From: a virus
DNA length: 40,734 nt
Strand: one strand, 5' to 3'
IMG/VR virus record: IMGVR_UViG_3300044766_000136
Location: 1-40,734 of that record
Both the position numbers and the translations under genes were made by a program. The notes below the pieces were generated by a model that was not told where the DNA came from, searched no databases, and saw only the letters and a list, made by a program, of their open reading frames with translations. Positions 1-40,734 of the stretch are shown here, one piece after another (position 1 is the stretch's first letter; each line of letters opens with the position of its first letter).

Positions 1-127
1 TCGAGGATTCGGTAACCCACGAGTCCTTTCCTGTCGCCGCACCCAGGCAGTTGATTGAGCCCTTTGAGGGTGCCGCGATTAACGCCAACCTTTGGACAGA
101 GGTTGAGGTTTTGGATTCAACCAAGGC
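1..127. repeat. Terminal direct repeat, left copy (circular junction)
   Basis: Bases 1-127 are identical to 40608-40734. A coding frame continues across the junction without a break, so the genome is circular or circularly permuted and 40,607 bp long. A repeat of exactly 127 bp fits a k-mer overlap left by an assembler better than a biological terminal redundancy (inference). Confidence 0.95.
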
Positions 128-677
128 TTTTGCCCCAGGCTTGCTCACCTATCATCTCCATGGAACTGGTGAATCAGAAGATGTGGGGCTCTATGGCAAA
201 GACATTAAGACCTGGAATATCGACAAGGGTTTGCAGTTTGAGTGCCGACTGGCCGTCCATGTTCTGCCGACTTCCGCATCTGAATTAATAATCGGGGTTA
301 TGAATGACAGTTACGGCGCCGCAAGCATGAACGTCGGGGCAGCTGACTCAATTGATAAACATGCCTTGTTTGTGTTTGACGGGTCTGGTCTCTGCAAGAT
401 CTTTAACGATGACGGCACCGATGAACACGATGCGATCACGACCGGAATCACAGTCGTCCCGGATATCTATCACATTTTCCGAATCGATTTCACCAATCCC
501 GCCGATGTGAAGTTCTATATCGACGGCGTGTGTGTCGCTTCAACCACAGTCTTCAAGATGAACACCGTTGCTGCCCTATTGGTTCAGCCTGTTGTTATGT
601 TGACCAAGCTTGCGGCTGACACGGGTCTTGGAGACATCTACCTGAACTATATCAAGCTGTGGAGTACACGAACATAG
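1..677 (+). CDS. Head-associated protein with concanavalin/LamG-like fold, C-terminal part (continues from 40568)
   Basis: This is the main part of a 238-residue protein whose start codon is at 40568 on the other side of the circular junction. The frame is open from base 3. The alternation of short beta strands and the segment FRIDFTNPADVKFYIDGV resemble LamG/concanavalin-A-like jelly-roll domains, which often decorate phage heads or tails and can bind glycans (inference; no catalytic motif is visible). It is the last gene before a strong terminator and follows the capsid gene and one small structural gene, so it is probably a head decoration or minor structural protein made in high amount. 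It stops with TAG at 675-677, which shows that TAG is a normal stop in this phage. Confidence 0.7.
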   Translation, partial: EDSVTHESFPVAAPRQLIEPFEGAAINANLWTEVEVLDSTKAFAPGLLTYHLHGTGESEDVGLYGKDIKTWNIDKGLQFECRLAVHVLPTSASELIIGVMNDSYGAASMNVGAADSIDKHALFVFDGSGLCKIFNDDGTDEHDAITTGITVVPDIYHIFRIDFTNPADVKFYIDGVCVASTTVFKMNTVAALLVQPVVMLTKLAADTGLGDIYLNYIKLWSTRT

Positions 678-718
678 CATCACCCCACCATCCCCTGACC
701 AAGGATGGGCTTAGCCGC

Positions 719-763
719 CCGGGAGACTGGGTTTCCTCCTTTCCCCGGTCTCCCGGATTTTTT
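719..763 (+). terminator. Intrinsic terminator after the capsid gene block
   Basis: The arms CCGGGAGAC (719-727) and GTCTCCCGG (748-756) pair perfectly over 9 bp and are followed by a run of six T (758-763). It lies between the capsid/decoration genes and the head-tail connector genes, all on the same strand. It would lower expression of the connector and tail genes relative to the capsid genes unless transcription reads through. Confidence 0.85.
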
Positions 764-793
764 ATTAAAAGATAATTTGAGGTCCGCAATCCT

Positions 794-1378
794 ATGAAGC
801 TTGAGCTTATAACTGCGCCAGCACTCGAACCGGTCACATATGATCAAGTCATCCACCATCTCAGGATGGACCTCTTTGATGAGGCTTTGGATGAATCGTT
901 CCAACTTTATATTGACCGGCTTATCGCTGCAATCCGACGGGCTTGCGAAGCGTTTACCAATAGAGCCTTCATCACCCAGACCTGGAGACAATATCTTGAA
1001 TCCTGGCCCTCCAAAAACTACATCGAGCTCCTCAAACCACCTCTTCAGAGCGTGACACACGTCAAATATACGGATCTAGACGGTGTTCAGACCACCTTGG
1101 ACGCCGCTTCCTATACGGTCGATATCAAATCCATCAAAGGCCGGGTCGTCCTGATACCGAATGAATCATGGCCTTCAGTGAGTCTCTATTCTTCCAATCC
1201 CATCGAGATTGAATTTGTCGCCGGCCATGGAGATAACCCGGAAGACGTTGACGCAGGGATCCAGCATGCGATCTTGCTTCAGATTGGGGATCTCTGGGAG
1301 AACCGGGAGGACTTTCGGGATGGAAATCTGGTTAAACCGAGCGAAATGCTGCTCTGGCCGTATAAAGTGTTCTATTGA
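794..1378 (+). CDS. Head-tail connector protein, gp6-like (phiE125 gp8 type)
   Basis: This 194-residue protein is the probable ring that attaches below the portal and starts the neck. It has the family's features: N-terminal helices that start with a proline-containing PVTYDQVIHHLRMD-type segment, the RAFITQTWRQYLESWP stretch, a central beta part, and a C-terminal helix AILLQIGDLWENREDF. HK97 gp6 is shorter; the phiE125 gp8-like branch is about this length. The start is ATG with a weak GAGG 11 bases upstream, just past the terminator. It is the first gene of the connector block and is followed by head closure, gp10-like and tail-completion genes in the usual order. Confidence 0.85.
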   Translation: MKLELITAPALEPVTYDQVIHHLRMDLFDEALDESFQLYIDRLIAAIRRACEAFTNRAFITQTWRQYLESWPSKNYIELLKPPLQSVTHVKYTDLDGVQTTLDAASYTVDIKSIKGRVVLIPNESWPSVSLYSSNPIEIEFVAGHGDNPEDVDAGIQHAILLQIGDLWENREDFRDGNLVKPSEMLLWPYKVFY

Positions 1379-1414
1379 TTTGCAGACGTGTGCAGAGTTT
1401 GAAGAGGGCATACC

Positions 1415-1753
1415 GTGAATTCCGGGAAATTAAAACATCGAATCGAGATCCAGAATAGCACTGAGCTGAGAAGCGCCTCCGGTGCGGTGACCGGTCAGAC
1501 GTGGCATCCTTTCTGCTACGTATGGGCCGCGATGGAGCCCCTGAGCGGAAAAGAATACTTTGCCGCCGCTCAGATCCAGTCCACCATCTCGCACAAAATC
1601 ACGATCCGATACCGGGCCGGGATCAAGCCCTATTACCGGGCGACGTGGAATGACCGGATTTTCAATATTATCTCCATCATTAACACCCGGGAAGAGAACC
1701 GGGAGCTAATTCTGTATTGCACCGAATGGATAGAACCAGATGGCGGAGTTTGA
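1415..1753 (+). CDS. Head-tail adaptor / head closure protein (SPP1 gp16-like)
   Basis: 112 residues, starting with GTG. The opening SGKLKHRIEIQNSTE and the following strand-rich sequence with WAAMEPLSGKEYFAA and the KITIRYRAGI segment are typical of the phage head closure family, which forms the ring that closes the head channel and docks the tail. The size matches the family (about 105-115 residues). The end overlaps the next gene by 14 bases, which implies translational coupling. Confidence 0.88.
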   Translation: MNSGKLKHRIEIQNSTELRSASGAVTGQTWHPFCYVWAAMEPLSGKEYFAAAQIQSTISHKITIRYRAGIKPYYRATWNDRIFNIISIINTREENRELILYCTEWIEPDGGV

Positions 1754-2219
1754 GATCCAAGCCGAAGGATTCTCAGAGTTGATGGAGCAGTTTGATGCTT
1801 TCTGTTCTCCGAAGCTTCAAATAAAGCTTGTCCAAAATTCTGTGAGAGAGGCAGCAAGGCCCGTGAAAGAGGACGCCGAGCGAAGATTGGGGCGCGGAAA
1901 AGGCTGTATCGCCGTTGGGAAACCCAAACATTGGGGTTGGGGTATCGGCGCGGTTGCCGCGATCGGGATTGGGATCGCCAAAAAGCACTGGCAATTGATC
2001 TTTACAGAATATGGGACGGTCGAACGGTTCACAAAAAAGAAAGCGAGACGTGGAAAGATCACGGCGAGGCCTTTTATCCGGCCTGCGCTTGACAGCAAGA
2101 AGAATGAGGCGGTCGACCGGATGCGGAGATATTTGGAGCTGGCCCTGAGCGCTCTTTTCGAGGGGAAGCAAAAAGATGTTCCTGATGTCCCGGAGGTGAG
2201 CGATGCCGGTTCAGAATGA
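1740..2219 (+). CDS. HK97 gp10-family tail-joining protein
   Basis: 159 residues. It has the family pattern of an N-terminal amphipathic helix (SELMEQFDAF), a VREAARPVKEDAERR helix, a central strand region ending EYGTVERFTKK, and the ARPFIRPALDSKKNEAVDRM segment; the TARPFIRPA motif is the best marker. In HK97-like phages this protein acts in head-tail joining or as tail completion. It overlaps both neighbours (14 bp upstream, 17 bp downstream). Confidence 0.88.
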   Translation: MAEFEIQAEGFSELMEQFDAFCSPKLQIKLVQNSVREAARPVKEDAERRLGRGKGCIAVGKPKHWGWGIGAVAAIGIGIAKKHWQLIFTEYGTVERFTKKKARRGKITARPFIRPALDSKKNEAVDRMRRYLELALSALFEGKQKDVPDVPEVSDAGSE

Positions 2220-2580
2220 GATTTATAGCCGACTCTCTACCTACGCTGGCCTGATAGCCCTGGTGGGTATGAGGATCTACCCCCTGACGATTCCGGATAA
2301 AGAACCTCTTCCGGCGGTGACTTATTTCATCGTGAGTGATGTTCCGGAGCACGCGATGGGAGCTGATGCGGATATCGAAACCATCCGCTTGCAGATAAGC
2401 TGCTGGGCTGATGATTATGATGCCGCAAAGGCCATTGAAGTCCAAGTGAAAACAGCTTTAAGTCGATATCGGGGAGGGAATATCAAGGATTGTTTCTTTG
2501 ACAATTCCTTAGATCTCTATGACGGGAATGAGGATATCTATCACATTCCTATTGATTTTATCGTCTTTTTCAAAACATGA
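2203..2580 (+). CDS. Tail completion protein, DUF3168 family
   Basis: 125 residues. The N-terminal helix EIYSRLSTYAGLIALVG with the strands RIYPLTIP and PAVTYFIVSD, and the later IRLQISCWADDYDAAKAI segment, match DUF3168 (lambda gpU-like tail terminator). This protein caps the tail tube at the head end and sets where tube growth stops. Its position between the gp10-like gene and the tail tube genes is the standard one. Confidence 0.85.
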   Translation: MPVQNEIYSRLSTYAGLIALVGMRIYPLTIPDKEPLPAVTYFIVSDVPEHAMGADADIETIRLQISCWADDYDAAKAIEVQVKTALSRYRGGNIKDCFFDNSLDLYDGNEDIYHIPIDFIVFFKT

Positions 2581-2592
2581 GGAGGTAACACC

Positions 2593-3336
2593 GTGGGCCA
2601 GATTATACTCTCAAATGTGAAACTGTGGGCGGGGAAATACGACATGAGTGGCAAACTTAATTCCATCGCACTCAACGATGACCCTACCATCCTGGATAAT
2701 ACCACTTTTGGGATGGATGCCAAATCAAACAAGAAGGGATTGGATGTGATCACGGCCGCCCTGGCTGGATTCTGGGAGCAGGAGCCCGATGAGTACTTCT
2801 CTGGACTCGGGATCCCGAACGTCCCGATGACGATTGCTCCCGAACCCACGATCGGTGGGCCAGCTTACAGTTTCCTTTCCCAGAATATTCAGTATACTCC
2901 CATGGAGGGAAGCGTTGGGGAGCTTCTAAAATTCAATGTCAAATCAGAGTCGGTCGGGACGAAGATGATCCGGGGCCACATTCTTGAGAATGGCGTTACC
3001 GCCAGGATAGCGTCGGGAAGTGGCGCCGCGCTTCTCCTGCCTGCTCCCTCCGCGGGTCAATACCTTTATGGAGTGCTCCATGTCATCAGCGCGGCCACAT
3101 CGGTAGGGGATACCCTGGACGTGATCATCGAGAGCGATGATGTGGTGGGCTTCGGAGGCACACCCGAAACGCACATTGCTTTCACTCAGGCGTTAGGAAA
3201 TGGCCTGGGGACCTACCAATGGGCCGTCCCCATCGCCGCCGGAGCAATCACTGACACGTATTGGAGAACATCCTGGACCATTGTGGACGACGACGATCCA
3301 TCGTTTAAGCTGGTGGTTTTTATGGGTATTATTTAA
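2593..3336 (+). CDS. Major tail (tube) protein paralogue A with C-terminal extra domain
   Basis: 247 residues, GTG start with AGGAGGT nine bases upstream. The first 60 residues (MGQIILSNVKLWAGKYDMSG, then LNDDPTILDNTTFGMDAKSN, KKGLD) match the start of the next gene closely, so the two are tandem paralogues. The N-terminal part is the tail-tube fold; the longer C-terminal part (about residues 110-247) carries an additional beta-rich region absent from the shorter paralogue. Phages often have one tube protein with an added surface domain. Which of the two forms the bulk of the tube is not visible from sequence. Confidence 0.75.
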   Translation: MGQIILSNVKLWAGKYDMSGKLNSIALNDDPTILDNTTFGMDAKSNKKGLDVITAALAGFWEQEPDEYFSGLGIPNVPMTIAPEPTIGGPAYSFLSQNIQYTPMEGSVGELLKFNVKSESVGTKMIRGHILENGVTARIASGSGAALLLPAPSAGQYLYGVLHVISAATSVGDTLDVIIESDDVVGFGGTPETHIAFTQALGNGLGTYQWAVPIAAGAITDTYWRTSWTIVDDDDPSFKLVVFMGII

Positions 3337-3365
3337 ACAATCTAACTATAGGGAGGTAGGAGAAA

Positions 3366-3797
3366 ATGGGACAGATAATTTTGAGTGATTGTTCGGTTGT
3401 AATCGGATCGATCACCATCCCGACCAACGGGATCAAGAGTGTCACGATCAACGACACCCCGGAAATGAAAGATAACACCGGGATGGGGATGACCGCCAAA
3501 TCGAGCAAGAAGGGCCTCGATGATTGGACGATCGATATCGAGATCTTCCAGGACTATATCACCGGGGGGCTTGATGAGGACCTCTGGGCACTTTTTGATG
3601 CCGGAACGACCGTCGGTGCAATAGCGATCATGCCTGCGACTGTGGGAGGGATCGGCGTAAGCAACCCGGCTTATAAATCAACGGCGGGAATGCTGAAGAG
3701 TTATTCACCCATCGCCGCCGGGAGTGTTGGGGAGCTCGGGGTTGCTAAGTTACAGATTGTCCCGATGGGCGCCAAACTGACCAGGGCAACTACGTAA
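3366..3797 (+). CDS. Major tail (tube) protein paralogue B
   Basis: 143 residues, ATG start with a strong GGGAGGTAGGAG site. It shares the MGQIILS start and the NDTPEMKDNTGMGMTAKSSK, KKGLDDW segment with the preceding gene. Its short length fits a plain tail-tube subunit. It is followed by an unusual 159-bp structured intergenic region and then the tail chaperone genes. The tube assignment rests on the paralogy, size and position before the chaperone and tape measure. Confidence 0.78.
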   Translation: MGQIILSDCSVVIGSITIPTNGIKSVTINDTPEMKDNTGMGMTAKSSKKGLDDWTIDIEIFQDYITGGLDEDLWALFDAGTTVGAIAIMPATVGGIGVSNPAYKSTAGMLKSYSPIAAGSVGELGVAKLQIVPMGAKLTRATT

Positions 3798-3956
3798 AAG
3801 GCTCCCACGGAGGCCCCAAATAGGGGGACCAGAGTGCGGGCAGAATTTCGAACCGGGCCGCAAACAGCAGATTTTGGCTGATTTCACATATCAGATAATT
3901 TGGGGCCTTCTGGTCCCAGAAGTGACAAATTTTGGTAAGAAAAGGAGGATAATTTT
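3798..3956 (+). ncRNA. Candidate structured RNA element with interleaved inverted repeats before the tail chaperone
   Basis: No gene lies in these 159 bases, in a phage that otherwise packs its genes tightly. GGCCCCAAAT (3812-3821) is the exact complement of ATTTGGGGCC (3898-3907), and GGGACCAGA (3825-3833) is the exact complement of TCTGGTCCC (3909-3917). The order is L1-L2-R1-R2, so the two helices interlock (pseudoknot topology) or are alternatives. Between them lie shorter hairpins TGCGG/CCGCA (3835-3839, 3858-3862) and CAGC/GCTG (3865-3868, 3877-3880). The ribosome binding site AGGAGG follows at about 3943. Function is unknown; control of expression of the tail chaperone genes is a reasonable guess. 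Confidence 0.55.
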
Positions 3957-4343
3957 ATGGAGGAAAAGGTTCTAACTAAGGAAGACATCCTGGGTATGGA
4001 GGATTTGCAGAGGGAAAGAATCTACATTCCAGAGTGGAAGGGGACCGTGATCGTCCGGGGTCTGACGACCGCGGAAAGAGATGATTTTGAATCCCAAATC
4101 TTTACGGGGGAAGGAAAGAATAGGAAGTTTAACGCCAAAGATTTGAGATCCAAGCTTCTCTCCTTTTCAATCTGCAATGAGGCGGGAGAACGGATTTTCT
4201 CAGATTCAGACGTTGAGAAGCTTGGAAAGAGGAGCGCAAGGGCCACCGATAAACTCTTTGCCAAAGCCCAGGAACTCTCAGGCATTGGGGAGAAGGATGT
4301 TGAAGAGCTGCTAAAAAACTCAAAGCCCGACCAACCCGCCTAA
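3957..4343 (+). CDS. Tail assembly chaperone, short (gpG-like) product
   Basis: 128 residues, ATG start with AGGAGG upstream. The sequence RERIYIPEWKGTVIVRGLTTAERDDFE, broken here as IYIPEWKGTVIVRGL plus TTAERDDFE, is typical of siphovirus tail assembly chaperones that bind the tape measure protein and tail-tube subunits. The C-terminal part is charged and helical. The gene contains a slippery heptamer eight codons before its stop, so it is the short product of a frameshifting pair, as in lambda G/GT. Confidence 0.82.
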   Translation: MEEKVLTKEDILGMEDLQRERIYIPEWKGTVIVRGLTTAERDDFESQIFTGEGKNRKFNAKDLRSKLLSFSICNEAGERIFSDSDVEKLGKRSARATDKLFAKAQELSGIGEKDVEELLKNSKPDQPA

Positions 4344-4540
4344 CCGTTTTCAGGTTGGCTCGGGCTTTCAACCTCTGGGACGTGAACGAAGTGATGCGGA
4401 ATATGCCTTCTCGATTGCTTACGGAATGGATGGCCTTTTTTGAAATCGAACGGGAAGAGCAATTGACCATGGATCTAAGGAACAATGCGAAGACCGAAGA
4501 AAACAAAATGAGGATTAAAAGGGAATCCAGGAAGAGATAG
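3957..4540 (+). CDS. Tail assembly chaperone, -1 frameshift (gpGT-like) product
   Basis: Ribosomes that slip by -1 at A AAA AAC (4313-4319) leave the gpG-like frame after residue 121 and read 73 further codons to the TAG at 4538-4540, giving 194 residues. The -1 frame is open over the whole stretch. Its sequence FNLWDVNEVMRNMP...LTEWMAFFEIE is like the C-terminal (T) parts of other siphovirus chaperones. The product stops one base before the tape measure start codon. The slippery site is a textbook one; use in vivo is inferred. Confidence 0.82.
4313..4319 (+). other. Programmed -1 ribosomal frameshift site A AAA AAC
   Basis: In the zero frame the codons are CTA AAA AAC, which puts the classic heptamer X XXY YYZ (A AAA AAC) in the right phase. 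The -1 frame continues to 4540. This is the same location, eight codons before the gpG-like stop, as in many lambda-like tail chaperone genes. Confidence 0.85.
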
Positions 4541-6712
4541 ATGGCGACCACAAAACTCCTTGTTAATATCGAAGCCAATTCAGCGAAACTCGTCACCGAG
4601 ATGGAGAAAGCCCGGAAGAGCATCAGCAGCGTCAAGGATGCGCTCCAGGTCATCAGATTTGATTCCATCATTAACCTTGGCGAAAAGGCGATATCCGTCG
4701 GCAAACAGATTTATGAATTTGTCGAGATGGGGGCCAAAGTTAAATCCGTGGAGGATGCCTTCAACCTGATGGCCAAAAATTCGGGCGTAGCGATCAACAG
4801 CTTGATTTCGGATCTGAAGCGCGCTACTAACGAAACGATTGACGATTCTGATTTGATGATCAAGGCCACCCGGTTGATCGGTGAAGGATTTTCGTCCGAC
4901 CAGATTGCCAGCATCGGCGAGGCCTCCAGGACGGCGGCGAGGCTTATGGGAACCACCGTCAGCGAGGCCTACGCAAATCTGTCCGATGCCATCGTTAATC
5001 TTAGAGCAAAAGGACTGAAGACCGCAGGCTTTGTTATCGACCTCGAGGAGGCCTATGACAAGCATGCCAAGACCCTTGGAGTGAGCAAGGACGCTCTCAA
5101 TGACTATGGCAAGCAGATGGCCATAGTCAACGCCGTAAAGGAAAAGAACCTGGATTTGACCGGCAAACTCAACATTGCCCAGGAAACCGAATATGAGAAA
5201 CTGCAACAAAACGCCGCCCGATGGCAGGAAGTCAAGGAAGGAATCGGCGGAATGGCCCTGGAGGGCTGGAAAGAACTCCAGTCGTACATATCGTCAACCT
5301 ACTCCGGAATCAAAGATCTCTTCTCTTTACTGGACAGGGCAAAGGGCAATACTCCGACTTCCGGGGTGAACGTCTATGATATGTACAAGGGGCCTGAATC
5401 GGGGGCCGGGGCGGAGGCAAAGAGCCAGGTCAGCCAGGCGGCGATGCAGAAACTCGCAAAAGAGGCCGAGCATACCAAAAATTTGATACAAAACTTTGGT
5501 TGGGAAGATTGGGCCACCGGCGCGTATGATGCGACCACAAAGGGGACTCGGGCCGTGAACCAGATGAGGCTGGCTTATGATTCCACAGCCGATGCCATCA
5601 AGAAGTCTCTGGATTTGCAAAAGCAGTTAGCCGCCGGCCAGGAGGAGGCTCTTGGTATCGCTGAACGTCTCGGTGTGGGAACCAAGGCCGGGATGAACCA
5701 GTGGGTCAATAAGGACATTATCGGGGAGTATGAAAAGCTGTTGGGATCGGGGCTCTTCTCGGATGCCGAGATGAAACAGTTTGCCGAGAAGTATACCGGG
5801 GCCCTTAAGGATGCTATGTCAGGCGGATGGGGTGACATGCCGGAACTCAACCGCCTGATGGAAAGCGCTATTGGAAAGATCCAATCGATGAAAGTGGAGG
5901 ATACCGGTCTTGGAAAAACTCGCCAGCAGCTTGAAGAGATCCAAAAAACTATTGCTGCCTTGGACGCTTCATCCGTCAAGTTCAATTTCGACTCCGACAC
6001 CATCACCAACGCCAGCCGTCAGATTGATGATCTGAGAAACAAATTGACCAGCCTGGTTAATCAAGATTGGTCCGTTAATATTCCCATCTATGGATACGGG
6101 TCCGAACGGCTCCCCATCTCCGAGAAGATCAGCCAGATCGGGGGCCTGTTCGAGGGTATGTTCCAAGGGATATCCAATACAAGCATCAATATCAAGATCC
6201 CTACCAGCAGCATCAACGTCAAGGACATGATGGCCGAGGTCAGCAATGCCTATCAGTCGATGGGACCCGAAGTCGGGAAATCGATCCTGGGGCTCAACCA
6301 GCAGGACATTGCCAATTCCATCGCGGGCTATGAAGCCGAGCTTGCCCGCGTCAGCTCTCCGATGCTACAGCGATACGGGGTGGGGGTTATGAGCTCGGGC
6401 CGTTATTTTGAAAAGCAGGACCAGGCAACCGCCGCCAACGCCACGGCGCAGATCGAAAAACTGAAAGGGTTCCAGCAAATGCTCGAGCAAACCGGGTCGT
6501 ATGCGAACGCCCAGGCCGTTCAGGCGGCAACCCCGGCATCCGGAGGTGGTGGCGGGAGTTATTCCGACGGCGGAGTGACGGTCAATATCGGCACTATCTA
6601 CGTCAATGGGGAAAACGCAGAGGTTGTCGCAGCAGGACTCGATGCCCAGCTCGCAGACCTTTACCTCCGCGATCGCTCCAAACTCAAGAATGCCATCAAG
6701 GGGAGCGCATGA
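4541..6712 (+). CDS. Tail tape measure protein
   Basis: 723 residues. The start MATTKLLVNIEANSAKLVTE with long helical, coiled-coil-rich sequence, an Ala/Gly-rich hydrophobic middle and a C-terminal Gly-rich linker (GGGGGSYSDGG) followed by VTVNIGTIYVNGEN is typical of tape measure proteins. It sets tail length; at about 1.5 angstrom per residue it predicts a tail near 110 nm (estimate from the general rule). It begins directly after the chaperone stop and overlaps the next gene by 4 bases (ATGA). Confidence 0.92.
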   Translation: MATTKLLVNIEANSAKLVTEMEKARKSISSVKDALQVIRFDSIINLGEKAISVGKQIYEFVEMGAKVKSVEDAFNLMAKNSGVAINSLISDLKRATNETIDDSDLMIKATRLIGEGFSSDQIASIGEASRTAARLMGTTVSEAYANLSDAIVNLRAKGLKTAGFVIDLEEAYDKHAKTLGVSKDALNDYGKQMAIVNAVKEKNLDLTGKLNIAQETEYEKLQQNAARWQEVKEGIGGMALEGWKELQSYISSTYSGIKDLFSLLDRAKGNTPTSGVNVYDMYKGPESGAGAEAKSQVSQAAMQKLAKEAEHTKNLIQNFGWEDWATGAYDATTKGTRAVNQMRLAYDSTADAIKKSLDLQKQLAAGQEEALGIAERLGVGTKAGMNQWVNKDIIGEYEKLLGSGLFSDAEMKQFAEKYTGALKDAMSGGWGDMPELNRLMESAIGKIQSMKVEDTGLGKTRQQLEEIQKTIAALDASSVKFNFDSDTITNASRQIDDLRNKLTSLVNQDWSVNIPIYGYGSERLPISEKISQIGGLFEGMFQGISNTSINIKIPTSSINVKDMMAEVSNAYQSMGPEVGKSILGLNQQDIANSIAGYEAELARVSSPMLQRYGVGVMSSGRYFEKQDQATAANATAQIEKLKGFQQMLEQTGSYANAQAVQAATPASGGGGGSYSDGGVTVNIGTIYVNGENAEVVAAGLDAQLADLYLRDRSKLKNAIKGSA

Positions 6713-9033
6713 AGACCCTTCATGCCAACCAGATCCCCAAGGTAGAACGTCCATGGCTTCAGCCTCGTTATTTGGTTCATCTCATCATGCCCGGCGAGAC
6801 ATTGTATTTCTCGGATCGCAACTTTCAATACAACGGTCACACCTATGAGGACTATCTCACCAACATCCCTGAGACCCTACACGAGATTGAGATCTCCGGC
6901 GGCTACGGCAACATCAGCGCGCAGTTTAATTTTAAGAACAAACCGTTCCGGGCCTACGCCTCATTGATCGAATTCTTTATCGACAATCCCCTGGTATTTT
7001 GTGAAGCCGACGTTTTTGTTCTTTACCTGAATAGCACAGGCGAGACTTTTGGATCTGACGTTTCCACCAAACTTCACCGGGTTACTCTTGGGGAGTTTAA
7101 GAGCATCAAGCGTCAATCGTTCCAGGCGGAACTTTCATCGATCGTCCACGGCCTGGATAATGAGGAAATATTTAAACAGATCAACACGACCGATTGGCCG
7201 AATGCGGATCCGGCGGACGTGGGCAAATACGAGAACCTCATATACGGCACCATCCGGGACGTGCCCTGTCATTGCGTGCTCACCGGGGCCGTCTCCAACC
7301 TCTTCCTGGACATGGACGCCGCCGTTACATCCGTGGTGCTATCCGAAGTGGATTATCCGATCCCGTTTCCAAATTCCGGGACCATTCAGATCGATGACGA
7401 GCAGATCATCTATACCGGCAAGTCCTCCGCCACCAAGACACTCACCGGATGCACAAGGGGAGTCTCACCAACCATCCATACCCGGGGCGCGCCCGTGTGG
7501 TTAGTTATTTCTACCTATAAATATTTGATCGCCGGCCAGATTTTGAAGTCCGCCGCGAATGCCAAGACCGGCCAGATCCGTATCGACCCCGCCGATTATA
7601 CGGTCAACCTCAACGACGGTGGAAAGAGCGTCATTACTTTTACTGACAAGCAGCTTATGAAGATTCAGGGGATGCATTCGCACCCCGTGAACACTGACTA
7701 TAGGCAAAATGCCAACTCCGGATCCCTCACCTCCTCCTACATGCCTTATTGGAACGTCACTGGCGTCGAGGGAAACATGAGGGACCAGAGTGATATCACT
7801 TCTGTCCGCGCCATCTATCAGAATACGAACTGGGGACAGACGTTTAATTTTAATGTCTTCTTCCCGGCGGTCATCGGAAATATCAAAGAGATCTATGCCT
7901 GCATCACCCACAAATCCAGCCCGCTCTACAATAACGTCATGACGCTTACCGCGTTCTTTAATGGGGGCTCGGAAGTGATTGGGACGCCCTACACCACCGG
8001 CGCCCAAGTTACCCAGAAGTTCCGGCTGACCACCACAAAGCAGATTACCGAGCTGACCTATTATCTCAAGCAGATGAACCTGGGACAGCTTGACGTGACG
8101 GTTTATGAATTTTGGCTGGAATATATTTTTGACGAGACCGGCGGCGCCGCCGCGGTCGGGGTATGGGGAAATCCGGAGGACGTCCTCAATCCCCCGATCA
8201 TGTTGGATGTGGAAGGCTATGTCGACGACGGCCTGGGCACCTATACCGGCACGCCGAATAAGCTGATCGATAATCCATCCGACGTGAGACGGCACTTCCT
8301 CATGGCCACCCTGGGCCGGGCCTCGGGAGACATCGGGGCATCGTTCGCCACCGCCCGCGCCTTATATGCCGCCAGAATTTCCGGTGGGTATAAATTCGGT
8401 ATGATTCTTTCCCGGATAGGGGACAAGCCCTCCAGCATCCTCAAAGCCCTGGATGAACAATCCCGGTCCAATACGTCGGAAGAGGGCGGGAAGTTCGAGC
8501 TTTGGTTTAATGGCATTGATCCCGGTACCGTGAAGATTCTGGACGGGGATGACATGATTGGGGAGCCGGTATTCGACCAGGCGGGCGTATTCAATGTCCG
8601 GGATAAGGTAAGGGCGACCTACGATATAGACTGGGCCAATTCGTCCATCTTCACCGGTCATAAGTTTGGCCAGTACAGGAAACAGACGGAGAAGGGCGGA
8701 GGCACCCATGTGCTAGACGTGGAATTCCCGGCCATCCAGATCCCCGCCATGGCGGATGATGTAGTTGACTGGATATTGACCCAGCATGAAATAGCCTGGC
8801 CATCCGTACAGCTTACCTGCAACCGCGCTGCCCGAGCGCTTGAGAAGGGGGATCAGATTGAACTTGATTATCTGTTCTGGGGTTATCTTACCTGGAGAGT
8901 CAACAAAATAAGGGAGATCCCGCAGAGGCAGGCCTATTTAATAACGGCCAACGGTCTGGGATATGTAGGCTTTATCCTGATGGAGGACGGGTTTGACCTT
9001 CTTCAGGAGGACGGCGCCAAACTAATAATTTAA
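6709..9033 (+). CDS. Tail tip / baseplate hub protein
   Basis: 774 residues, ATGA overlap with the tape measure gene. The N-terminal 150 residues (LVHLIMPGETLYFSDRNF, then TYEDYLTNIPETLHEIEIS) look like a distal-tail or hub beta domain. Near residues 220-265 lies the recurrent phage segment SGTIQIDDEQIIYTG...LTGCTRGV...TRGAPVW, a small beta domain found in many tail proteins. The C-terminal part (ARYDID-like VRATYDIDWANSSIFTG, later ALEKGDQIELDYLFWG) resembles the end of hub proteins. The position right after the tape measure supports a tail-tip role. No enzymatic motif is recognised. Confidence 0.72.
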   Translation: MKTLHANQIPKVERPWLQPRYLVHLIMPGETLYFSDRNFQYNGHTYEDYLTNIPETLHEIEISGGYGNISAQFNFKNKPFRAYASLIEFFIDNPLVFCEADVFVLYLNSTGETFGSDVSTKLHRVTLGEFKSIKRQSFQAELSSIVHGLDNEEIFKQINTTDWPNADPADVGKYENLIYGTIRDVPCHCVLTGAVSNLFLDMDAAVTSVVLSEVDYPIPFPNSGTIQIDDEQIIYTGKSSATKTLTGCTRGVSPTIHTRGAPVWLVISTYKYLIAGQILKSAANAKTGQIRIDPADYTVNLNDGGKSVITFTDKQLMKIQGMHSHPVNTDYRQNANSGSLTSSYMPYWNVTGVEGNMRDQSDITSVRAIYQNTNWGQTFNFNVFFPAVIGNIKEIYACITHKSSPLYNNVMTLTAFFNGGSEVIGTPYTTGAQVTQKFRLTTTKQITELTYYLKQMNLGQLDVTVYEFWLEYIFDETGGAAAVGVWGNPEDVLNPPIMLDVEGYVDDGLGTYTGTPNKLIDNPSDVRRHFLMATLGRASGDIGASFATARALYAARISGGYKFGMILSRIGDKPSSILKALDEQSRSNTSEEGGKFELWFNGIDPGTVKILDGDDMIGEPVFDQAGVFNVRDKVRATYDIDWANSSIFTGHKFGQYRKQTEKGGGTHVLDVEFPAIQIPAMADDVVDWILTQHEIAWPSVQLTCNRAARALEKGDQIELDYLFWGYLTWRVNKIREIPQRQAYLITANGLGYVGFILMEDGFDLLQEDGAKLII

Positions 9034-9047
9034 GAAGAGGTATTTGA

Positions 9048-11411
9048 ATGGCAGATAAAAAGATCACCGCCCTAACGGAAAAAACAGTCCCGGCCATAAC
9101 GGATCTTGTCGCTATTGTGGACATGGTCGCCGGACAGACAAAAAAGGCATATATCGGGAACTTGCCCCAGGCGGCCCACAAGACCACCCATGAGAACGGC
9201 GGTGGAGATGAGATGTCGGTGTCCGGATTATCCGGCCTGCTCGCAGATGCACAGACCCCGCTCACCCATAAGACCTCGCATCAGGATGGCGGGTCGGACG
9301 AGATCAGCGTTGCGGGTCTTTCCGGCCTGTTGGCCGATAAACAGGACGCCCTAAAGATCCAGGGCCACGCGGTCACCGAGACCGCCCTCGGAAATAATAA
9401 AATTCTGGTCTATAAGACTTCTGGAGATCAGTTTGTATATGAAGATAAGGGGACACCAGCAGGCCATCACACCACACATGAGGTGGGTGGAGGGGATGTG
9501 ATCTCGGTGAATGGCCTCTCCGGTGTCTTGGTGGATAAACAGGATGCCGATTATATCCAGGGAAAACCAGTGGATATGACGGGCATTTCTAATGACAAGG
9601 TCATAGTCTACAAGCTCTCCGGAGATAAATTCGTTCTTGAATCAAAAAGTGTTCCGGCTGCCCATGGTGCATCCCACGAGTTTGGCAGCGGAGATCCGAT
9701 TGACGTGACCGGCCTTACGGGCGCCGGCGCTCCAACCGGGCTCCATTATGCCAGCCAGATTCCGGGGGTGGTTTTGGATTGCAATATTTACACCGGAGAC
9801 AAGATCGGGGGCGGCACCCCCACGGACAATACCACAGCCATAAATGCCCTGCTTGCCACGGCCACGGCGGAGAACCCAATTATACTTATCATCAACGGGG
9901 GGGCGGCAATAAAAACGCTGGTCATCCCTGATACCGGCTATGTTTCCATTATTGGCCTTGGTCTCAGCACCGGGTTCTTCGTCATGGACGCTACGGATGG
10001 AGATTTTGTGAGAACCACTACCCATCCGTGGACCCCGGGAGCTCCCGAATCCATAGCGGGTTATAACGTCCACTTCAGGGACTTTTTCGTCAACGTGAAT
10101 AGACCCGGCAATTCGACGACTGGGGACTTGAGGGGGGTGGTGAGCGGCAGTGTTTATTGGTACACTGGATTTCACATCCACGCCATCCAGAATCTAACAT
10201 TTGAAGGGATTCATATTTATGACTGTCCGACCTTTGGGACCAATCTCTATGGGTGTAAGCGGATACGAATTAATGGATGTCAGGTGGAATCTCCAGGACG
10301 AAGCGTCAACACTGACGGATTTCACTTTAACGGGGGGTGCGATGATGTGATCGTGGATGGCGTCCGACTCGCCTGTGGAGATGATGGAATTGCCATCAAC
10401 GTCGATGAAGGTGATGCCGTGGCGGGCAATAACTTCATCCTCAATAATGTGATACTTGATGACTGTTACGGAGCCTTGCGGATCTATGGAAAGGCCACGG
10501 CCACCAAGAACATCCTGGCTACAAACTTTGTCGGAACGGTGAGAAGCTACAAAGTGGCCTACGGACTGGAAGCCCATCCCCCGGGGCCGCTGTCTGATTG
10601 CAATCATTCCGTTACCCTATCCGGATGGGATGTCCATTGGAGTGGGGCCATAACCCCCACCGGCGACATCATCCTCACCGGCTCCGGTGGCTCCCTGGTG
10701 CTCGACAATTACCAGGTCAACTCCCCCACCTATGCCGTGCCCATCATATACGGGGTCAATGGGGAGTTTGACACCTGCACGCTCTCCAGCCTTGCGATCA
10801 ATAATTCCCAGATCTACCGTGATGCCATTGGAAATGCGGCCGCAAATTTAATGTACCTGCCCAGCGGAACCATTAAGAATATGAACGTCACAAACTTCAG
10901 AGTGCTTTCTAAAGTGGCATCGACTTATTCCGTAATATCGGTCCTAATCAGCGTCCAGGGGTCTGGGGTCGTATCTAAATTGTTCCTCCGCGGCATTCAC
11001 GTCGACGACGTGACCGCCATTTATGTAGCGGCAAGCGGAGGCACGATCAGCAGCGTCAACACCGGAATAAAGATAGGAGTGCTGGTTAAGGATACCGCCG
11101 ATGTGTCAGGGGATACGGGCTATACGGGCATCGGGTTCAAGCCATCGAGGGTACAGTTTATTGCCACTGTGGATTCCACGCCTCAGACTTCCAGTGGCAT
11201 GGATGATAAGACCACTCAAATGTGTATTACCAATCACCCAACCGTGAACTGGGTCATCGATGCTACCCATTCCATGGCTTTGTATCAAACGGCGGCTATT
11301 TATTACATGGGTTTGGTAAAATCGTTTGATGCGGATGGGTTTACGATCACCTGGGCGAAGACCGGAGCGAAGGTGGGATATGCCACGATCATGTATACGG
11401 CGTATGAGTAG
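9048..11411 (+). CDS. Tailspike / tail fibre with right-handed beta-helix (pectin-lyase-like, GH28-type motifs)
   Basis: 787 residues. Residues 1-45 (MADKKITALTEKTVP...LVAIVDMVAGQTKKA) form the usual virion-attachment start of such fibres. Then come four repeats of about 30-65 residues with the pattern H-x3-H-x2-GG-x-D-x-I-x-V-x-GLSG, common in fibre shafts. From about residue 240 a beta-helix domain follows (repeated short strands, VRLACGDDGIAIN, INNSQIYRD). NTDG near residue 420 and GDD near residue 445 match the two acidic motifs of polygalacturonase-type glycosyl hydrolases (GH28); the later G-H-G motif was not found. It is the probable host-recognition and polysaccharide-depolymerising spike. 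Confidence 0.82.
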   Translation: MADKKITALTEKTVPAITDLVAIVDMVAGQTKKAYIGNLPQAAHKTTHENGGGDEMSVSGLSGLLADAQTPLTHKTSHQDGGSDEISVAGLSGLLADKQDALKIQGHAVTETALGNNKILVYKTSGDQFVYEDKGTPAGHHTTHEVGGGDVISVNGLSGVLVDKQDADYIQGKPVDMTGISNDKVIVYKLSGDKFVLESKSVPAAHGASHEFGSGDPIDVTGLTGAGAPTGLHYASQIPGVVLDCNIYTGDKIGGGTPTDNTTAINALLATATAENPIILIINGGAAIKTLVIPDTGYVSIIGLGLSTGFFVMDATDGDFVRTTTHPWTPGAPESIAGYNVHFRDFFVNVNRPGNSTTGDLRGVVSGSVYWYTGFHIHAIQNLTFEGIHIYDCPTFGTNLYGCKRIRINGCQVESPGRSVNTDGFHFNGGCDDVIVDGVRLACGDDGIAINVDEGDAVAGNNFILNNVILDDCYGALRIYGKATATKNILATNFVGTVRSYKVAYGLEAHPPGPLSDCNHSVTLSGWDVHWSGAITPTGDIILTGSGGSLVLDNYQVNSPTYAVPIIYGVNGEFDTCTLSSLAINNSQIYRDAIGNAAANLMYLPSGTIKNMNVTNFRVLSKVASTYSVISVLISVQGSGVVSKLFLRGIHVDDVTAIYVAASGGTISSVNTGIKIGVLVKDTADVSGDTGYTGIGFKPSRVQFIATVDSTPQTSSGMDDKTTQMCITNHPTVNWVIDATHSMALYQTAAIYYMGLVKSFDADGFTITWAKTGAKVGYATIMYTAYE

Positions 11412-11420
11412 GAGGATAGA

Positions 11421-12164
11421 TTGTCCAACGTCATCATAGCATACCGGAACATACTTGAGACCGGGACCATCACGGTGACCACCGAGAACGCATCATACCC
11501 GGCGTATCGGCTTTATGACCGGGATATTGGCCTATTATTTAAGGCCACAGCCTTCGCTAGTCCCTTTGCGATCCATGTGGACCAGGGGGCAGTCATATCC
11601 TATCCGGTGAATCGCCTGATCATCCCTGCGGGCCACAATCTCAATGGCCTGGCCTGTTCCTTACGGTATTCGACGGATAACTTCGCGGGAGATGATCATG
11701 AGGCGGTGGGGTGGACGCAGGGGGATGCCCTTATCATCAACAAGCCTTTTACGGCACAAACCAAGCAATATTGGAAGCTCAACGTCACCGCGCCCGCCAC
11801 CATCGTCGAAATGCCCGAGTTTTACCTCACCTATGATTACACATTTGAGGAGAACCCGGCATATGGGTTGACCGAATCGGTAAAACGGAATGTGATCCGG
11901 GAGGAATCGCTGTCCGGGTTGGTACAACGCACCAAATTCGGAGATGACCGGCGTGCTCGCAGATATCAGCTCAATTATTTTGGGGCCACGCAAAAGGCGA
12001 ATCTCGAGGCATGGAATTCCCATTATGAGGGGACCAAGTTCTTTTATATTCTGGATCACGCCGGGGCTCTGATCTACATGGAGCTGACCAATGACCTGGA
12101 GTTCGTCCCGGCCGCCATAGACATTTGGAGCTGCGCCCTGGAGCTCTTCGAGGTGATAGTCTAA
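11421..12164 (+). CDS. Tail-associated protein, discoidin-like N-terminus (function uncertain)
   Basis: 247 residues, TTG start with GGAGGATAGA just upstream. The N-terminal half (YPAYRLYDRDIGLLFKATAF, then IHVDQGAVISYPVNRLIIP) looks like the galactose-binding/discoidin jelly roll seen in phage tail proteins. The C-terminal part (RRYQLNYFGATQKANLEAW...FYILDH) is like the segment of minor tail proteins that fits onto the tail tip. It sits between the tailspike and the lysis cassette. A minor tail or accessory receptor-binding role is inferred; no enzyme motif is visible. Confidence 0.6.
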   Translation: MSNVIIAYRNILETGTITVTTENASYPAYRLYDRDIGLLFKATAFASPFAIHVDQGAVISYPVNRLIIPAGHNLNGLACSLRYSTDNFAGDDHEAVGWTQGDALIINKPFTAQTKQYWKLNVTAPATIVEMPEFYLTYDYTFEENPAYGLTESVKRNVIREESLSGLVQRTKFGDDRRARRYQLNYFGATQKANLEAWNSHYEGTKFFYILDHAGALIYMELTNDLEFVPAAIDIWSCALELFEVIV

Positions 12165-12181
12165 GTCAAGAGGTAAAAAAA

Positions 12182-12535
12182 ATGATTAAAGAATTTTGTT
12201 CAACCCATGAGAAGATAGAAGCCCTCGTCGAAGAAGGAAGGCTTATTGCGAAAGATCAATGGGAAGCGATAGCCAAAAAAGCTGCAACATCGACCATTAA
12301 ATGGGGTGTTATTGTCTTTGTGGGGATCATGATGGCGACGGTAGGATTCCTCTGGAATAACCAACGCGAGAATCGAAATGAAATTCTGGTGGAAATAAAA
12401 TCCCTTACCACATCAATCAATGGCGAAAATGGATTGCGAGACCAGGTCAAGGCTCTGGGGTGGAAGGTAGACCGGCACATAGAAAGTTGGCCTGCCGAAA
12501 AAGAATCTTCAAAAGATTTCAGACACGGAAAATGA
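12182..12535 (+). CDS. Single-membrane-segment protein at the head of the lysis cassette (holin-like)
   Basis: 117 residues; the start is the ATG with AGAGGT eight bases upstream. It has a soluble helical N-terminus (CSTHEKIEALVEEGRLIAKD), one membrane segment near residues 40-59 (WGVIVFVGIMMATVGFLW) and a predicted coiled-coil tail (RNEILVEIKSLTTSINGENG). The shape recalls accessory lysis proteins such as XhlA, but with the membrane segment in the middle. It is the first gene of a tightly packed lysis region, and its stop overlaps the next start. A direct holin role is uncertain. Confidence 0.55.
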   Translation: MIKEFCSTHEKIEALVEEGRLIAKDQWEAIAKKAATSTIKWGVIVFVGIMMATVGFLWNNQRENRNEILVEIKSLTTSINGENGLRDQVKALGWKVDRHIESWPAEKESSKDFRHGK

Positions 12536-12726
12536 TCCAGATCATCCTCACCAAAGAGCATCTACAACTCATCACCAATCTCGCCGAATGCCATGTCCGG
12601 ATCGGGGCCTGGCTCCGTCTTTATGAGAGGGGATCGATTCCCGCAGAGGGAACCCTGGCCAAACTAAAAGAAAGCTTTACCCAGGCCGAAGCTGTCTGGG
12701 AAATTTTAAGAAAGGAAGGCTTATGA
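12532..12726 (+). CDS. Small helical protein of the lysis cassette
   Basis: 64 residues. The start ATG at 12532 overlaps the preceding stop in ATGA, which points to coupled translation. The sequence (IILTKEHLQLITNLAECHVRI, shown here in part, and LKESFTQAEAVWEILRKEGL) is soluble and alpha-helical, with no signal peptide or membrane segment. The family is not recognised. Its ends overlap both neighbours (ATGA each), so it belongs to the same transcription and translation unit as the lysis genes. Confidence 0.6.
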   Translation: MIQIILTKEHLQLITNLAECHVRIGAWLRLYERGSIPAEGTLAKLKESFTQAEAVWEILRKEGL

Positions 12727-13148
12727 TGGACATTGCTTTGGAACGGAAGGAGTTTTTTGATGATCGGACGATTGGCGCGGTCTATGACGAAACCGGAAAA
12801 TTCAGGTGGTTTAGTCTTGAAGATAAAGATCGCAAATTGGAGGAAGGGGGAATAAAGATTCCAAAAGAGACGGCGATTCCCAGGGGAAGGTATCGAGTGA
12901 CCTTGGTTTGGTCTCCGAAAAGAAATGCCCTTGTTCCGCTTCTCCTGGGTGTCCCTCAGTTTACGGGGATTGAAATTCACATCGGAAACAAGCCGGAAGA
13001 CACGGAGGGCTGCATTCTCCTCGGCCTGAAATATAACGCCCCGGACCATCAGATTTATGAATCGACCCTGGCATGCAGTGAATTCTATCCATGGCTTTTC
13101 AAAAAGCTCGTGGAGAGCGGGGACGATCTCTGGATCACGGTGAGGTAA
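12723..13148 (+). CDS. DUF5675 family protein, candidate endolysin
   Basis: 141 residues. It matches the DUF5675 pattern: an N-terminal strand, FSLEDKDRKL, KETAIPRGRYRVTL, then EIHIGNKPEDTEGCILLG. The last segment, H-x-G-N followed by D-T-x-G-C, resembles the catalytic His and Cys signature of L,D-transpeptidase (YkuD) enzymes (S/T-x-G-C), so a peptidoglycan-active role is possible (inference). It lies in the lysis cassette, which has no recognised lysozyme, amidase or peptidase, making it the best endolysin candidate of the cassette. It has no signal peptide and would depend on a holin for export. Confidence 0.7.
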   Translation: MMDIALERKEFFDDRTIGAVYDETGKFRWFSLEDKDRKLEEGGIKIPKETAIPRGRYRVTLVWSPKRNALVPLLLGVPQFTGIEIHIGNKPEDTEGCILLGLKYNAPDHQIYESTLACSEFYPWLFKKLVESGDDLWITVR

Positions 13149-13195
13149 TCTATGGATGATCAGGAAAAATATTTGGCGGAAAGGGGGTGGTTTAG

Positions 13196-13294
13196 ATGGG
13201 TTGGTATACGATTATTGTAATTGTTGCTTTTTGTGCCGGTGCCATTCTCATGGCGCGGCTCCTTACCGGTAAGTGGTTCGTCTTTAAAATGTAG
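13196..13294 (+). CDS. 32-residue membrane protein
   Basis: MGWYTIIVIVAFCAGAILMA is a membrane segment from the first residue, followed by a short basic tail RLLTGKWFVFKM. The ATG has a GGGGGTGG site six bases upstream, and the stop lies 15 bases before the next gene. The size and position in the lysis cassette fit a small holin or antiholin-type protein. A 22-codon frame (13152-13220) overlaps its start; I consider that one less likely to be used. Confidence 0.5.
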   Translation: MGWYTIIVIVAFCAGAILMARLLTGKWFVFKM

Positions 13295-13309
13295 AGGAGG
13301 CCTACGGAT

Positions 13310-13699
13310 ATGGATTTTATCTCTTTGATAACAAGCTATGTGGATGTGGGTTCTGTCCTCCTTGGAGTCGTGTTGACCCATCTTGTCCGGTATTTTATGC
13401 CGACCCCTAAGGGGAGTACAAGCAAGTTCAACATCGGCCCTATCGCCTATAAGTGCATGCCGTTCGTCCCTCTGCTCATCGGAGCGGCGACCGTGGTCAT
13501 TAAAGACGGCCTGGTTACCCCGACACTTGGTATCGACGAGGCGGTGGTGAAGGGGGTGGTTTCCGGAGCCGTCGCCGCCTATGTCTTCAGAACGACAAAA
13601 ATCCAAATCTTCGGGAAGCAGGTGGATGAGGAGAAAGAGGAAGTCACAACCGATCAGGCCAAAGGTCTCATGGACAAGGTAAAGGACTTGATAAAATGA
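13310..13699 (+). CDS. Holin-like multi-membrane-segment protein
   Basis: 129 residues, ATG start with GGAGG upstream. Three hydrophobic stretches are visible: near residues 11-28 (VDVGSVLLGVVLTHLV), near 49-65 (CMPFVPLLIGAATVVI) and near 78-93 (VVKGVVSGAVAAYVF). A charged, helical C-terminal tail follows (VDEEKEEVTTDQAKGL). Three segments plus a charged tail is the layout of class I holins. It overlaps the next gene by four bases. Phage holins are too diverse to name without a search. Confidence 0.6.
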   Translation: MDFISLITSYVDVGSVLLGVVLTHLVRYFMPTPKGSTSKFNIGPIAYKCMPFVPLLIGAATVVIKDGLVTPTLGIDEAVVKGVVSGAVAAYVFRTTKIQIFGKQVDEEKEEVTTDQAKGLMDKVKDLIK

Positions 13700-14037
13700 T
13701 GACAACCATCTGGATGTGGGCAAAAAGGATAGGGGCAGCGTTGATTCTTATAGGTGCGGCGATATTGGGGTTCGTCCTGGCCCGAAGGAAGAGCGATCCC
13801 GTGAAGGAGCCGGATGCGATCAAGCTGGCCGAGGACAAACTGAAAGAGGACCAAGCCAAGATCGAGGCCAAGGACCAAGAGATCCACGCAAAGGAGGAGG
13901 AGATTCAGCACACTTCCGATGCCATCAAGGAGAAGATCAAGGAGAATGAGGACAAGCCGCCCAAGCCTGGCGATGCCGGCCAGGCTGCCGACGACTTCCT
14001 AAACGCCATTGGGGGAAACGGAGGGGATAAAAAATGA
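13696..14037 (+). CDS. Inner-membrane spanin-like protein (i-spanin candidate)
   Basis: 113 residues. An N-terminal membrane anchor (IGAALILIGAAILGFVLA, residues about 10-28) is followed by a long charged coiled coil (DKLKEDQAKIEAKDQEIHAK and on) and a Gly/Pro-rich end. This is the architecture of i-spanins such as Rz, which link the inner membrane to an outer-membrane lipoprotein to break the envelope in the last step of lysis. The next gene, overlapping by four bases, encodes a lipoprotein, as expected for a two-component spanin pair. Confidence 0.68.
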   Translation: MMTTIWMWAKRIGAALILIGAAILGFVLARRKSDPVKEPDAIKLAEDKLKEDQAKIEAKDQEIHAKEEEIQHTSDAIKEKIKENEDKPPKPGDAGQAADDFLNAIGGNGGDKK

Positions 14038-14540
14038 AGAAGTATCTCGTGCTGCTCGTTATTCTGTTCGCCCTGACTGCCTGTGCTCAGACCATCAAAT
14101 ATAAGCGACAACCCTTCACCCCTCCCAAAAAGGCAGAGGCCTACAAGCTGCCGGCAAGCCCTCTCTCCGAGATGTCGGCGTTTGACCTGGTGTTTATCAA
14201 GAAAGATCCGATCGGGAGGTATGTCACCTGCCCGAAGGCAGAGGCCGAACTGACAGCCTTCACCGCGAAAGACTTAAACAAAGTCACCCTGACAATCCAG
14301 TATTATAAAGAAATGGCCCCTCAGTTAGAGAGTCTGGTCAACCTCCACATCCAAAGGGAGAACCTTCTGATCGATTTCATCGTGGATCAGAACTTCCTAA
14401 AGGAACTCCTCAGGGAGTGGAATGTGGACATCCAGAACAAGGCGGCTTCCGACAAGACATGGTGGAATGTGGAGAAGGGTGGATACTGGGGTGTGATTAT
14501 TGGGCTGATCATCGAGGCCGCAATTCTGGCCGCCCACTAA
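14034..14540 (+). CDS. Lipoprotein with C-terminal hydrophobic segment (o-spanin candidate)
   Basis: 168 residues. Signal peptide MKKYLVLLVILFALTAC with the lipobox LTAC places Cys17 as the lipidated residue. The mature part is polar and helical with Pro-rich start (PFTPPKKAEAYKLPASPLSE). The last 20 residues (YWGVIIGLIIEAAILAA) form a second hydrophobic segment, which is not usual in o-spanins. Overlap with the i-spanin-like gene supports a spanin role. The extra C-terminal segment could instead make it a unimolecular spanin-like bridge. The family is not recognised. Confidence 0.58.
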   Translation: MKKYLVLLVILFALTACAQTIKYKRQPFTPPKKAEAYKLPASPLSEMSAFDLVFIKKDPIGRYVTCPKAEAELTAFTAKDLNKVTLTIQYYKEMAPQLESLVNLHIQRENLLIDFIVDQNFLKELLREWNVDIQNKAASDKTWWNVEKGGYWGVIIGLIIEAAILAAH

Positions 14541-14557
14541 ACGAAGGGAGAATCGAC

Positions 14558-14701
14558 ATGAACAATATCACAGTAATAAAAATCCTGGTAATCGTGGCAT
14601 TGCTGCTGACCATCGGAAATGCTGCATGGAAAGTGCCCCTTTGGGTGGCCGTGTTCGTGCTTTGCGTGATTGGGTTGCTAACGGCGTTCCCATTTAAATA
14701 G
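14558..14701 (+). CDS. 47-residue two-segment membrane protein
   Basis: MNNITVIKILVIVALLLTIG and WVAVFVLCVIGLLTAFPF form two short membrane segments joined by a tight turn. The ATG has AAGGGAG upstream. It is the last gene of the plus-strand late operon and stops five bases before the end of a convergent minus-strand gene. It could be a holin or antiholin; no family is recognised. Confidence 0.6.
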   Translation: MNNITVIKILVIVALLLTIGNAAWKVPLWVAVFVLCVIGLLTAFPFK

Positions 14702-14705
14702 GGAT

Positions 14706-15017
14706 CTATTTTCTCTCGCTCCCAAATCTGATCCTTGCACAGATCCCGCGGCCGTTAAAATAAAAGAATACCGGATACTGCCCGGCATCCCGGTCATATT
14801 TCAATTCAATGGCCACGCGGACCCCAAAACCGTTGACGAAATAAGAGTAATCATCCGGATCCCCACATTTCGACAAAACATCCTCATAGCGATCGCCGAG
14901 GGAGACAATCCTGTACCCGCGACATTGTCCGTTGGTCTCTCCCAGGGCCTCTTGGTGAAGTGAAAAGGATGCAAAAACGATGAAAATGATTGCCAGTGAA
15001 ATGATTAATTTTTTCAT
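14706..15017 (-). CDS. DUF2845 exported protein (moron-like)
   Basis: 103 residues. The start is the ATG with AAGGAGG nine bases upstream. Residues 1-23 (MKKLIISLAIIFIVFASFSL) are a Sec signal peptide. The mature part has the DUF2845 pattern: C-R-G-Y-R-I-V-S-L-GD-x-x-x-D-VLSKCG-P and then a short beta domain. DUF2845 proteins are small periplasmic bacterial proteins of unknown function. The gene is on the opposite strand to the lysis operon, lies outside the minus-strand operon (past its terminator) and so probably has its own promoter. This is the arrangement of a moron expressed from the prophage, possibly acting on the envelope. Confidence 0.75.
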   Translation of the reverse strand: MKKLIISLAIIFIVFASFSLHQEALGETNGQCRGYRIVSLGDRYEDVLSKCGDPDDYSYFVNGFGVRVAIELKYDRDAGQYPVFFYFNGRGICARIRFGSERK

Positions 15018-15310
15018 GGTGTGCCTCCTTATCCTTATAGACTGCAAACGCCGTGCCATAGGAAAATATCCAGTAATTTCAAGAGTTTTACTTTTGAGAG
15101 GGACCGTAAAAGAGCATTTTCTGTCAGGAAGAAGCATTTTGAGGCCATCGGAAGGATTGAACTCGCGTGAGCCGATCATTGGCTTGATCGTTTGCTTGGA
15201 AAAAATTAGACCTTTCCGGAGGTCTTCTGTATGCCCCGTTTCAGTTCTTCAGCGTATGGCATATTATTCTTCCCTACCGCTTATCTATCCTCAGTCACCG
15301 ATGGCCTCAT
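15018..15310. other. Intergenic region with the DUF2845 upstream sequence and the operon terminator
   Basis: No gene is supported in these 293 bases. On the minus strand a TTGAAA with a weak -10 (TATGGC) lies about 50-80 bases before the DUF2845 start and could be its promoter. An inverted repeat GCCATCGG/CCGAT with GGC lies near 15143-15183. The hairpin at 15200-15225 is listed separately. Confidence 0.4.
15200..15225 (-). terminator. Intrinsic terminator of the long minus-strand operon
   Basis: Read on the minus strand, AGACCT and AGGTCT form a 6-bp stem (15220-15225 and 15208-15213) with a 6-base loop, followed by AATTTTTT. It lies about 85 bases after the last gene of the leftward operon. 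Confidence 0.7.
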
Positions 15311-15916
15311 TTATTTTTTATTTGCCAACAGATCGCAGAACCACCATTTGGAAACCTTACGGATATCGATCTCGCACAGCCAGTTCAAAATGTAGGTTCG
15401 GATATCCTTTGGGAGGATATAATACGCATCTCCCCCTTGCTGGGGTGTTCGCTTTGTTTCCCTCATGGTGGCCCTTAGCCGGCCCGCCTTTATAGCTCTC
15501 GTGACGAAATGACTATCGACACCCAGGCACTGAGCAAGCGAGTTTGCGCTCATTCCATTAAGGTTTCCCAAAAACCTCATTCTCTTCCGTTTAAGGACAA
15601 TCCCAGTAACCGACCGGCCTAACCCGGCTGCTTTTAGTTTGCGCTGAATTGTCTCTGGAGACCTGTGGGCGTTAAGCTCCAAAACATGAATCTCTCGATC
15701 CGACCAATCCGGTTCTTTTTTCTGTTTCGCTATTAAACCACACTGGATTGCATACCTGGTGATCTTCCACCGCGGATAACCCAACCGAATGGAGAGGGCG
15801 CGAACCTGACCATTGCCGGTATCTCTCAGGTAGACCTTCTCGATGGCCGCATGGATCTCCGGGGTAATGGGGAAATGCCTTGGATGGAAGCTCCTGTACG
15901 TCACCATTTCCGACAT
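15311..15916 (-). CDS. DNA-binding protein with two helix-turn-helix regions
   Basis: 201 residues from the ATG preceded by GAGG (a TTG 18 bases upstream is also open). The first half (PEIHAAIEKVYLRDT...VRALSIRLGYPRWKITRYAI) contains a helix-turn-helix. The middle (WSDREIHVLELNAHRSPETI) is Myb/SANT-like, and near residue 120 a second helix-turn-helix follows (SANSLAQCLGVDSHFVTRAI) with basic residues. Similar proteins act as phage or prophage transcription regulators. It is the last gene of the leftward operon, beyond the attachment site, so in the prophage it would be cut off from the integrase side of the operon. The target is unknown. Confidence 0.62.
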   Translation of the reverse strand: MSEMVTYRSFHPRHFPITPEIHAAIEKVYLRDTGNGQVRALSIRLGYPRWKITRYAIQCGLIAKQKKEPDWSDREIHVLELNAHRSPETIQRKLKAAGLGRSVTGIVLKRKRMRFLGNLNGMSANSLAQCLGVDSHFVTRAIKAGRLRATMRETKRTPQQGGDAYYILPKDIRTYILNWLCEIDIRKVSKWWFCDLLANKK

Positions 15917-15923
15917 TTTGGCC

Positions 15924-16115
15924 TCATTCTGCAATTCCTTTTTTCTTTCCGATCACCTTCCCGGTGAGTTTCCTCCAGTCGAACAAGGCATTCTCGATAT
16001 CCTTCATCAATTGGCGCGCCCGTTCTGGGGTAAGAATATCGTCTACGCAGATGTGAATTCCATACTCGCTCACCGCGATTTCAAACTCCGTTCCATCTAA
16101 CATTTTATTTGTCAC
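15924..16115 (-). CDS. Small hypothetical protein
   Basis: 63 residues, GTG start with GGCGGAGG seven bases upstream. The sequence (EFEIAVSEYGIHICVDDILT and ERARQLMKDIENALFDWRKL) suggests a short beta-strand unit followed by a long helix with no membrane segment. It lies between the attachment site and the helix-turn-helix gene. The family is not recognised. Its position beside attP could suit an excisionase-type protein, but no winged-helix motif is visible. Confidence 0.55.
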   Translation of the reverse strand: MTNKMLDGTEFEIAVSEYGIHICVDDILTPERARQLMKDIENALFDWRKLTGKVIGKKKGIAE

Positions 16116-16141
16116 TTATTTCCTCCGCCGCTGTCCTCAAT

Positions 16142-16161
16142 CCGGTATCTGGCCGGTATCT
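16142..16161. repeat. Direct repeat flanking attP, left copy (integrase arm site candidate)
   Basis: CCGGTATCTGGCCGGTATCT is itself two copies of CCGGTATCT 11 bp apart. The same 20 bp recurs exactly at 16293-16312, on the other side of the tRNA-derived core. Paired direct repeats flanking the core are the arrangement of arm-type binding sites of tyrosine integrases (inference). Confidence 0.75.
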
Positions 16162-16199
16162 TTACTGACAACCCCTAAAATTCGTGTTATGATCTCAAT

Positions 16200-16245
<46 letters not shown>

Positions 16246-16272
16246 TTTTTGATTGAAATTATTGATGAATTT

Positions 16273-16476
16273 TTAGGTTGTTTCCCTTTTCCCCGGTATC
16301 TGGCCGGTATCTGACTGCTCGTCATAAGGATTGGTTAATTTTATCGAATGTGGTTTTATTTCTAAACCGATGTATTTGCCGGATGGCAATTTAAACCTTA
16401 TCCCTTTGCAGCAGTCATTTGATTCCACAAGTAAATAGCATTCTGCCTTGATTTCTTTCGGTTCAGGCTTTTTCAT
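16273..16476 (-). CDS. Small hypothetical protein downstream of the integrase relic
   Basis: 67 residues. The ATG at 16476 overlaps the stop of an integrase 3'-end relic in ATGA, just as the next gene upstream overlaps the intact integrase. The sequence (KIKAECYLLVESNDCCKGI-like core EIKAECYLLVESNDCCKGI, then LPSGKYIGLEIKPHSIKL) is beta-rich with a CC pair. No family is recognised. The last residues are encoded by the right attP repeat, so the C-terminus will change or be joined to host sequence only if the crossover is nearby. Confidence 0.55.
   Translation of the reverse strand: MKKPEPKEIKAECYLLVESNDCCKGIRFKLPSGKYIGLEIKPHSIKLTNPYDEQSDTGQIPGKRETT
16293..16312. repeat. Direct repeat flanking attP, right copy (integrase arm site candidate)
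   Basis: Exact second copy of the 20-bp sequence at 16142-16161, in the same orientation and 151 bp further on. It lies inside the 3' part of a small minus-strand gene. Confidence 0.75.
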
Positions 16477-16532
16477 TTTCTTAGCACCTTTCTCAACCTA
16501 TCTGGATTTTTCTGAGCATACCGCATATCTTT
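16473..16532 (-). pseudogene. Relic of a second integrase: C-terminal 19 codons
   Basis: In one frame this stretch reads KDMRYAQKNPDRLRKVLRK and a stop. The intact integrase ends in RYAQKNPERLRKVLRK. The nucleotide sequences differ at several silent positions, so this is an old copy rather than a recent duplication. It retains the nucleophile Tyr of the family (RYAQ). It lies between the attP and the intact integrase and marks an earlier integrase that was lost or replaced. Confidence 0.75.
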
Positions 16533-16633
16533 GATCTGATCTCATGGCCTAACGCGGTTATGTTGTATAGTTGGCCTCCGCAGCAGGGGCAGAACCAAAA
16601 TTCAGACTCTTCAATTTTTTTGTGCTTGTTCAT
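16493..16633 (-). CDS. 46-residue zinc-ribbon-like protein
   Basis: The ATG is preceded by GAGGAGGG. MNKHKKIEESEFWFCPCCGG has a C-x-C-C knuckle, followed by helix-forming residues (LYNITALGHEIRSKICG). Only one Cys knuckle plus one later Cys is present, so a full zinc site may need a partner. The 3' part overlaps the integrase relic in another frame. It could be a recently formed gene built in part over the relic. Confidence 0.5.
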   Translation of the reverse strand: MNKHKKIEESEFWFCPCCGGQLYNITALGHEIRSKICGMLRKIQIG

Positions 16634-16644
16634 TTTCCCTCCTC

Positions 16645-16995
16645 TCACTCTTTCCCAATTTCTTCTAATTTGATGGGCAAGCCATTAGGATCAAGATACC
16701 CTCCTTCAGCATCTTCTTTAATGCTCTCAATAGGATCTTCAAGGATGATATCTCCCATATCTTCAAATTCTGCGGTGGGGATAACTGGCCGTCCTAAAAG
16801 GGATCGATTCTCTCCTCGTGGAGATTCACACGACCATATCTCAATATCGGGTTCTGCGAATCGTCCCGTTGGTCTGAACGTTATCCTCTCACAGTCAGAT
16901 GGGATATCGAGAGTTGTAACAACTAAATCTGAGATCATAATCCTCTTTCCCTTAACGATACCGTGTCCCTCAAGTTGAATCGTTTTTCCCGTCAT
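16645..16995 (-). CDS. Hypothetical protein coupled to the integrase
   Basis: 116 residues. The ATG at 16995 overlaps the integrase stop (ATGA). The sequence is beta-strand-rich at first (TIQLEGHGIVKGKRIMISDL) and acidic at the end (EDMGDIILEDPIESIKEDAE). No membrane segment, signal or zinc motif is visible, and no family is recognised. Translational coupling to the integrase suggests expression in the same conditions. Confidence 0.6.
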   Translation of the reverse strand: MTGKTIQLEGHGIVKGKRIMISDLVVTTLDIPSDCERITFRPTGRFAEPDIEIWSCESPRGENRSLLGRPVIPTAEFEDMGDIILEDPIESIKEDAEGGYLDPNGLPIKLEEIGKE

Positions 16996-18128
16996 TTTCT
17001 CAGCACCTTCCTTAATCTCTCCGGATTCTTTTGAGCATAGCGTTCCGTCATCTTTCGGTTCGTATGATATAAAAATTCCTGAACACCATCCACGCCCACG
17101 CGGTCCGCCGCCTCGGTCGCCGAGGAATGCCGGGTACCCTGGTAGAGGGAGATATCCACACCCAGGGCCATCGAGGTCCTCTTCCAGAGCTTCCGGGCCC
17201 AAGACTCGGAAAAGGCCTTACCGTCCCGCTTCCAAAATAGGAACGGAGAGACCAGATGCCGTGGGAGGCATTGGAGGGCTTGTTTGACCTCTCCGTCTAG
17301 GGGAAGGATCTTAATGCGTTTGGCCTTGGTGGTGGGCCGGATCTCGTTCAAAGAAAAATGCCGGCGGACCGTCACGCGGTCATGCTTGAGATCGATATCC
17401 TCCCATTGCATGGCCCTTGTCTCCGAAGGCCGCACCATCTCCCGGGCGGTGAAGAGGATAAAAGCCCGGTCCATGGGATCCGGGATCGCCTGGACGATCT
17501 TATCCTGTAAATCCAGATCTATGGTTCGAATATCGGGTTCAGGAACATCGACCTTCGGGAACTTTGGGATCTGGGCTATGTCTTCCCAATCGAGGGCGTC
17601 ATGCAGCAGCTTCTCAAGCGCGGTGACGATATTTTTGATATAGTGTGGCTTCCCGGAGAGGGAGAGGTAGAACTCATGGACCCGCTTTGTCCCAATATCC
17701 CGGATGTCGATATCCCTGAAATAGGCCTGAAACTTCCGGATATAAACCCGGACCGTCTTGAGATAAGAAGGCGCTCTTAAACCTTTTTGGGTCTCGATCG
17801 CTTTCTTCTCGAGCCAGGATTCCGCCCAGTTGGTGAATTTGAGGGGTTTGAGTTTCTCGGCAATATACCGGGTGATCTCGAATGTATCTGCATCGATCTC
17901 CGCCCGGATCTTCGTCAGAATTCGGTTCGCCTGTTCATAAGAAGAAAACGGCACCCCGCGCGAATCGCTGCAAACGTTGACATGTTTATGGAGATCCCGA
18001 TCGTAAAGCCGAATGTAGAGTCGTGCAGGCTGGGTGAAATGATCCGGGCATTTGTAACCGGCTGGTCCCTCGACAAATTTTTCCCCGCAGACAGGGCACA
18101 TCCCCCTCGGATAGATTCCGCCCTTCAT
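16992..18128 (-). CDS. int: Tyrosine-family site-specific integrase
   Basis: 378 residues from the ATG with GGAGG about 12 bases upstream. Residues about 10-30 form a zinc-ribbon-like segment (CPVCGEKF...YKCPDH). A core-binding SAM-like domain follows (LKFTNWAESWLEKKAIETQK). The catalytic domain has REMVRPSETRAMQWED (first Arg), TKAKRIKILPL (Lys), TRHSSATEA (second Arg), LYHTNRKMTERYAQ (His and the nucleophile Tyr). In the usual H-x-x-R box the His position is Gln (YQGTRHSS), a variation known in some integrases. It catalyses integration at the tRNA-Ser 3' end just downstream. Confidence 0.93.
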   Translation of the reverse strand: MKGGIYPRGMCPVCGEKFVEGPAGYKCPDHFTQPARLYIRLYDRDLHKHVNVCSDSRGVPFSSYEQANRILTKIRAEIDADTFEITRYIAEKLKPLKFTNWAESWLEKKAIETQKGLRAPSYLKTVRVYIRKFQAYFRDIDIRDIGTKRVHEFYLSLSGKPHYIKNIVTALEKLLHDALDWEDIAQIPKFPKVDVPEPDIRTIDLDLQDKIVQAIPDPMDRAFILFTAREMVRPSETRAMQWEDIDLKHDRVTVRRHFSLNEIRPTTKAKRIKILPLDGEVKQALQCLPRHLVSPFLFWKRDGKAFSESWARKLWKRTSMALGVDISLYQGTRHSSATEAADRVGVDGVQEFLYHTNRKMTERYAQKNPERLRKVLRK

Positions 18129-18198
18129 GCTCCAACCTCCCTCCGGGCTGGATAGCCCTACGGGCCGGAAGCCCACGGTTGAGATAAAGGGTAGAATA

Positions 18199-18636
18199 TT
18201 AGATTGATTCATAGGTGTCAAGGGATTTATAAAAATCATCGATACTGAAAAGTCCCCGCTTTCCTTTGACCACCGGAGGCGCCTTGAATCTCCGGGCGTT
18301 CTCCAATTTCCAGGCGAACCGGCCTGGGCCAAAATCCCCAAAATATTGTTCGGTCCCCGTCGGCTCCAAAAAGACCTGTTCGGTTTGGTAAACCTCCGTA
18401 ATATCGACCCAACATACCGCCCGACCCCAATTCAAATTATCGAGGAGAAGATTTACCTTATTAAGTGCGAGCTGAACTTTTCCGATCTTTGGATATTGAT
18501 AAATTGGAAGCCTTCGCTTAGAGGCGCAGATCAGGAGGGGTCCCCGGTAGGTTGTGCTCCAGGACCGGGTCTCATATCGTTTCTCGCCGAGGGCAATCAA
18601 GGTCGCCCAGGGCTCATAAAGGCTAATCGCTTTCAT
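18199..18636 (-). CDS. ASCH domain protein
   Basis: 145 residues; the ATG has GGAGGGAG nine bases upstream and overlaps the preceding HNH gene by four bases. The start MKAISLYEPWATLIALGEKR, YETRSWSTTYRGPLLICASK and the later GRAVCWVDITEVYQT are the hallmarks of the ASCH (PUA-like) fold, which binds RNA or modified nucleosides; some members are ribonucleases or amidohydrolases for N4-acetylcytidine. It is common in phage accessory operons. The exact substrate cannot be told. Confidence 0.82.
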   Translation of the reverse strand: MKAISLYEPWATLIALGEKRYETRSWSTTYRGPLLICASKRRLPIYQYPKIGKVQLALNKVNLLLDNLNWGRAVCWVDITEVYQTEQVFLEPTGTEQYFGDFGPGRFAWKLENARRFKAPPVVKGKRGLFSIDDFYKSLDTYESI

Positions 18637-19115
18637 TTTTGAATCTCCCTCCATTCTTTGCCGTCGAGAAGATTTGGAATAAACTTCCCAGTTTTTGGGT
18701 CCCTTCCGATATGGCCTGCCTCTAATATATGTCTTCCATTGCCTTCAAACAGTTCAAGATTCTCGATTCGATTGTCGGTCTTCATACCGTTTATATGGTG
18801 CGGTCTTTCCTGTGGCAAAAGATATCTTCCGAGGTGCTTTTCCATGACCAGCCGATGTTCGTAGACATACCCGCCCTTATCTGCATGGGGGTGATGTGGA
18901 GTATAAATCTTCAAATAACCGTTGTTGTGTTTTACCCCACCATTCCAGAAATAGTTCTTATCTCCACTGGTCTTCCCTTTGAGCGATGCAGATAGATTGG
19001 CATTCCATTCTTCAGAGCGCGGAGGTCGTTTCTTCCCGATGTGTGCCAATCTCATCTTTTCCAAAACTTCTGGAGGATGCTTCTTTCCAAACATCGCATT
19101 CTTTTTCACCTGCAT
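18633..19115 (-). CDS. NUMOD3-HNH homing endonuclease
   Basis: 160 residues. The N-terminal part (NAMFGKKHPPEVLEKMRLAH, then IGKKRPPRSEEWNANLSASL) is the NUMOD3 DNA-binding motif of GIY-YIG/HNH homing enzymes. The HNH part follows: YLKIYTPHHPHADKGGYVYE, HRLVMEKHLGRYLLPQE, HHINGMKTDNRIENLELF. Key residues are the H-H-I-N pair and N-R-x-x-N-L. Compared with the related copy at 23171, one base is inserted in an A run near the 5' end, so translation must start at an internal ATG (19115) and the usual MGKSKNAGK start is out of frame. It stands directly downstream of a DUF5131 gene. Confidence 0.88.
   Translation of the reverse strand: MQVKKNAMFGKKHPPEVLEKMRLAHIGKKRPPRSEEWNANLSASLKGKTSGDKNYFWNGGVKHNNGYLKIYTPHHPHADKGGYVYEHRLVMEKHLGRYLLPQERPHHINGMKTDNRIENLELFEGNGRHILEAGHIGRDPKTGKFIPNLLDGKEWREIQK
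19024..19096. repeat. 73-bp perfect direct repeat, copy 1 (NUMOD3 coding)
   Basis: Identical to 23289-23361. Both copies encode the NUMOD3 segment FGKKHPPEVLEKMRLAHIGK. Flanking DNA and the adjacent DUF5131 genes are more diverged. Confidence 0.9.
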
Positions 19116-19123
19116 TTTTTGAT

Positions 19124-19891
19124 TTACCCACGTGGAAAATCCTTTCGCTCAACAGGATATTTGGCGTTTGGCTTGATAAATATCGGAACACCCGCCCCGT
19201 CACATTGTTGAACCAGACTGTCAACCCATTCCTTTTTCGGTGGTTGAATTTTTCCTCCAGGTAAGGAAAGGCCGCCGCAGATTACCCAATCGATTCCTGG
19301 CACTTTCGGTTCTGCATCAAATCCTTTAAGCAGGTTGTGCTGAAAACCTTCCTCTTCTGAATGCGTAAACTCCACCGGCCCCAACATGGGCTCCACGCTG
19401 ACAAACCTCTTTGCCGCTGGTATCTGCAAGAGAATCGGTATCCTTTCGTCTGCGGTTTTCTGGTCCTCGACGGAGACGCCGAGCCAGAGATTTATGAATG
19501 GCAGGAGATGCCAACTTTTCGCCCACTTGTCCATTCTATCAGGACGCTTTGTAAGTATTGAAAATGTGTGTTCCGGGCATCGAGTCATAACATCCCATAT
19601 TTCGGCGATGAACTTATCCGAGACATCTTTATGAAAGAGGTCCCCCATAAACTGGACGCCGATCCGGGCGGGCTTTCGGAGATGGAGAGGGGCTTCGAGT
19701 TCATACGGGCTGAGAATCGGTGTACCTCCCGCATAGGCTTCCCTGGGAGTCTCGTCGATCATCGGATTCCCCGCCAGCCTCTTCGCCATGGCCAGATGCC
19801 AACATGAACGGCAACCCTCTGAAACGGGGGTGCATCTCATGGCAAGTGGATTCCAGGTGTGGGTCAAGTATTCGATTTTGGTTCGTTGCAT
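19124..19891 (-). CDS. DUF5131 (phage Gp37/Gp68-like) protein, copy 1
   Basis: 255 residues, ATG with GGAGGGA upstream. Family features: TKIEYLTHTWNPLAMRCTPV, the Cys cluster C-x6-C-x2-C (CTPVSEGCRSC, then WH), LRKPARIGVQFMGDLFHKDV, TFSILTKRPDRM, LWLGVSVEDQKTADERIP, LLQIPAAKRFVSVEPMLG and VICGGLSLPGGKI. The three Cys and TIM-barrel-like pattern resemble radical SAM enzymes with altered spacing. The biochemical role is unknown. A second copy is at 23388-24170. It sits between a zinc-finger gene and the HNH endonuclease. Confidence 0.88.
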   Translation of the reverse strand: MQRTKIEYLTHTWNPLAMRCTPVSEGCRSCWHLAMAKRLAGNPMIDETPREAYAGGTPILSPYELEAPLHLRKPARIGVQFMGDLFHKDVSDKFIAEIWDVMTRCPEHTFSILTKRPDRMDKWAKSWHLLPFINLWLGVSVEDQKTADERIPILLQIPAAKRFVSVEPMLGPVEFTHSEEEGFQHNLLKGFDAEPKVPGIDWVICGGLSLPGGKIQPPKKEWVDSLVQQCDGAGVPIFIKPNAKYPVERKDFPRG

Positions 19892-19901
19892 GGTCCCTCC
19901 A

Positions 19902-20525
19902 TTAAGCCGCTTTCCTCTCCCGAGACGTTTCCCACCAGCGTCTTAGATTCTCTGCCGCATGCTGGTATGGGATTTTCTGTTTTCCAGGGCGTATATAATT
20001 CCCATCCGCATAAACCATCATCCGGATTTCAACCAAATTAAGTCTAACCCCGAGGCGGCGGAGTCGTGAGCGGATTCGTTCGCATTCGTTAATCCCTTTC
20101 CGTGAGAGGCCCTGAATCGAGGGGTAGCACGGCCCATACTCAGAGACCAGACTTCTCGCTTCGCTCAGGGTGACATGCATCCCGAGCCGGCGACGAAGCC
20201 GCCCCTGGATCAGTATCGCATGGTGATTATTTATAAAATGAGTTCTGGCATGGGCATTTACCTTGGTCTTATCTGCCGAGGCCTTGCGCCAATAACTTTC
20301 GTTGAGTTTCGGATTTTCCCTTCGCCACCGCTGCAGATATCGCGTCTTCCATTCTCGGCGATGTCCGCGCTCTCGACGATTGTGGCAGGCCTTGCAGCGG
20401 CGTCTTATTAAATAGGCACCTTCCTTTCGCAGGTGGACCACCACTATCTCACCGATGGGCTTTTCACGGTTGCATCGGTTGCACACATAAGAGGCTGGAA
20501 TCTCACTGATGGATTTGACTATCAT
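19902..20525 (-). CDS. Zinc-finger, basic DNA-binding protein
   Basis: 207 residues; the ATG overlaps the stop of the ParB-like gene (ATGA). Near residues 15-55 two Cys pairs (CNRCNREKPIG and RRCKACHNRR) form a zinc-ribbon of the type also found at the start of the terminase and in the gene at 30357. The rest is strongly basic and helical (WKTRYLQRWRRENPKLNESY; GRLRRRLGMHVTLSEARSLV). The motif is reminiscent of HNH-like zinc folds but no catalytic H-N-H is apparent. A nucleic-acid-binding role is inferred. Confidence 0.65.
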   Translation of the reverse strand: MIVKSISEIPASYVCNRCNREKPIGEIVVVHLRKEGAYLIRRRCKACHNRRERGHRREWKTRYLQRWRRENPKLNESYWRKASADKTKVNAHARTHFINNHHAILIQGRLRRRLGMHVTLSEARSLVSEYGPCYPSIQGLSRKGINECERIRSRLRRLGVRLNLVEIRMMVYADGNYIRPGKQKIPYQHAAENLRRWWETSRERKAA

Positions 20526-22918
20526 TTGCCCTTTGCAGTCGTCTGCACTTCCTTTTTCGGTCCCGGACATTGTTCCCAGGTGGCAAACTTCTTATCGCGC
20601 CGGATGAACTCACTGATTCCAAACCTTTTCGCAGTGGCACCACAGGTTTTACATTTATAAATATCGTGCATGGGGACATTCCTGGTCGATGCCACTGTCA
20701 CAAGATTTTGTTTTTCCCATTGGTGTTCTTTTGATTTATTTTGGCAAGCGGTGCAGAGGGTCTTTTCTTTATCTGCCCATGCACAAGGGGTTAAAAATGT
20801 CGGATCGATACAGGGCGTCTTTTCGGTACATCCACATACTCGGCAGACTCCGGCCTTGGGTTTCTTTTGGACCTTTTCGGCAAAAAAGATGACCTTTGGG
20901 CCTTCGAGGACGTAGCTTTTTCCCTTTAAGAGCACCCGTTGACCATGATGATTGCCTCGTTCCTTTTCATTCTGATCCCATTTTGCTATAAGTTCATCAT
21001 AGCTATAGGTCTTTCCCTCAAACAGATTTGCCGACACGACTTTCCAGGCTTCTTCCTGGATGAACCCCTCGGTTCCGGAAGACGCTCCGCCAAGACTCAC
21101 GTAGAAATCGCCTTGCCATTCAACCGGCTCCCGGATTTTATTCCCACCATTTGTAAGAAGATCACCGGAGTAGGTTTTCTCTACCATTGCCAAAAAGACC
21201 TGATCTGCGGGGACACGCATCTCCTTACCTTTTCCCCCTACCGGTTTCGCCGGTGCATGGAGCTTGCAGATATCCTTCATGGGAATCGTCTTTACGTCCG
21301 GGGGATCCTTACGTTTAGGTTTCTGCTTCAGTGAAGGAGATTTCGTTACCGGGGCTTTTTGCTTTTTACTCTTCTTCTCGGCTTCCTTCGCCTTTGCTTC
21401 GGCCTTGACCTGCGCCTCAATCTTCTTGTGATCCACGCCGTATCGGGCGGCCGTCTCGAGTATAGGATCCCCTCTCTTTCCCATTAGTCGCCGAGGATTT
21501 TCACGATGCCGGATCAGACCCATTTCCATAAGGAGGCGGTTAAGATTTGGCTTGTTGAGCGTTGCAATATACTTTTTCATCGGGCCTTCCTTGTCGAACC
21601 CATATTGAATCTTGACCGGTTCAATCTCATGGCGGGAGAGAATTTTCTTTCTATGCTCATCCCAAAGTTCATCAAAGAGCTGTTCAGCAAGGAAAATAAG
21701 GTCGGCCTGGGAGAGGTCTCCTGTATCTGGGAGAATGGCATCGATGATCCGGAGACGGACTGTCTCTTCTGTCTTTCTCTTCTCCTCGGCCGCTTTTTGC
21801 TGGGCCTTATATTTTTGACCTTCCGGTGAAGAAGAATATGAATCCGACCGACCATGATGTACCTTACATGCTGGATCCGTACAGACAGTAAGTATCCGAC
21901 CCTCATGACTTCCCTCGGTGATGATGCCCTCCCTCGCAGAGGGGCAGCTTCCCTTCTTCTTGTCCGTGATCACATGATACAGATTCGCCGGAACCGGCAC
22001 CTCCGGATCTTCCGGGGCCTTTTTCATACGATAGTTGGAACTACCAGAGAGGTGGAGTGGGGGTACGTCGCTGTCTTCAGACTGCTTCGAAAGCCATCGG
22101 GCACTGAAAGCTGCAACCTTTTTGTTAAAGCAAGAAGGATCCGTACAGGTATCCTTCTTCTTTATTTCTGGAAAGAGGGCCGGAACAAAGCCGGTGCGCT
22201 TCTGGCAGGTTGTGCAAGGCCCCGCCTCCGGCACCAAGTCCGGATCGGTCTTCTTGAAAGAGGCTGAATTGAGATCCAGATGAATCTGCCTCTCAATATG
22301 GTTGGCAAGATCCCGGACGCTCACTACGGTCCGGTCGTTCCCCCATCCCTCGTACAAACCTGACTCTTTTTTAAGAAGTTCCTTCTGTTGATCGGGTTGC
22401 AGCCTGGCGATCAGAATCGCATGGCCGGCGGTAATCTTCTCATTGGCGAGCTGCTCCTGGGCCTCGGGTATGAGCTCGAGAAGTTTGATCCGTTGATAAA
22501 TCCAGGATTCCGACTTACAGACCTTATCGGAGATAGCTGCAACATCGTAATGCATCTGTTCCATTAAGGTCCGGTATCCCTGGGCTTGTTCCAGAGGTTC
22601 GAGGTCTTCATGCTTATCATTCTCAATGATGAGGACCTCCAGAAAATCGGAATCACTCATCTCCCGGATGAAGACGGGGACCTCCGTCAACTCGGCCTTA
22701 ATTCCCGCTCGATATCGCCGATGGCCGGCAGCGATTTCAAACTGGTCAAGGGGCGCGATTCTCGATTCTTTGCATGGCCGGACGAGAAGCGGCACCAAGA
22801 TCCCCTTGGCTCTGATGCTCTCGACGAGCTCGGCCATCTTCTTTTCGTTGAACGTCTTCCGTGGATTGAGCGGCGACTCAAAAACTTTACCGATCGGTAG
22901 AACTTGATACTGTTCCAT
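20522..22918 (-). CDS. Giant ParB-domain protein with several Cys clusters
   Basis: 798 residues, ATG with GGGAGG upstream. Residues 1-110 are a ParB/Spo0J N-terminal domain (SPLNPRKTFNEKKMAELVES; GHRRYRAG near 66-73). Next comes the ParB helix-turn-helix part (VAAISDKVCKSESWIYQRIK). Unlike partition proteins (about 300 residues) it continues for another 550 residues with Cys pairs near 235-265 (CTTCQ, CTDPSCFNKK), near 345 (CTDPACKVHH), a Lys-rich linker (KAKEAEKKSKKQKAP) and C-terminal zinc motifs (CRVCGCTEKTPC, CTACQ, CKTCG). No ParA partner is present. It could regulate transcription, or use the ParB CTPase fold for another reaction. Confidence 0.82.
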   Translation of the reverse strand: MEQYQVLPIGKVFESPLNPRKTFNEKKMAELVESIRAKGILVPLLVRPCKESRIAPLDQFEIAAGHRRYRAGIKAELTEVPVFIREMSDSDFLEVLIIENDKHEDLEPLEQAQGYRTLMEQMHYDVAAISDKVCKSESWIYQRIKLLELIPEAQEQLANEKITAGHAILIARLQPDQQKELLKKESGLYEGWGNDRTVVSVRDLANHIERQIHLDLNSASFKKTDPDLVPEAGPCTTCQKRTGFVPALFPEIKKKDTCTDPSCFNKKVAAFSARWLSKQSEDSDVPPLHLSGSSNYRMKKAPEDPEVPVPANLYHVITDKKKGSCPSAREGIITEGSHEGRILTVCTDPACKVHHGRSDSYSSSPEGQKYKAQQKAAEEKRKTEETVRLRIIDAILPDTGDLSQADLIFLAEQLFDELWDEHRKKILSRHEIEPVKIQYGFDKEGPMKKYIATLNKPNLNRLLMEMGLIRHRENPRRLMGKRGDPILETAARYGVDHKKIEAQVKAEAKAKEAEKKSKKQKAPVTKSPSLKQKPKRKDPPDVKTIPMKDICKLHAPAKPVGGKGKEMRVPADQVFLAMVEKTYSGDLLTNGGNKIREPVEWQGDFYVSLGGASSGTEGFIQEEAWKVVSANLFEGKTYSYDELIAKWDQNEKERGNHHGQRVLLKGKSYVLEGPKVIFFAEKVQKKPKAGVCRVCGCTEKTPCIDPTFLTPCAWADKEKTLCTACQNKSKEHQWEKQNLVTVASTRNVPMHDIYKCKTCGATAKRFGISEFIRRDKKFATWEQCPGPKKEVQTTAKGK

Positions 22919-23168
22919 ATTGCCTCCCTTTCTTTAACAGCATTTCAATATGATCTCTGGTTAAGGAATGACTGCCGTCAGTTCCTAAGTGTCCCTCCAC
23001 CGTCTCCCTGATCATTTGTTCCCGAAAAGCTCTTCTCAGTCTCTCCTCCCCTGATGGTGAGAATTTAGATAGGCTCTGTTTATACCTTTTCCAATAGACA
23101 AGAATCTCTCTGCGAGGGAGCTTTTTGCCGAGTTCGAAGGCCTCCTCGGTGTTCTTGGGTATGAGCAT
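22887..23168 (-). CDS. Hypothetical helical protein upstream of the ParB-like gene
   Basis: 93 residues, ATG with GGAGG ten bases upstream. The sequence (EEAFELGKKLPRREILVYWK, SGEERLRRAFREQMIRETVE, SLTRDHIEMLLKKGRQYG) is basic and helical. Its last 32 bases overlap the first codons of the ParB-like gene in another frame, so the two are probably translated together. No family is recognised. Confidence 0.62.
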   Translation of the reverse strand: MLIPKNTEEAFELGKKLPRREILVYWKRYKQSLSKFSPSGEERLRRAFREQMIRETVEGHLGTDGSHSLTRDHIEMLLKKGRQYGTVSSSTDR

Positions 23169-23170
23169 TG

Positions 23171-23395
23171 TCAGCCTCCGTCTGTACGCCTATCCGATCT
23201 GATTTTCTGAATGTAATAATGAATCATCTCACGGTAACGCTTATGGTTTGAAACGAACAGATCGGGTCTCTTCCCGCTTCTAAAGCGGGGTCGTTTCTTC
23301 CCGATGTGTGCCAATCTCATCTTTTCCAAAACTTCTGGAGGATGCTTCTTTCCAAACATCGGATTGCTTTTACCTGCGTTTTTTGATTTACCCAT
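23171..23395 (-). pseudogene. Truncated NUMOD3/HNH homing endonuclease remnant
   Basis: 74 residues. It begins MGKSKNAGKSNPMFGKKHPP and carries the NUMOD3 segment in a form identical at DNA level to the intact copy at 18633-19115 over 73 bp. Then it diverges into unrelated basic sequence (RSGKRPDLFVSNHKRYREMI) and stops without the HNH catalytic region. It overlaps the DUF5131 stop by eight bases. It may be a relic, or a short DNA-binding protein of its own. Confidence 0.72.
23289..23361. repeat. 73-bp perfect direct repeat, copy 2 (NUMOD3 coding)
   Basis: Identical to 19024-19096. The repeat encodes the NUMOD3 motif of the truncated homing endonuclease. It could support recombination that deletes the 4.3 kb between the copies, including the ParB-like gene. 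Confidence 0.9.
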
Positions 23396-24170
23396 GTGGG
23401 AATTCCTTTCGTTCGATAGGATATTTGGCGTTTGGCTTAATGAATATTGGGATACCCGTTGCATCGCATTGTTCAATCAGACTATCAACCCATTCTTTTT
23501 TTGGAGCTTGAATTTTGCCTCCTGGAAGGGATAGGCCGCCACAGATCACCCATGCCAGACATCTTTTTCCGGGGGCGATAAGGTAGTCCTTGCCCATATC
23601 AGTCAACTTCCAATCTTGTTGTAGAATCACCGCCCCCAACATCGGCTCCACGCTGACAAATCTCTTCGCCGCCGGTATCTGTAAAAGAATGGGTATTCTC
23701 TCGTCTGCTGTTATCTGATTCTCGACGGAGACGCCGAGCCAAACATTATGGAGTGGCCAAGTTCTTCCTTCGGGTAGCTCAGCACCATCCCAAAATGTTC
23801 CGATTTCCAGGGCCTTTGATGGACGTTTAGTGAGAATAAAAAACGTATGGTCCTGACACGCGGCCATGACATCAAGAATCTCAGTCTGAAACTCAAATGG
23901 GACATTCTCATGAAAGAGATCCCCCATGAACTGCAAACCTATTATGGCAGGTTTTCGGAGATGGAGCGGGGCTTCCAGTTCCTCCATGTTTAAAACGGGA
24001 GGCCCACCGCCATAGGCGACCCTTGCCATTTCTTTAATCGTAGCATTCTTCGCCAGCCTCTTCGCCATGGCCAGGTGCCAACAGTTCCTACAACCATCAG
24101 AGATGGGAGTGCATCTCATGGCCAGTGGGTTCCATGTGTAATTTAGATATTCGATTTTTGTTTTATTCAT
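23388..24170 (-). CDS. DUF5131 (phage Gp37/Gp68-like) protein, copy 2
   Basis: 260 residues, clearly paralogous to 19124-19891 (TKIEYLNYTWNPLAMRCTPI; C-x6-C-x2-C in CTPISDGCRNC; IGLQFMGDLFHENVP; LPGGKIQAPKKEWVDSLIEQ). Differences concentrate in the middle, where this copy has a longer insert (FWDGAELPEGRTWPLHNVWL). The ATG overlaps the previous stop by four bases. Both copies are followed by a NUMOD3 reading frame. Keeping two diverged intact copies suggests distinct substrates or recent exchange with another phage. Confidence 0.88.
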   Translation of the reverse strand: MNKTKIEYLNYTWNPLAMRCTPISDGCRNCWHLAMAKRLAKNATIKEMARVAYGGGPPVLNMEELEAPLHLRKPAIIGLQFMGDLFHENVPFEFQTEILDVMAACQDHTFFILTKRPSKALEIGTFWDGAELPEGRTWPLHNVWLGVSVENQITADERIPILLQIPAAKRFVSVEPMLGAVILQQDWKLTDMGKDYLIAPGKRCLAWVICGGLSLPGGKIQAPKKEWVDSLIEQCDATGIPIFIKPNAKYPIERKEFPHG

Positions 24171-24436
24171 TTCAATCCTGCCAATATCTCCTGGAGATTC
24201 AGTATTGCGATCTCCAACTTAAATTTGATCTCCTGCGGGTTTTTGCACCAAATCCGGCGGCCCCGATATCGATGGCCAGGATTGATGTATTTCTGCCATT
24301 CCCGCGTGGGATCGAAATTCTGCCCACATCCGCATGCGCAAATGCGTGTAGATGCAGCCCCCGCATTTGTGTGAGTCTTGGAGCTGTCTTTTGGGGCTTC
24401 TGCCGGGGGGTTTTCGTCCTGGCCGTCAATTTTCAT
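24167..24436 (-). CDS. Small zinc-binding protein
   Basis: 89 residues. A disordered, polar start (GQDENPPAEAPKDSSKTHTN) is followed by ICACGCGQNFDPTREWQKYI and NPGHRYRGRR. The pattern C-x-C-G-C-x2-x-F-x-P-x5-Q-x-Y-x4-HR is that of small phage zinc-knuckle proteins of unknown role. It overlaps the membrane gene upstream (11 bp) and the DUF5131 gene downstream (4 bp), so it is part of a tightly coupled block. Confidence 0.62.
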   Translation of the reverse strand: MKIDGQDENPPAEAPKDSSKTHTNAGAASTRICACGCGQNFDPTREWQKYINPGHRYRGRRIWCKNPQEIKFKLEIAILNLQEILAGLK

Positions 24437-24560
24437 AATCCCTCATCACCCAATCATAATAGGATTCAATGCCGCCCCAGATGGTTACTCCCAGAAGCCA
24501 GATCAAGGAAAGGATCACGAGAGGCACCATATAAGTCGTATAAAAGAGGAATTTCCTCAT
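24426..24560 (-). CDS. 44-residue membrane protein
   Basis: The ATG at 24560 overlaps the previous stop (ATGA) and the end overlaps the next start. The sequence has one long hydrophobic segment (MVPLVILSLIWLLGVTIWGG) between a short basic N-terminus (MRKFLFYTTY) and an acidic tail (YYDWVMRDYEN). It is one of several tiny membrane proteins of this operon. No family is recognised. Confidence 0.65.
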   Translation of the reverse strand: MRKFLFYTTYMVPLVILSLIWLLGVTIWGGIESYYDWVMRDYEN

Positions 24561-24970
24561 TTGATCTTTCCCTCCGCCCATAGATTCATGATATTATTAA
24601 CCAGGGCTGCCCGGGCCTGACTGTCCATTTCTAGATTTTTGACATGGAGAAAAATCAGATCGAGGATGACAAAAGATTGTTGGAGGGTCTTATCGGATAT
24701 CTCTGTTTCTTTGCGAGGCGGAGGATCCACGGGCTTCTCTGTTTTAGGGGGATTGACCAGGTCCTCCGATTCAGATGGCTTTTCGAGATTTGCCCAAAGA
24801 TCTTTTCCAAAAGGCTTGGGCTCACTGATGCTAATCCGTTGACCCTGTAAGTGACGCTGGTCGCCCAGGATGCAGATCCACTGATTATTTTGTAGTTTGA
24901 GGGTGGTATAGGTTTTCCCTTTTGAAGTGTTTTGCAGAGCCCGGTTGACCGTCTCGACCGTTACAAACAT
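24557..24970 (-). CDS. Hypothetical protein (early operon)
   Basis: 137 residues; the start is the ATG with AAGGAGG eight bases upstream, not the frame's earlier codons. The first 45 residues form a small beta-rich unit (MFVTVETVNRALQNTSKGKT, WICILGDQRHLQGQRI). A proline-rich charged linker follows (NPPKTEKPVDPPPRKETE), then a helical end (QSFVILDLIFLHVKNLEMDS). No family is recognised. A hairpin lies directly before its ribosome binding site. Confidence 0.62.
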   Translation of the reverse strand: MFVTVETVNRALQNTSKGKTYTTLKLQNNQWICILGDQRHLQGQRISISEPKPFGKDLWANLEKPSESEDLVNPPKTEKPVDPPPRKETEISDKTLQQSFVILDLIFLHVKNLEMDSQARAALVNNIMNLWAEGKIK

Positions 24971-24985
24971 AAAAGACCTCCTTCT

Positions 24986-25028
24986 CCTCGCCTGGTCCGT
25001 CCTCATGGACCTCCAAGGCAGGGCGAGG
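24986..25028 (-). promoter_or_regulatory. Leader hairpin abutting a ribosome binding site
   Basis: On the minus strand CCTCGCC (25022-25028) pairs with GGCGAGG (24986-24992), with an inner stem GGTCC/GGACC (25007-25011, 24994-24998). The GGAGAAGGAGG translation signal of the gene starting at 24970 begins at the foot of the stem. The fold may limit ribosome access or mark an RNA-processing site. Confidence 0.5.
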
Positions 25029-25045
25029 ACCGCCCGCCTACATTC

Positions 25046-25231
25046 CTAAAATGCAATCGCATTGCTTAGTTTATATGTCACTGCCGGAAGGCTGGCCTTG
25101 ATAAGGCTTTCAACCTCTGCCGTGCCCCAGAGGAATCCCGCGCAGAGGCCAACAGACAAACCGATGATCAGACCCAGTGCCAACACTTTTAGTCTATTCC
25201 TAGCTTCTCTTTTCGATTGGCAATAATACAT
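25046..25231 (-). CDS. 61-residue membrane protein
   Basis: The ATG has AAGGAGGG ten bases upstream and lies inside the end of the lytic transglycosylase gene (32-bp overlap). A basic start (YYCQSKREARNRLKVL) is followed by one membrane segment (LALGLIIGLSVGLCAGFLWG) and a short periplasmic tail (AEVESLIKASLPAVTYKLSN). The positive-inside rule puts the N-terminus in the cytoplasm. It may work with the overlapping transglycosylase; no family is recognised. Confidence 0.65.
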   Translation of the reverse strand: MYYCQSKREARNRLKVLALGLIIGLSVGLCAGFLWGTAEVESLIKASLPAVTYKLSNAIAF

Positions 25232-25823
25232 TCGGTTTTCCCTCCTTTGGTTGGCTCTCTTTGACTGAGAGACTCGCAAAGTTTGAAAGTATTCGAAGAA
25301 GATAGACCCCATCTTGTCCGCCAAGATAGGCTGAGAGAGCCTTTGATACATCCCCTTTGCTCGCCTTTAAATTATCCTCGAAGATGAAAGCCCCAGATCT
25401 GATATTGATTGGCGTGTCCCAAAGATCGCGCTTCTCCCTGGCGATTCCGGCCTTTACGAGCGCCTCGGAATGGACTTCCCACCGCACTTGCATCCAACCC
25501 ATGGCGCCTGGGGCGCCCCTGATCGTCGAGAGAGCGCCGGGGGTAAACTTTATGCTCTCGATTTCCATGATGGCCACCGTAAGCGCCGGATTCTTGGTTT
25601 TCATCGCCTCCCTGGCAATTTCTTCACAAGTGGTGCGGGAGATCCGCTCAGATCGATCGTAGATCCATTTTGATAATTTGAGTTCGAGCTGCGCTCGTTC
25701 AAATGCCAGGTCTCGCTCAATCCGGGCATGGACATCCCGTTCTGCGGTTTGCCACAAGCCGATCGTAATAGCGAGCAGTATTCCTAACGTTGCACTCAGA
25801 TATTTCCATGGATTTTTTTTCAT
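25200..25823 (-). CDS. Membrane-anchored lytic transglycosylase (SLT domain)
   Basis: 207 residues; the ATG has GGAGG eight bases upstream. An N-terminal membrane anchor (YLSATLGILLAITIGLWQ) is followed by a helical stalk, then an SLT domain: catalytic Glu in TVAIMEIESIKFTP, GAPGAMGWMQV, INIRSGAFIFEDNL and ALSAYLGGQDG. It cleaves peptidoglycan glycan strands with formation of 1,6-anhydro ends (family knowledge). It stands in the leftward early/lysogenic operon among exported and membrane proteins, not in the lysis cassette, so local wall remodelling is more likely than lysis. Confidence 0.85.
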   Translation of the reverse strand: MKKNPWKYLSATLGILLAITIGLWQTAERDVHARIERDLAFERAQLELKLSKWIYDRSERISRTTCEEIAREAMKTKNPALTVAIMEIESIKFTPGALSTIRGAPGAMGWMQVRWEVHSEALVKAGIAREKRDLWDTPINIRSGAFIFEDNLKASKGDVSKALSAYLGGQDGVYLLRILSNFASLSVKESQPKEGKPNVLLPIEKRS

Positions 25824-25834
25824 CTGTTGACCTC

Positions 25835-26047
25835 CTAACATTGTGGGAGTCTTTGCCAGGGATAGGAGGCAAGGACGATTTCCGCGGCGATATGGTCCTG
25901 AATTTCACGGAGCCCTTTAAGAGAAGATTCAAGGTTCTCTCTGATCTCCTTTTCCCTTAACCGGCACTCTGCAACCAAATCCTTGAATTCTTCCAATTCC
26001 TCCGGCGTCCAGGTCGATATGACGTCATCTATGGTTCGAAGTTTCAT
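25835..26047 (-). CDS. Small coiled-coil protein
   Basis: 70 residues, ATG with GGTGAGG upstream. It is almost all helical and charged (WTPEELEEFKDLVAECRLRE, KEIRENLESSLKGLREIQDH). No membrane segment or signal is visible. It stands between a membrane protein gene and the transglycosylase gene, twelve bases from the latter. No family is recognised. Confidence 0.62.
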   Translation of the reverse strand: MKLRTIDDVISTWTPEELEEFKDLVAECRLREKEIRENLESSLKGLREIQDHIAAEIVLASYPWQRLPQC

Positions 26048-26056
26048 AGTTTCGCC

Positions 26057-26263
26057 TCACCAGCCTTTCCGCATCCAAAGACAAAGGAGCGGCCAAAGGA
26101 CGAGAGCAAATGCGAAAATAAGCCCCCAGCCGAGTTTATGCCAGATAAGACCGACCAGTATAAATGCTGCGATAAGGCCACCTTCGAATAAGGCGGCGGA
26201 GATGACGACGACTAAGATGAGAAACATTAGGCCCGAAAAATCCGAATGCCCATGGTTATTCAT
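26057..26263 (-). CDS. 68-residue polytopic membrane protein
   Basis: ATG with AGAGGAG upstream. Two or three hydrophobic segments: GLMFLILVVVISAALFEGGL, IAAFILVGLIWHKLGWG and LIFAFALVLWPLLCLWM. A His-containing polar start (MNNHGHSDFSG) and a basic end (RKGW) complete it. The gene follows the CCNNG pentamer array. No family is recognised; size and shape would suit a holin or a small membrane effector. Confidence 0.66.
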   Translation of the reverse strand: MNNHGHSDFSGLMFLILVVVISAALFEGGLIAAFILVGLIWHKLGWGLIFAFALVLWPLLCLWMRKGW

Positions 26264-26291
26264 CGTTTCTCCTCTTTTTTAATGTTATTTG

Positions 26292-26369
26292 CCTTGCCTG
26301 CCTTGCCATGCCTCGCCTTGCCGCGCCCTGCCAGGCCTAGCCACGCCTGGCCTTGCCAAGCCTGCCTTG
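26292..26369. repeat. Pentamer array CCNNG with mirror-arranged ends
   Basis: From 26301 to 26360 there are 12 uninterrupted 5-bp units of the form CCNNG: the NN pairs are TT, AT, TC, TT, GC, CT, AG, TA, AC, TG, TT, AA. On each side the array ends in one 4-bp unit CCTG and then CCTTG, arranged as mirror images (CCTTG-CCTG ... CCTG-CCTTG). It fills most of the gap between a lipoprotein gene and a membrane protein gene, both on the minus strand. Two units equal one helical turn. Function is unknown. Confidence 0.85.
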
Positions 26370-26372
26370 CTC

Positions 26373-26747
26373 TCAATGAATGCAAAACCGTCCAAACAGT
26401 ATTGCCCCGATAGTATCCCCCTGAATCAGAAACTCATTGTTCAGGTTGAATTGGCTCATCGAGCGAATCCTTCCGTACTGATCGAAGGTGACGCGATCCA
26501 GCACAGTGATCTTCCACCCCTGGCAATCAAGTCGGATATTCTCCCTCTCCCGTCTCTCATCGGCTTTCTCCGTTTTGGCATAGTAGTACTCAACTCGTGC
26601 CTTGACTTCGGTAGGGGATGATTGCTGGTATTCCTTCACCGATACTTGCACTTCGTCATTTTTGAATATGCGATTGGAGGCACAGCCGGTCAGCAGGCAG
26701 ATGGCGATGATCGTAAGATAGCCTAAATAGTCGATGGATGTTTTCAT
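26373..26747 (-). CDS. Lipoprotein of the early operon
   Basis: 124 residues; the start is the ATG with AAAGGAGAG upstream. The signal peptide ends in the lipobox LLTGC (SIDYLGYLTIIAICLLTGCA), so the mature protein is anchored through Cys. The mature part is polar (EVQVSVKEYQQSSPTEVKAR; VEYYYAKTEKADERRERENI) with a beta-rich C-terminus. It follows the secreted Gln-rich protein gene at a distance of 52 bases and has the same type of translation signal. No family is recognised; an outer-membrane partner of the secreted protein is plausible. Confidence 0.72.
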   Translation of the reverse strand: MKTSIDYLGYLTIIAICLLTGCASNRIFKNDEVQVSVKEYQQSSPTEVKARVEYYYAKTEKADERRERENIRLDCQGWKITVLDRVTFDQYGRIRSMSQFNLNNEFLIQGDTIGAILFGRFCIH

Positions 26748-26799
26748 CTTCTCTCCTTTAGAATGATCGGGGAGCCCCACTTGGAGTCCCCCGTTCACC

Positions 26800-27669
26800 T
26801 TACTTTCCGACGTACACCTTCACGTAGATGATCGTGAACAAATCGTCACTTTTGGTGCCACCCCACTGAGGAATGACCGACCCTGCACCAGACCCGCCGC
26901 CCAATCCACTCGTGGCTAACCCAGATCCCGCACCACCGAAGTTACCACCCGTCGTCCATGTCTTTTGCGCCTCAGCTCGAATTATCTGAATACGTACTTC
27001 GGCTGATTTGAAATCCTTGGCTCCGGCTACGTCCTTTGCGTCGCTGAGAATGGCCTTATAAAGACCTTTGAATTTGACATTAGCATTCACCGATAGAACA
27101 TCTACGATGGCTTCTGCCCCAAGTTTCTTGATGCCATAGATGGCGAAGTTAGGAAGATCCCCAGTCGCATCCTTCATCCTGCCGTTGCCAAAGTTGAGTT
27201 CTGGAACGATCTGGGAAGGAGGACTCATTAACTGAGTGGGAGACTTAAACACCACTGTCTGCTCGGGGGCGATCACCTGATCATTTACGTTAGTTTGCTT
27301 CTGTCCCTGAATCTGGCCCTGCTGTTGCTGTTGTTTCTGCTGTTGTTTCTGCTTCTGCTCGGCCTCGGCTTTCGCGGAGGGTGACAGTGTGCTGGAAAGA
27401 ATTCCTCCCCCAATGTTCACGCTTCCACCAGTGGCAGAAGGAGACAACACCGTATCGTGTGAACCAGTCACGTTAACACCAATACCGGTTCCACCCGCTC
27501 CGCCTGCTCCACCAGTCCCGCCGGTTCCACCCGTGGTAATGGTGGCACTATTTCCTGTGTTTATAATGCCACTGTTATTAGGGTTGTTACTGACATCATT
27601 GGCAGAAAATGCCGGAACCGCAAGAAAAACTAAAACCAAAGCCATCAAAACCGTGTTTCTGATCTTCAT
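26800..27669 (-). CDS. Secreted protein with Gly-rich and Gln-rich low-complexity regions
   Basis: 289 residues, ATG with GGAGAG upstream. Residues 1-22 (MKIRNTVLMALVLVFLAVPA) are a Sec signal peptide. Then comes an Asn/Gly/Thr-rich stretch (TGGTGGTGGAGGAGGTGIG), a Gln-rich stretch near 105-130 (QKQKQQQKQQQQQGQIQGQK), a globular part near 140-240 (LPNFAIYGIKKLGAEAIVDV; KFKGLYKAILSDAKDVAGAK) and a Gly-rich patch before the last strand (FTIIYVKVYVGK). It is made from the early/lysogenic operon, not with structural genes. No family is recognised. An exported phage protein of this sort could alter the cell surface of lysogens. Confidence 0.75.
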   Translation of the reverse strand: MKIRNTVLMALVLVFLAVPAFSANDVSNNPNNSGIINTGNSATITTGGTGGTGGAGGAGGTGIGVNVTGSHDTVLSPSATGGSVNIGGGILSSTLSPSAKAEAEQKQKQQQKQQQQQGQIQGQKQTNVNDQVIAPEQTVVFKSPTQLMSPPSQIVPELNFGNGRMKDATGDLPNFAIYGIKKLGAEAIVDVLSVNANVKFKGLYKAILSDAKDVAGAKDFKSAEVRIQIIRAEAQKTWTTGGNFGGAGSGLATSGLGGGSGAGSVIPQWGGTKSDDLFTIIYVKVYVGK

Positions 27670-27745
27670 ACTCTTCTCTCCTTTTGTCTAAAAGGTTTAG
27701 TAGCTCTGTCACCCTCTTTGCTTTCGCTCTCTTAAATCACCTCCT

Positions 27746-28219
27746 TTAGGCCTTCATCTTCTGATTAAAAAGATTCTGTTGGGCCCGGATCCCCTTGACA
27801 TAATCCCCCGCCTCGGTGATGAGGGTTTTAATCCTTCCGGTACAGGGCTCGCTCAGGAGCTGCGATTCATCGCCCGTCTCACCATAGAATTCTTCGATCT
27901 TGTGCGGCGTGTTTAGATTGAGTACGACATTCGATTTATGAAGGATCATCTGAGCGATGATGACGCAACCCATTGTTTCATTCTCCCCGCCATAGGAGAG
28001 GGAAACGCCGGAGATCCGGATCCGGTTGAGATAATCATCGGGCAATTCGCACATGCTGAGGGCATCCTGAGCCAGATCGCCGAGGGCCTTGATGAAGGAT
28101 GGTTTCGGTTCATCGGAGCAGGAAAAAGAAAACTCGTCTTTTCCGCCCTTGGAGTTCGGAACCTCATATTCCATCTGGATCTTGCCCTCTTTGGTCATCT
28201 TGATTTTGTTGAAACGCAT
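27746..28219 (-). CDS. Conserved phage early protein of unknown function
   Basis: 157 residues from the ATG at 28219, which shares its A with the TGA ending the upstream interrupted gene. The pattern RFNKIKMTKEGKIQMEYEVP, KALGDLAQDALSMCELPDDY, SLSYGGENETMGCVIIAQM, LHKSNVVLNLNTPHK is one I recognise as recurring in early regions of many tailed phages, without a known role. The fold appears to be alternating beta strands and two helices, with no membrane segment. Confidence 0.72.
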   Translation of the reverse strand: MRFNKIKMTKEGKIQMEYEVPNSKGGKDEFSFSCSDEPKPSFIKALGDLAQDALSMCELPDDYLNRIRISGVSLSYGGENETMGCVIIAQMILHKSNVVLNLNTPHKIEEFYGETGDESQLLSEPCTGRIKTLITEAGDYVKGIRAQQNLFNQKMKA

Positions 28220-28413
28220 CAATATTCTTTCATCCTCCTTCCTGGGAAAGTTACTCCCGTTTTAATTCGAGCCTTTTCATGTCCCGCCAACGGTTTCCCG
28301 CATTCGGAAATACCGGATTGCCTTACGGCTGCCTCACACTATCCATGCTCCATAATGATCTCGTGGACATTGCCAAGCTCCCGAAGGAAACGTTGGCAAA
28401 GGGCGAACATCAT
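28219..28413 (-). pseudogene. Small gene with an in-frame amber codon, coupled to both neighbours
   Basis: The start ATG at 28413 overlaps the previous stop (ATGA), and the TGA at 28219-28221 overlaps the next start (TGATG). Between them one frame of 65 codons is open except for TAG at codon 25 (28339-28341). The translated parts are MMFALCQRFLRELGNVHEII, MEHG, amber, then CEAAVRQSGISECGKPLAGH and a basic end. The perfect fit at both ends says that this was, or is, one gene. It is either broken by a point change, read through, or subject to a sequencing error. Confidence 0.65.
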
Positions 28414-28631
28414 GCCGAGATGGAGTTTAGGATTTGGGTAGCTTCCGGTACACAACATTCGGGCTTCGCCTCCAGCCCAGAGGGCACTCCGGCCCGGAGG
28501 GACAATTCTCGATCCAAATTACCAAACACAGCAGGCGCGCATTCTTCGCACATCCCATGGCTGGTCGAATCGTCTTCAAACGGCTCTTTCACGTCGTATA
28601 GAATTTCGCAATAACAGCATATGCATCTCAT
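28410..28631 (-). CDS. Small zinc-ribbon protein, second of a pair
   Basis: 73 residues, ATG with GGAGG ten bases upstream. The start MRCICCYCEILYDVKEPFED, then STSHGMCEECAPAVFGNLDR, has a C-x2-C ... H-G-x-C-x2-C arrangement that should bind one zinc. The same pattern (C-x2-C, KEPL-D, THG-C-x2-C) is present in the preceding gene. The remainder carries another CC pair. Such tiny zinc proteins are frequent in phage early regions and often act as adaptors or inhibitors of host proteins (general knowledge). Confidence 0.68.
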   Translation of the reverse strand: MRCICCYCEILYDVKEPFEDDSTSHGMCEECAPAVFGNLDRELSLRAGVPSGLEAKPECCVPEATQILNSISA

Positions 28632-28645
28632 GGGCAGACCTCCGT

Positions 28646-28873
28646 TTATAAGCAGCTCTCAACAACCGATTCCTTATGGCTCTCTCCGAGGATCTCACGA
28701 CATTTGAGGATAAATTGGGTGGCAGTTTCGGTGACTGATCCCGTCTTCCACTGGACATACCACGCTATAAAAAAGAGATGACAGAGATCACACTCGCCAT
28801 GGGTCTCTTGTTTGTCTTGGAGTGGCTCCTTCTCACCGTAGACCTGATTACAGAAGTAACAAACCTGGATCAT
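28646..28873 (-). CDS. Small zinc-ribbon protein, first gene of the leftward operon
   Basis: 75 residues, ATG with GGGGGT upstream. MIQVCYFCNQVYGEKEPLQD followed by THGECDLCHLFFIAWY has two Cys pairs plus the conserved KEPL-D and THG segments, the same layout as the gene after it. It is the first gene after the leftward promoter, the position of fast-acting early proteins that reprogram the host. Confidence 0.68.
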   Translation of the reverse strand: MIQVCYFCNQVYGEKEPLQDKQETHGECDLCHLFFIAWYVQWKTGSVTETATQFILKCREILGESHKESVVESCL

Positions 28874-28875
28874 CT

Positions 28876-28944
28876 TAATTACCCCCTATCAAAAATCTGA
28901 TCTCAACCATGGGGTAATTATACACAATCATTTAAATTTGTCAA
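28876..28944 (-). promoter_or_regulatory. Leftward early promoter with palindromic operator candidate
   Basis: On the minus strand TTGACA (28939-28944) and TATAAT (28917-28922) are both consensus and 16 bp apart. From TGTGTATAATTAC the sequence matches the rightward promoter at 29463-29490. The arms GGGGTAATTA (28911-28920) and TAATTACCCC (28876-28885) form a perfect 10-bp inverted repeat with 25 bp between, overlapping the -10 and start point, so it is a good repressor-site candidate. TTTAAAT boxes flank the -35 at 28931 and 28963. Confidence 0.82.
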
Positions 28945-29029
28945 GGGTTTTTTTAACGAAAGTTTAAATATTTGGAAGATTATTATAAGGGCTGGAAACT
29001 AAAGGAAGATTTCTAGCTGTTTGGAAGGA

Positions 29030-29437
29030 TTATTTGATTTCTAGATAGATTGTACCATCTTTTCGACGCTCGGGGCCTGAGAATTCCTTTTGTTCAACGA
29101 CTCTTGTCTCGGACACGAAGGAAGGGTTTCCGTTCTCTTCGATGATCCTCCCCTGGACTCTCAAATATAGGGGTTTGCGGTATACTTCGCCCGTCATTAG
29201 CCAATCGATGCTTACATCAAGCACCCTAGCAAGGCCGATCCATTGTCTGGCTTCGCTGGGTATTTTATAGGCGCCGATCCATTCATAGACCGGAACCTGC
29301 GTTATGGGATACCCAAGCGAATTCATCTTCCGATGAATATATTGGGCCGGATTCTCACTGGCGGGTACTTTTGATTTAATTCTTTCTGCTAATGAAAAAA
29401 GCTCCGGGTTCGGTTCTTTGTTAGATTTTCTTCCCAT
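29030..29437 (-). CDS. CI-like repressor (short, helix-turn-helix, no peptidase domain)
   Basis: 135 residues, GGAGG upstream of the ATG. The N-terminal 80 residues form a phage repressor helix-turn-helix domain: FSLAERIKSKVPASENPAQY, PITQVPVYEWIGAYKIPSEA and QWIGLARVLDVSIDWLMTGE, the last being typical of XRE repressors. The C-terminal part (LYLRVQGRIIEENGNPSFVS, FSGPERRKDGTIYLEIK) is short and lacks the Ser/Lys peptidase of LexA-type repressors, so induction cannot rely on that cleavage. It is divergent from the Cro-like gene. Confidence 0.82.
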   Translation of the reverse strand: MGRKSNKEPNPELFSLAERIKSKVPASENPAQYIHRKMNSLGYPITQVPVYEWIGAYKIPSEARQWIGLARVLDVSIDWLMTGEVYRKPLYLRVQGRIIEENGNPSFVSETRVVEQKEFSGPERRKDGTIYLEIK

Positions 29438-29450
29438 ATTTTAACCTCCG

Positions 29451-29490
29451 TTTAAAAAGTGCTTGACTTTTTTAAATGTCTGTGTATAAT
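29451..29490 (+). promoter_or_regulatory. Rightward early promoter with operator, driving the Cro-like gene
   Basis: TTGACT (29463-29468) and TATAAT (29485-29490) are 16 bp apart. An inverted repeat TTTAAAAAGT / ACTTTTTTAAA (29451-29460, 29466-29476) surrounds the -35. The start point is expected near 29496-29498 and the Cro ATG is at 29500, with no ribosome binding site, so the mRNA is probably leaderless. Confidence 0.82.
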
Positions 29491-29499
29491 TACGTCTAA

Positions 29500-29685
29500 A
29501 TGACAAAATTGGAAATCAAGATCCTGCTTTTGCAGAAAGGTATTAATCAGACAGAGTTGGCCCAAAGAATAGGGGTTTCGCCCCAGGTCTTGTGCGATAT
29601 CCTGGCCGGACGCAGAAAAGCCTTGTCCCATAGGAAGGCTATAGCAAAAGTCCTGAAACTTTCGATTGACAATCTTCTGGGTTGA
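29500..29685 (+). CDS. Cro-like XRE helix-turn-helix regulator
   Basis: 61 residues. KLEIKILLLQKGINQTELAQ, RIGVSPQVLCDILAGRRKAL and KAIAKVLKLSIDNLLG make up a nearly minimal XRE/lambda-Cro-type DNA-binding domain. It is divergent from the repressor gene and the first gene behind the rightward promoter, so it is expected to repress the repressor promoter and support lytic growth. The start codon has no Shine-Dalgarno sequence and lies two to four bases after the predicted transcription start. Confidence 0.85.
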   Translation: MTKLEIKILLLQKGINQTELAQRIGVSPQVLCDILAGRRKALSHRKAIAKVLKLSIDNLLG

Positions 29686-29904
29686 AAGGGCCATTCTGTG
29701 TTTATTTCTCCTTGTAAAAAAAACGGAAGCCTCCCAAGGGCTTCGAGAGGCCGGGGATTGATGAACTTCAGAAGGGCTCTTCAAATCCTCGGTCTCTTTC
29801 TTTTACTTCAATATTACCAAACGAAAATTCACTTGTCTATCTTTTTAAGGCATCCATGGACTAATATCTCTAAATGCAAAAGGCATACCAAACGAGCCCT
29901 ATAG
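29686..29904. other. Intergenic region after the Cro-like gene
   Basis: No convincing gene is seen in these 219 bases. It holds a hairpin with T run on the minus strand (listed separately). A frame from 29698 to 29904 is open on the plus strand, but it lacks a ribosome binding site and its sequence is not protein-like. The stretch could serve as an untranslated leader with an antitermination or sRNA function. Confidence 0.45.
29714..29744 (-). terminator. Hairpin with T run on the minus strand
   Basis: GAAGCC (29726-29731) and GGCTTC (29739-29744) form a 6-bp stem with a 7-base loop. On the minus strand it is followed by CG and eight T (29716-29723). No minus-strand gene is seen upstream of it, so it either protects the repressor region from antisense transcripts or ends a small minus-strand RNA. 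Confidence 0.6.
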
Positions 29905-30228
29905 ATGGCAGAGGACGGTAAATTGGCATCTTTAAAGGGAAATATTAGTTACTTCACGGAAAGACACCATACGGGAAAGGAAAGTGCTGTGACGATCCTG
30001 GGCGTGCTGGGCAAGCAAATTATTGAAAACTGGACCTGGGCAATCACCGCTCTATCGATCGTCGGCGTGGTCCTCAACATCAGGAAGCGGCGAACCTGTT
30101 TTTATATCTGGGCGGTAACCAACGCCTCCTGGGCGGTAATCGATTATGCGAATGGTCTTCACTCCCAGGCTTTTTTGTTCTCCATTTACTTCATCCTCGC
30201 CGTTTGGGGGATCTTCTCATGGCGATAG
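29905..30228 (+). CDS. PnuC-like small membrane protein
   Basis: 107 residues as drawn from ATG 29905, which lacks a good ribosome binding site; a GTG at 29989 with AGGAAAG upstream is an alternative start giving 79 residues. Membrane segments: NWTWAITALSIVGVVLNI, CFYIWAVTNASWAVIDYA and AFLFSIYFILAVWGIFSW. The RRTCFYIWAVTNASW segment resembles one repeat of PnuC-type nicotinamide riboside transporters. A single repeat unit would need to form oligomers. The role in the phage is unclear. Confidence 0.62.
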   Translation: MAEDGKLASLKGNISYFTERHHTGKESAVTILGVLGKQIIENWTWAITALSIVGVVLNIRKRRTCFYIWAVTNASWAVIDYANGLHSQAFLFSIYFILAVWGIFSWR

Positions 30229-30239
30229 CGGAGGTGATT

Positions 30240-30353
30240 ATGTATTTTCAACGTCGGCAGTGGATATCGATAGGATGGAGGGGCCCCTTGGCCGTGGCCT
30301 TCATCCTGGCGTGCTGGGTGACGATCATCCTATTGCTCCTGGAGGCGATTTGA
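30240..30353 (+). CDS. 37-residue membrane protein
   Basis: ATG with GGAGGT five bases upstream. A basic N-terminus (MYFQRRQWISIGWRG) is followed by one membrane segment (PLAVAFILACWVTIILLLLE). The stop is three bases before the next gene's start. No family is recognised; the translation signal is strong. Confidence 0.6.
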   Translation: MYFQRRQWISIGWRGPLAVAFILACWVTIILLLLEAI

Positions 30354-30356
30354 GAG

Positions 30357-30983
30357 ATGCCATGCCCCATATGCAGTGGAGCATTATATTGGACGGACCG
30401 CAGTTACACGAGCCATGGGGAGGATCCTGGACATTGGGCGTGCCTTATGTGTGGAAGGGTGATTTATCCGGATGCCCACAAGCCGGATCCGCATGGGCAG
30501 CTGGCGAAGGGTAATATCAAGGGCCGGAACAAAAGAGAATTGAAAAAGAGGGATTCAGATGTTCCGAAAGTTATTCCATCGGCTGATTGCGCCGAAAAAG
30601 GAGGCAAAGAAATCATGGAAGATGAACCAAAGGTTTGCACGAAATGCGGAATTGCGAAACCGGTCACCGAATTTAACAAGAATGTTGCCAGACCCTCCGG
30701 CCGGGAAAGCCGGTGCCGAGTCTGTACGACCCAAAGCCAAAGGAATTGGATTGCCAAGAAAAAGGAAAAGGTCGGTGGCAATGGCTGGAGACGAAAGACA
30801 GTCCAGAAGCCCGGGAAACGCCGGTCCCCGTCTCCCGCATACCCTGATCATCCCGATCTGTCTCCCACCTCAACCGATGAGGCTATTTTTTTGGAAAGAT
30901 CAATCCTCCTGGCCATCGAGAAGAAAGTGGCCCTGAAGCTCCTAAAGAAGTTCGAGCAAATGATTCAGGAGGCCTACGCCTAA
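30357..30983 (+). CDS. Protein with two zinc-ribbon modules
   Basis: 208 residues. Residues 1-35 hold one zinc ribbon (CPICSGALYWTD ... GHWACLMCG). After a Lys-rich linker, residues about 92-125 hold a second (VCTKCGIAKPVTEFNKNVAR, CRVCTTQSQRNWIAKKK), the same type as at the start of the large terminase and in the gene at 19902. A basic Pro-rich stretch and a helical end (ILLAIEKKVALKLLKKFEQM) follow. The first part may be a separate small protein joined to the second. A DNA-binding role next to the replication gene is inferred. Confidence 0.65.
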   Translation: MPCPICSGALYWTDRSYTSHGEDPGHWACLMCGRVIYPDAHKPDPHGQLAKGNIKGRNKRELKKRDSDVPKVIPSADCAEKGGKEIMEDEPKVCTKCGIAKPVTEFNKNVARPSGRESRCRVCTTQSQRNWIAKKKEKVGGNGWRRKTVQKPGKRRSPSPAYPDHPDLSPTSTDEAIFLERSILLAIEKKVALKLLKKFEQMIQEAYA

Positions 30984-31763
30984 ATGAAAGCAAAAGATGA
31001 TAGTCTCCGGTGGATTCCACTGTGGGTTGACAAGTGGATTTTTGGGTCAACTCGCATCGAATTACAGCACGATGAACGGGCAATTTGGGTAGATCTTATG
31101 GCACTGGCGTCTAAGGATAATGGCTATGTGAGAGCAAATCCCGTCACCCCCTACTCAATTTTGCAATTATCGGGTTTACTGTGCGCCACCGAAAAGCTTT
31201 TGGTGAGATCCATACGGAGATGTATCGAAACGGGGAAGATTTTAGATCAATCCGGAATCTATTATCTTGTAAATTGGGATCAATTCAAGCTTAGTGAGAG
31301 GCAATGCCGGAGAATTGAAAAACACGCGCGCGATATTGCTATGGCCACCCAACCGGACATCATGGCCACCCAACCGGACACTATGACCGAAAGTGTGGCC
31401 TTAAAGAAGAGTAGAGTAGAGGAGAGTAGAGTAAAGAATAAAGAACTATATGGGTCTCTTTTTCTTTCTTTCTGGAACCAATATCCCAAAAAGTTCGGAA
31501 AACCGAATGCCTTTAGGGAATGGAATAAAATCAAGCCCGATATTGAATTAGTCGTCCCCGCCTTAAAAGCTCAGATCGAATTCAAGGAAAGACTTCTGGC
31601 TGAAAATAAATTCTGCCCCGAATGGCCGGATCCCGAGAGATGGATAAAGAACCGGAGATGGGAGGATGAGCTCCAGGATGGTCCTCCGTCAGATGAACGG
31701 GACCGAATGCTCCATGAGATGAAAAAGGAGAGGGAGAAAGATGAACATCCTGAATCCGCCTAA
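30984..31763 (+). CDS. Replication initiator, phage replisome organizer type
   Basis: 259 residues. The N-terminal domain (RWIPLWVDKWIFGSTRIELQ; HDERAIWVDLMALASKDNGY; VRANPVTPYSILQLSGLLCA) is the winged-helix 'phage replisome organizer' domain that binds the origin. A variable middle with two 7-residue repeats (MATQPDI, MATQPDT) follows, and then a C-terminal part (FLSFWNQYPKKFGKPNAFRE; FCPEWPDPERWIKNRRWEDE) usually needed to recruit the host helicase or loader. It starts right after the zinc-ribbon gene and overlaps the next gene by 23 bases. Confidence 0.85.
   Translation: MKAKDDSLRWIPLWVDKWIFGSTRIELQHDERAIWVDLMALASKDNGYVRANPVTPYSILQLSGLLCATEKLLVRSIRRCIETGKILDQSGIYYLVNWDQFKLSERQCRRIEKHARDIAMATQPDIMATQPDTMTESVALKKSRVEESRVKNKELYGSLFLSFWNQYPKKFGKPNAFREWNKIKPDIELVVPALKAQIEFKERLLAENKFCPEWPDPERWIKNRRWEDELQDGPPSDERDRMLHEMKKEREKDEHPESA
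31341..31440 (+). other. Candidate replication origin inside the initiator gene
   Basis: Two 21-bp direct repeats (31341-31361 and 31362-31382) share ATGGCCACCCAACCGGACA. They are followed by a purine-rich stretch with GAGTAGA repeats (31408-31436), then an AT-richer region. Repeats within the variable middle of the initiator gene followed by an easily melted stretch is the lambda-ori arrangement. Two iterons are fewer than in lambda, so this is tentative. Confidence 0.5.
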
Positions 31764-32217
31764 GTCCTATGTCGATTATCGGTGCTACACTCACGACTGG
31801 GAGATGGAAGACGACCCGCCAAAAGGGGAGCTCGAACAAGTCCGATCTAAATTTTACAAACAATTTCCGGGAGCGAAGGAGGAAGTAAAGAGATTCTGTA
31901 GCTGGCTCCATGACGCAAGGCATGACGAGACCCTACCGATCGAGAAAATAGAAGTCAGGGAATCGGATTACAAAAAGCATGGCCAGGTAGTTTCGATGAT
32001 GATCTTTGATATTCAATATTGGCGCGATGAGGGCCGGATAAAAATGAGAAAGATCTATGTGCCGCTGGAAAAAGTCCTCTATCAGCACATCCCGCCGGCG
32101 CCATCAAAAGAAATTGAAGCAACCCTTTTTGGAAAGCAGGCGGAGGAATTTGAGAAAAAACGCCAGGCGGCGAAAGCCCGCCTGCCCTTTTCAGGTAAGG
32201 ATGACGTTCCGTTTTAA
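31741..32217 (+). CDS. Hypothetical protein downstream of the initiator
   Basis: 158 residues; overlaps the initiator gene by 23 bases. The sequence is soluble and mixed alpha/beta (YKQFPGAKEEVKRFCSWLHD; VSMMIFDIQYWRDEGRIKMR; RKIYVPLEKVLYQHIPPAPS) with a charged C-terminal helix and the last residues LPFSGKDDVPF, which look like the acidic tip of single-strand-binding or helicase-loader partners. The family is not recognised; a replication role is inferred from position. Confidence 0.6.
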   Translation: MNILNPPKSYVDYRCYTHDWEMEDDPPKGELEQVRSKFYKQFPGAKEEVKRFCSWLHDARHDETLPIEKIEVRESDYKKHGQVVSMMIFDIQYWRDEGRIKMRKIYVPLEKVLYQHIPPAPSKEIEATLFGKQAEEFEKKRQAAKARLPFSGKDDVPF

Positions 32218-32234
32218 TCAGAGGAGAAGAATTT

Positions 32235-32513
32235 TTGAGAACCGTCCGGATCATTCTCCCTTTTCGCCTGCCGACCTGGAATCAGATCCTGCAAATGGAT
32301 CGTTGGCAATATAAGGAACTCAGGACATGCATCAAAAATGCAGTATCAACGTGCATTCACGAACGAAAAGGCTTGCTGACGAAGATGGACGCAGTATTAA
32401 GGCTGCGGTGGACGGTCTTCGAGAAGGAGGCCTACTCGAAGATGATAATCCCGAATGCGTCACGAAGGTATCTCAAACGCAAGAAAAAACAACGGGCGAT
32501 GAGGAGACGATAA
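32235..32513 (+). CDS. RusA-like resolvase, N-terminal frame
   Basis: 92 residues from a TTG with GAGGAG ten bases upstream. VRIILPFRLPTWNQILQMDR and the helix KELRTCIKNAVSTCI match the N-terminal part of RusA Holliday-junction resolvases. After about residue 45 the sequence turns into Lys/Arg-rich, not resolvase-like, residues, while the RusA catalytic segment continues in the -1 frame (next entry). A slip at CGA AAA GGC (32367-32375) would join the two frames smoothly. Confidence 0.6.
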   Translation: MRTVRIILPFRLPTWNQILQMDRWQYKELRTCIKNAVSTCIHERKGLLTKMDAVLRLRWTVFEKEAYSKMIIPNASRRYLKRKKKQRAMRRR

Positions 32514-32569
32514 TCGATATCGTTTTCGAAGAAGCGGAAGCAGAGGAGGCAGACCATGAGAATGTTTGA
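32327..32569 (+). CDS. RusA-like resolvase, C-terminal catalytic frame
   Basis: 80 residues in the -1 frame relative to the preceding entry, overlapping it by 187 bases. RLADEDGRSIKAAVDGLREG and GLLEDDNPECVTKVSQTQ carry the RusA catalytic pattern: D-x-D, then K four residues later, a D-G/A-L helix and a DD pair (equivalents of Asp70, Asp72, Lys76 and Asp91 of E. coli RusA). The end is acidic. It has its own ATG but no good translation signal. RusA resolves Holliday junctions and would serve recombination or debranching before packaging. Confidence 0.62.
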   Translation: MHQKCSINVHSRTKRLADEDGRSIKAAVDGLREGGLLEDDNPECVTKVSQTQEKTTGDEETIIDIVFEEAEAEEADHENV

Positions 32570-32759
32570 TATCACCGTTTATGAAGAGCTCGATAATAAG
32601 CGAAAGAGAATCCGCTCAACGGAGATCCATGCGAAGGATGATATTCAGGCGCTTGAAAAGGCATGCATTCGCCTCCGTCCGGGCAGGATTATTGAGATCC
32701 GGGAAACCACCCGCTTCGATCGACCGCCGGTGACTCGAGTCTCCAGGGATGGAATTTAG
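32556..32759 (+). CDS. Small hypothetical protein
   Basis: 67 residues, ATG with GGAGG seven bases upstream, overlapping the previous frame by 14 bases. Short beta-alpha pattern: MFDITVYEELDNKRKRIRST, HAKDDIQALEKACIRLRPGR, IIEIRETTRF. The residues DDIQALEKACIRL form a clear helix. The family is not recognised. Confidence 0.62.
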   Translation: MRMFDITVYEELDNKRKRIRSTEIHAKDDIQALEKACIRLRPGRIIEIRETTRFDRPPVTRVSRDGI

Positions 32760-32797
32760 ATAAAGAACTTTACCCAACCAAGAGGAGAAGGAAAAAA

Positions 32798-33136
32798 ATG
32801 GAAGAAGAAAAGAAAGAAGTTTCTGGGCCTAAAGAACCAATGGGTGATGCAGATAATGGGAAAGATCATTTGAATTTCTGTTTGCTCTGTTCCAAGCACA
32901 CAAAGGACAAATTGCAGCCGGTCCAAATCGGCGCGATATTCCTTGCTCCCGGTAAAAGTATGCCTGTTATGGTCGACGTCTGCCCGGGGTGTGTTGTCAT
33001 CGTAAACAACGCGGCCAGGATCTTCCGGGATGCCGTGACCCAATTCAAAAAGGACGCTGAAGAAGTACAGAAGAAGATCATCGTTCCGGGCATGGCAATC
33101 CCAAAGGGAATCCTTAAAACATTCAAAAAGAGTTAA
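32798..33136 (+). CDS. Zinc-binding hypothetical protein
   Basis: 112 residues, ATG with AGGAG upstream. A charged start is followed by FCLLCSKHTKDKL and VDVCPGCVVIVNN, two Cys pairs about 40 residues apart that can hold one zinc; between them is a strand-rich stretch (VQIGAIFLAPGKSMPVMV). The C-terminal part is a helix with basic residues (VTQFKKDAEEVQKKIIVPGM). No family is recognised. Confidence 0.62.
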   Translation: MEEEKKEVSGPKEPMGDADNGKDHLNFCLLCSKHTKDKLQPVQIGAIFLAPGKSMPVMVDVCPGCVVIVNNAARIFRDAVTQFKKDAEEVQKKIIVPGMAIPKGILKTFKKS

Positions 33137-33149
33137 GCGGGCGGAGACA

Positions 33150-33326
33150 TTGAACGGGAGATATGCGAAGGCAATAAGAAGAGAGATCAACAAGAGACAT
33201 CGAATTGATGCTGACTATTTTATGGAAGCGGTATCGGGATTGCCTTTAAAGGAAAAGGTCTATTTCTGCTATGTGATTCTCTTTAGAAGGAGTAAAAAAC
33301 TAAAGGCGGAAGCAGCGAAGATATGA
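33150..33326 (+). CDS. 58-residue basic protein before the HNH gene
   Basis: TTG start with GGGCGGAG upstream; the TGA stop overlaps the HNH start (ATGA). The sequence NGRYAKAIRREINKRHRIDA, DYFMEAVSGLPLKEKVYFCY, VILFRRSKKLKAEAAKI is helical and strongly basic. The tight coupling to the HNH gene and the good codon context support a real gene. No family is recognised; nucleic-acid binding is plausible from the charge. Confidence 0.62.
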   Translation: MNGRYAKAIRREINKRHRIDADYFMEAVSGLPLKEKVYFCYVILFRRSKKLKAEAAKI

Positions 33327-33676
33327 GCAAGAAGCCAAAGGTCCCATGCAAATACTTCAACTGTCCCGAGCTTCTGGATCATCCAGGCTATTGCAAGGCA
33401 CATCAAAGCGCGATGGGGTATGCCTCAGACGAGTGGCATTACCTTTACAATAACAATCAATGGAGAAATTACAGCAAGAGCTTCCTAAAGAAGCATCCTC
33501 TCTGTGTTGAGTGTGAAAAAGAAGAAAGAATCATTCCAGCCCAGGTCGTTGATCATATCACTCCACACCGAGGTGACTATAAACTCTTCTGGGACCCGAC
33601 CAATCATCAAGCCCTGTGCGTCACCTGCCACGGAATAAAGACAGCCAAAGAAACGGGCATCGTTGCGGGCCAATGA
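33323..33676 (+). CDS. HNH endonuclease of the packaging region
   Basis: 117 residues. CPELLDHPGYCKAH and HPLCVECEKEERIIPAQVVD plus HITPHRGDYKLFWDPTNHQA, LCVTCHGIKTAKE make a complete HNH fold: two structural Cys pairs, catalytic D-H, N and H residues. HNH proteins next to the terminase genes of HK97-like phages are known partners of the terminase needed for cleavage at cos. Position directly before the terminase gene supports that role. Confidence 0.88.
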   Translation: MSKKPKVPCKYFNCPELLDHPGYCKAHQSAMGYASDEWHYLYNNNQWRNYSKSFLKKHPLCVECEKEERIIPAQVVDHITPHRGDYKLFWDPTNHQALCVTCHGIKTAKETGIVAGQ

Positions 33677-33792
33677 GAATAACATCCTTCTGTACGTTAG
33701 AGTTTTATGGATGGATAGAGATAGAGAACGTAAGAATGAAGGGATTAACGATCAGCTTTGAGTGTTACGGATTCATGATCACAACAGCATGA
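33673..33792 (+). CDS. 39-residue ORF coupled to the HNH gene
   Basis: The ATG at 33673 overlaps the HNH stop (ATGA). The sequence is MRITSFCTLEFYGWIEIENV, RMKGLTISFECYGFMITTA. It looks like short beta strands in two similar halves (TSFCTLEFYG and TISFECYGFM). No family is recognised. It occupies the place where a small terminase gene often stands but is too short for one. Confidence 0.45.
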   Translation: MRITSFCTLEFYGWIEIENVRMKGLTISFECYGFMITTA

Positions 33793-33899
33793 AAGGGAGG
33801 GGGGGAAAAAACTTTTAATGCTCCCTTCTGATATAGCCCGCTAGTCACAAAATTTGTTTTAGTTAAGTCTGAAAACTCTTAAACTCACGGGGATCGACC
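33793..33899. other. Intergenic region between the HNH and terminase genes (cos/pac candidate)
   Basis: Right after 33792 is a run of seven G (33800-33806) and six A, enclosed by AAGGGAG (33794-33800) and CTCCCTT (33820-33826), a 7-bp inverted repeat without a T run. In HNH-carrying HK97-like phages the cos site lies near here. No cleavage site can be proved from sequence. Confidence 0.4.
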
Positions 33900-35735
33900 T
33901 TGAAACAAAAAATAAAGGTCAAGAGAAACAAGACTAAAAAATGTGGTGTATGTGGGAAAATCCTTCTCCTCAATCACAAGAATTTCAACAAATCCGGTAA
34001 ATCACAGGATGGATTTTCAAACAAATGTAGGGATTGTTGGAGGCCTACGGGAAGACCAAGACTTGAAGGAGATGTCACAACTTTTACTGGACGAAAGGAA
34101 AAAGATGCGCGGTGGGGAAAACGTAAGAAGCGGATAAGGCCCTTCCCAAAACCTCCCCCCAGGAAAAAAGGAGAATCTCTTCCTCATTATCGTAAACGAA
34201 TTCTCCATCTCTTCTTCGAAAAGTACATAACGCATACCTCCGGAGAGTGGAAAGCGAAACCATTCAGATTTTTGAGATGGCAGACTGACCTGGTCGATGA
34301 GCTTTTCGGGACGATAAGAAAAGATGGATTAAGACAATATCGGGAAGCCTATGTTGAAATTGCAAAGAAGAACGGAAAGACCGAGCTCGCCGCTGCTTTG
34401 GGGCTCTACTTACTTTTGTGGGATGGGGAGGGATCTCCGGAGATAGCTCTTGCCGCATCCGACCGGACGCAGGCGTCAATTTGTTTTAAAGTTGCCGCCC
34501 AAATGGTGCGGCAGAATAAAACTCTTAATAAGCATGTTCAAATCCTTATTTCTCAAAAAAAACTCTATGAAAGATCACTGAATGCTACCCTGGAAGTCGT
34601 ATCTTCCGAAACTGCATCGAAGCATGGTTATAATCTGTCAGGATTAATTTTCGATGAACTCCACGCGCAGAAGACTCCCGATCTTTATGAAGTAATGACA
34701 CAGGGATCCGGAGCCGCCAGGAGCCAACCCCTCTTTCTTTATCTAACGACGGCGGGATGGGATAAAACTAGCATTTGCTGGCAAATCCACGCTCACGCGG
34801 AAGAGATTCTAAAGGGGATGAAGAAGAAGGATAAATTTCTCCCCATGATTTATTCGATGCCGGAGGGAGCAGATTGGAAGGATGAAAAAAATTGGAGAGC
34901 TCCGAATCCTGCGCTCGGGGAGATTTTGAAACTGGAAGAGCTTCGCGCGGAATGCATGAAAGCTATTGAGATGCCCCTGCTTGAATACAAATTTCGGAGA
35001 TTGAGATTGAATGAGTGGACACAACAGGAGATCCGTTGGCTGTCGATCGACAAGTGGGATAGCTGTAAAAGGAAGGTCGACCTCAGTCTTCTTTCTAAAA
35101 CAGTCTGCTTTGGGGGATTGGATCTATCCTCCACACAGGATCTTACCGCATTTGTGCTCGTTTTTCCTTCAGAGGATGAATATACCGCACTCGCTTTTTT
35201 TTTCTGTCCCGAAGACAACATTGAGAAGAGATCCCACAAAGACAAAATTCCTTATGATGTCTGGGCAAGAGAAGGATTGATCATTCCTACCCCAGGGGAC
35301 GTGATCGATTATAGCTTCGTCTTGGAGAAAATCAAGGAATGCAAGGGGCTTTATAACCTGAAAGAAATTGGATACGATCGGGCCAGGGCGACCGAATTGA
35401 CGCAGAAAATTGCAGATGAAGGGATCACTGTCGTCCCAATATCTCAGAATCAGATGTATATGAATTCTCCCATTCAGGAGCTTGAAAAGTTGATTTTAAG
35501 CGGGAGATTGAACCACGGGGGGAATCCTATCCTTCGATGGATGTGCGGTAATATATCCTTGAAGAGGAATGCGGGAGGATTGGTCATGTTCGACAAAAAA
35601 AATCCAGATAAAAAAATTGATGGAATGGTTGCGATGGTGATGGGGATCGATCGGGCGATGCGGCATGCCGCGCCGTCGAATTCTTTGATCATTTTAGGAC
35701 CAAAAAAAAAACAGAGACGGAGGACGAAGATATGA
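33900..35735 (+). CDS. terL: Terminase large subunit with N-terminal zinc ribbon
   Basis: 611 residues from a TTG start (weak GGGGA upstream). Residues about 15-45 form a zinc ribbon (CGVCGKILLLNHKNF ... CRDCW), which is not part of standard large terminases. The ATPase has an unusual Walker A (EIAKKNGKTELAAAL) and a Walker B (LIFDELHAQKT). The nuclease part has Asp residues in GGLDLSSTQDLTAFVLVF, EIGYDRARATELTQKI and DGMVAMVMGIDRAM. It cuts and pumps DNA into the prohead. No small terminase gene precedes it, so the zinc ribbon may take over DNA recognition. Confidence 0.93.
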   Translation: MKQKIKVKRNKTKKCGVCGKILLLNHKNFNKSGKSQDGFSNKCRDCWRPTGRPRLEGDVTTFTGRKEKDARWGKRKKRIRPFPKPPPRKKGESLPHYRKRILHLFFEKYITHTSGEWKAKPFRFLRWQTDLVDELFGTIRKDGLRQYREAYVEIAKKNGKTELAAALGLYLLLWDGEGSPEIALAASDRTQASICFKVAAQMVRQNKTLNKHVQILISQKKLYERSLNATLEVVSSETASKHGYNLSGLIFDELHAQKTPDLYEVMTQGSGAARSQPLFLYLTTAGWDKTSICWQIHAHAEEILKGMKKKDKFLPMIYSMPEGADWKDEKNWRAPNPALGEILKLEELRAECMKAIEMPLLEYKFRRLRLNEWTQQEIRWLSIDKWDSCKRKVDLSLLSKTVCFGGLDLSSTQDLTAFVLVFPSEDEYTALAFFFCPEDNIEKRSHKDKIPYDVWAREGLIIPTPGDVIDYSFVLEKIKECKGLYNLKEIGYDRARATELTQKIADEGITVVPISQNQMYMNSPIQELEKLILSGRLNHGGNPILRWMCGNISLKRNAGGLVMFDKKNPDKKIDGMVAMVMGIDRAMRHAAPSNSLIILGPKKKQRRRTKI

Positions 35736-35935
35736 TTAAAGAGAAGAAAGAAGTGAGAACGAAGAAAATAAACGGCATTTCGGAAAAAGATGTAATAGAG
35801 GAAAAAGTCCAGGAAGAAGTTCGGACTGAGCCCGTTGTGAAATCAGAGAAGGTTCCCTGCCTCCGATGCAAGAGAGATACAGAGGGAATCGTCTTCTGTG
35901 GGGAATGCGGGCTCAAGCGAAATATCAAAGAGTGA
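35732..35935 (+). CDS. Small zinc-ribbon protein after the terminase
   Basis: 67 residues; ATG overlaps the terminase stop (ATGA). A long charged stretch (KEKKEVRTKKINGISEKDVI, EEKVQEEVRTEPVVKSEK) leads to VPCLRCKRDTEGIVFCGECG, a C-x2-C ... C-x2-C zinc ribbon. Translational coupling with the terminase suggests a packaging role or a regulator. No family is recognised. Confidence 0.62.
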   Translation: MIKEKKEVRTKKINGISEKDVIEEKVQEEVRTEPVVKSEKVPCLRCKRDTEGIVFCGECGLKRNIKE

Positions 35936-35982
35936 TAGTTTTAGGGCCATCTAGCCCAGATAATCCACCCTGCGGAGCGAAA

Positions 35983-36180
35983 ATGACAGAATCCCCTATT
36001 ATTGGATTTCAGGCAATAGCAGCTTATCTTTTTTTGGCTCCATCAACAGTCAAAAAATATAGCAAGGCCTGGCAAGAGCAAGGCGTTCTGATCCCCAGGC
36101 TTGTCGGCCGTCCACCGAATCGGAAAAGGGTGATTCTATCCTACCCCTCCCTCCTACAAAAAGTAAGAAACTGTACATAA
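35983..36180 (+). CDS. Helix-turn-helix protein, small terminase candidate
   Basis: 65 residues, ATG with GCGGAG upstream. SPIIGFQAIAAYLFLAPSTV followed by KKYSKAWQEQGVLIPRLVGR contains a helix-turn-helix of the kind found in Nu1-type small terminases, MerR and excisionases. The end (PPNRKRVILSYPSLLQKVRN) is basic. No small terminase is found upstream of the large subunit, so this one, placed downstream, is a candidate; a regulator is the alternative. Confidence 0.5.
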   Translation: MTESPIIGFQAIAAYLFLAPSTVKKYSKAWQEQGVLIPRLVGRPPNRKRVILSYPSLLQKVRNCT

Positions 36181-36316
36181 AACGGTCAACATGCCTTCAT
36201 TTTGGTCACTTTCTGAATAGACTGCCTTAAATACAACCCTCTGAATCCACTTTTGTACGCTTGACAACCCCCATATATTGTAGTAGCTTCCTGTCCAGAC
36301 ACAATAGTTGGGAAGC
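36181..36316 (+). promoter_or_regulatory. Promoter candidate and leader before the portal gene
   Basis: TTGACA (36261-36266) is followed 17 bp on by a weak TAGCTT; the AT-rich stretch CATATATTG lies between. The portal start at 36317 has no clear Shine-Dalgarno other than GGGAAG directly before the ATG. A late promoter acting with a phage activator would account for the poor -10. Confidence 0.4.
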
Positions 36317-37687
36317 ATGGCTGATCACTTCGATGACCTGATCCAGACCCTGAAAACTTTACCGGCAAGAGAAGGGGCGCAGCTTGTCTCTCTCTACAAT
36401 GAACGTATTAGGTCAGCAGCCCGTCCAGGTCCACTCAATGATATTTGGTACGGGGGATATAGCGGGCTTCCCACGATGGCGGGGAATAAGGTTGATGAAA
36501 AGTCCGCTCTAAAATTCGGTCCCGTCTACGCTGCCGTAAAAAGAATCTCTGAAAGTGTTGCATCTCTCCCGTTAAATCTCTATCACCTCGCTGGAAGAAA
36601 TAAGAACAAGGCCCTCGATCATCCTCTCTACCGACTTCTTCACCTTCAGCCGAATCCTGAACAGACCCGTATCCAGATGTGGGAGTCATTGATCTCTCAT
36701 CTGCTTTTATGCGGGAATGCTTATGCCCATATCCCACAGACCCTGCTCGGTGAGCCGACAGCCCTCTGGCCCCTCGATCCGTTAAAAATGCAGGTGAAGC
36801 GTTCTCAGCGAACCGGAGTGCTCGTTTATGAGTATACGATGACCGATACGGGGGAGAAATTTCTATTCCCTCCGTGGGAGATCCTGCATATCGGGGGATT
36901 AGGATTCAATGGTTTGGTGGGATATAGCGTCATCGGTTTGATGCGGGAATCAATCGGGTTGGGGATGGCTCAGGAGGAATTCTCAAGCCGGTTCTATTCC
37001 AACGGGGCTTCTCCCCTTGGAGTCCTGGAGACGGGGGGACCGTTAGAAGGCGACGCCCGCGCTGATCTCCAAAGGTGGTGGGATGAAACCTATGGCGGAA
37101 TGTCAAACTCACACAAGACCGTCATCGCCGGCCCGGGATTAAAATTCCATCCTCTCACCATTCCGCAGAAAGATGCTCAATTCCTAGAAACGAGAAATTT
37201 CTCCGTTCGGGATGTCGCCCGCTGGTTCGGAATCCCTCCTCACATGATCGGCGACATGGCTGACGCAAAATGGGCGAACATCGAAGCGCAAGGCATTGAC
37301 TACGTTGTGTACACCCTCAGACCGATACTCGTGAGAGCGGAACAAGCGATGGAAGTGAAATTCAATCTCGGTCCTGAATACGAGATCCGGCATGTGGTTG
37401 AAGGATTACTCAGGGGCGATTCGGCGGCACGTTCGGCTTTGTATCATGAAGCCCTCATAGACGGATGGATGAACCGGAACGAAGTTCGAGAGCTTGAAGA
37501 TCGGAATCCCGCCAATGGCCTGGATGAATTTCTCATTCCCTCAAATAATGCCACTCCGGTCCTCCCGGGCGGAAACGGAAAAGATAGCACGTTGAATAAA
37601 GAAGCGTTCCGAATGATGTTCCAAAAACTTTCTCGCGGGGAAAGAGCGGATCTCGCGGAAATGCTGAGGTGTAGCGATGCCAGTTGA
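36317..37687 (+). CDS. Portal protein, HK97 family
   Basis: 456 residues from ATG 36317; a TTG nine bases upstream in frame is also possible. Family features: FGPVYAAVKRISESVASLPL, ALDHPLYRLLHLQPNPEQTR, ESLISHLLLCGNAYAHIPQ, LWPLDPLKMQVKR, WEILHIGGLGFNGLVGYSVI, MAQEEFSSRFYSNGASPLGV, RDVARWFGIPPHMIGDM, NIEAQGIDYVVYTLRPILVR. It forms the dodecameric channel through which DNA enters the head and to which connector proteins attach. It overlaps the protease gene by 11 bases. Confidence 0.94.
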   Translation: MADHFDDLIQTLKTLPAREGAQLVSLYNERIRSAARPGPLNDIWYGGYSGLPTMAGNKVDEKSALKFGPVYAAVKRISESVASLPLNLYHLAGRNKNKALDHPLYRLLHLQPNPEQTRIQMWESLISHLLLCGNAYAHIPQTLLGEPTALWPLDPLKMQVKRSQRTGVLVYEYTMTDTGEKFLFPPWEILHIGGLGFNGLVGYSVIGLMRESIGLGMAQEEFSSRFYSNGASPLGVLETGGPLEGDARADLQRWWDETYGGMSNSHKTVIAGPGLKFHPLTIPQKDAQFLETRNFSVRDVARWFGIPPHMIGDMADAKWANIEAQGIDYVVYTLRPILVRAEQAMEVKFNLGPEYEIRHVVEGLLRGDSAARSALYHEALIDGWMNRNEVRELEDRNPANGLDEFLIPSNNATPVLPGGNGKDSTLNKEAFRMMFQKLSRGERADLAEMLRCSDAS

Positions 37688-38585
37688 TGTAACTGCCGAC
37701 AAAATCCACATCAGGGTAAAAGATCCTGCTTTGTTCGTCCAGGATTCTTACAAAACGATTGTCCTGAGCGCAGACCAAGGCATCGAGGCGGTGATTGGGA
37801 AACTTCAATCCGATTCTCAGGGCCCGACCGTCATTCAAAAATATATCTTTGATAAGACCAAATGGAGCGTCACGGAAGCCGAAAAGTGGGTCAATGATCA
37901 CACGAAAAGAGAGTCTTCAACCCGAATGAGTTCCGTGGAATCGGTTTTGCGGATGTCCTATGAGAACGGGAAACCCCCAGTGTTAGAGGGCTATGCGGTG
38001 AGGTATGGATTGCTCAGTGACAATCCGATGATGGGAGATCCGCAATATGTAAAAGAGAAAATTCTCCCTGGAGCTTTTAGGAACTCCATCGAGCGAAATG
38101 ATATCAGGATGTACGTCGACCATAGCCATACGACCGAGAAACTATTGGGTAGAAAAGGCGCGGGAACATTGCAGTTGTCTGAGGATGTGAATGGAGTGAT
38201 GTTCCGGTGCACTCCTCCCGATACCATGGCTGGCAAAGACATCGTTCTCTCTGTCAAGCGTGGAGATGTTTCTCACATGAGTTTTGGCTACAACCCTATT
38301 CCATCGAAAGAGAGATGGACGAAGGAAGGGAATTATCGGGTGCGGAATGTTGAAGAGGGTGACCTGTTTGAAATAAGCGCCGTCGATATTCCCGTTTGGG
38401 AAGGAACGAGCCTTGCCGTTCGGTGCTCGGATCCCAATATGATCGTGGTGGGAGATTTCGTTTTTGATATCACTCCCGTCGAGAAAGCAGTCGAACGGAA
38501 AAAGGCAGAGGAAGAGGGCTTTAAGACTCTTGAAAGTCAATATGAGGCTCTCAGGAAAAGAGATTACATTTTTTTAAAAACCTAA
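37677..38585 (+). CDS. Prohead protease (HK97 gp4-like, S78) with N-terminal extension
   Basis: 302 residues, ATG with GAGGTG upstream. Residues 1-85 (VDVTADKIHIRVKDPALFVQ, SYKTIVLSADQGIEAVIGKL, YIFDKTKWSVTEAEKWVNDH) form an extra domain seen in some related phages. Then the S78 protease: VLEGYAVRYGLLSDNPMMGD, KEKILPGAFRNSIERNDIRM, the catalytic His in YVDHSHTTEK and the Ser in KRGDVSHMSFGY, then LFEISAVDIPVWEGTSLAVR. It cleaves scaffold and capsid N-termini in prohead maturation. Confidence 0.9.
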   Translation: MPVDVTADKIHIRVKDPALFVQDSYKTIVLSADQGIEAVIGKLQSDSQGPTVIQKYIFDKTKWSVTEAEKWVNDHTKRESSTRMSSVESVLRMSYENGKPPVLEGYAVRYGLLSDNPMMGDPQYVKEKILPGAFRNSIERNDIRMYVDHSHTTEKLLGRKGAGTLQLSEDVNGVMFRCTPPDTMAGKDIVLSVKRGDVSHMSFGYNPIPSKERWTKEGNYRVRNVEEGDLFEISAVDIPVWEGTSLAVRCSDPNMIVVGDFVFDITPVEKAVERKKAEEEGFKTLESQYEALRKRDYIFLKT

Positions 38586-38603
38586 GATCGGAGGTAAGAG
38601 ACC

Positions 38604-39944
38604 ATGGCAATTTTAGATAGAACCATCGAATTGAGCAAACTCATCCAATCCAGGATGAGCGAAGTCGAAGGAATCAAGAACACAGCCGTAGGTGAGAAAC
38701 GCCATCTCACCGAAGAGGAGAGAACCAGAAGCGCCAGCTTCATGAAGGATGTTATCGAGTGGACCGGAGAATTGGAATTGGAGAAAACGGAAGCAGGTAT
38801 CCGGGAGAGATTGAGTAAATCCGCAAATGACGGAATCCGGCCTCATCTGGATCCTCATCAAGATGAATTGCAGATCAAATATCCCGGCCTTCCCGATAAG
38901 AACAAGAGATTTGCCGCGGGCGATACGGGTCTCGGAGAGAACATCGTCGCTATCAGGAATGCCTCCACAAACCACAGGATTGACAGCCGGTTACGTGCTG
39001 CAACCGGGATGGGAGAAAATGTTCCGAGCGACGGCGGGTTTCTAGTTCAACAGGATTACAGTGCGGAACTCATCAATGCATCCTTTAAGGCTTCCCCTAT
39101 TGTGGCGGGAGTCAGGAAGATGTCTCTTAATGCGACTTCGAATGGGATCAAACTTCCCATGGTCAAGGAAGTGAGTCGAGCCCTGGCAAGTCTTTATGGG
39201 GCGTTGGCAATGTATTGGATCGGTGAAGGCGATGCAATCACACCTGGATTGGTGAAGTTCCGGCAAGTGGCAATGGAAATCAAAAAGATTGCCGCATTGA
39301 TTCCTCTGACCGATGAGCTTATCCAGGATACGACTGCTCTTGGAAGTTTTGTCAGTGGATTCTTTCCAGGAGCACTCAATTCAAACATGGAACGAGTGAT
39401 CATCCGGGGAAGCGGTGTTGCTCAACCGTTAGGAATTCTCAACAGCGGGGCCTTGATTACCGTTGATAAGGAAGACGGAGCACTTCCCGATACAATCGAT
39501 GGGATATCGATCATCAAGATGTTTGCCCGGATGTGGGCTTCTGGAATATTAACCTCTGTGTGGATGATCTCCCAATCAATCCTCCCTCAGTTGATGAACA
39601 TGAGCCTTCCCGGATTTCCAAATATCCCTCTTTGGCTTCCCCCGACCGGATTGGCCGCAAGCCCTTACGGAACCCTGGTGGGAAGACCAGTCCATGCGGT
39701 CGAGCATTGCAGCAAGCTCGGGGATCTTGGCGACATCATTTTTGCCGACCTGAATTCCTACCTGTTAGTTGACAAGGGGGGACCTCAGAACGCTCTGTCG
39801 GGCGATTACTACTTCAACACCGATCAGACCGCACTGAGGATGATTTATCGGTGTGACGGTCAGCCTCTTTATGTTTCGGCTGTTACCCCGGCTGATGGGT
39901 CTGATACGATTGGCCCCTTCGTTACACTGGAGGAAAGGGCATAA
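38604..39944 (+). CDS. Major capsid protein, HK97 family
   Basis: 446 residues, ATG with GGAGG upstream. Residues 1-75 are a helical delta (scaffold) domain (EKRHLTEEERTRSASFMKDV, IEWTGELELEKTEAGIRERL) that the protease should remove. The rest is HK97-fold: SDGGFLVQQDYSAELINASF, SRALASLYGALAMYWIGEGD, VAMEIKKIAALIPLTDELIQ, VIIRGSGVAQPLGILNSGAL, GRPVHAVEHCSKLGDLGDII. An imperfect hairpin GGAGGG/CCCTCC (39966-39989) follows the gene without a T run. Confidence 0.94.
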   Translation: MAILDRTIELSKLIQSRMSEVEGIKNTAVGEKRHLTEEERTRSASFMKDVIEWTGELELEKTEAGIRERLSKSANDGIRPHLDPHQDELQIKYPGLPDKNKRFAAGDTGLGENIVAIRNASTNHRIDSRLRAATGMGENVPSDGGFLVQQDYSAELINASFKASPIVAGVRKMSLNATSNGIKLPMVKEVSRALASLYGALAMYWIGEGDAITPGLVKFRQVAMEIKKIAALIPLTDELIQDTTALGSFVSGFFPGALNSNMERVIIRGSGVAQPLGILNSGALITVDKEDGALPDTIDGISIIKMFARMWASGILTSVWMISQSILPQLMNMSLPGFPNIPLWLPPTGLAASPYGTLVGRPVHAVEHCSKLGDLGDIIFADLNSYLLVDKGGPQNALSGDYYFNTDQTALRMIYRCDGQPLYVSAVTPADGSDTIGPFVTLEERA

Positions 39945-40010
39945 GAGTTAACAATTAGACAGGCGGAGGGGCTCCAAAACGCCCTCCTGACCTATGAAGG
40001 AGATAAGATC

Positions 40011-40481
40011 ATGTTCTTAAGCGAACTTACCAAAATCATCAATGCTGGTCCTCCGCAGGATGTTAACCCTGCAAGTCTTAACTGTGCGTATGTCAACATG
40101 AAGGATTACACCCATCTCACAGCGATCCTCCAGATGGGTGTCGGTGCGGCCCCCGTCATTACGGTAGAAAAATCTGCCAACGGTGTAGGTGCTGGAACCG
40201 CCATCACGTTCAAATGGAGAAAGTGCAATGTCGCCTACGGTGCCGCTGGCGGGGATACACTCGCTGCTCTGGCTGCGGCCACGGGTGGTCCTGCTGGTGA
40301 AGCCATGGGAGCAACCGATAACTCTTTTGCAGTCATCGAACTCGAAGCTTCCGAATTAGGGAATGCCTTCCCCTTTGTCCGAGTGGTGGCAACAACCGGA
40401 GGTGCCGGTCTTTTCTCATGCACCTATGTCCTGAGTGGAGCAAGATATCAGGAACCGACTGAGGAAGCGATCAAAGTGTAA
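40011..40481 (+). CDS. Head-associated structural protein of unknown family
   Basis: 156 residues, ATG with AAGGAG upstream. The sequence is beta-rich with small residues (YVNMKDYTHLTAILQMGVGA, APVITVEKSANGVGAGTAIT, NSFAVIELEASELGNAFPFV, VVATTGGAGLFSCTYVLSGA). No signal or zinc motif is visible. Position between the capsid gene and the LamG-like gene suggests a capsid decoration or vertex protein. Confidence 0.65.
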   Translation: MFLSELTKIINAGPPQDVNPASLNCAYVNMKDYTHLTAILQMGVGAAPVITVEKSANGVGAGTAITFKWRKCNVAYGAAGGDTLAALAAATGGPAGEAMGATDNSFAVIELEASELGNAFPFVRVVATTGGAGLFSCTYVLSGARYQEPTEEAIKV

Positions 40482-40567
40482 TTTAACGGGGAGGGGGTTC
40501 ACGGCCTCTCCTTTAACCTTTAACCCTTCGGCCTTTTTTAAGGTCGGGAAATCGGAGGGATAAAATC

Positions 40568-40734
40568 ATGACAACCAAATATAAGTTTCGTGGAGGGATT
40601 TTTCAATTCGAGGATTCGGTAACCCACGAGTCCTTTCCTGTCGCCGCACCCAGGCAGTTGATTGAGCCCTTTGAGGGTGCCGCGATTAACGCCAACCTTT
40701 GGACAGAGGTTGAGGTTTTGGATTCAACCAAGGC
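40568..40734 (+). CDS. Start of the LamG-like head-associated protein (continues at 1..677)
   Basis: The ATG at 40568 has CGGAGG 11 bases upstream. Reading MTTKYKFRGGIFQFEDSVTH and on, the frame runs into the junction repeat and continues to the stop at 675-677, for 238 residues in total. The domain description is given under the other part. The N-terminal 25 residues may anchor the protein to the capsid. Confidence 0.8.
   Translation, partial: MTTKYKFRGGIFQFEDSVTHESFPVAAPRQLIEPFEGAAINANLWTEVEVLDSTK
40608..40734. repeat. Terminal direct repeat, right copy (circular junction)
   Basis: Exact copy of bases 1-127; see the left copy. Confidence 0.95.

Follow-up and report, generated by a model that had tools for sequence, protein, structure and literature searches.

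A vrRNA-like guide array in an apparently complete phage genome with no detectable vipr gene

Between two short genes of the window, by which we mean the whole 40,734-nucleotide stretch of viral DNA analyzed here, lies a run of pentamers in which three bases are fixed and two vary almost freely. The question raised by this locus is what the pattern serves: a DNA site contacted by a protein, a joint at which genes are exchanged, or a transcribed RNA element.

A candidate framework is VIPR (Viral Interference Programmable Repeat), reported in 2026 as a form of RNA-guided DNA silencing and proposed to be older than CRISPR, with the SUSP1 and P. fulva systems as examples (preprint PMC13142463). 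As described in its main text, the guides (vrRNAs) are transcribed small RNAs with a conserved structured 3' tail, made of 9–16 tandem GGY/NN (YNNGG) repeats with hypervariable NN and bound by a RAMP protein, Vipr. The NN pairs read two of every three bases in double-stranded DNA (NNxNNx...), the base passed over usually being the codon wobble position, and the Vipr–vrRNA complex acts as a transcriptional repressor, mostly against competing phages and satellites. VIPR loci carry vipr together with accessory genes (vap1–6) and fall into seven diverse types (PMC13142463).

The array and its surroundings

The sequence-only reading had described twelve in-phase CCNNG units on the plus strand, the first at 26301. 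This count was confirmed, Markov simulations (order 1–5, 40.7 kb) giving a maximum of 3–4 in-phase units vs 12 in the window array, and a scan of the whole 40.7 kb identified 26290–26366 as the only GGCNN array of the window. The ends had been taken for mirror images of each other; both are in fact one and the same four-base step, GGCA-GGC, which bounds runs in many other arrays. Read on the minus strand, the strand of both flanking genes, the array is GGCA (GGCTT GGCAA GGCCA GGCGT GGCTA GGCCT GGCAG GGCGC GGCAA GGCGA GGCAT GGCAA) GGCA GGCAA GGCA. The GGC triplets are intact in 16/16 cases, and the NN string of the twelve units (TT AA CA GT TA CT AG GC AA GA AT AA) comprises 10 different pairs. 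The array begins a few nt past the stop codon of a lipoprotein gene and stops just short of the following gene's ribosome-binding site. The features of the locus are:

26290–26366, minus strand: vrRNA-like guide array, GGCA-(GGCNN)x12-GGCA-GGCAA-GGCA, with the architecture seen beside vipr in other phages and in the published vrRNA definition (main text of PMC13142463)
26303–26362, minus strand: predicted guide, 12 GGCNN units between two four-base steps; target predicted by the 1-nt-skip rule, TTNAANCANGTNTANCTNAGNGCNAANGANATNAA
26360–26366, minus strand: 5' boundary step GGCA-GGC (GGCAGGC makes up 188/242 four-base steps of viral arrays)
26296–26302, minus strand: 3' boundary step GGCA-GGC, then AAGGCA, from the reading of the array
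26264–26289, minus strand: AU-rich 3' flank containing the GAGGAG ribosome-binding site of the following gene; a structured vrRNA tail is not clearly recognizable
26373–26750, minus strand: short lipoprotein gene (LTGC lipobox), upstream of the array and part of its operon; no family match
26057–26263, minus strand: gene for a 68-aa membrane protein, downstream of the array; no family match

Folding of the array with its flank gave z = −2.0 and no clear structured 3' tail, and a consensus scan for promoters and terminators around the array returned none. A blastn comparison of the array with cultured phages yielded chance matches alone, mostly in T5-like DNA polymerase genes, Rfam gave no match, relatives of the lipoprotein gene sought in IMG/VR were not found, and neither was literature on pentanucleotide repeats in phages. 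A CRISPR array was ruled out, the period being 5 with three fixed bases, not identical repeats with unique spacers; so was a microsatellite or slippage repeat, given the 10 different NN among 12 units and the mostly degenerate nature of viral arrays. Note that the window holds another repeat at 31341–31380, a 21-bp unit in two nearly complete perfect copies within a coding gene (7-aa duplication).

The array family and its partner gene

We scanned IMG/VR for 8 exact GGCNN units (at least 120 stretches) and bacterial and archaeal genomes for 9 units (at least 120 loci), both scans being samples. Among the matches listed, the arrays were degenerate at 113/120 viral loci, often with several per contig, vs 8/120 cellular loci, the other 112/120 being simple identical repeats (Fisher p about 1e-48); we therefore consider the degenerate GGCNN form mainly a viral feature. 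The cellular runs (L129–L248), mostly tandem repeats of identical units and many of them actinobacterial, are distinct from the degenerate viral arrays. The GC content of the array-bearing viral contigs ranges from about 0.39 to 0.76, and array orientation is uniform in 69/69 contigs with more than one array.

The first three loci inspected had a gene of unknown function, phrog_4652, beside the array. This family occurred in 40 of 50 array-bearing viral records vs none of 38 control viral records chosen by an unrelated gene, terminase (Fisher p = 6e-16), and the control records held no GGCNN array in 404 kb. Our own iterative phrog_4652 profile found matches in 85 of 115 array loci. A 65-member profile of the family matches one solved chain, PDB 36pp, "SUSP1 Vipr protein" (E = 3.5e-38), and the AlphaFold model of the protein (pLDDT 92.5) resembles the Csm3/Cas7-type RAMP subunits that occur in CRISPR complexes (lowest E 5e-6, probability 1.0). 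By profile match and predicted structure, the phrog_4652 family is Vipr, with a RAMP fold like that of CRISPR subunits. The sequence-only reading had proposed to look for such runs in other phages and for a conserved neighbor gene; arrays do recur, and they adjoin vipr. Array and vipr share a strand in 148/151 cases, L043 and L097 being the only two loci with the two on opposite strands.

The window array has the published vrRNA form: its 12 units lie within the range of 9–16, its 12 units carry many different NN pairs, and GGY is on the transcribed strand. Because the vipr-adjacent array family fits the published description of vrRNAs, the window array very probably belongs with the vrRNA-type guide arrays of VIPR and carries one guide. 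It shares with VIPR vrRNAs the tandem GGY/NN pentamers, 9–16 per guide, the hypervariable NN, the phage-borne location and GGC on the transcribed strand; unlike them, it sits in a genome without vipr, has no recognizable structured tail and carries GGCA-GGC steps at both ends. VIPR is in turn like the RAMP (Csm3/Cas7) complexes of Class 1 CRISPR in its fold and in having protein subunits that sit on the guide RNA at regular nucleotide intervals, and unlike them in its period (5 vs 6), its noncontiguous code and the lack of CRISPR repeats and cas genes.

Two suggestions of the sequence-only reading, selection on a protein-contact pattern with fixed edges and free centers, and an RNA element with CNNGG on the transcribed strand, gain support from published vrRNAs, which are RAMP-bound YNNGG repeats (main text of PMC13142463). 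Its appeal to two units per DNA turn, and its option of a recombination site for gene swapping, found no support. We also compared the NN spectrum of viral loci (3379 units) with the codon positions of the same contigs and obtained KL values of 0.094 (positions 1–2), 0.164 (2–3) and 0.246 (3–1). The spectrum is nearest to codon positions 1–2, which provides indirect support for the wobble-skip rule.

The boundary step and the orphan guide

Four-base steps in viral arrays, most of them of the GGCAGGC form listed above, separate runs of mostly 7–12 units. Mapped onto the Vipr tree, step presence is clustered (10 changes vs 20.6 in shuffles; 0/500 as low) and occurs mainly in one supported Vipr clade (21/28 members). 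It is also found in cultured phages, the Gordonia phages UmaThurman and ODay and the mycobacteriophage Brocalys, in arrays around vipr-like genes annotated as hypothetical proteins only. Like the window, these loci have GGCA-GGC steps bounding runs of GGYNN units; unlike it, they place vipr next to the arrays, string several guides together and use GGT more often. All three (L344, L345 and L348, respectively) are multi-guide VIPR loci near repressor, excisionase or tail genes, and in Brocalys the array overlaps the annotated vipr start, which was probably called too early. By its layout, the window array would be one guide unit in the GGCA-GGC style, and a Vipr of that clade is predicted to load it. 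As a guide boundary associated with one Vipr clade the step looks new, being absent from the main text of PMC13142463, its priority uncertain. It provides a sequence-based way to tell where guides begin and end within long arrays and to match orphan guides to Vipr clades, and the degenerate-GGCNN search recipe itself finds many unannotated VIPR loci, some of them in cultured Gordonia and Mycobacterium laboratory phages.

The window carries a direct terminal repeat of 127 bp, which makes it very likely that the assembly is circular and complete, with a length of about 40.6 kb. The window encodes a terminase, portal, protease, major capsid, head–tail adaptor, tail, tape measure and integrase, and very probably represents a complete temperate tailed phage; the relatives of its terminase and capsid are too distant and taxonomically mixed to indicate a host. 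Note that two related DUF5131-type genes (19124–19891 and 23388–24170) lie in one operon about 3.5 kb apart, with a large ParB-like gene (20522–22918) between them.

A complete VIPR system has vipr in the locus of its array; in the window none was detected, either there or elsewhere, at E ≤ 1 by the phrog_4652 search or at E ≤ 10 by the 65-member profile. When every ORF of at least 60 aa was compared by hhalign, the best probability was 5.6%, with held-out divergent Vipr clades scoring 94–99% as a positive control, and a search for the G-loop motif found none in a plausible ORF of the window. About 26 other array records, some of 26–105 kb, are also without detectable vipr. Most of them may be fragments; L111 (38,159 bp, with a 114-bp terminal repeat and a GGCNN array) appears to be another complete viral genome in which no Vipr is detectable. 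These records, L111 with its terminal repeats among them, indicate that orphan arrays recur. Carriage of an orphan guide by a complete phage is apparently new; guide-only elements are maybe not wholly so, as some satellites are reported to encode their own vrRNAs, the presence of vipr there not being stated in the main text (PMC13142463). Finding the guide intact in a complete phage that lacks Vipr suggests that guides travel and function independently of the protein, and makes their use in trans in phage–phage conflict testable.

Proposed mechanism, targets and alternative readings

Three things are directly established: the array itself, its relationship to the arrays that accompany vipr, and the failure to detect a vipr in the complete genome. 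Taken as a whole, the reading that we favor, and consider probable, is that of a single vrRNA in a complete vipr-less phage, used in trans. Against it stand the target searches below, which gave no target, and the missing recognizable 3' tail. As part of its minus-strand operon, the array would be transcribed and processed as one vrRNA, whose GGC triplets would serve as fixed contacts for Vipr, presumably with a RAMP-fold subunit every 5 nt. Its twelve NN pairs would read double-stranded target DNA in the pattern NNxNNx..., and the ribonucleoprotein would silence a competing phage or mobile element at the level of transcription. Because this phage has no vipr gene, Vipr would most likely be supplied in trans by a resident prophage, a co-infecting phage or the host, and would probably come from the clade whose arrays carry GGCA-GGC steps. 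More tentatively, with the odds somewhat against it, guide-only phages could represent a recurring strategy in which the single orphan vrRNA of a complete temperate phage borrows the Vipr of a resident or rival phage to silence a competitor, the GGCA-GGC step signaling the loading clade.

The predicted target has 24 fixed bases. No exact match to all 12 pairs was found in IMG/VR, and four 9-pair windows gave one match in total, about chance by a rough estimate. This match, L321, was rejected as a target: its first 9 of 12 pairs fit and two of the remaining three fail, which is at chance level, and the match is not wobble-phased. Allowing up to 3 mismatches, 395 genomes of one phylum contained 1 match vs 2 for the backward control, and the best self-target in the window reached 17/24, equal to the reversed control. 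Cross-searching 186 guides among the array loci with skips of 0–3 nt revealed no 1-nt-skip excess, that database being too small. The right target may lie outside the sequences searched.

Two alternatives accept the vrRNA and dispute its use in trans. A recently deleted VIPR locus could have left one functionless guide behind, which would account for a complete genome without vipr. The intact GGC triplets argue against an old, decaying relic; a recent one is made unlikely by the same 16/16 count, the neat bounding of the 12 units by a step on each side and the recurrence of vipr-less arrays in about 26 other records, L111 included. Somewhat less likely again is a system complete in cis, with a phage-encoded Vipr too divergent to detect. 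The diversity of the seven types (main text of PMC13142463) and the lack of a match in several other array records, some as long as 26–105 kb, would allow it; the hhalign result, below 6% for every window ORF of at least 60 aa against 94–99% for held-out divergent clades, the lack of a G-loop motif in a plausible ORF and the identity of the array's neighbors, one encoding a lipoprotein and the other a small membrane protein, all weigh against it.

The two readings without a guide are both very improbable. TRAP binds (G/U)AG triplets with 2-nt spacers, about 11 units per site, in a regulatory role. A cis-acting RNA site for such a ring protein, regulating translation of the next gene, was our initial idea, since the triplet-plus-spacer geometry and unit number are alike and the window array abuts a ribosome-binding site; it was dropped when the neighboring gene family was identified as a RAMP, not TRAP. 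The TRAP-binding repeats differ in their triplet, their unrelated protein and their regulatory rather than guide role, and arrays at other loci are present in several copies, on either side of vipr, with no tie to a ribosome-binding site. The position of the array between two genes of unrelated, unassigned families would suit a DNA-level element, either a protein-binding array or a recombination joint for gene exchange, whereas the strand agreement with vipr (148/151) and the single orientation per contig (69/69) fit an RNA, as does an NN spectrum that follows codon positions 1–2.

The viral arrays show two further biases in composition. The first N after GGC is seldom C (327/2552), from which we conclude that GGCC is avoided, and the TA pair is under-represented (83 observed vs 131 expected). 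Target codons, restriction avoidance or Vipr contacts may cause these deficits.
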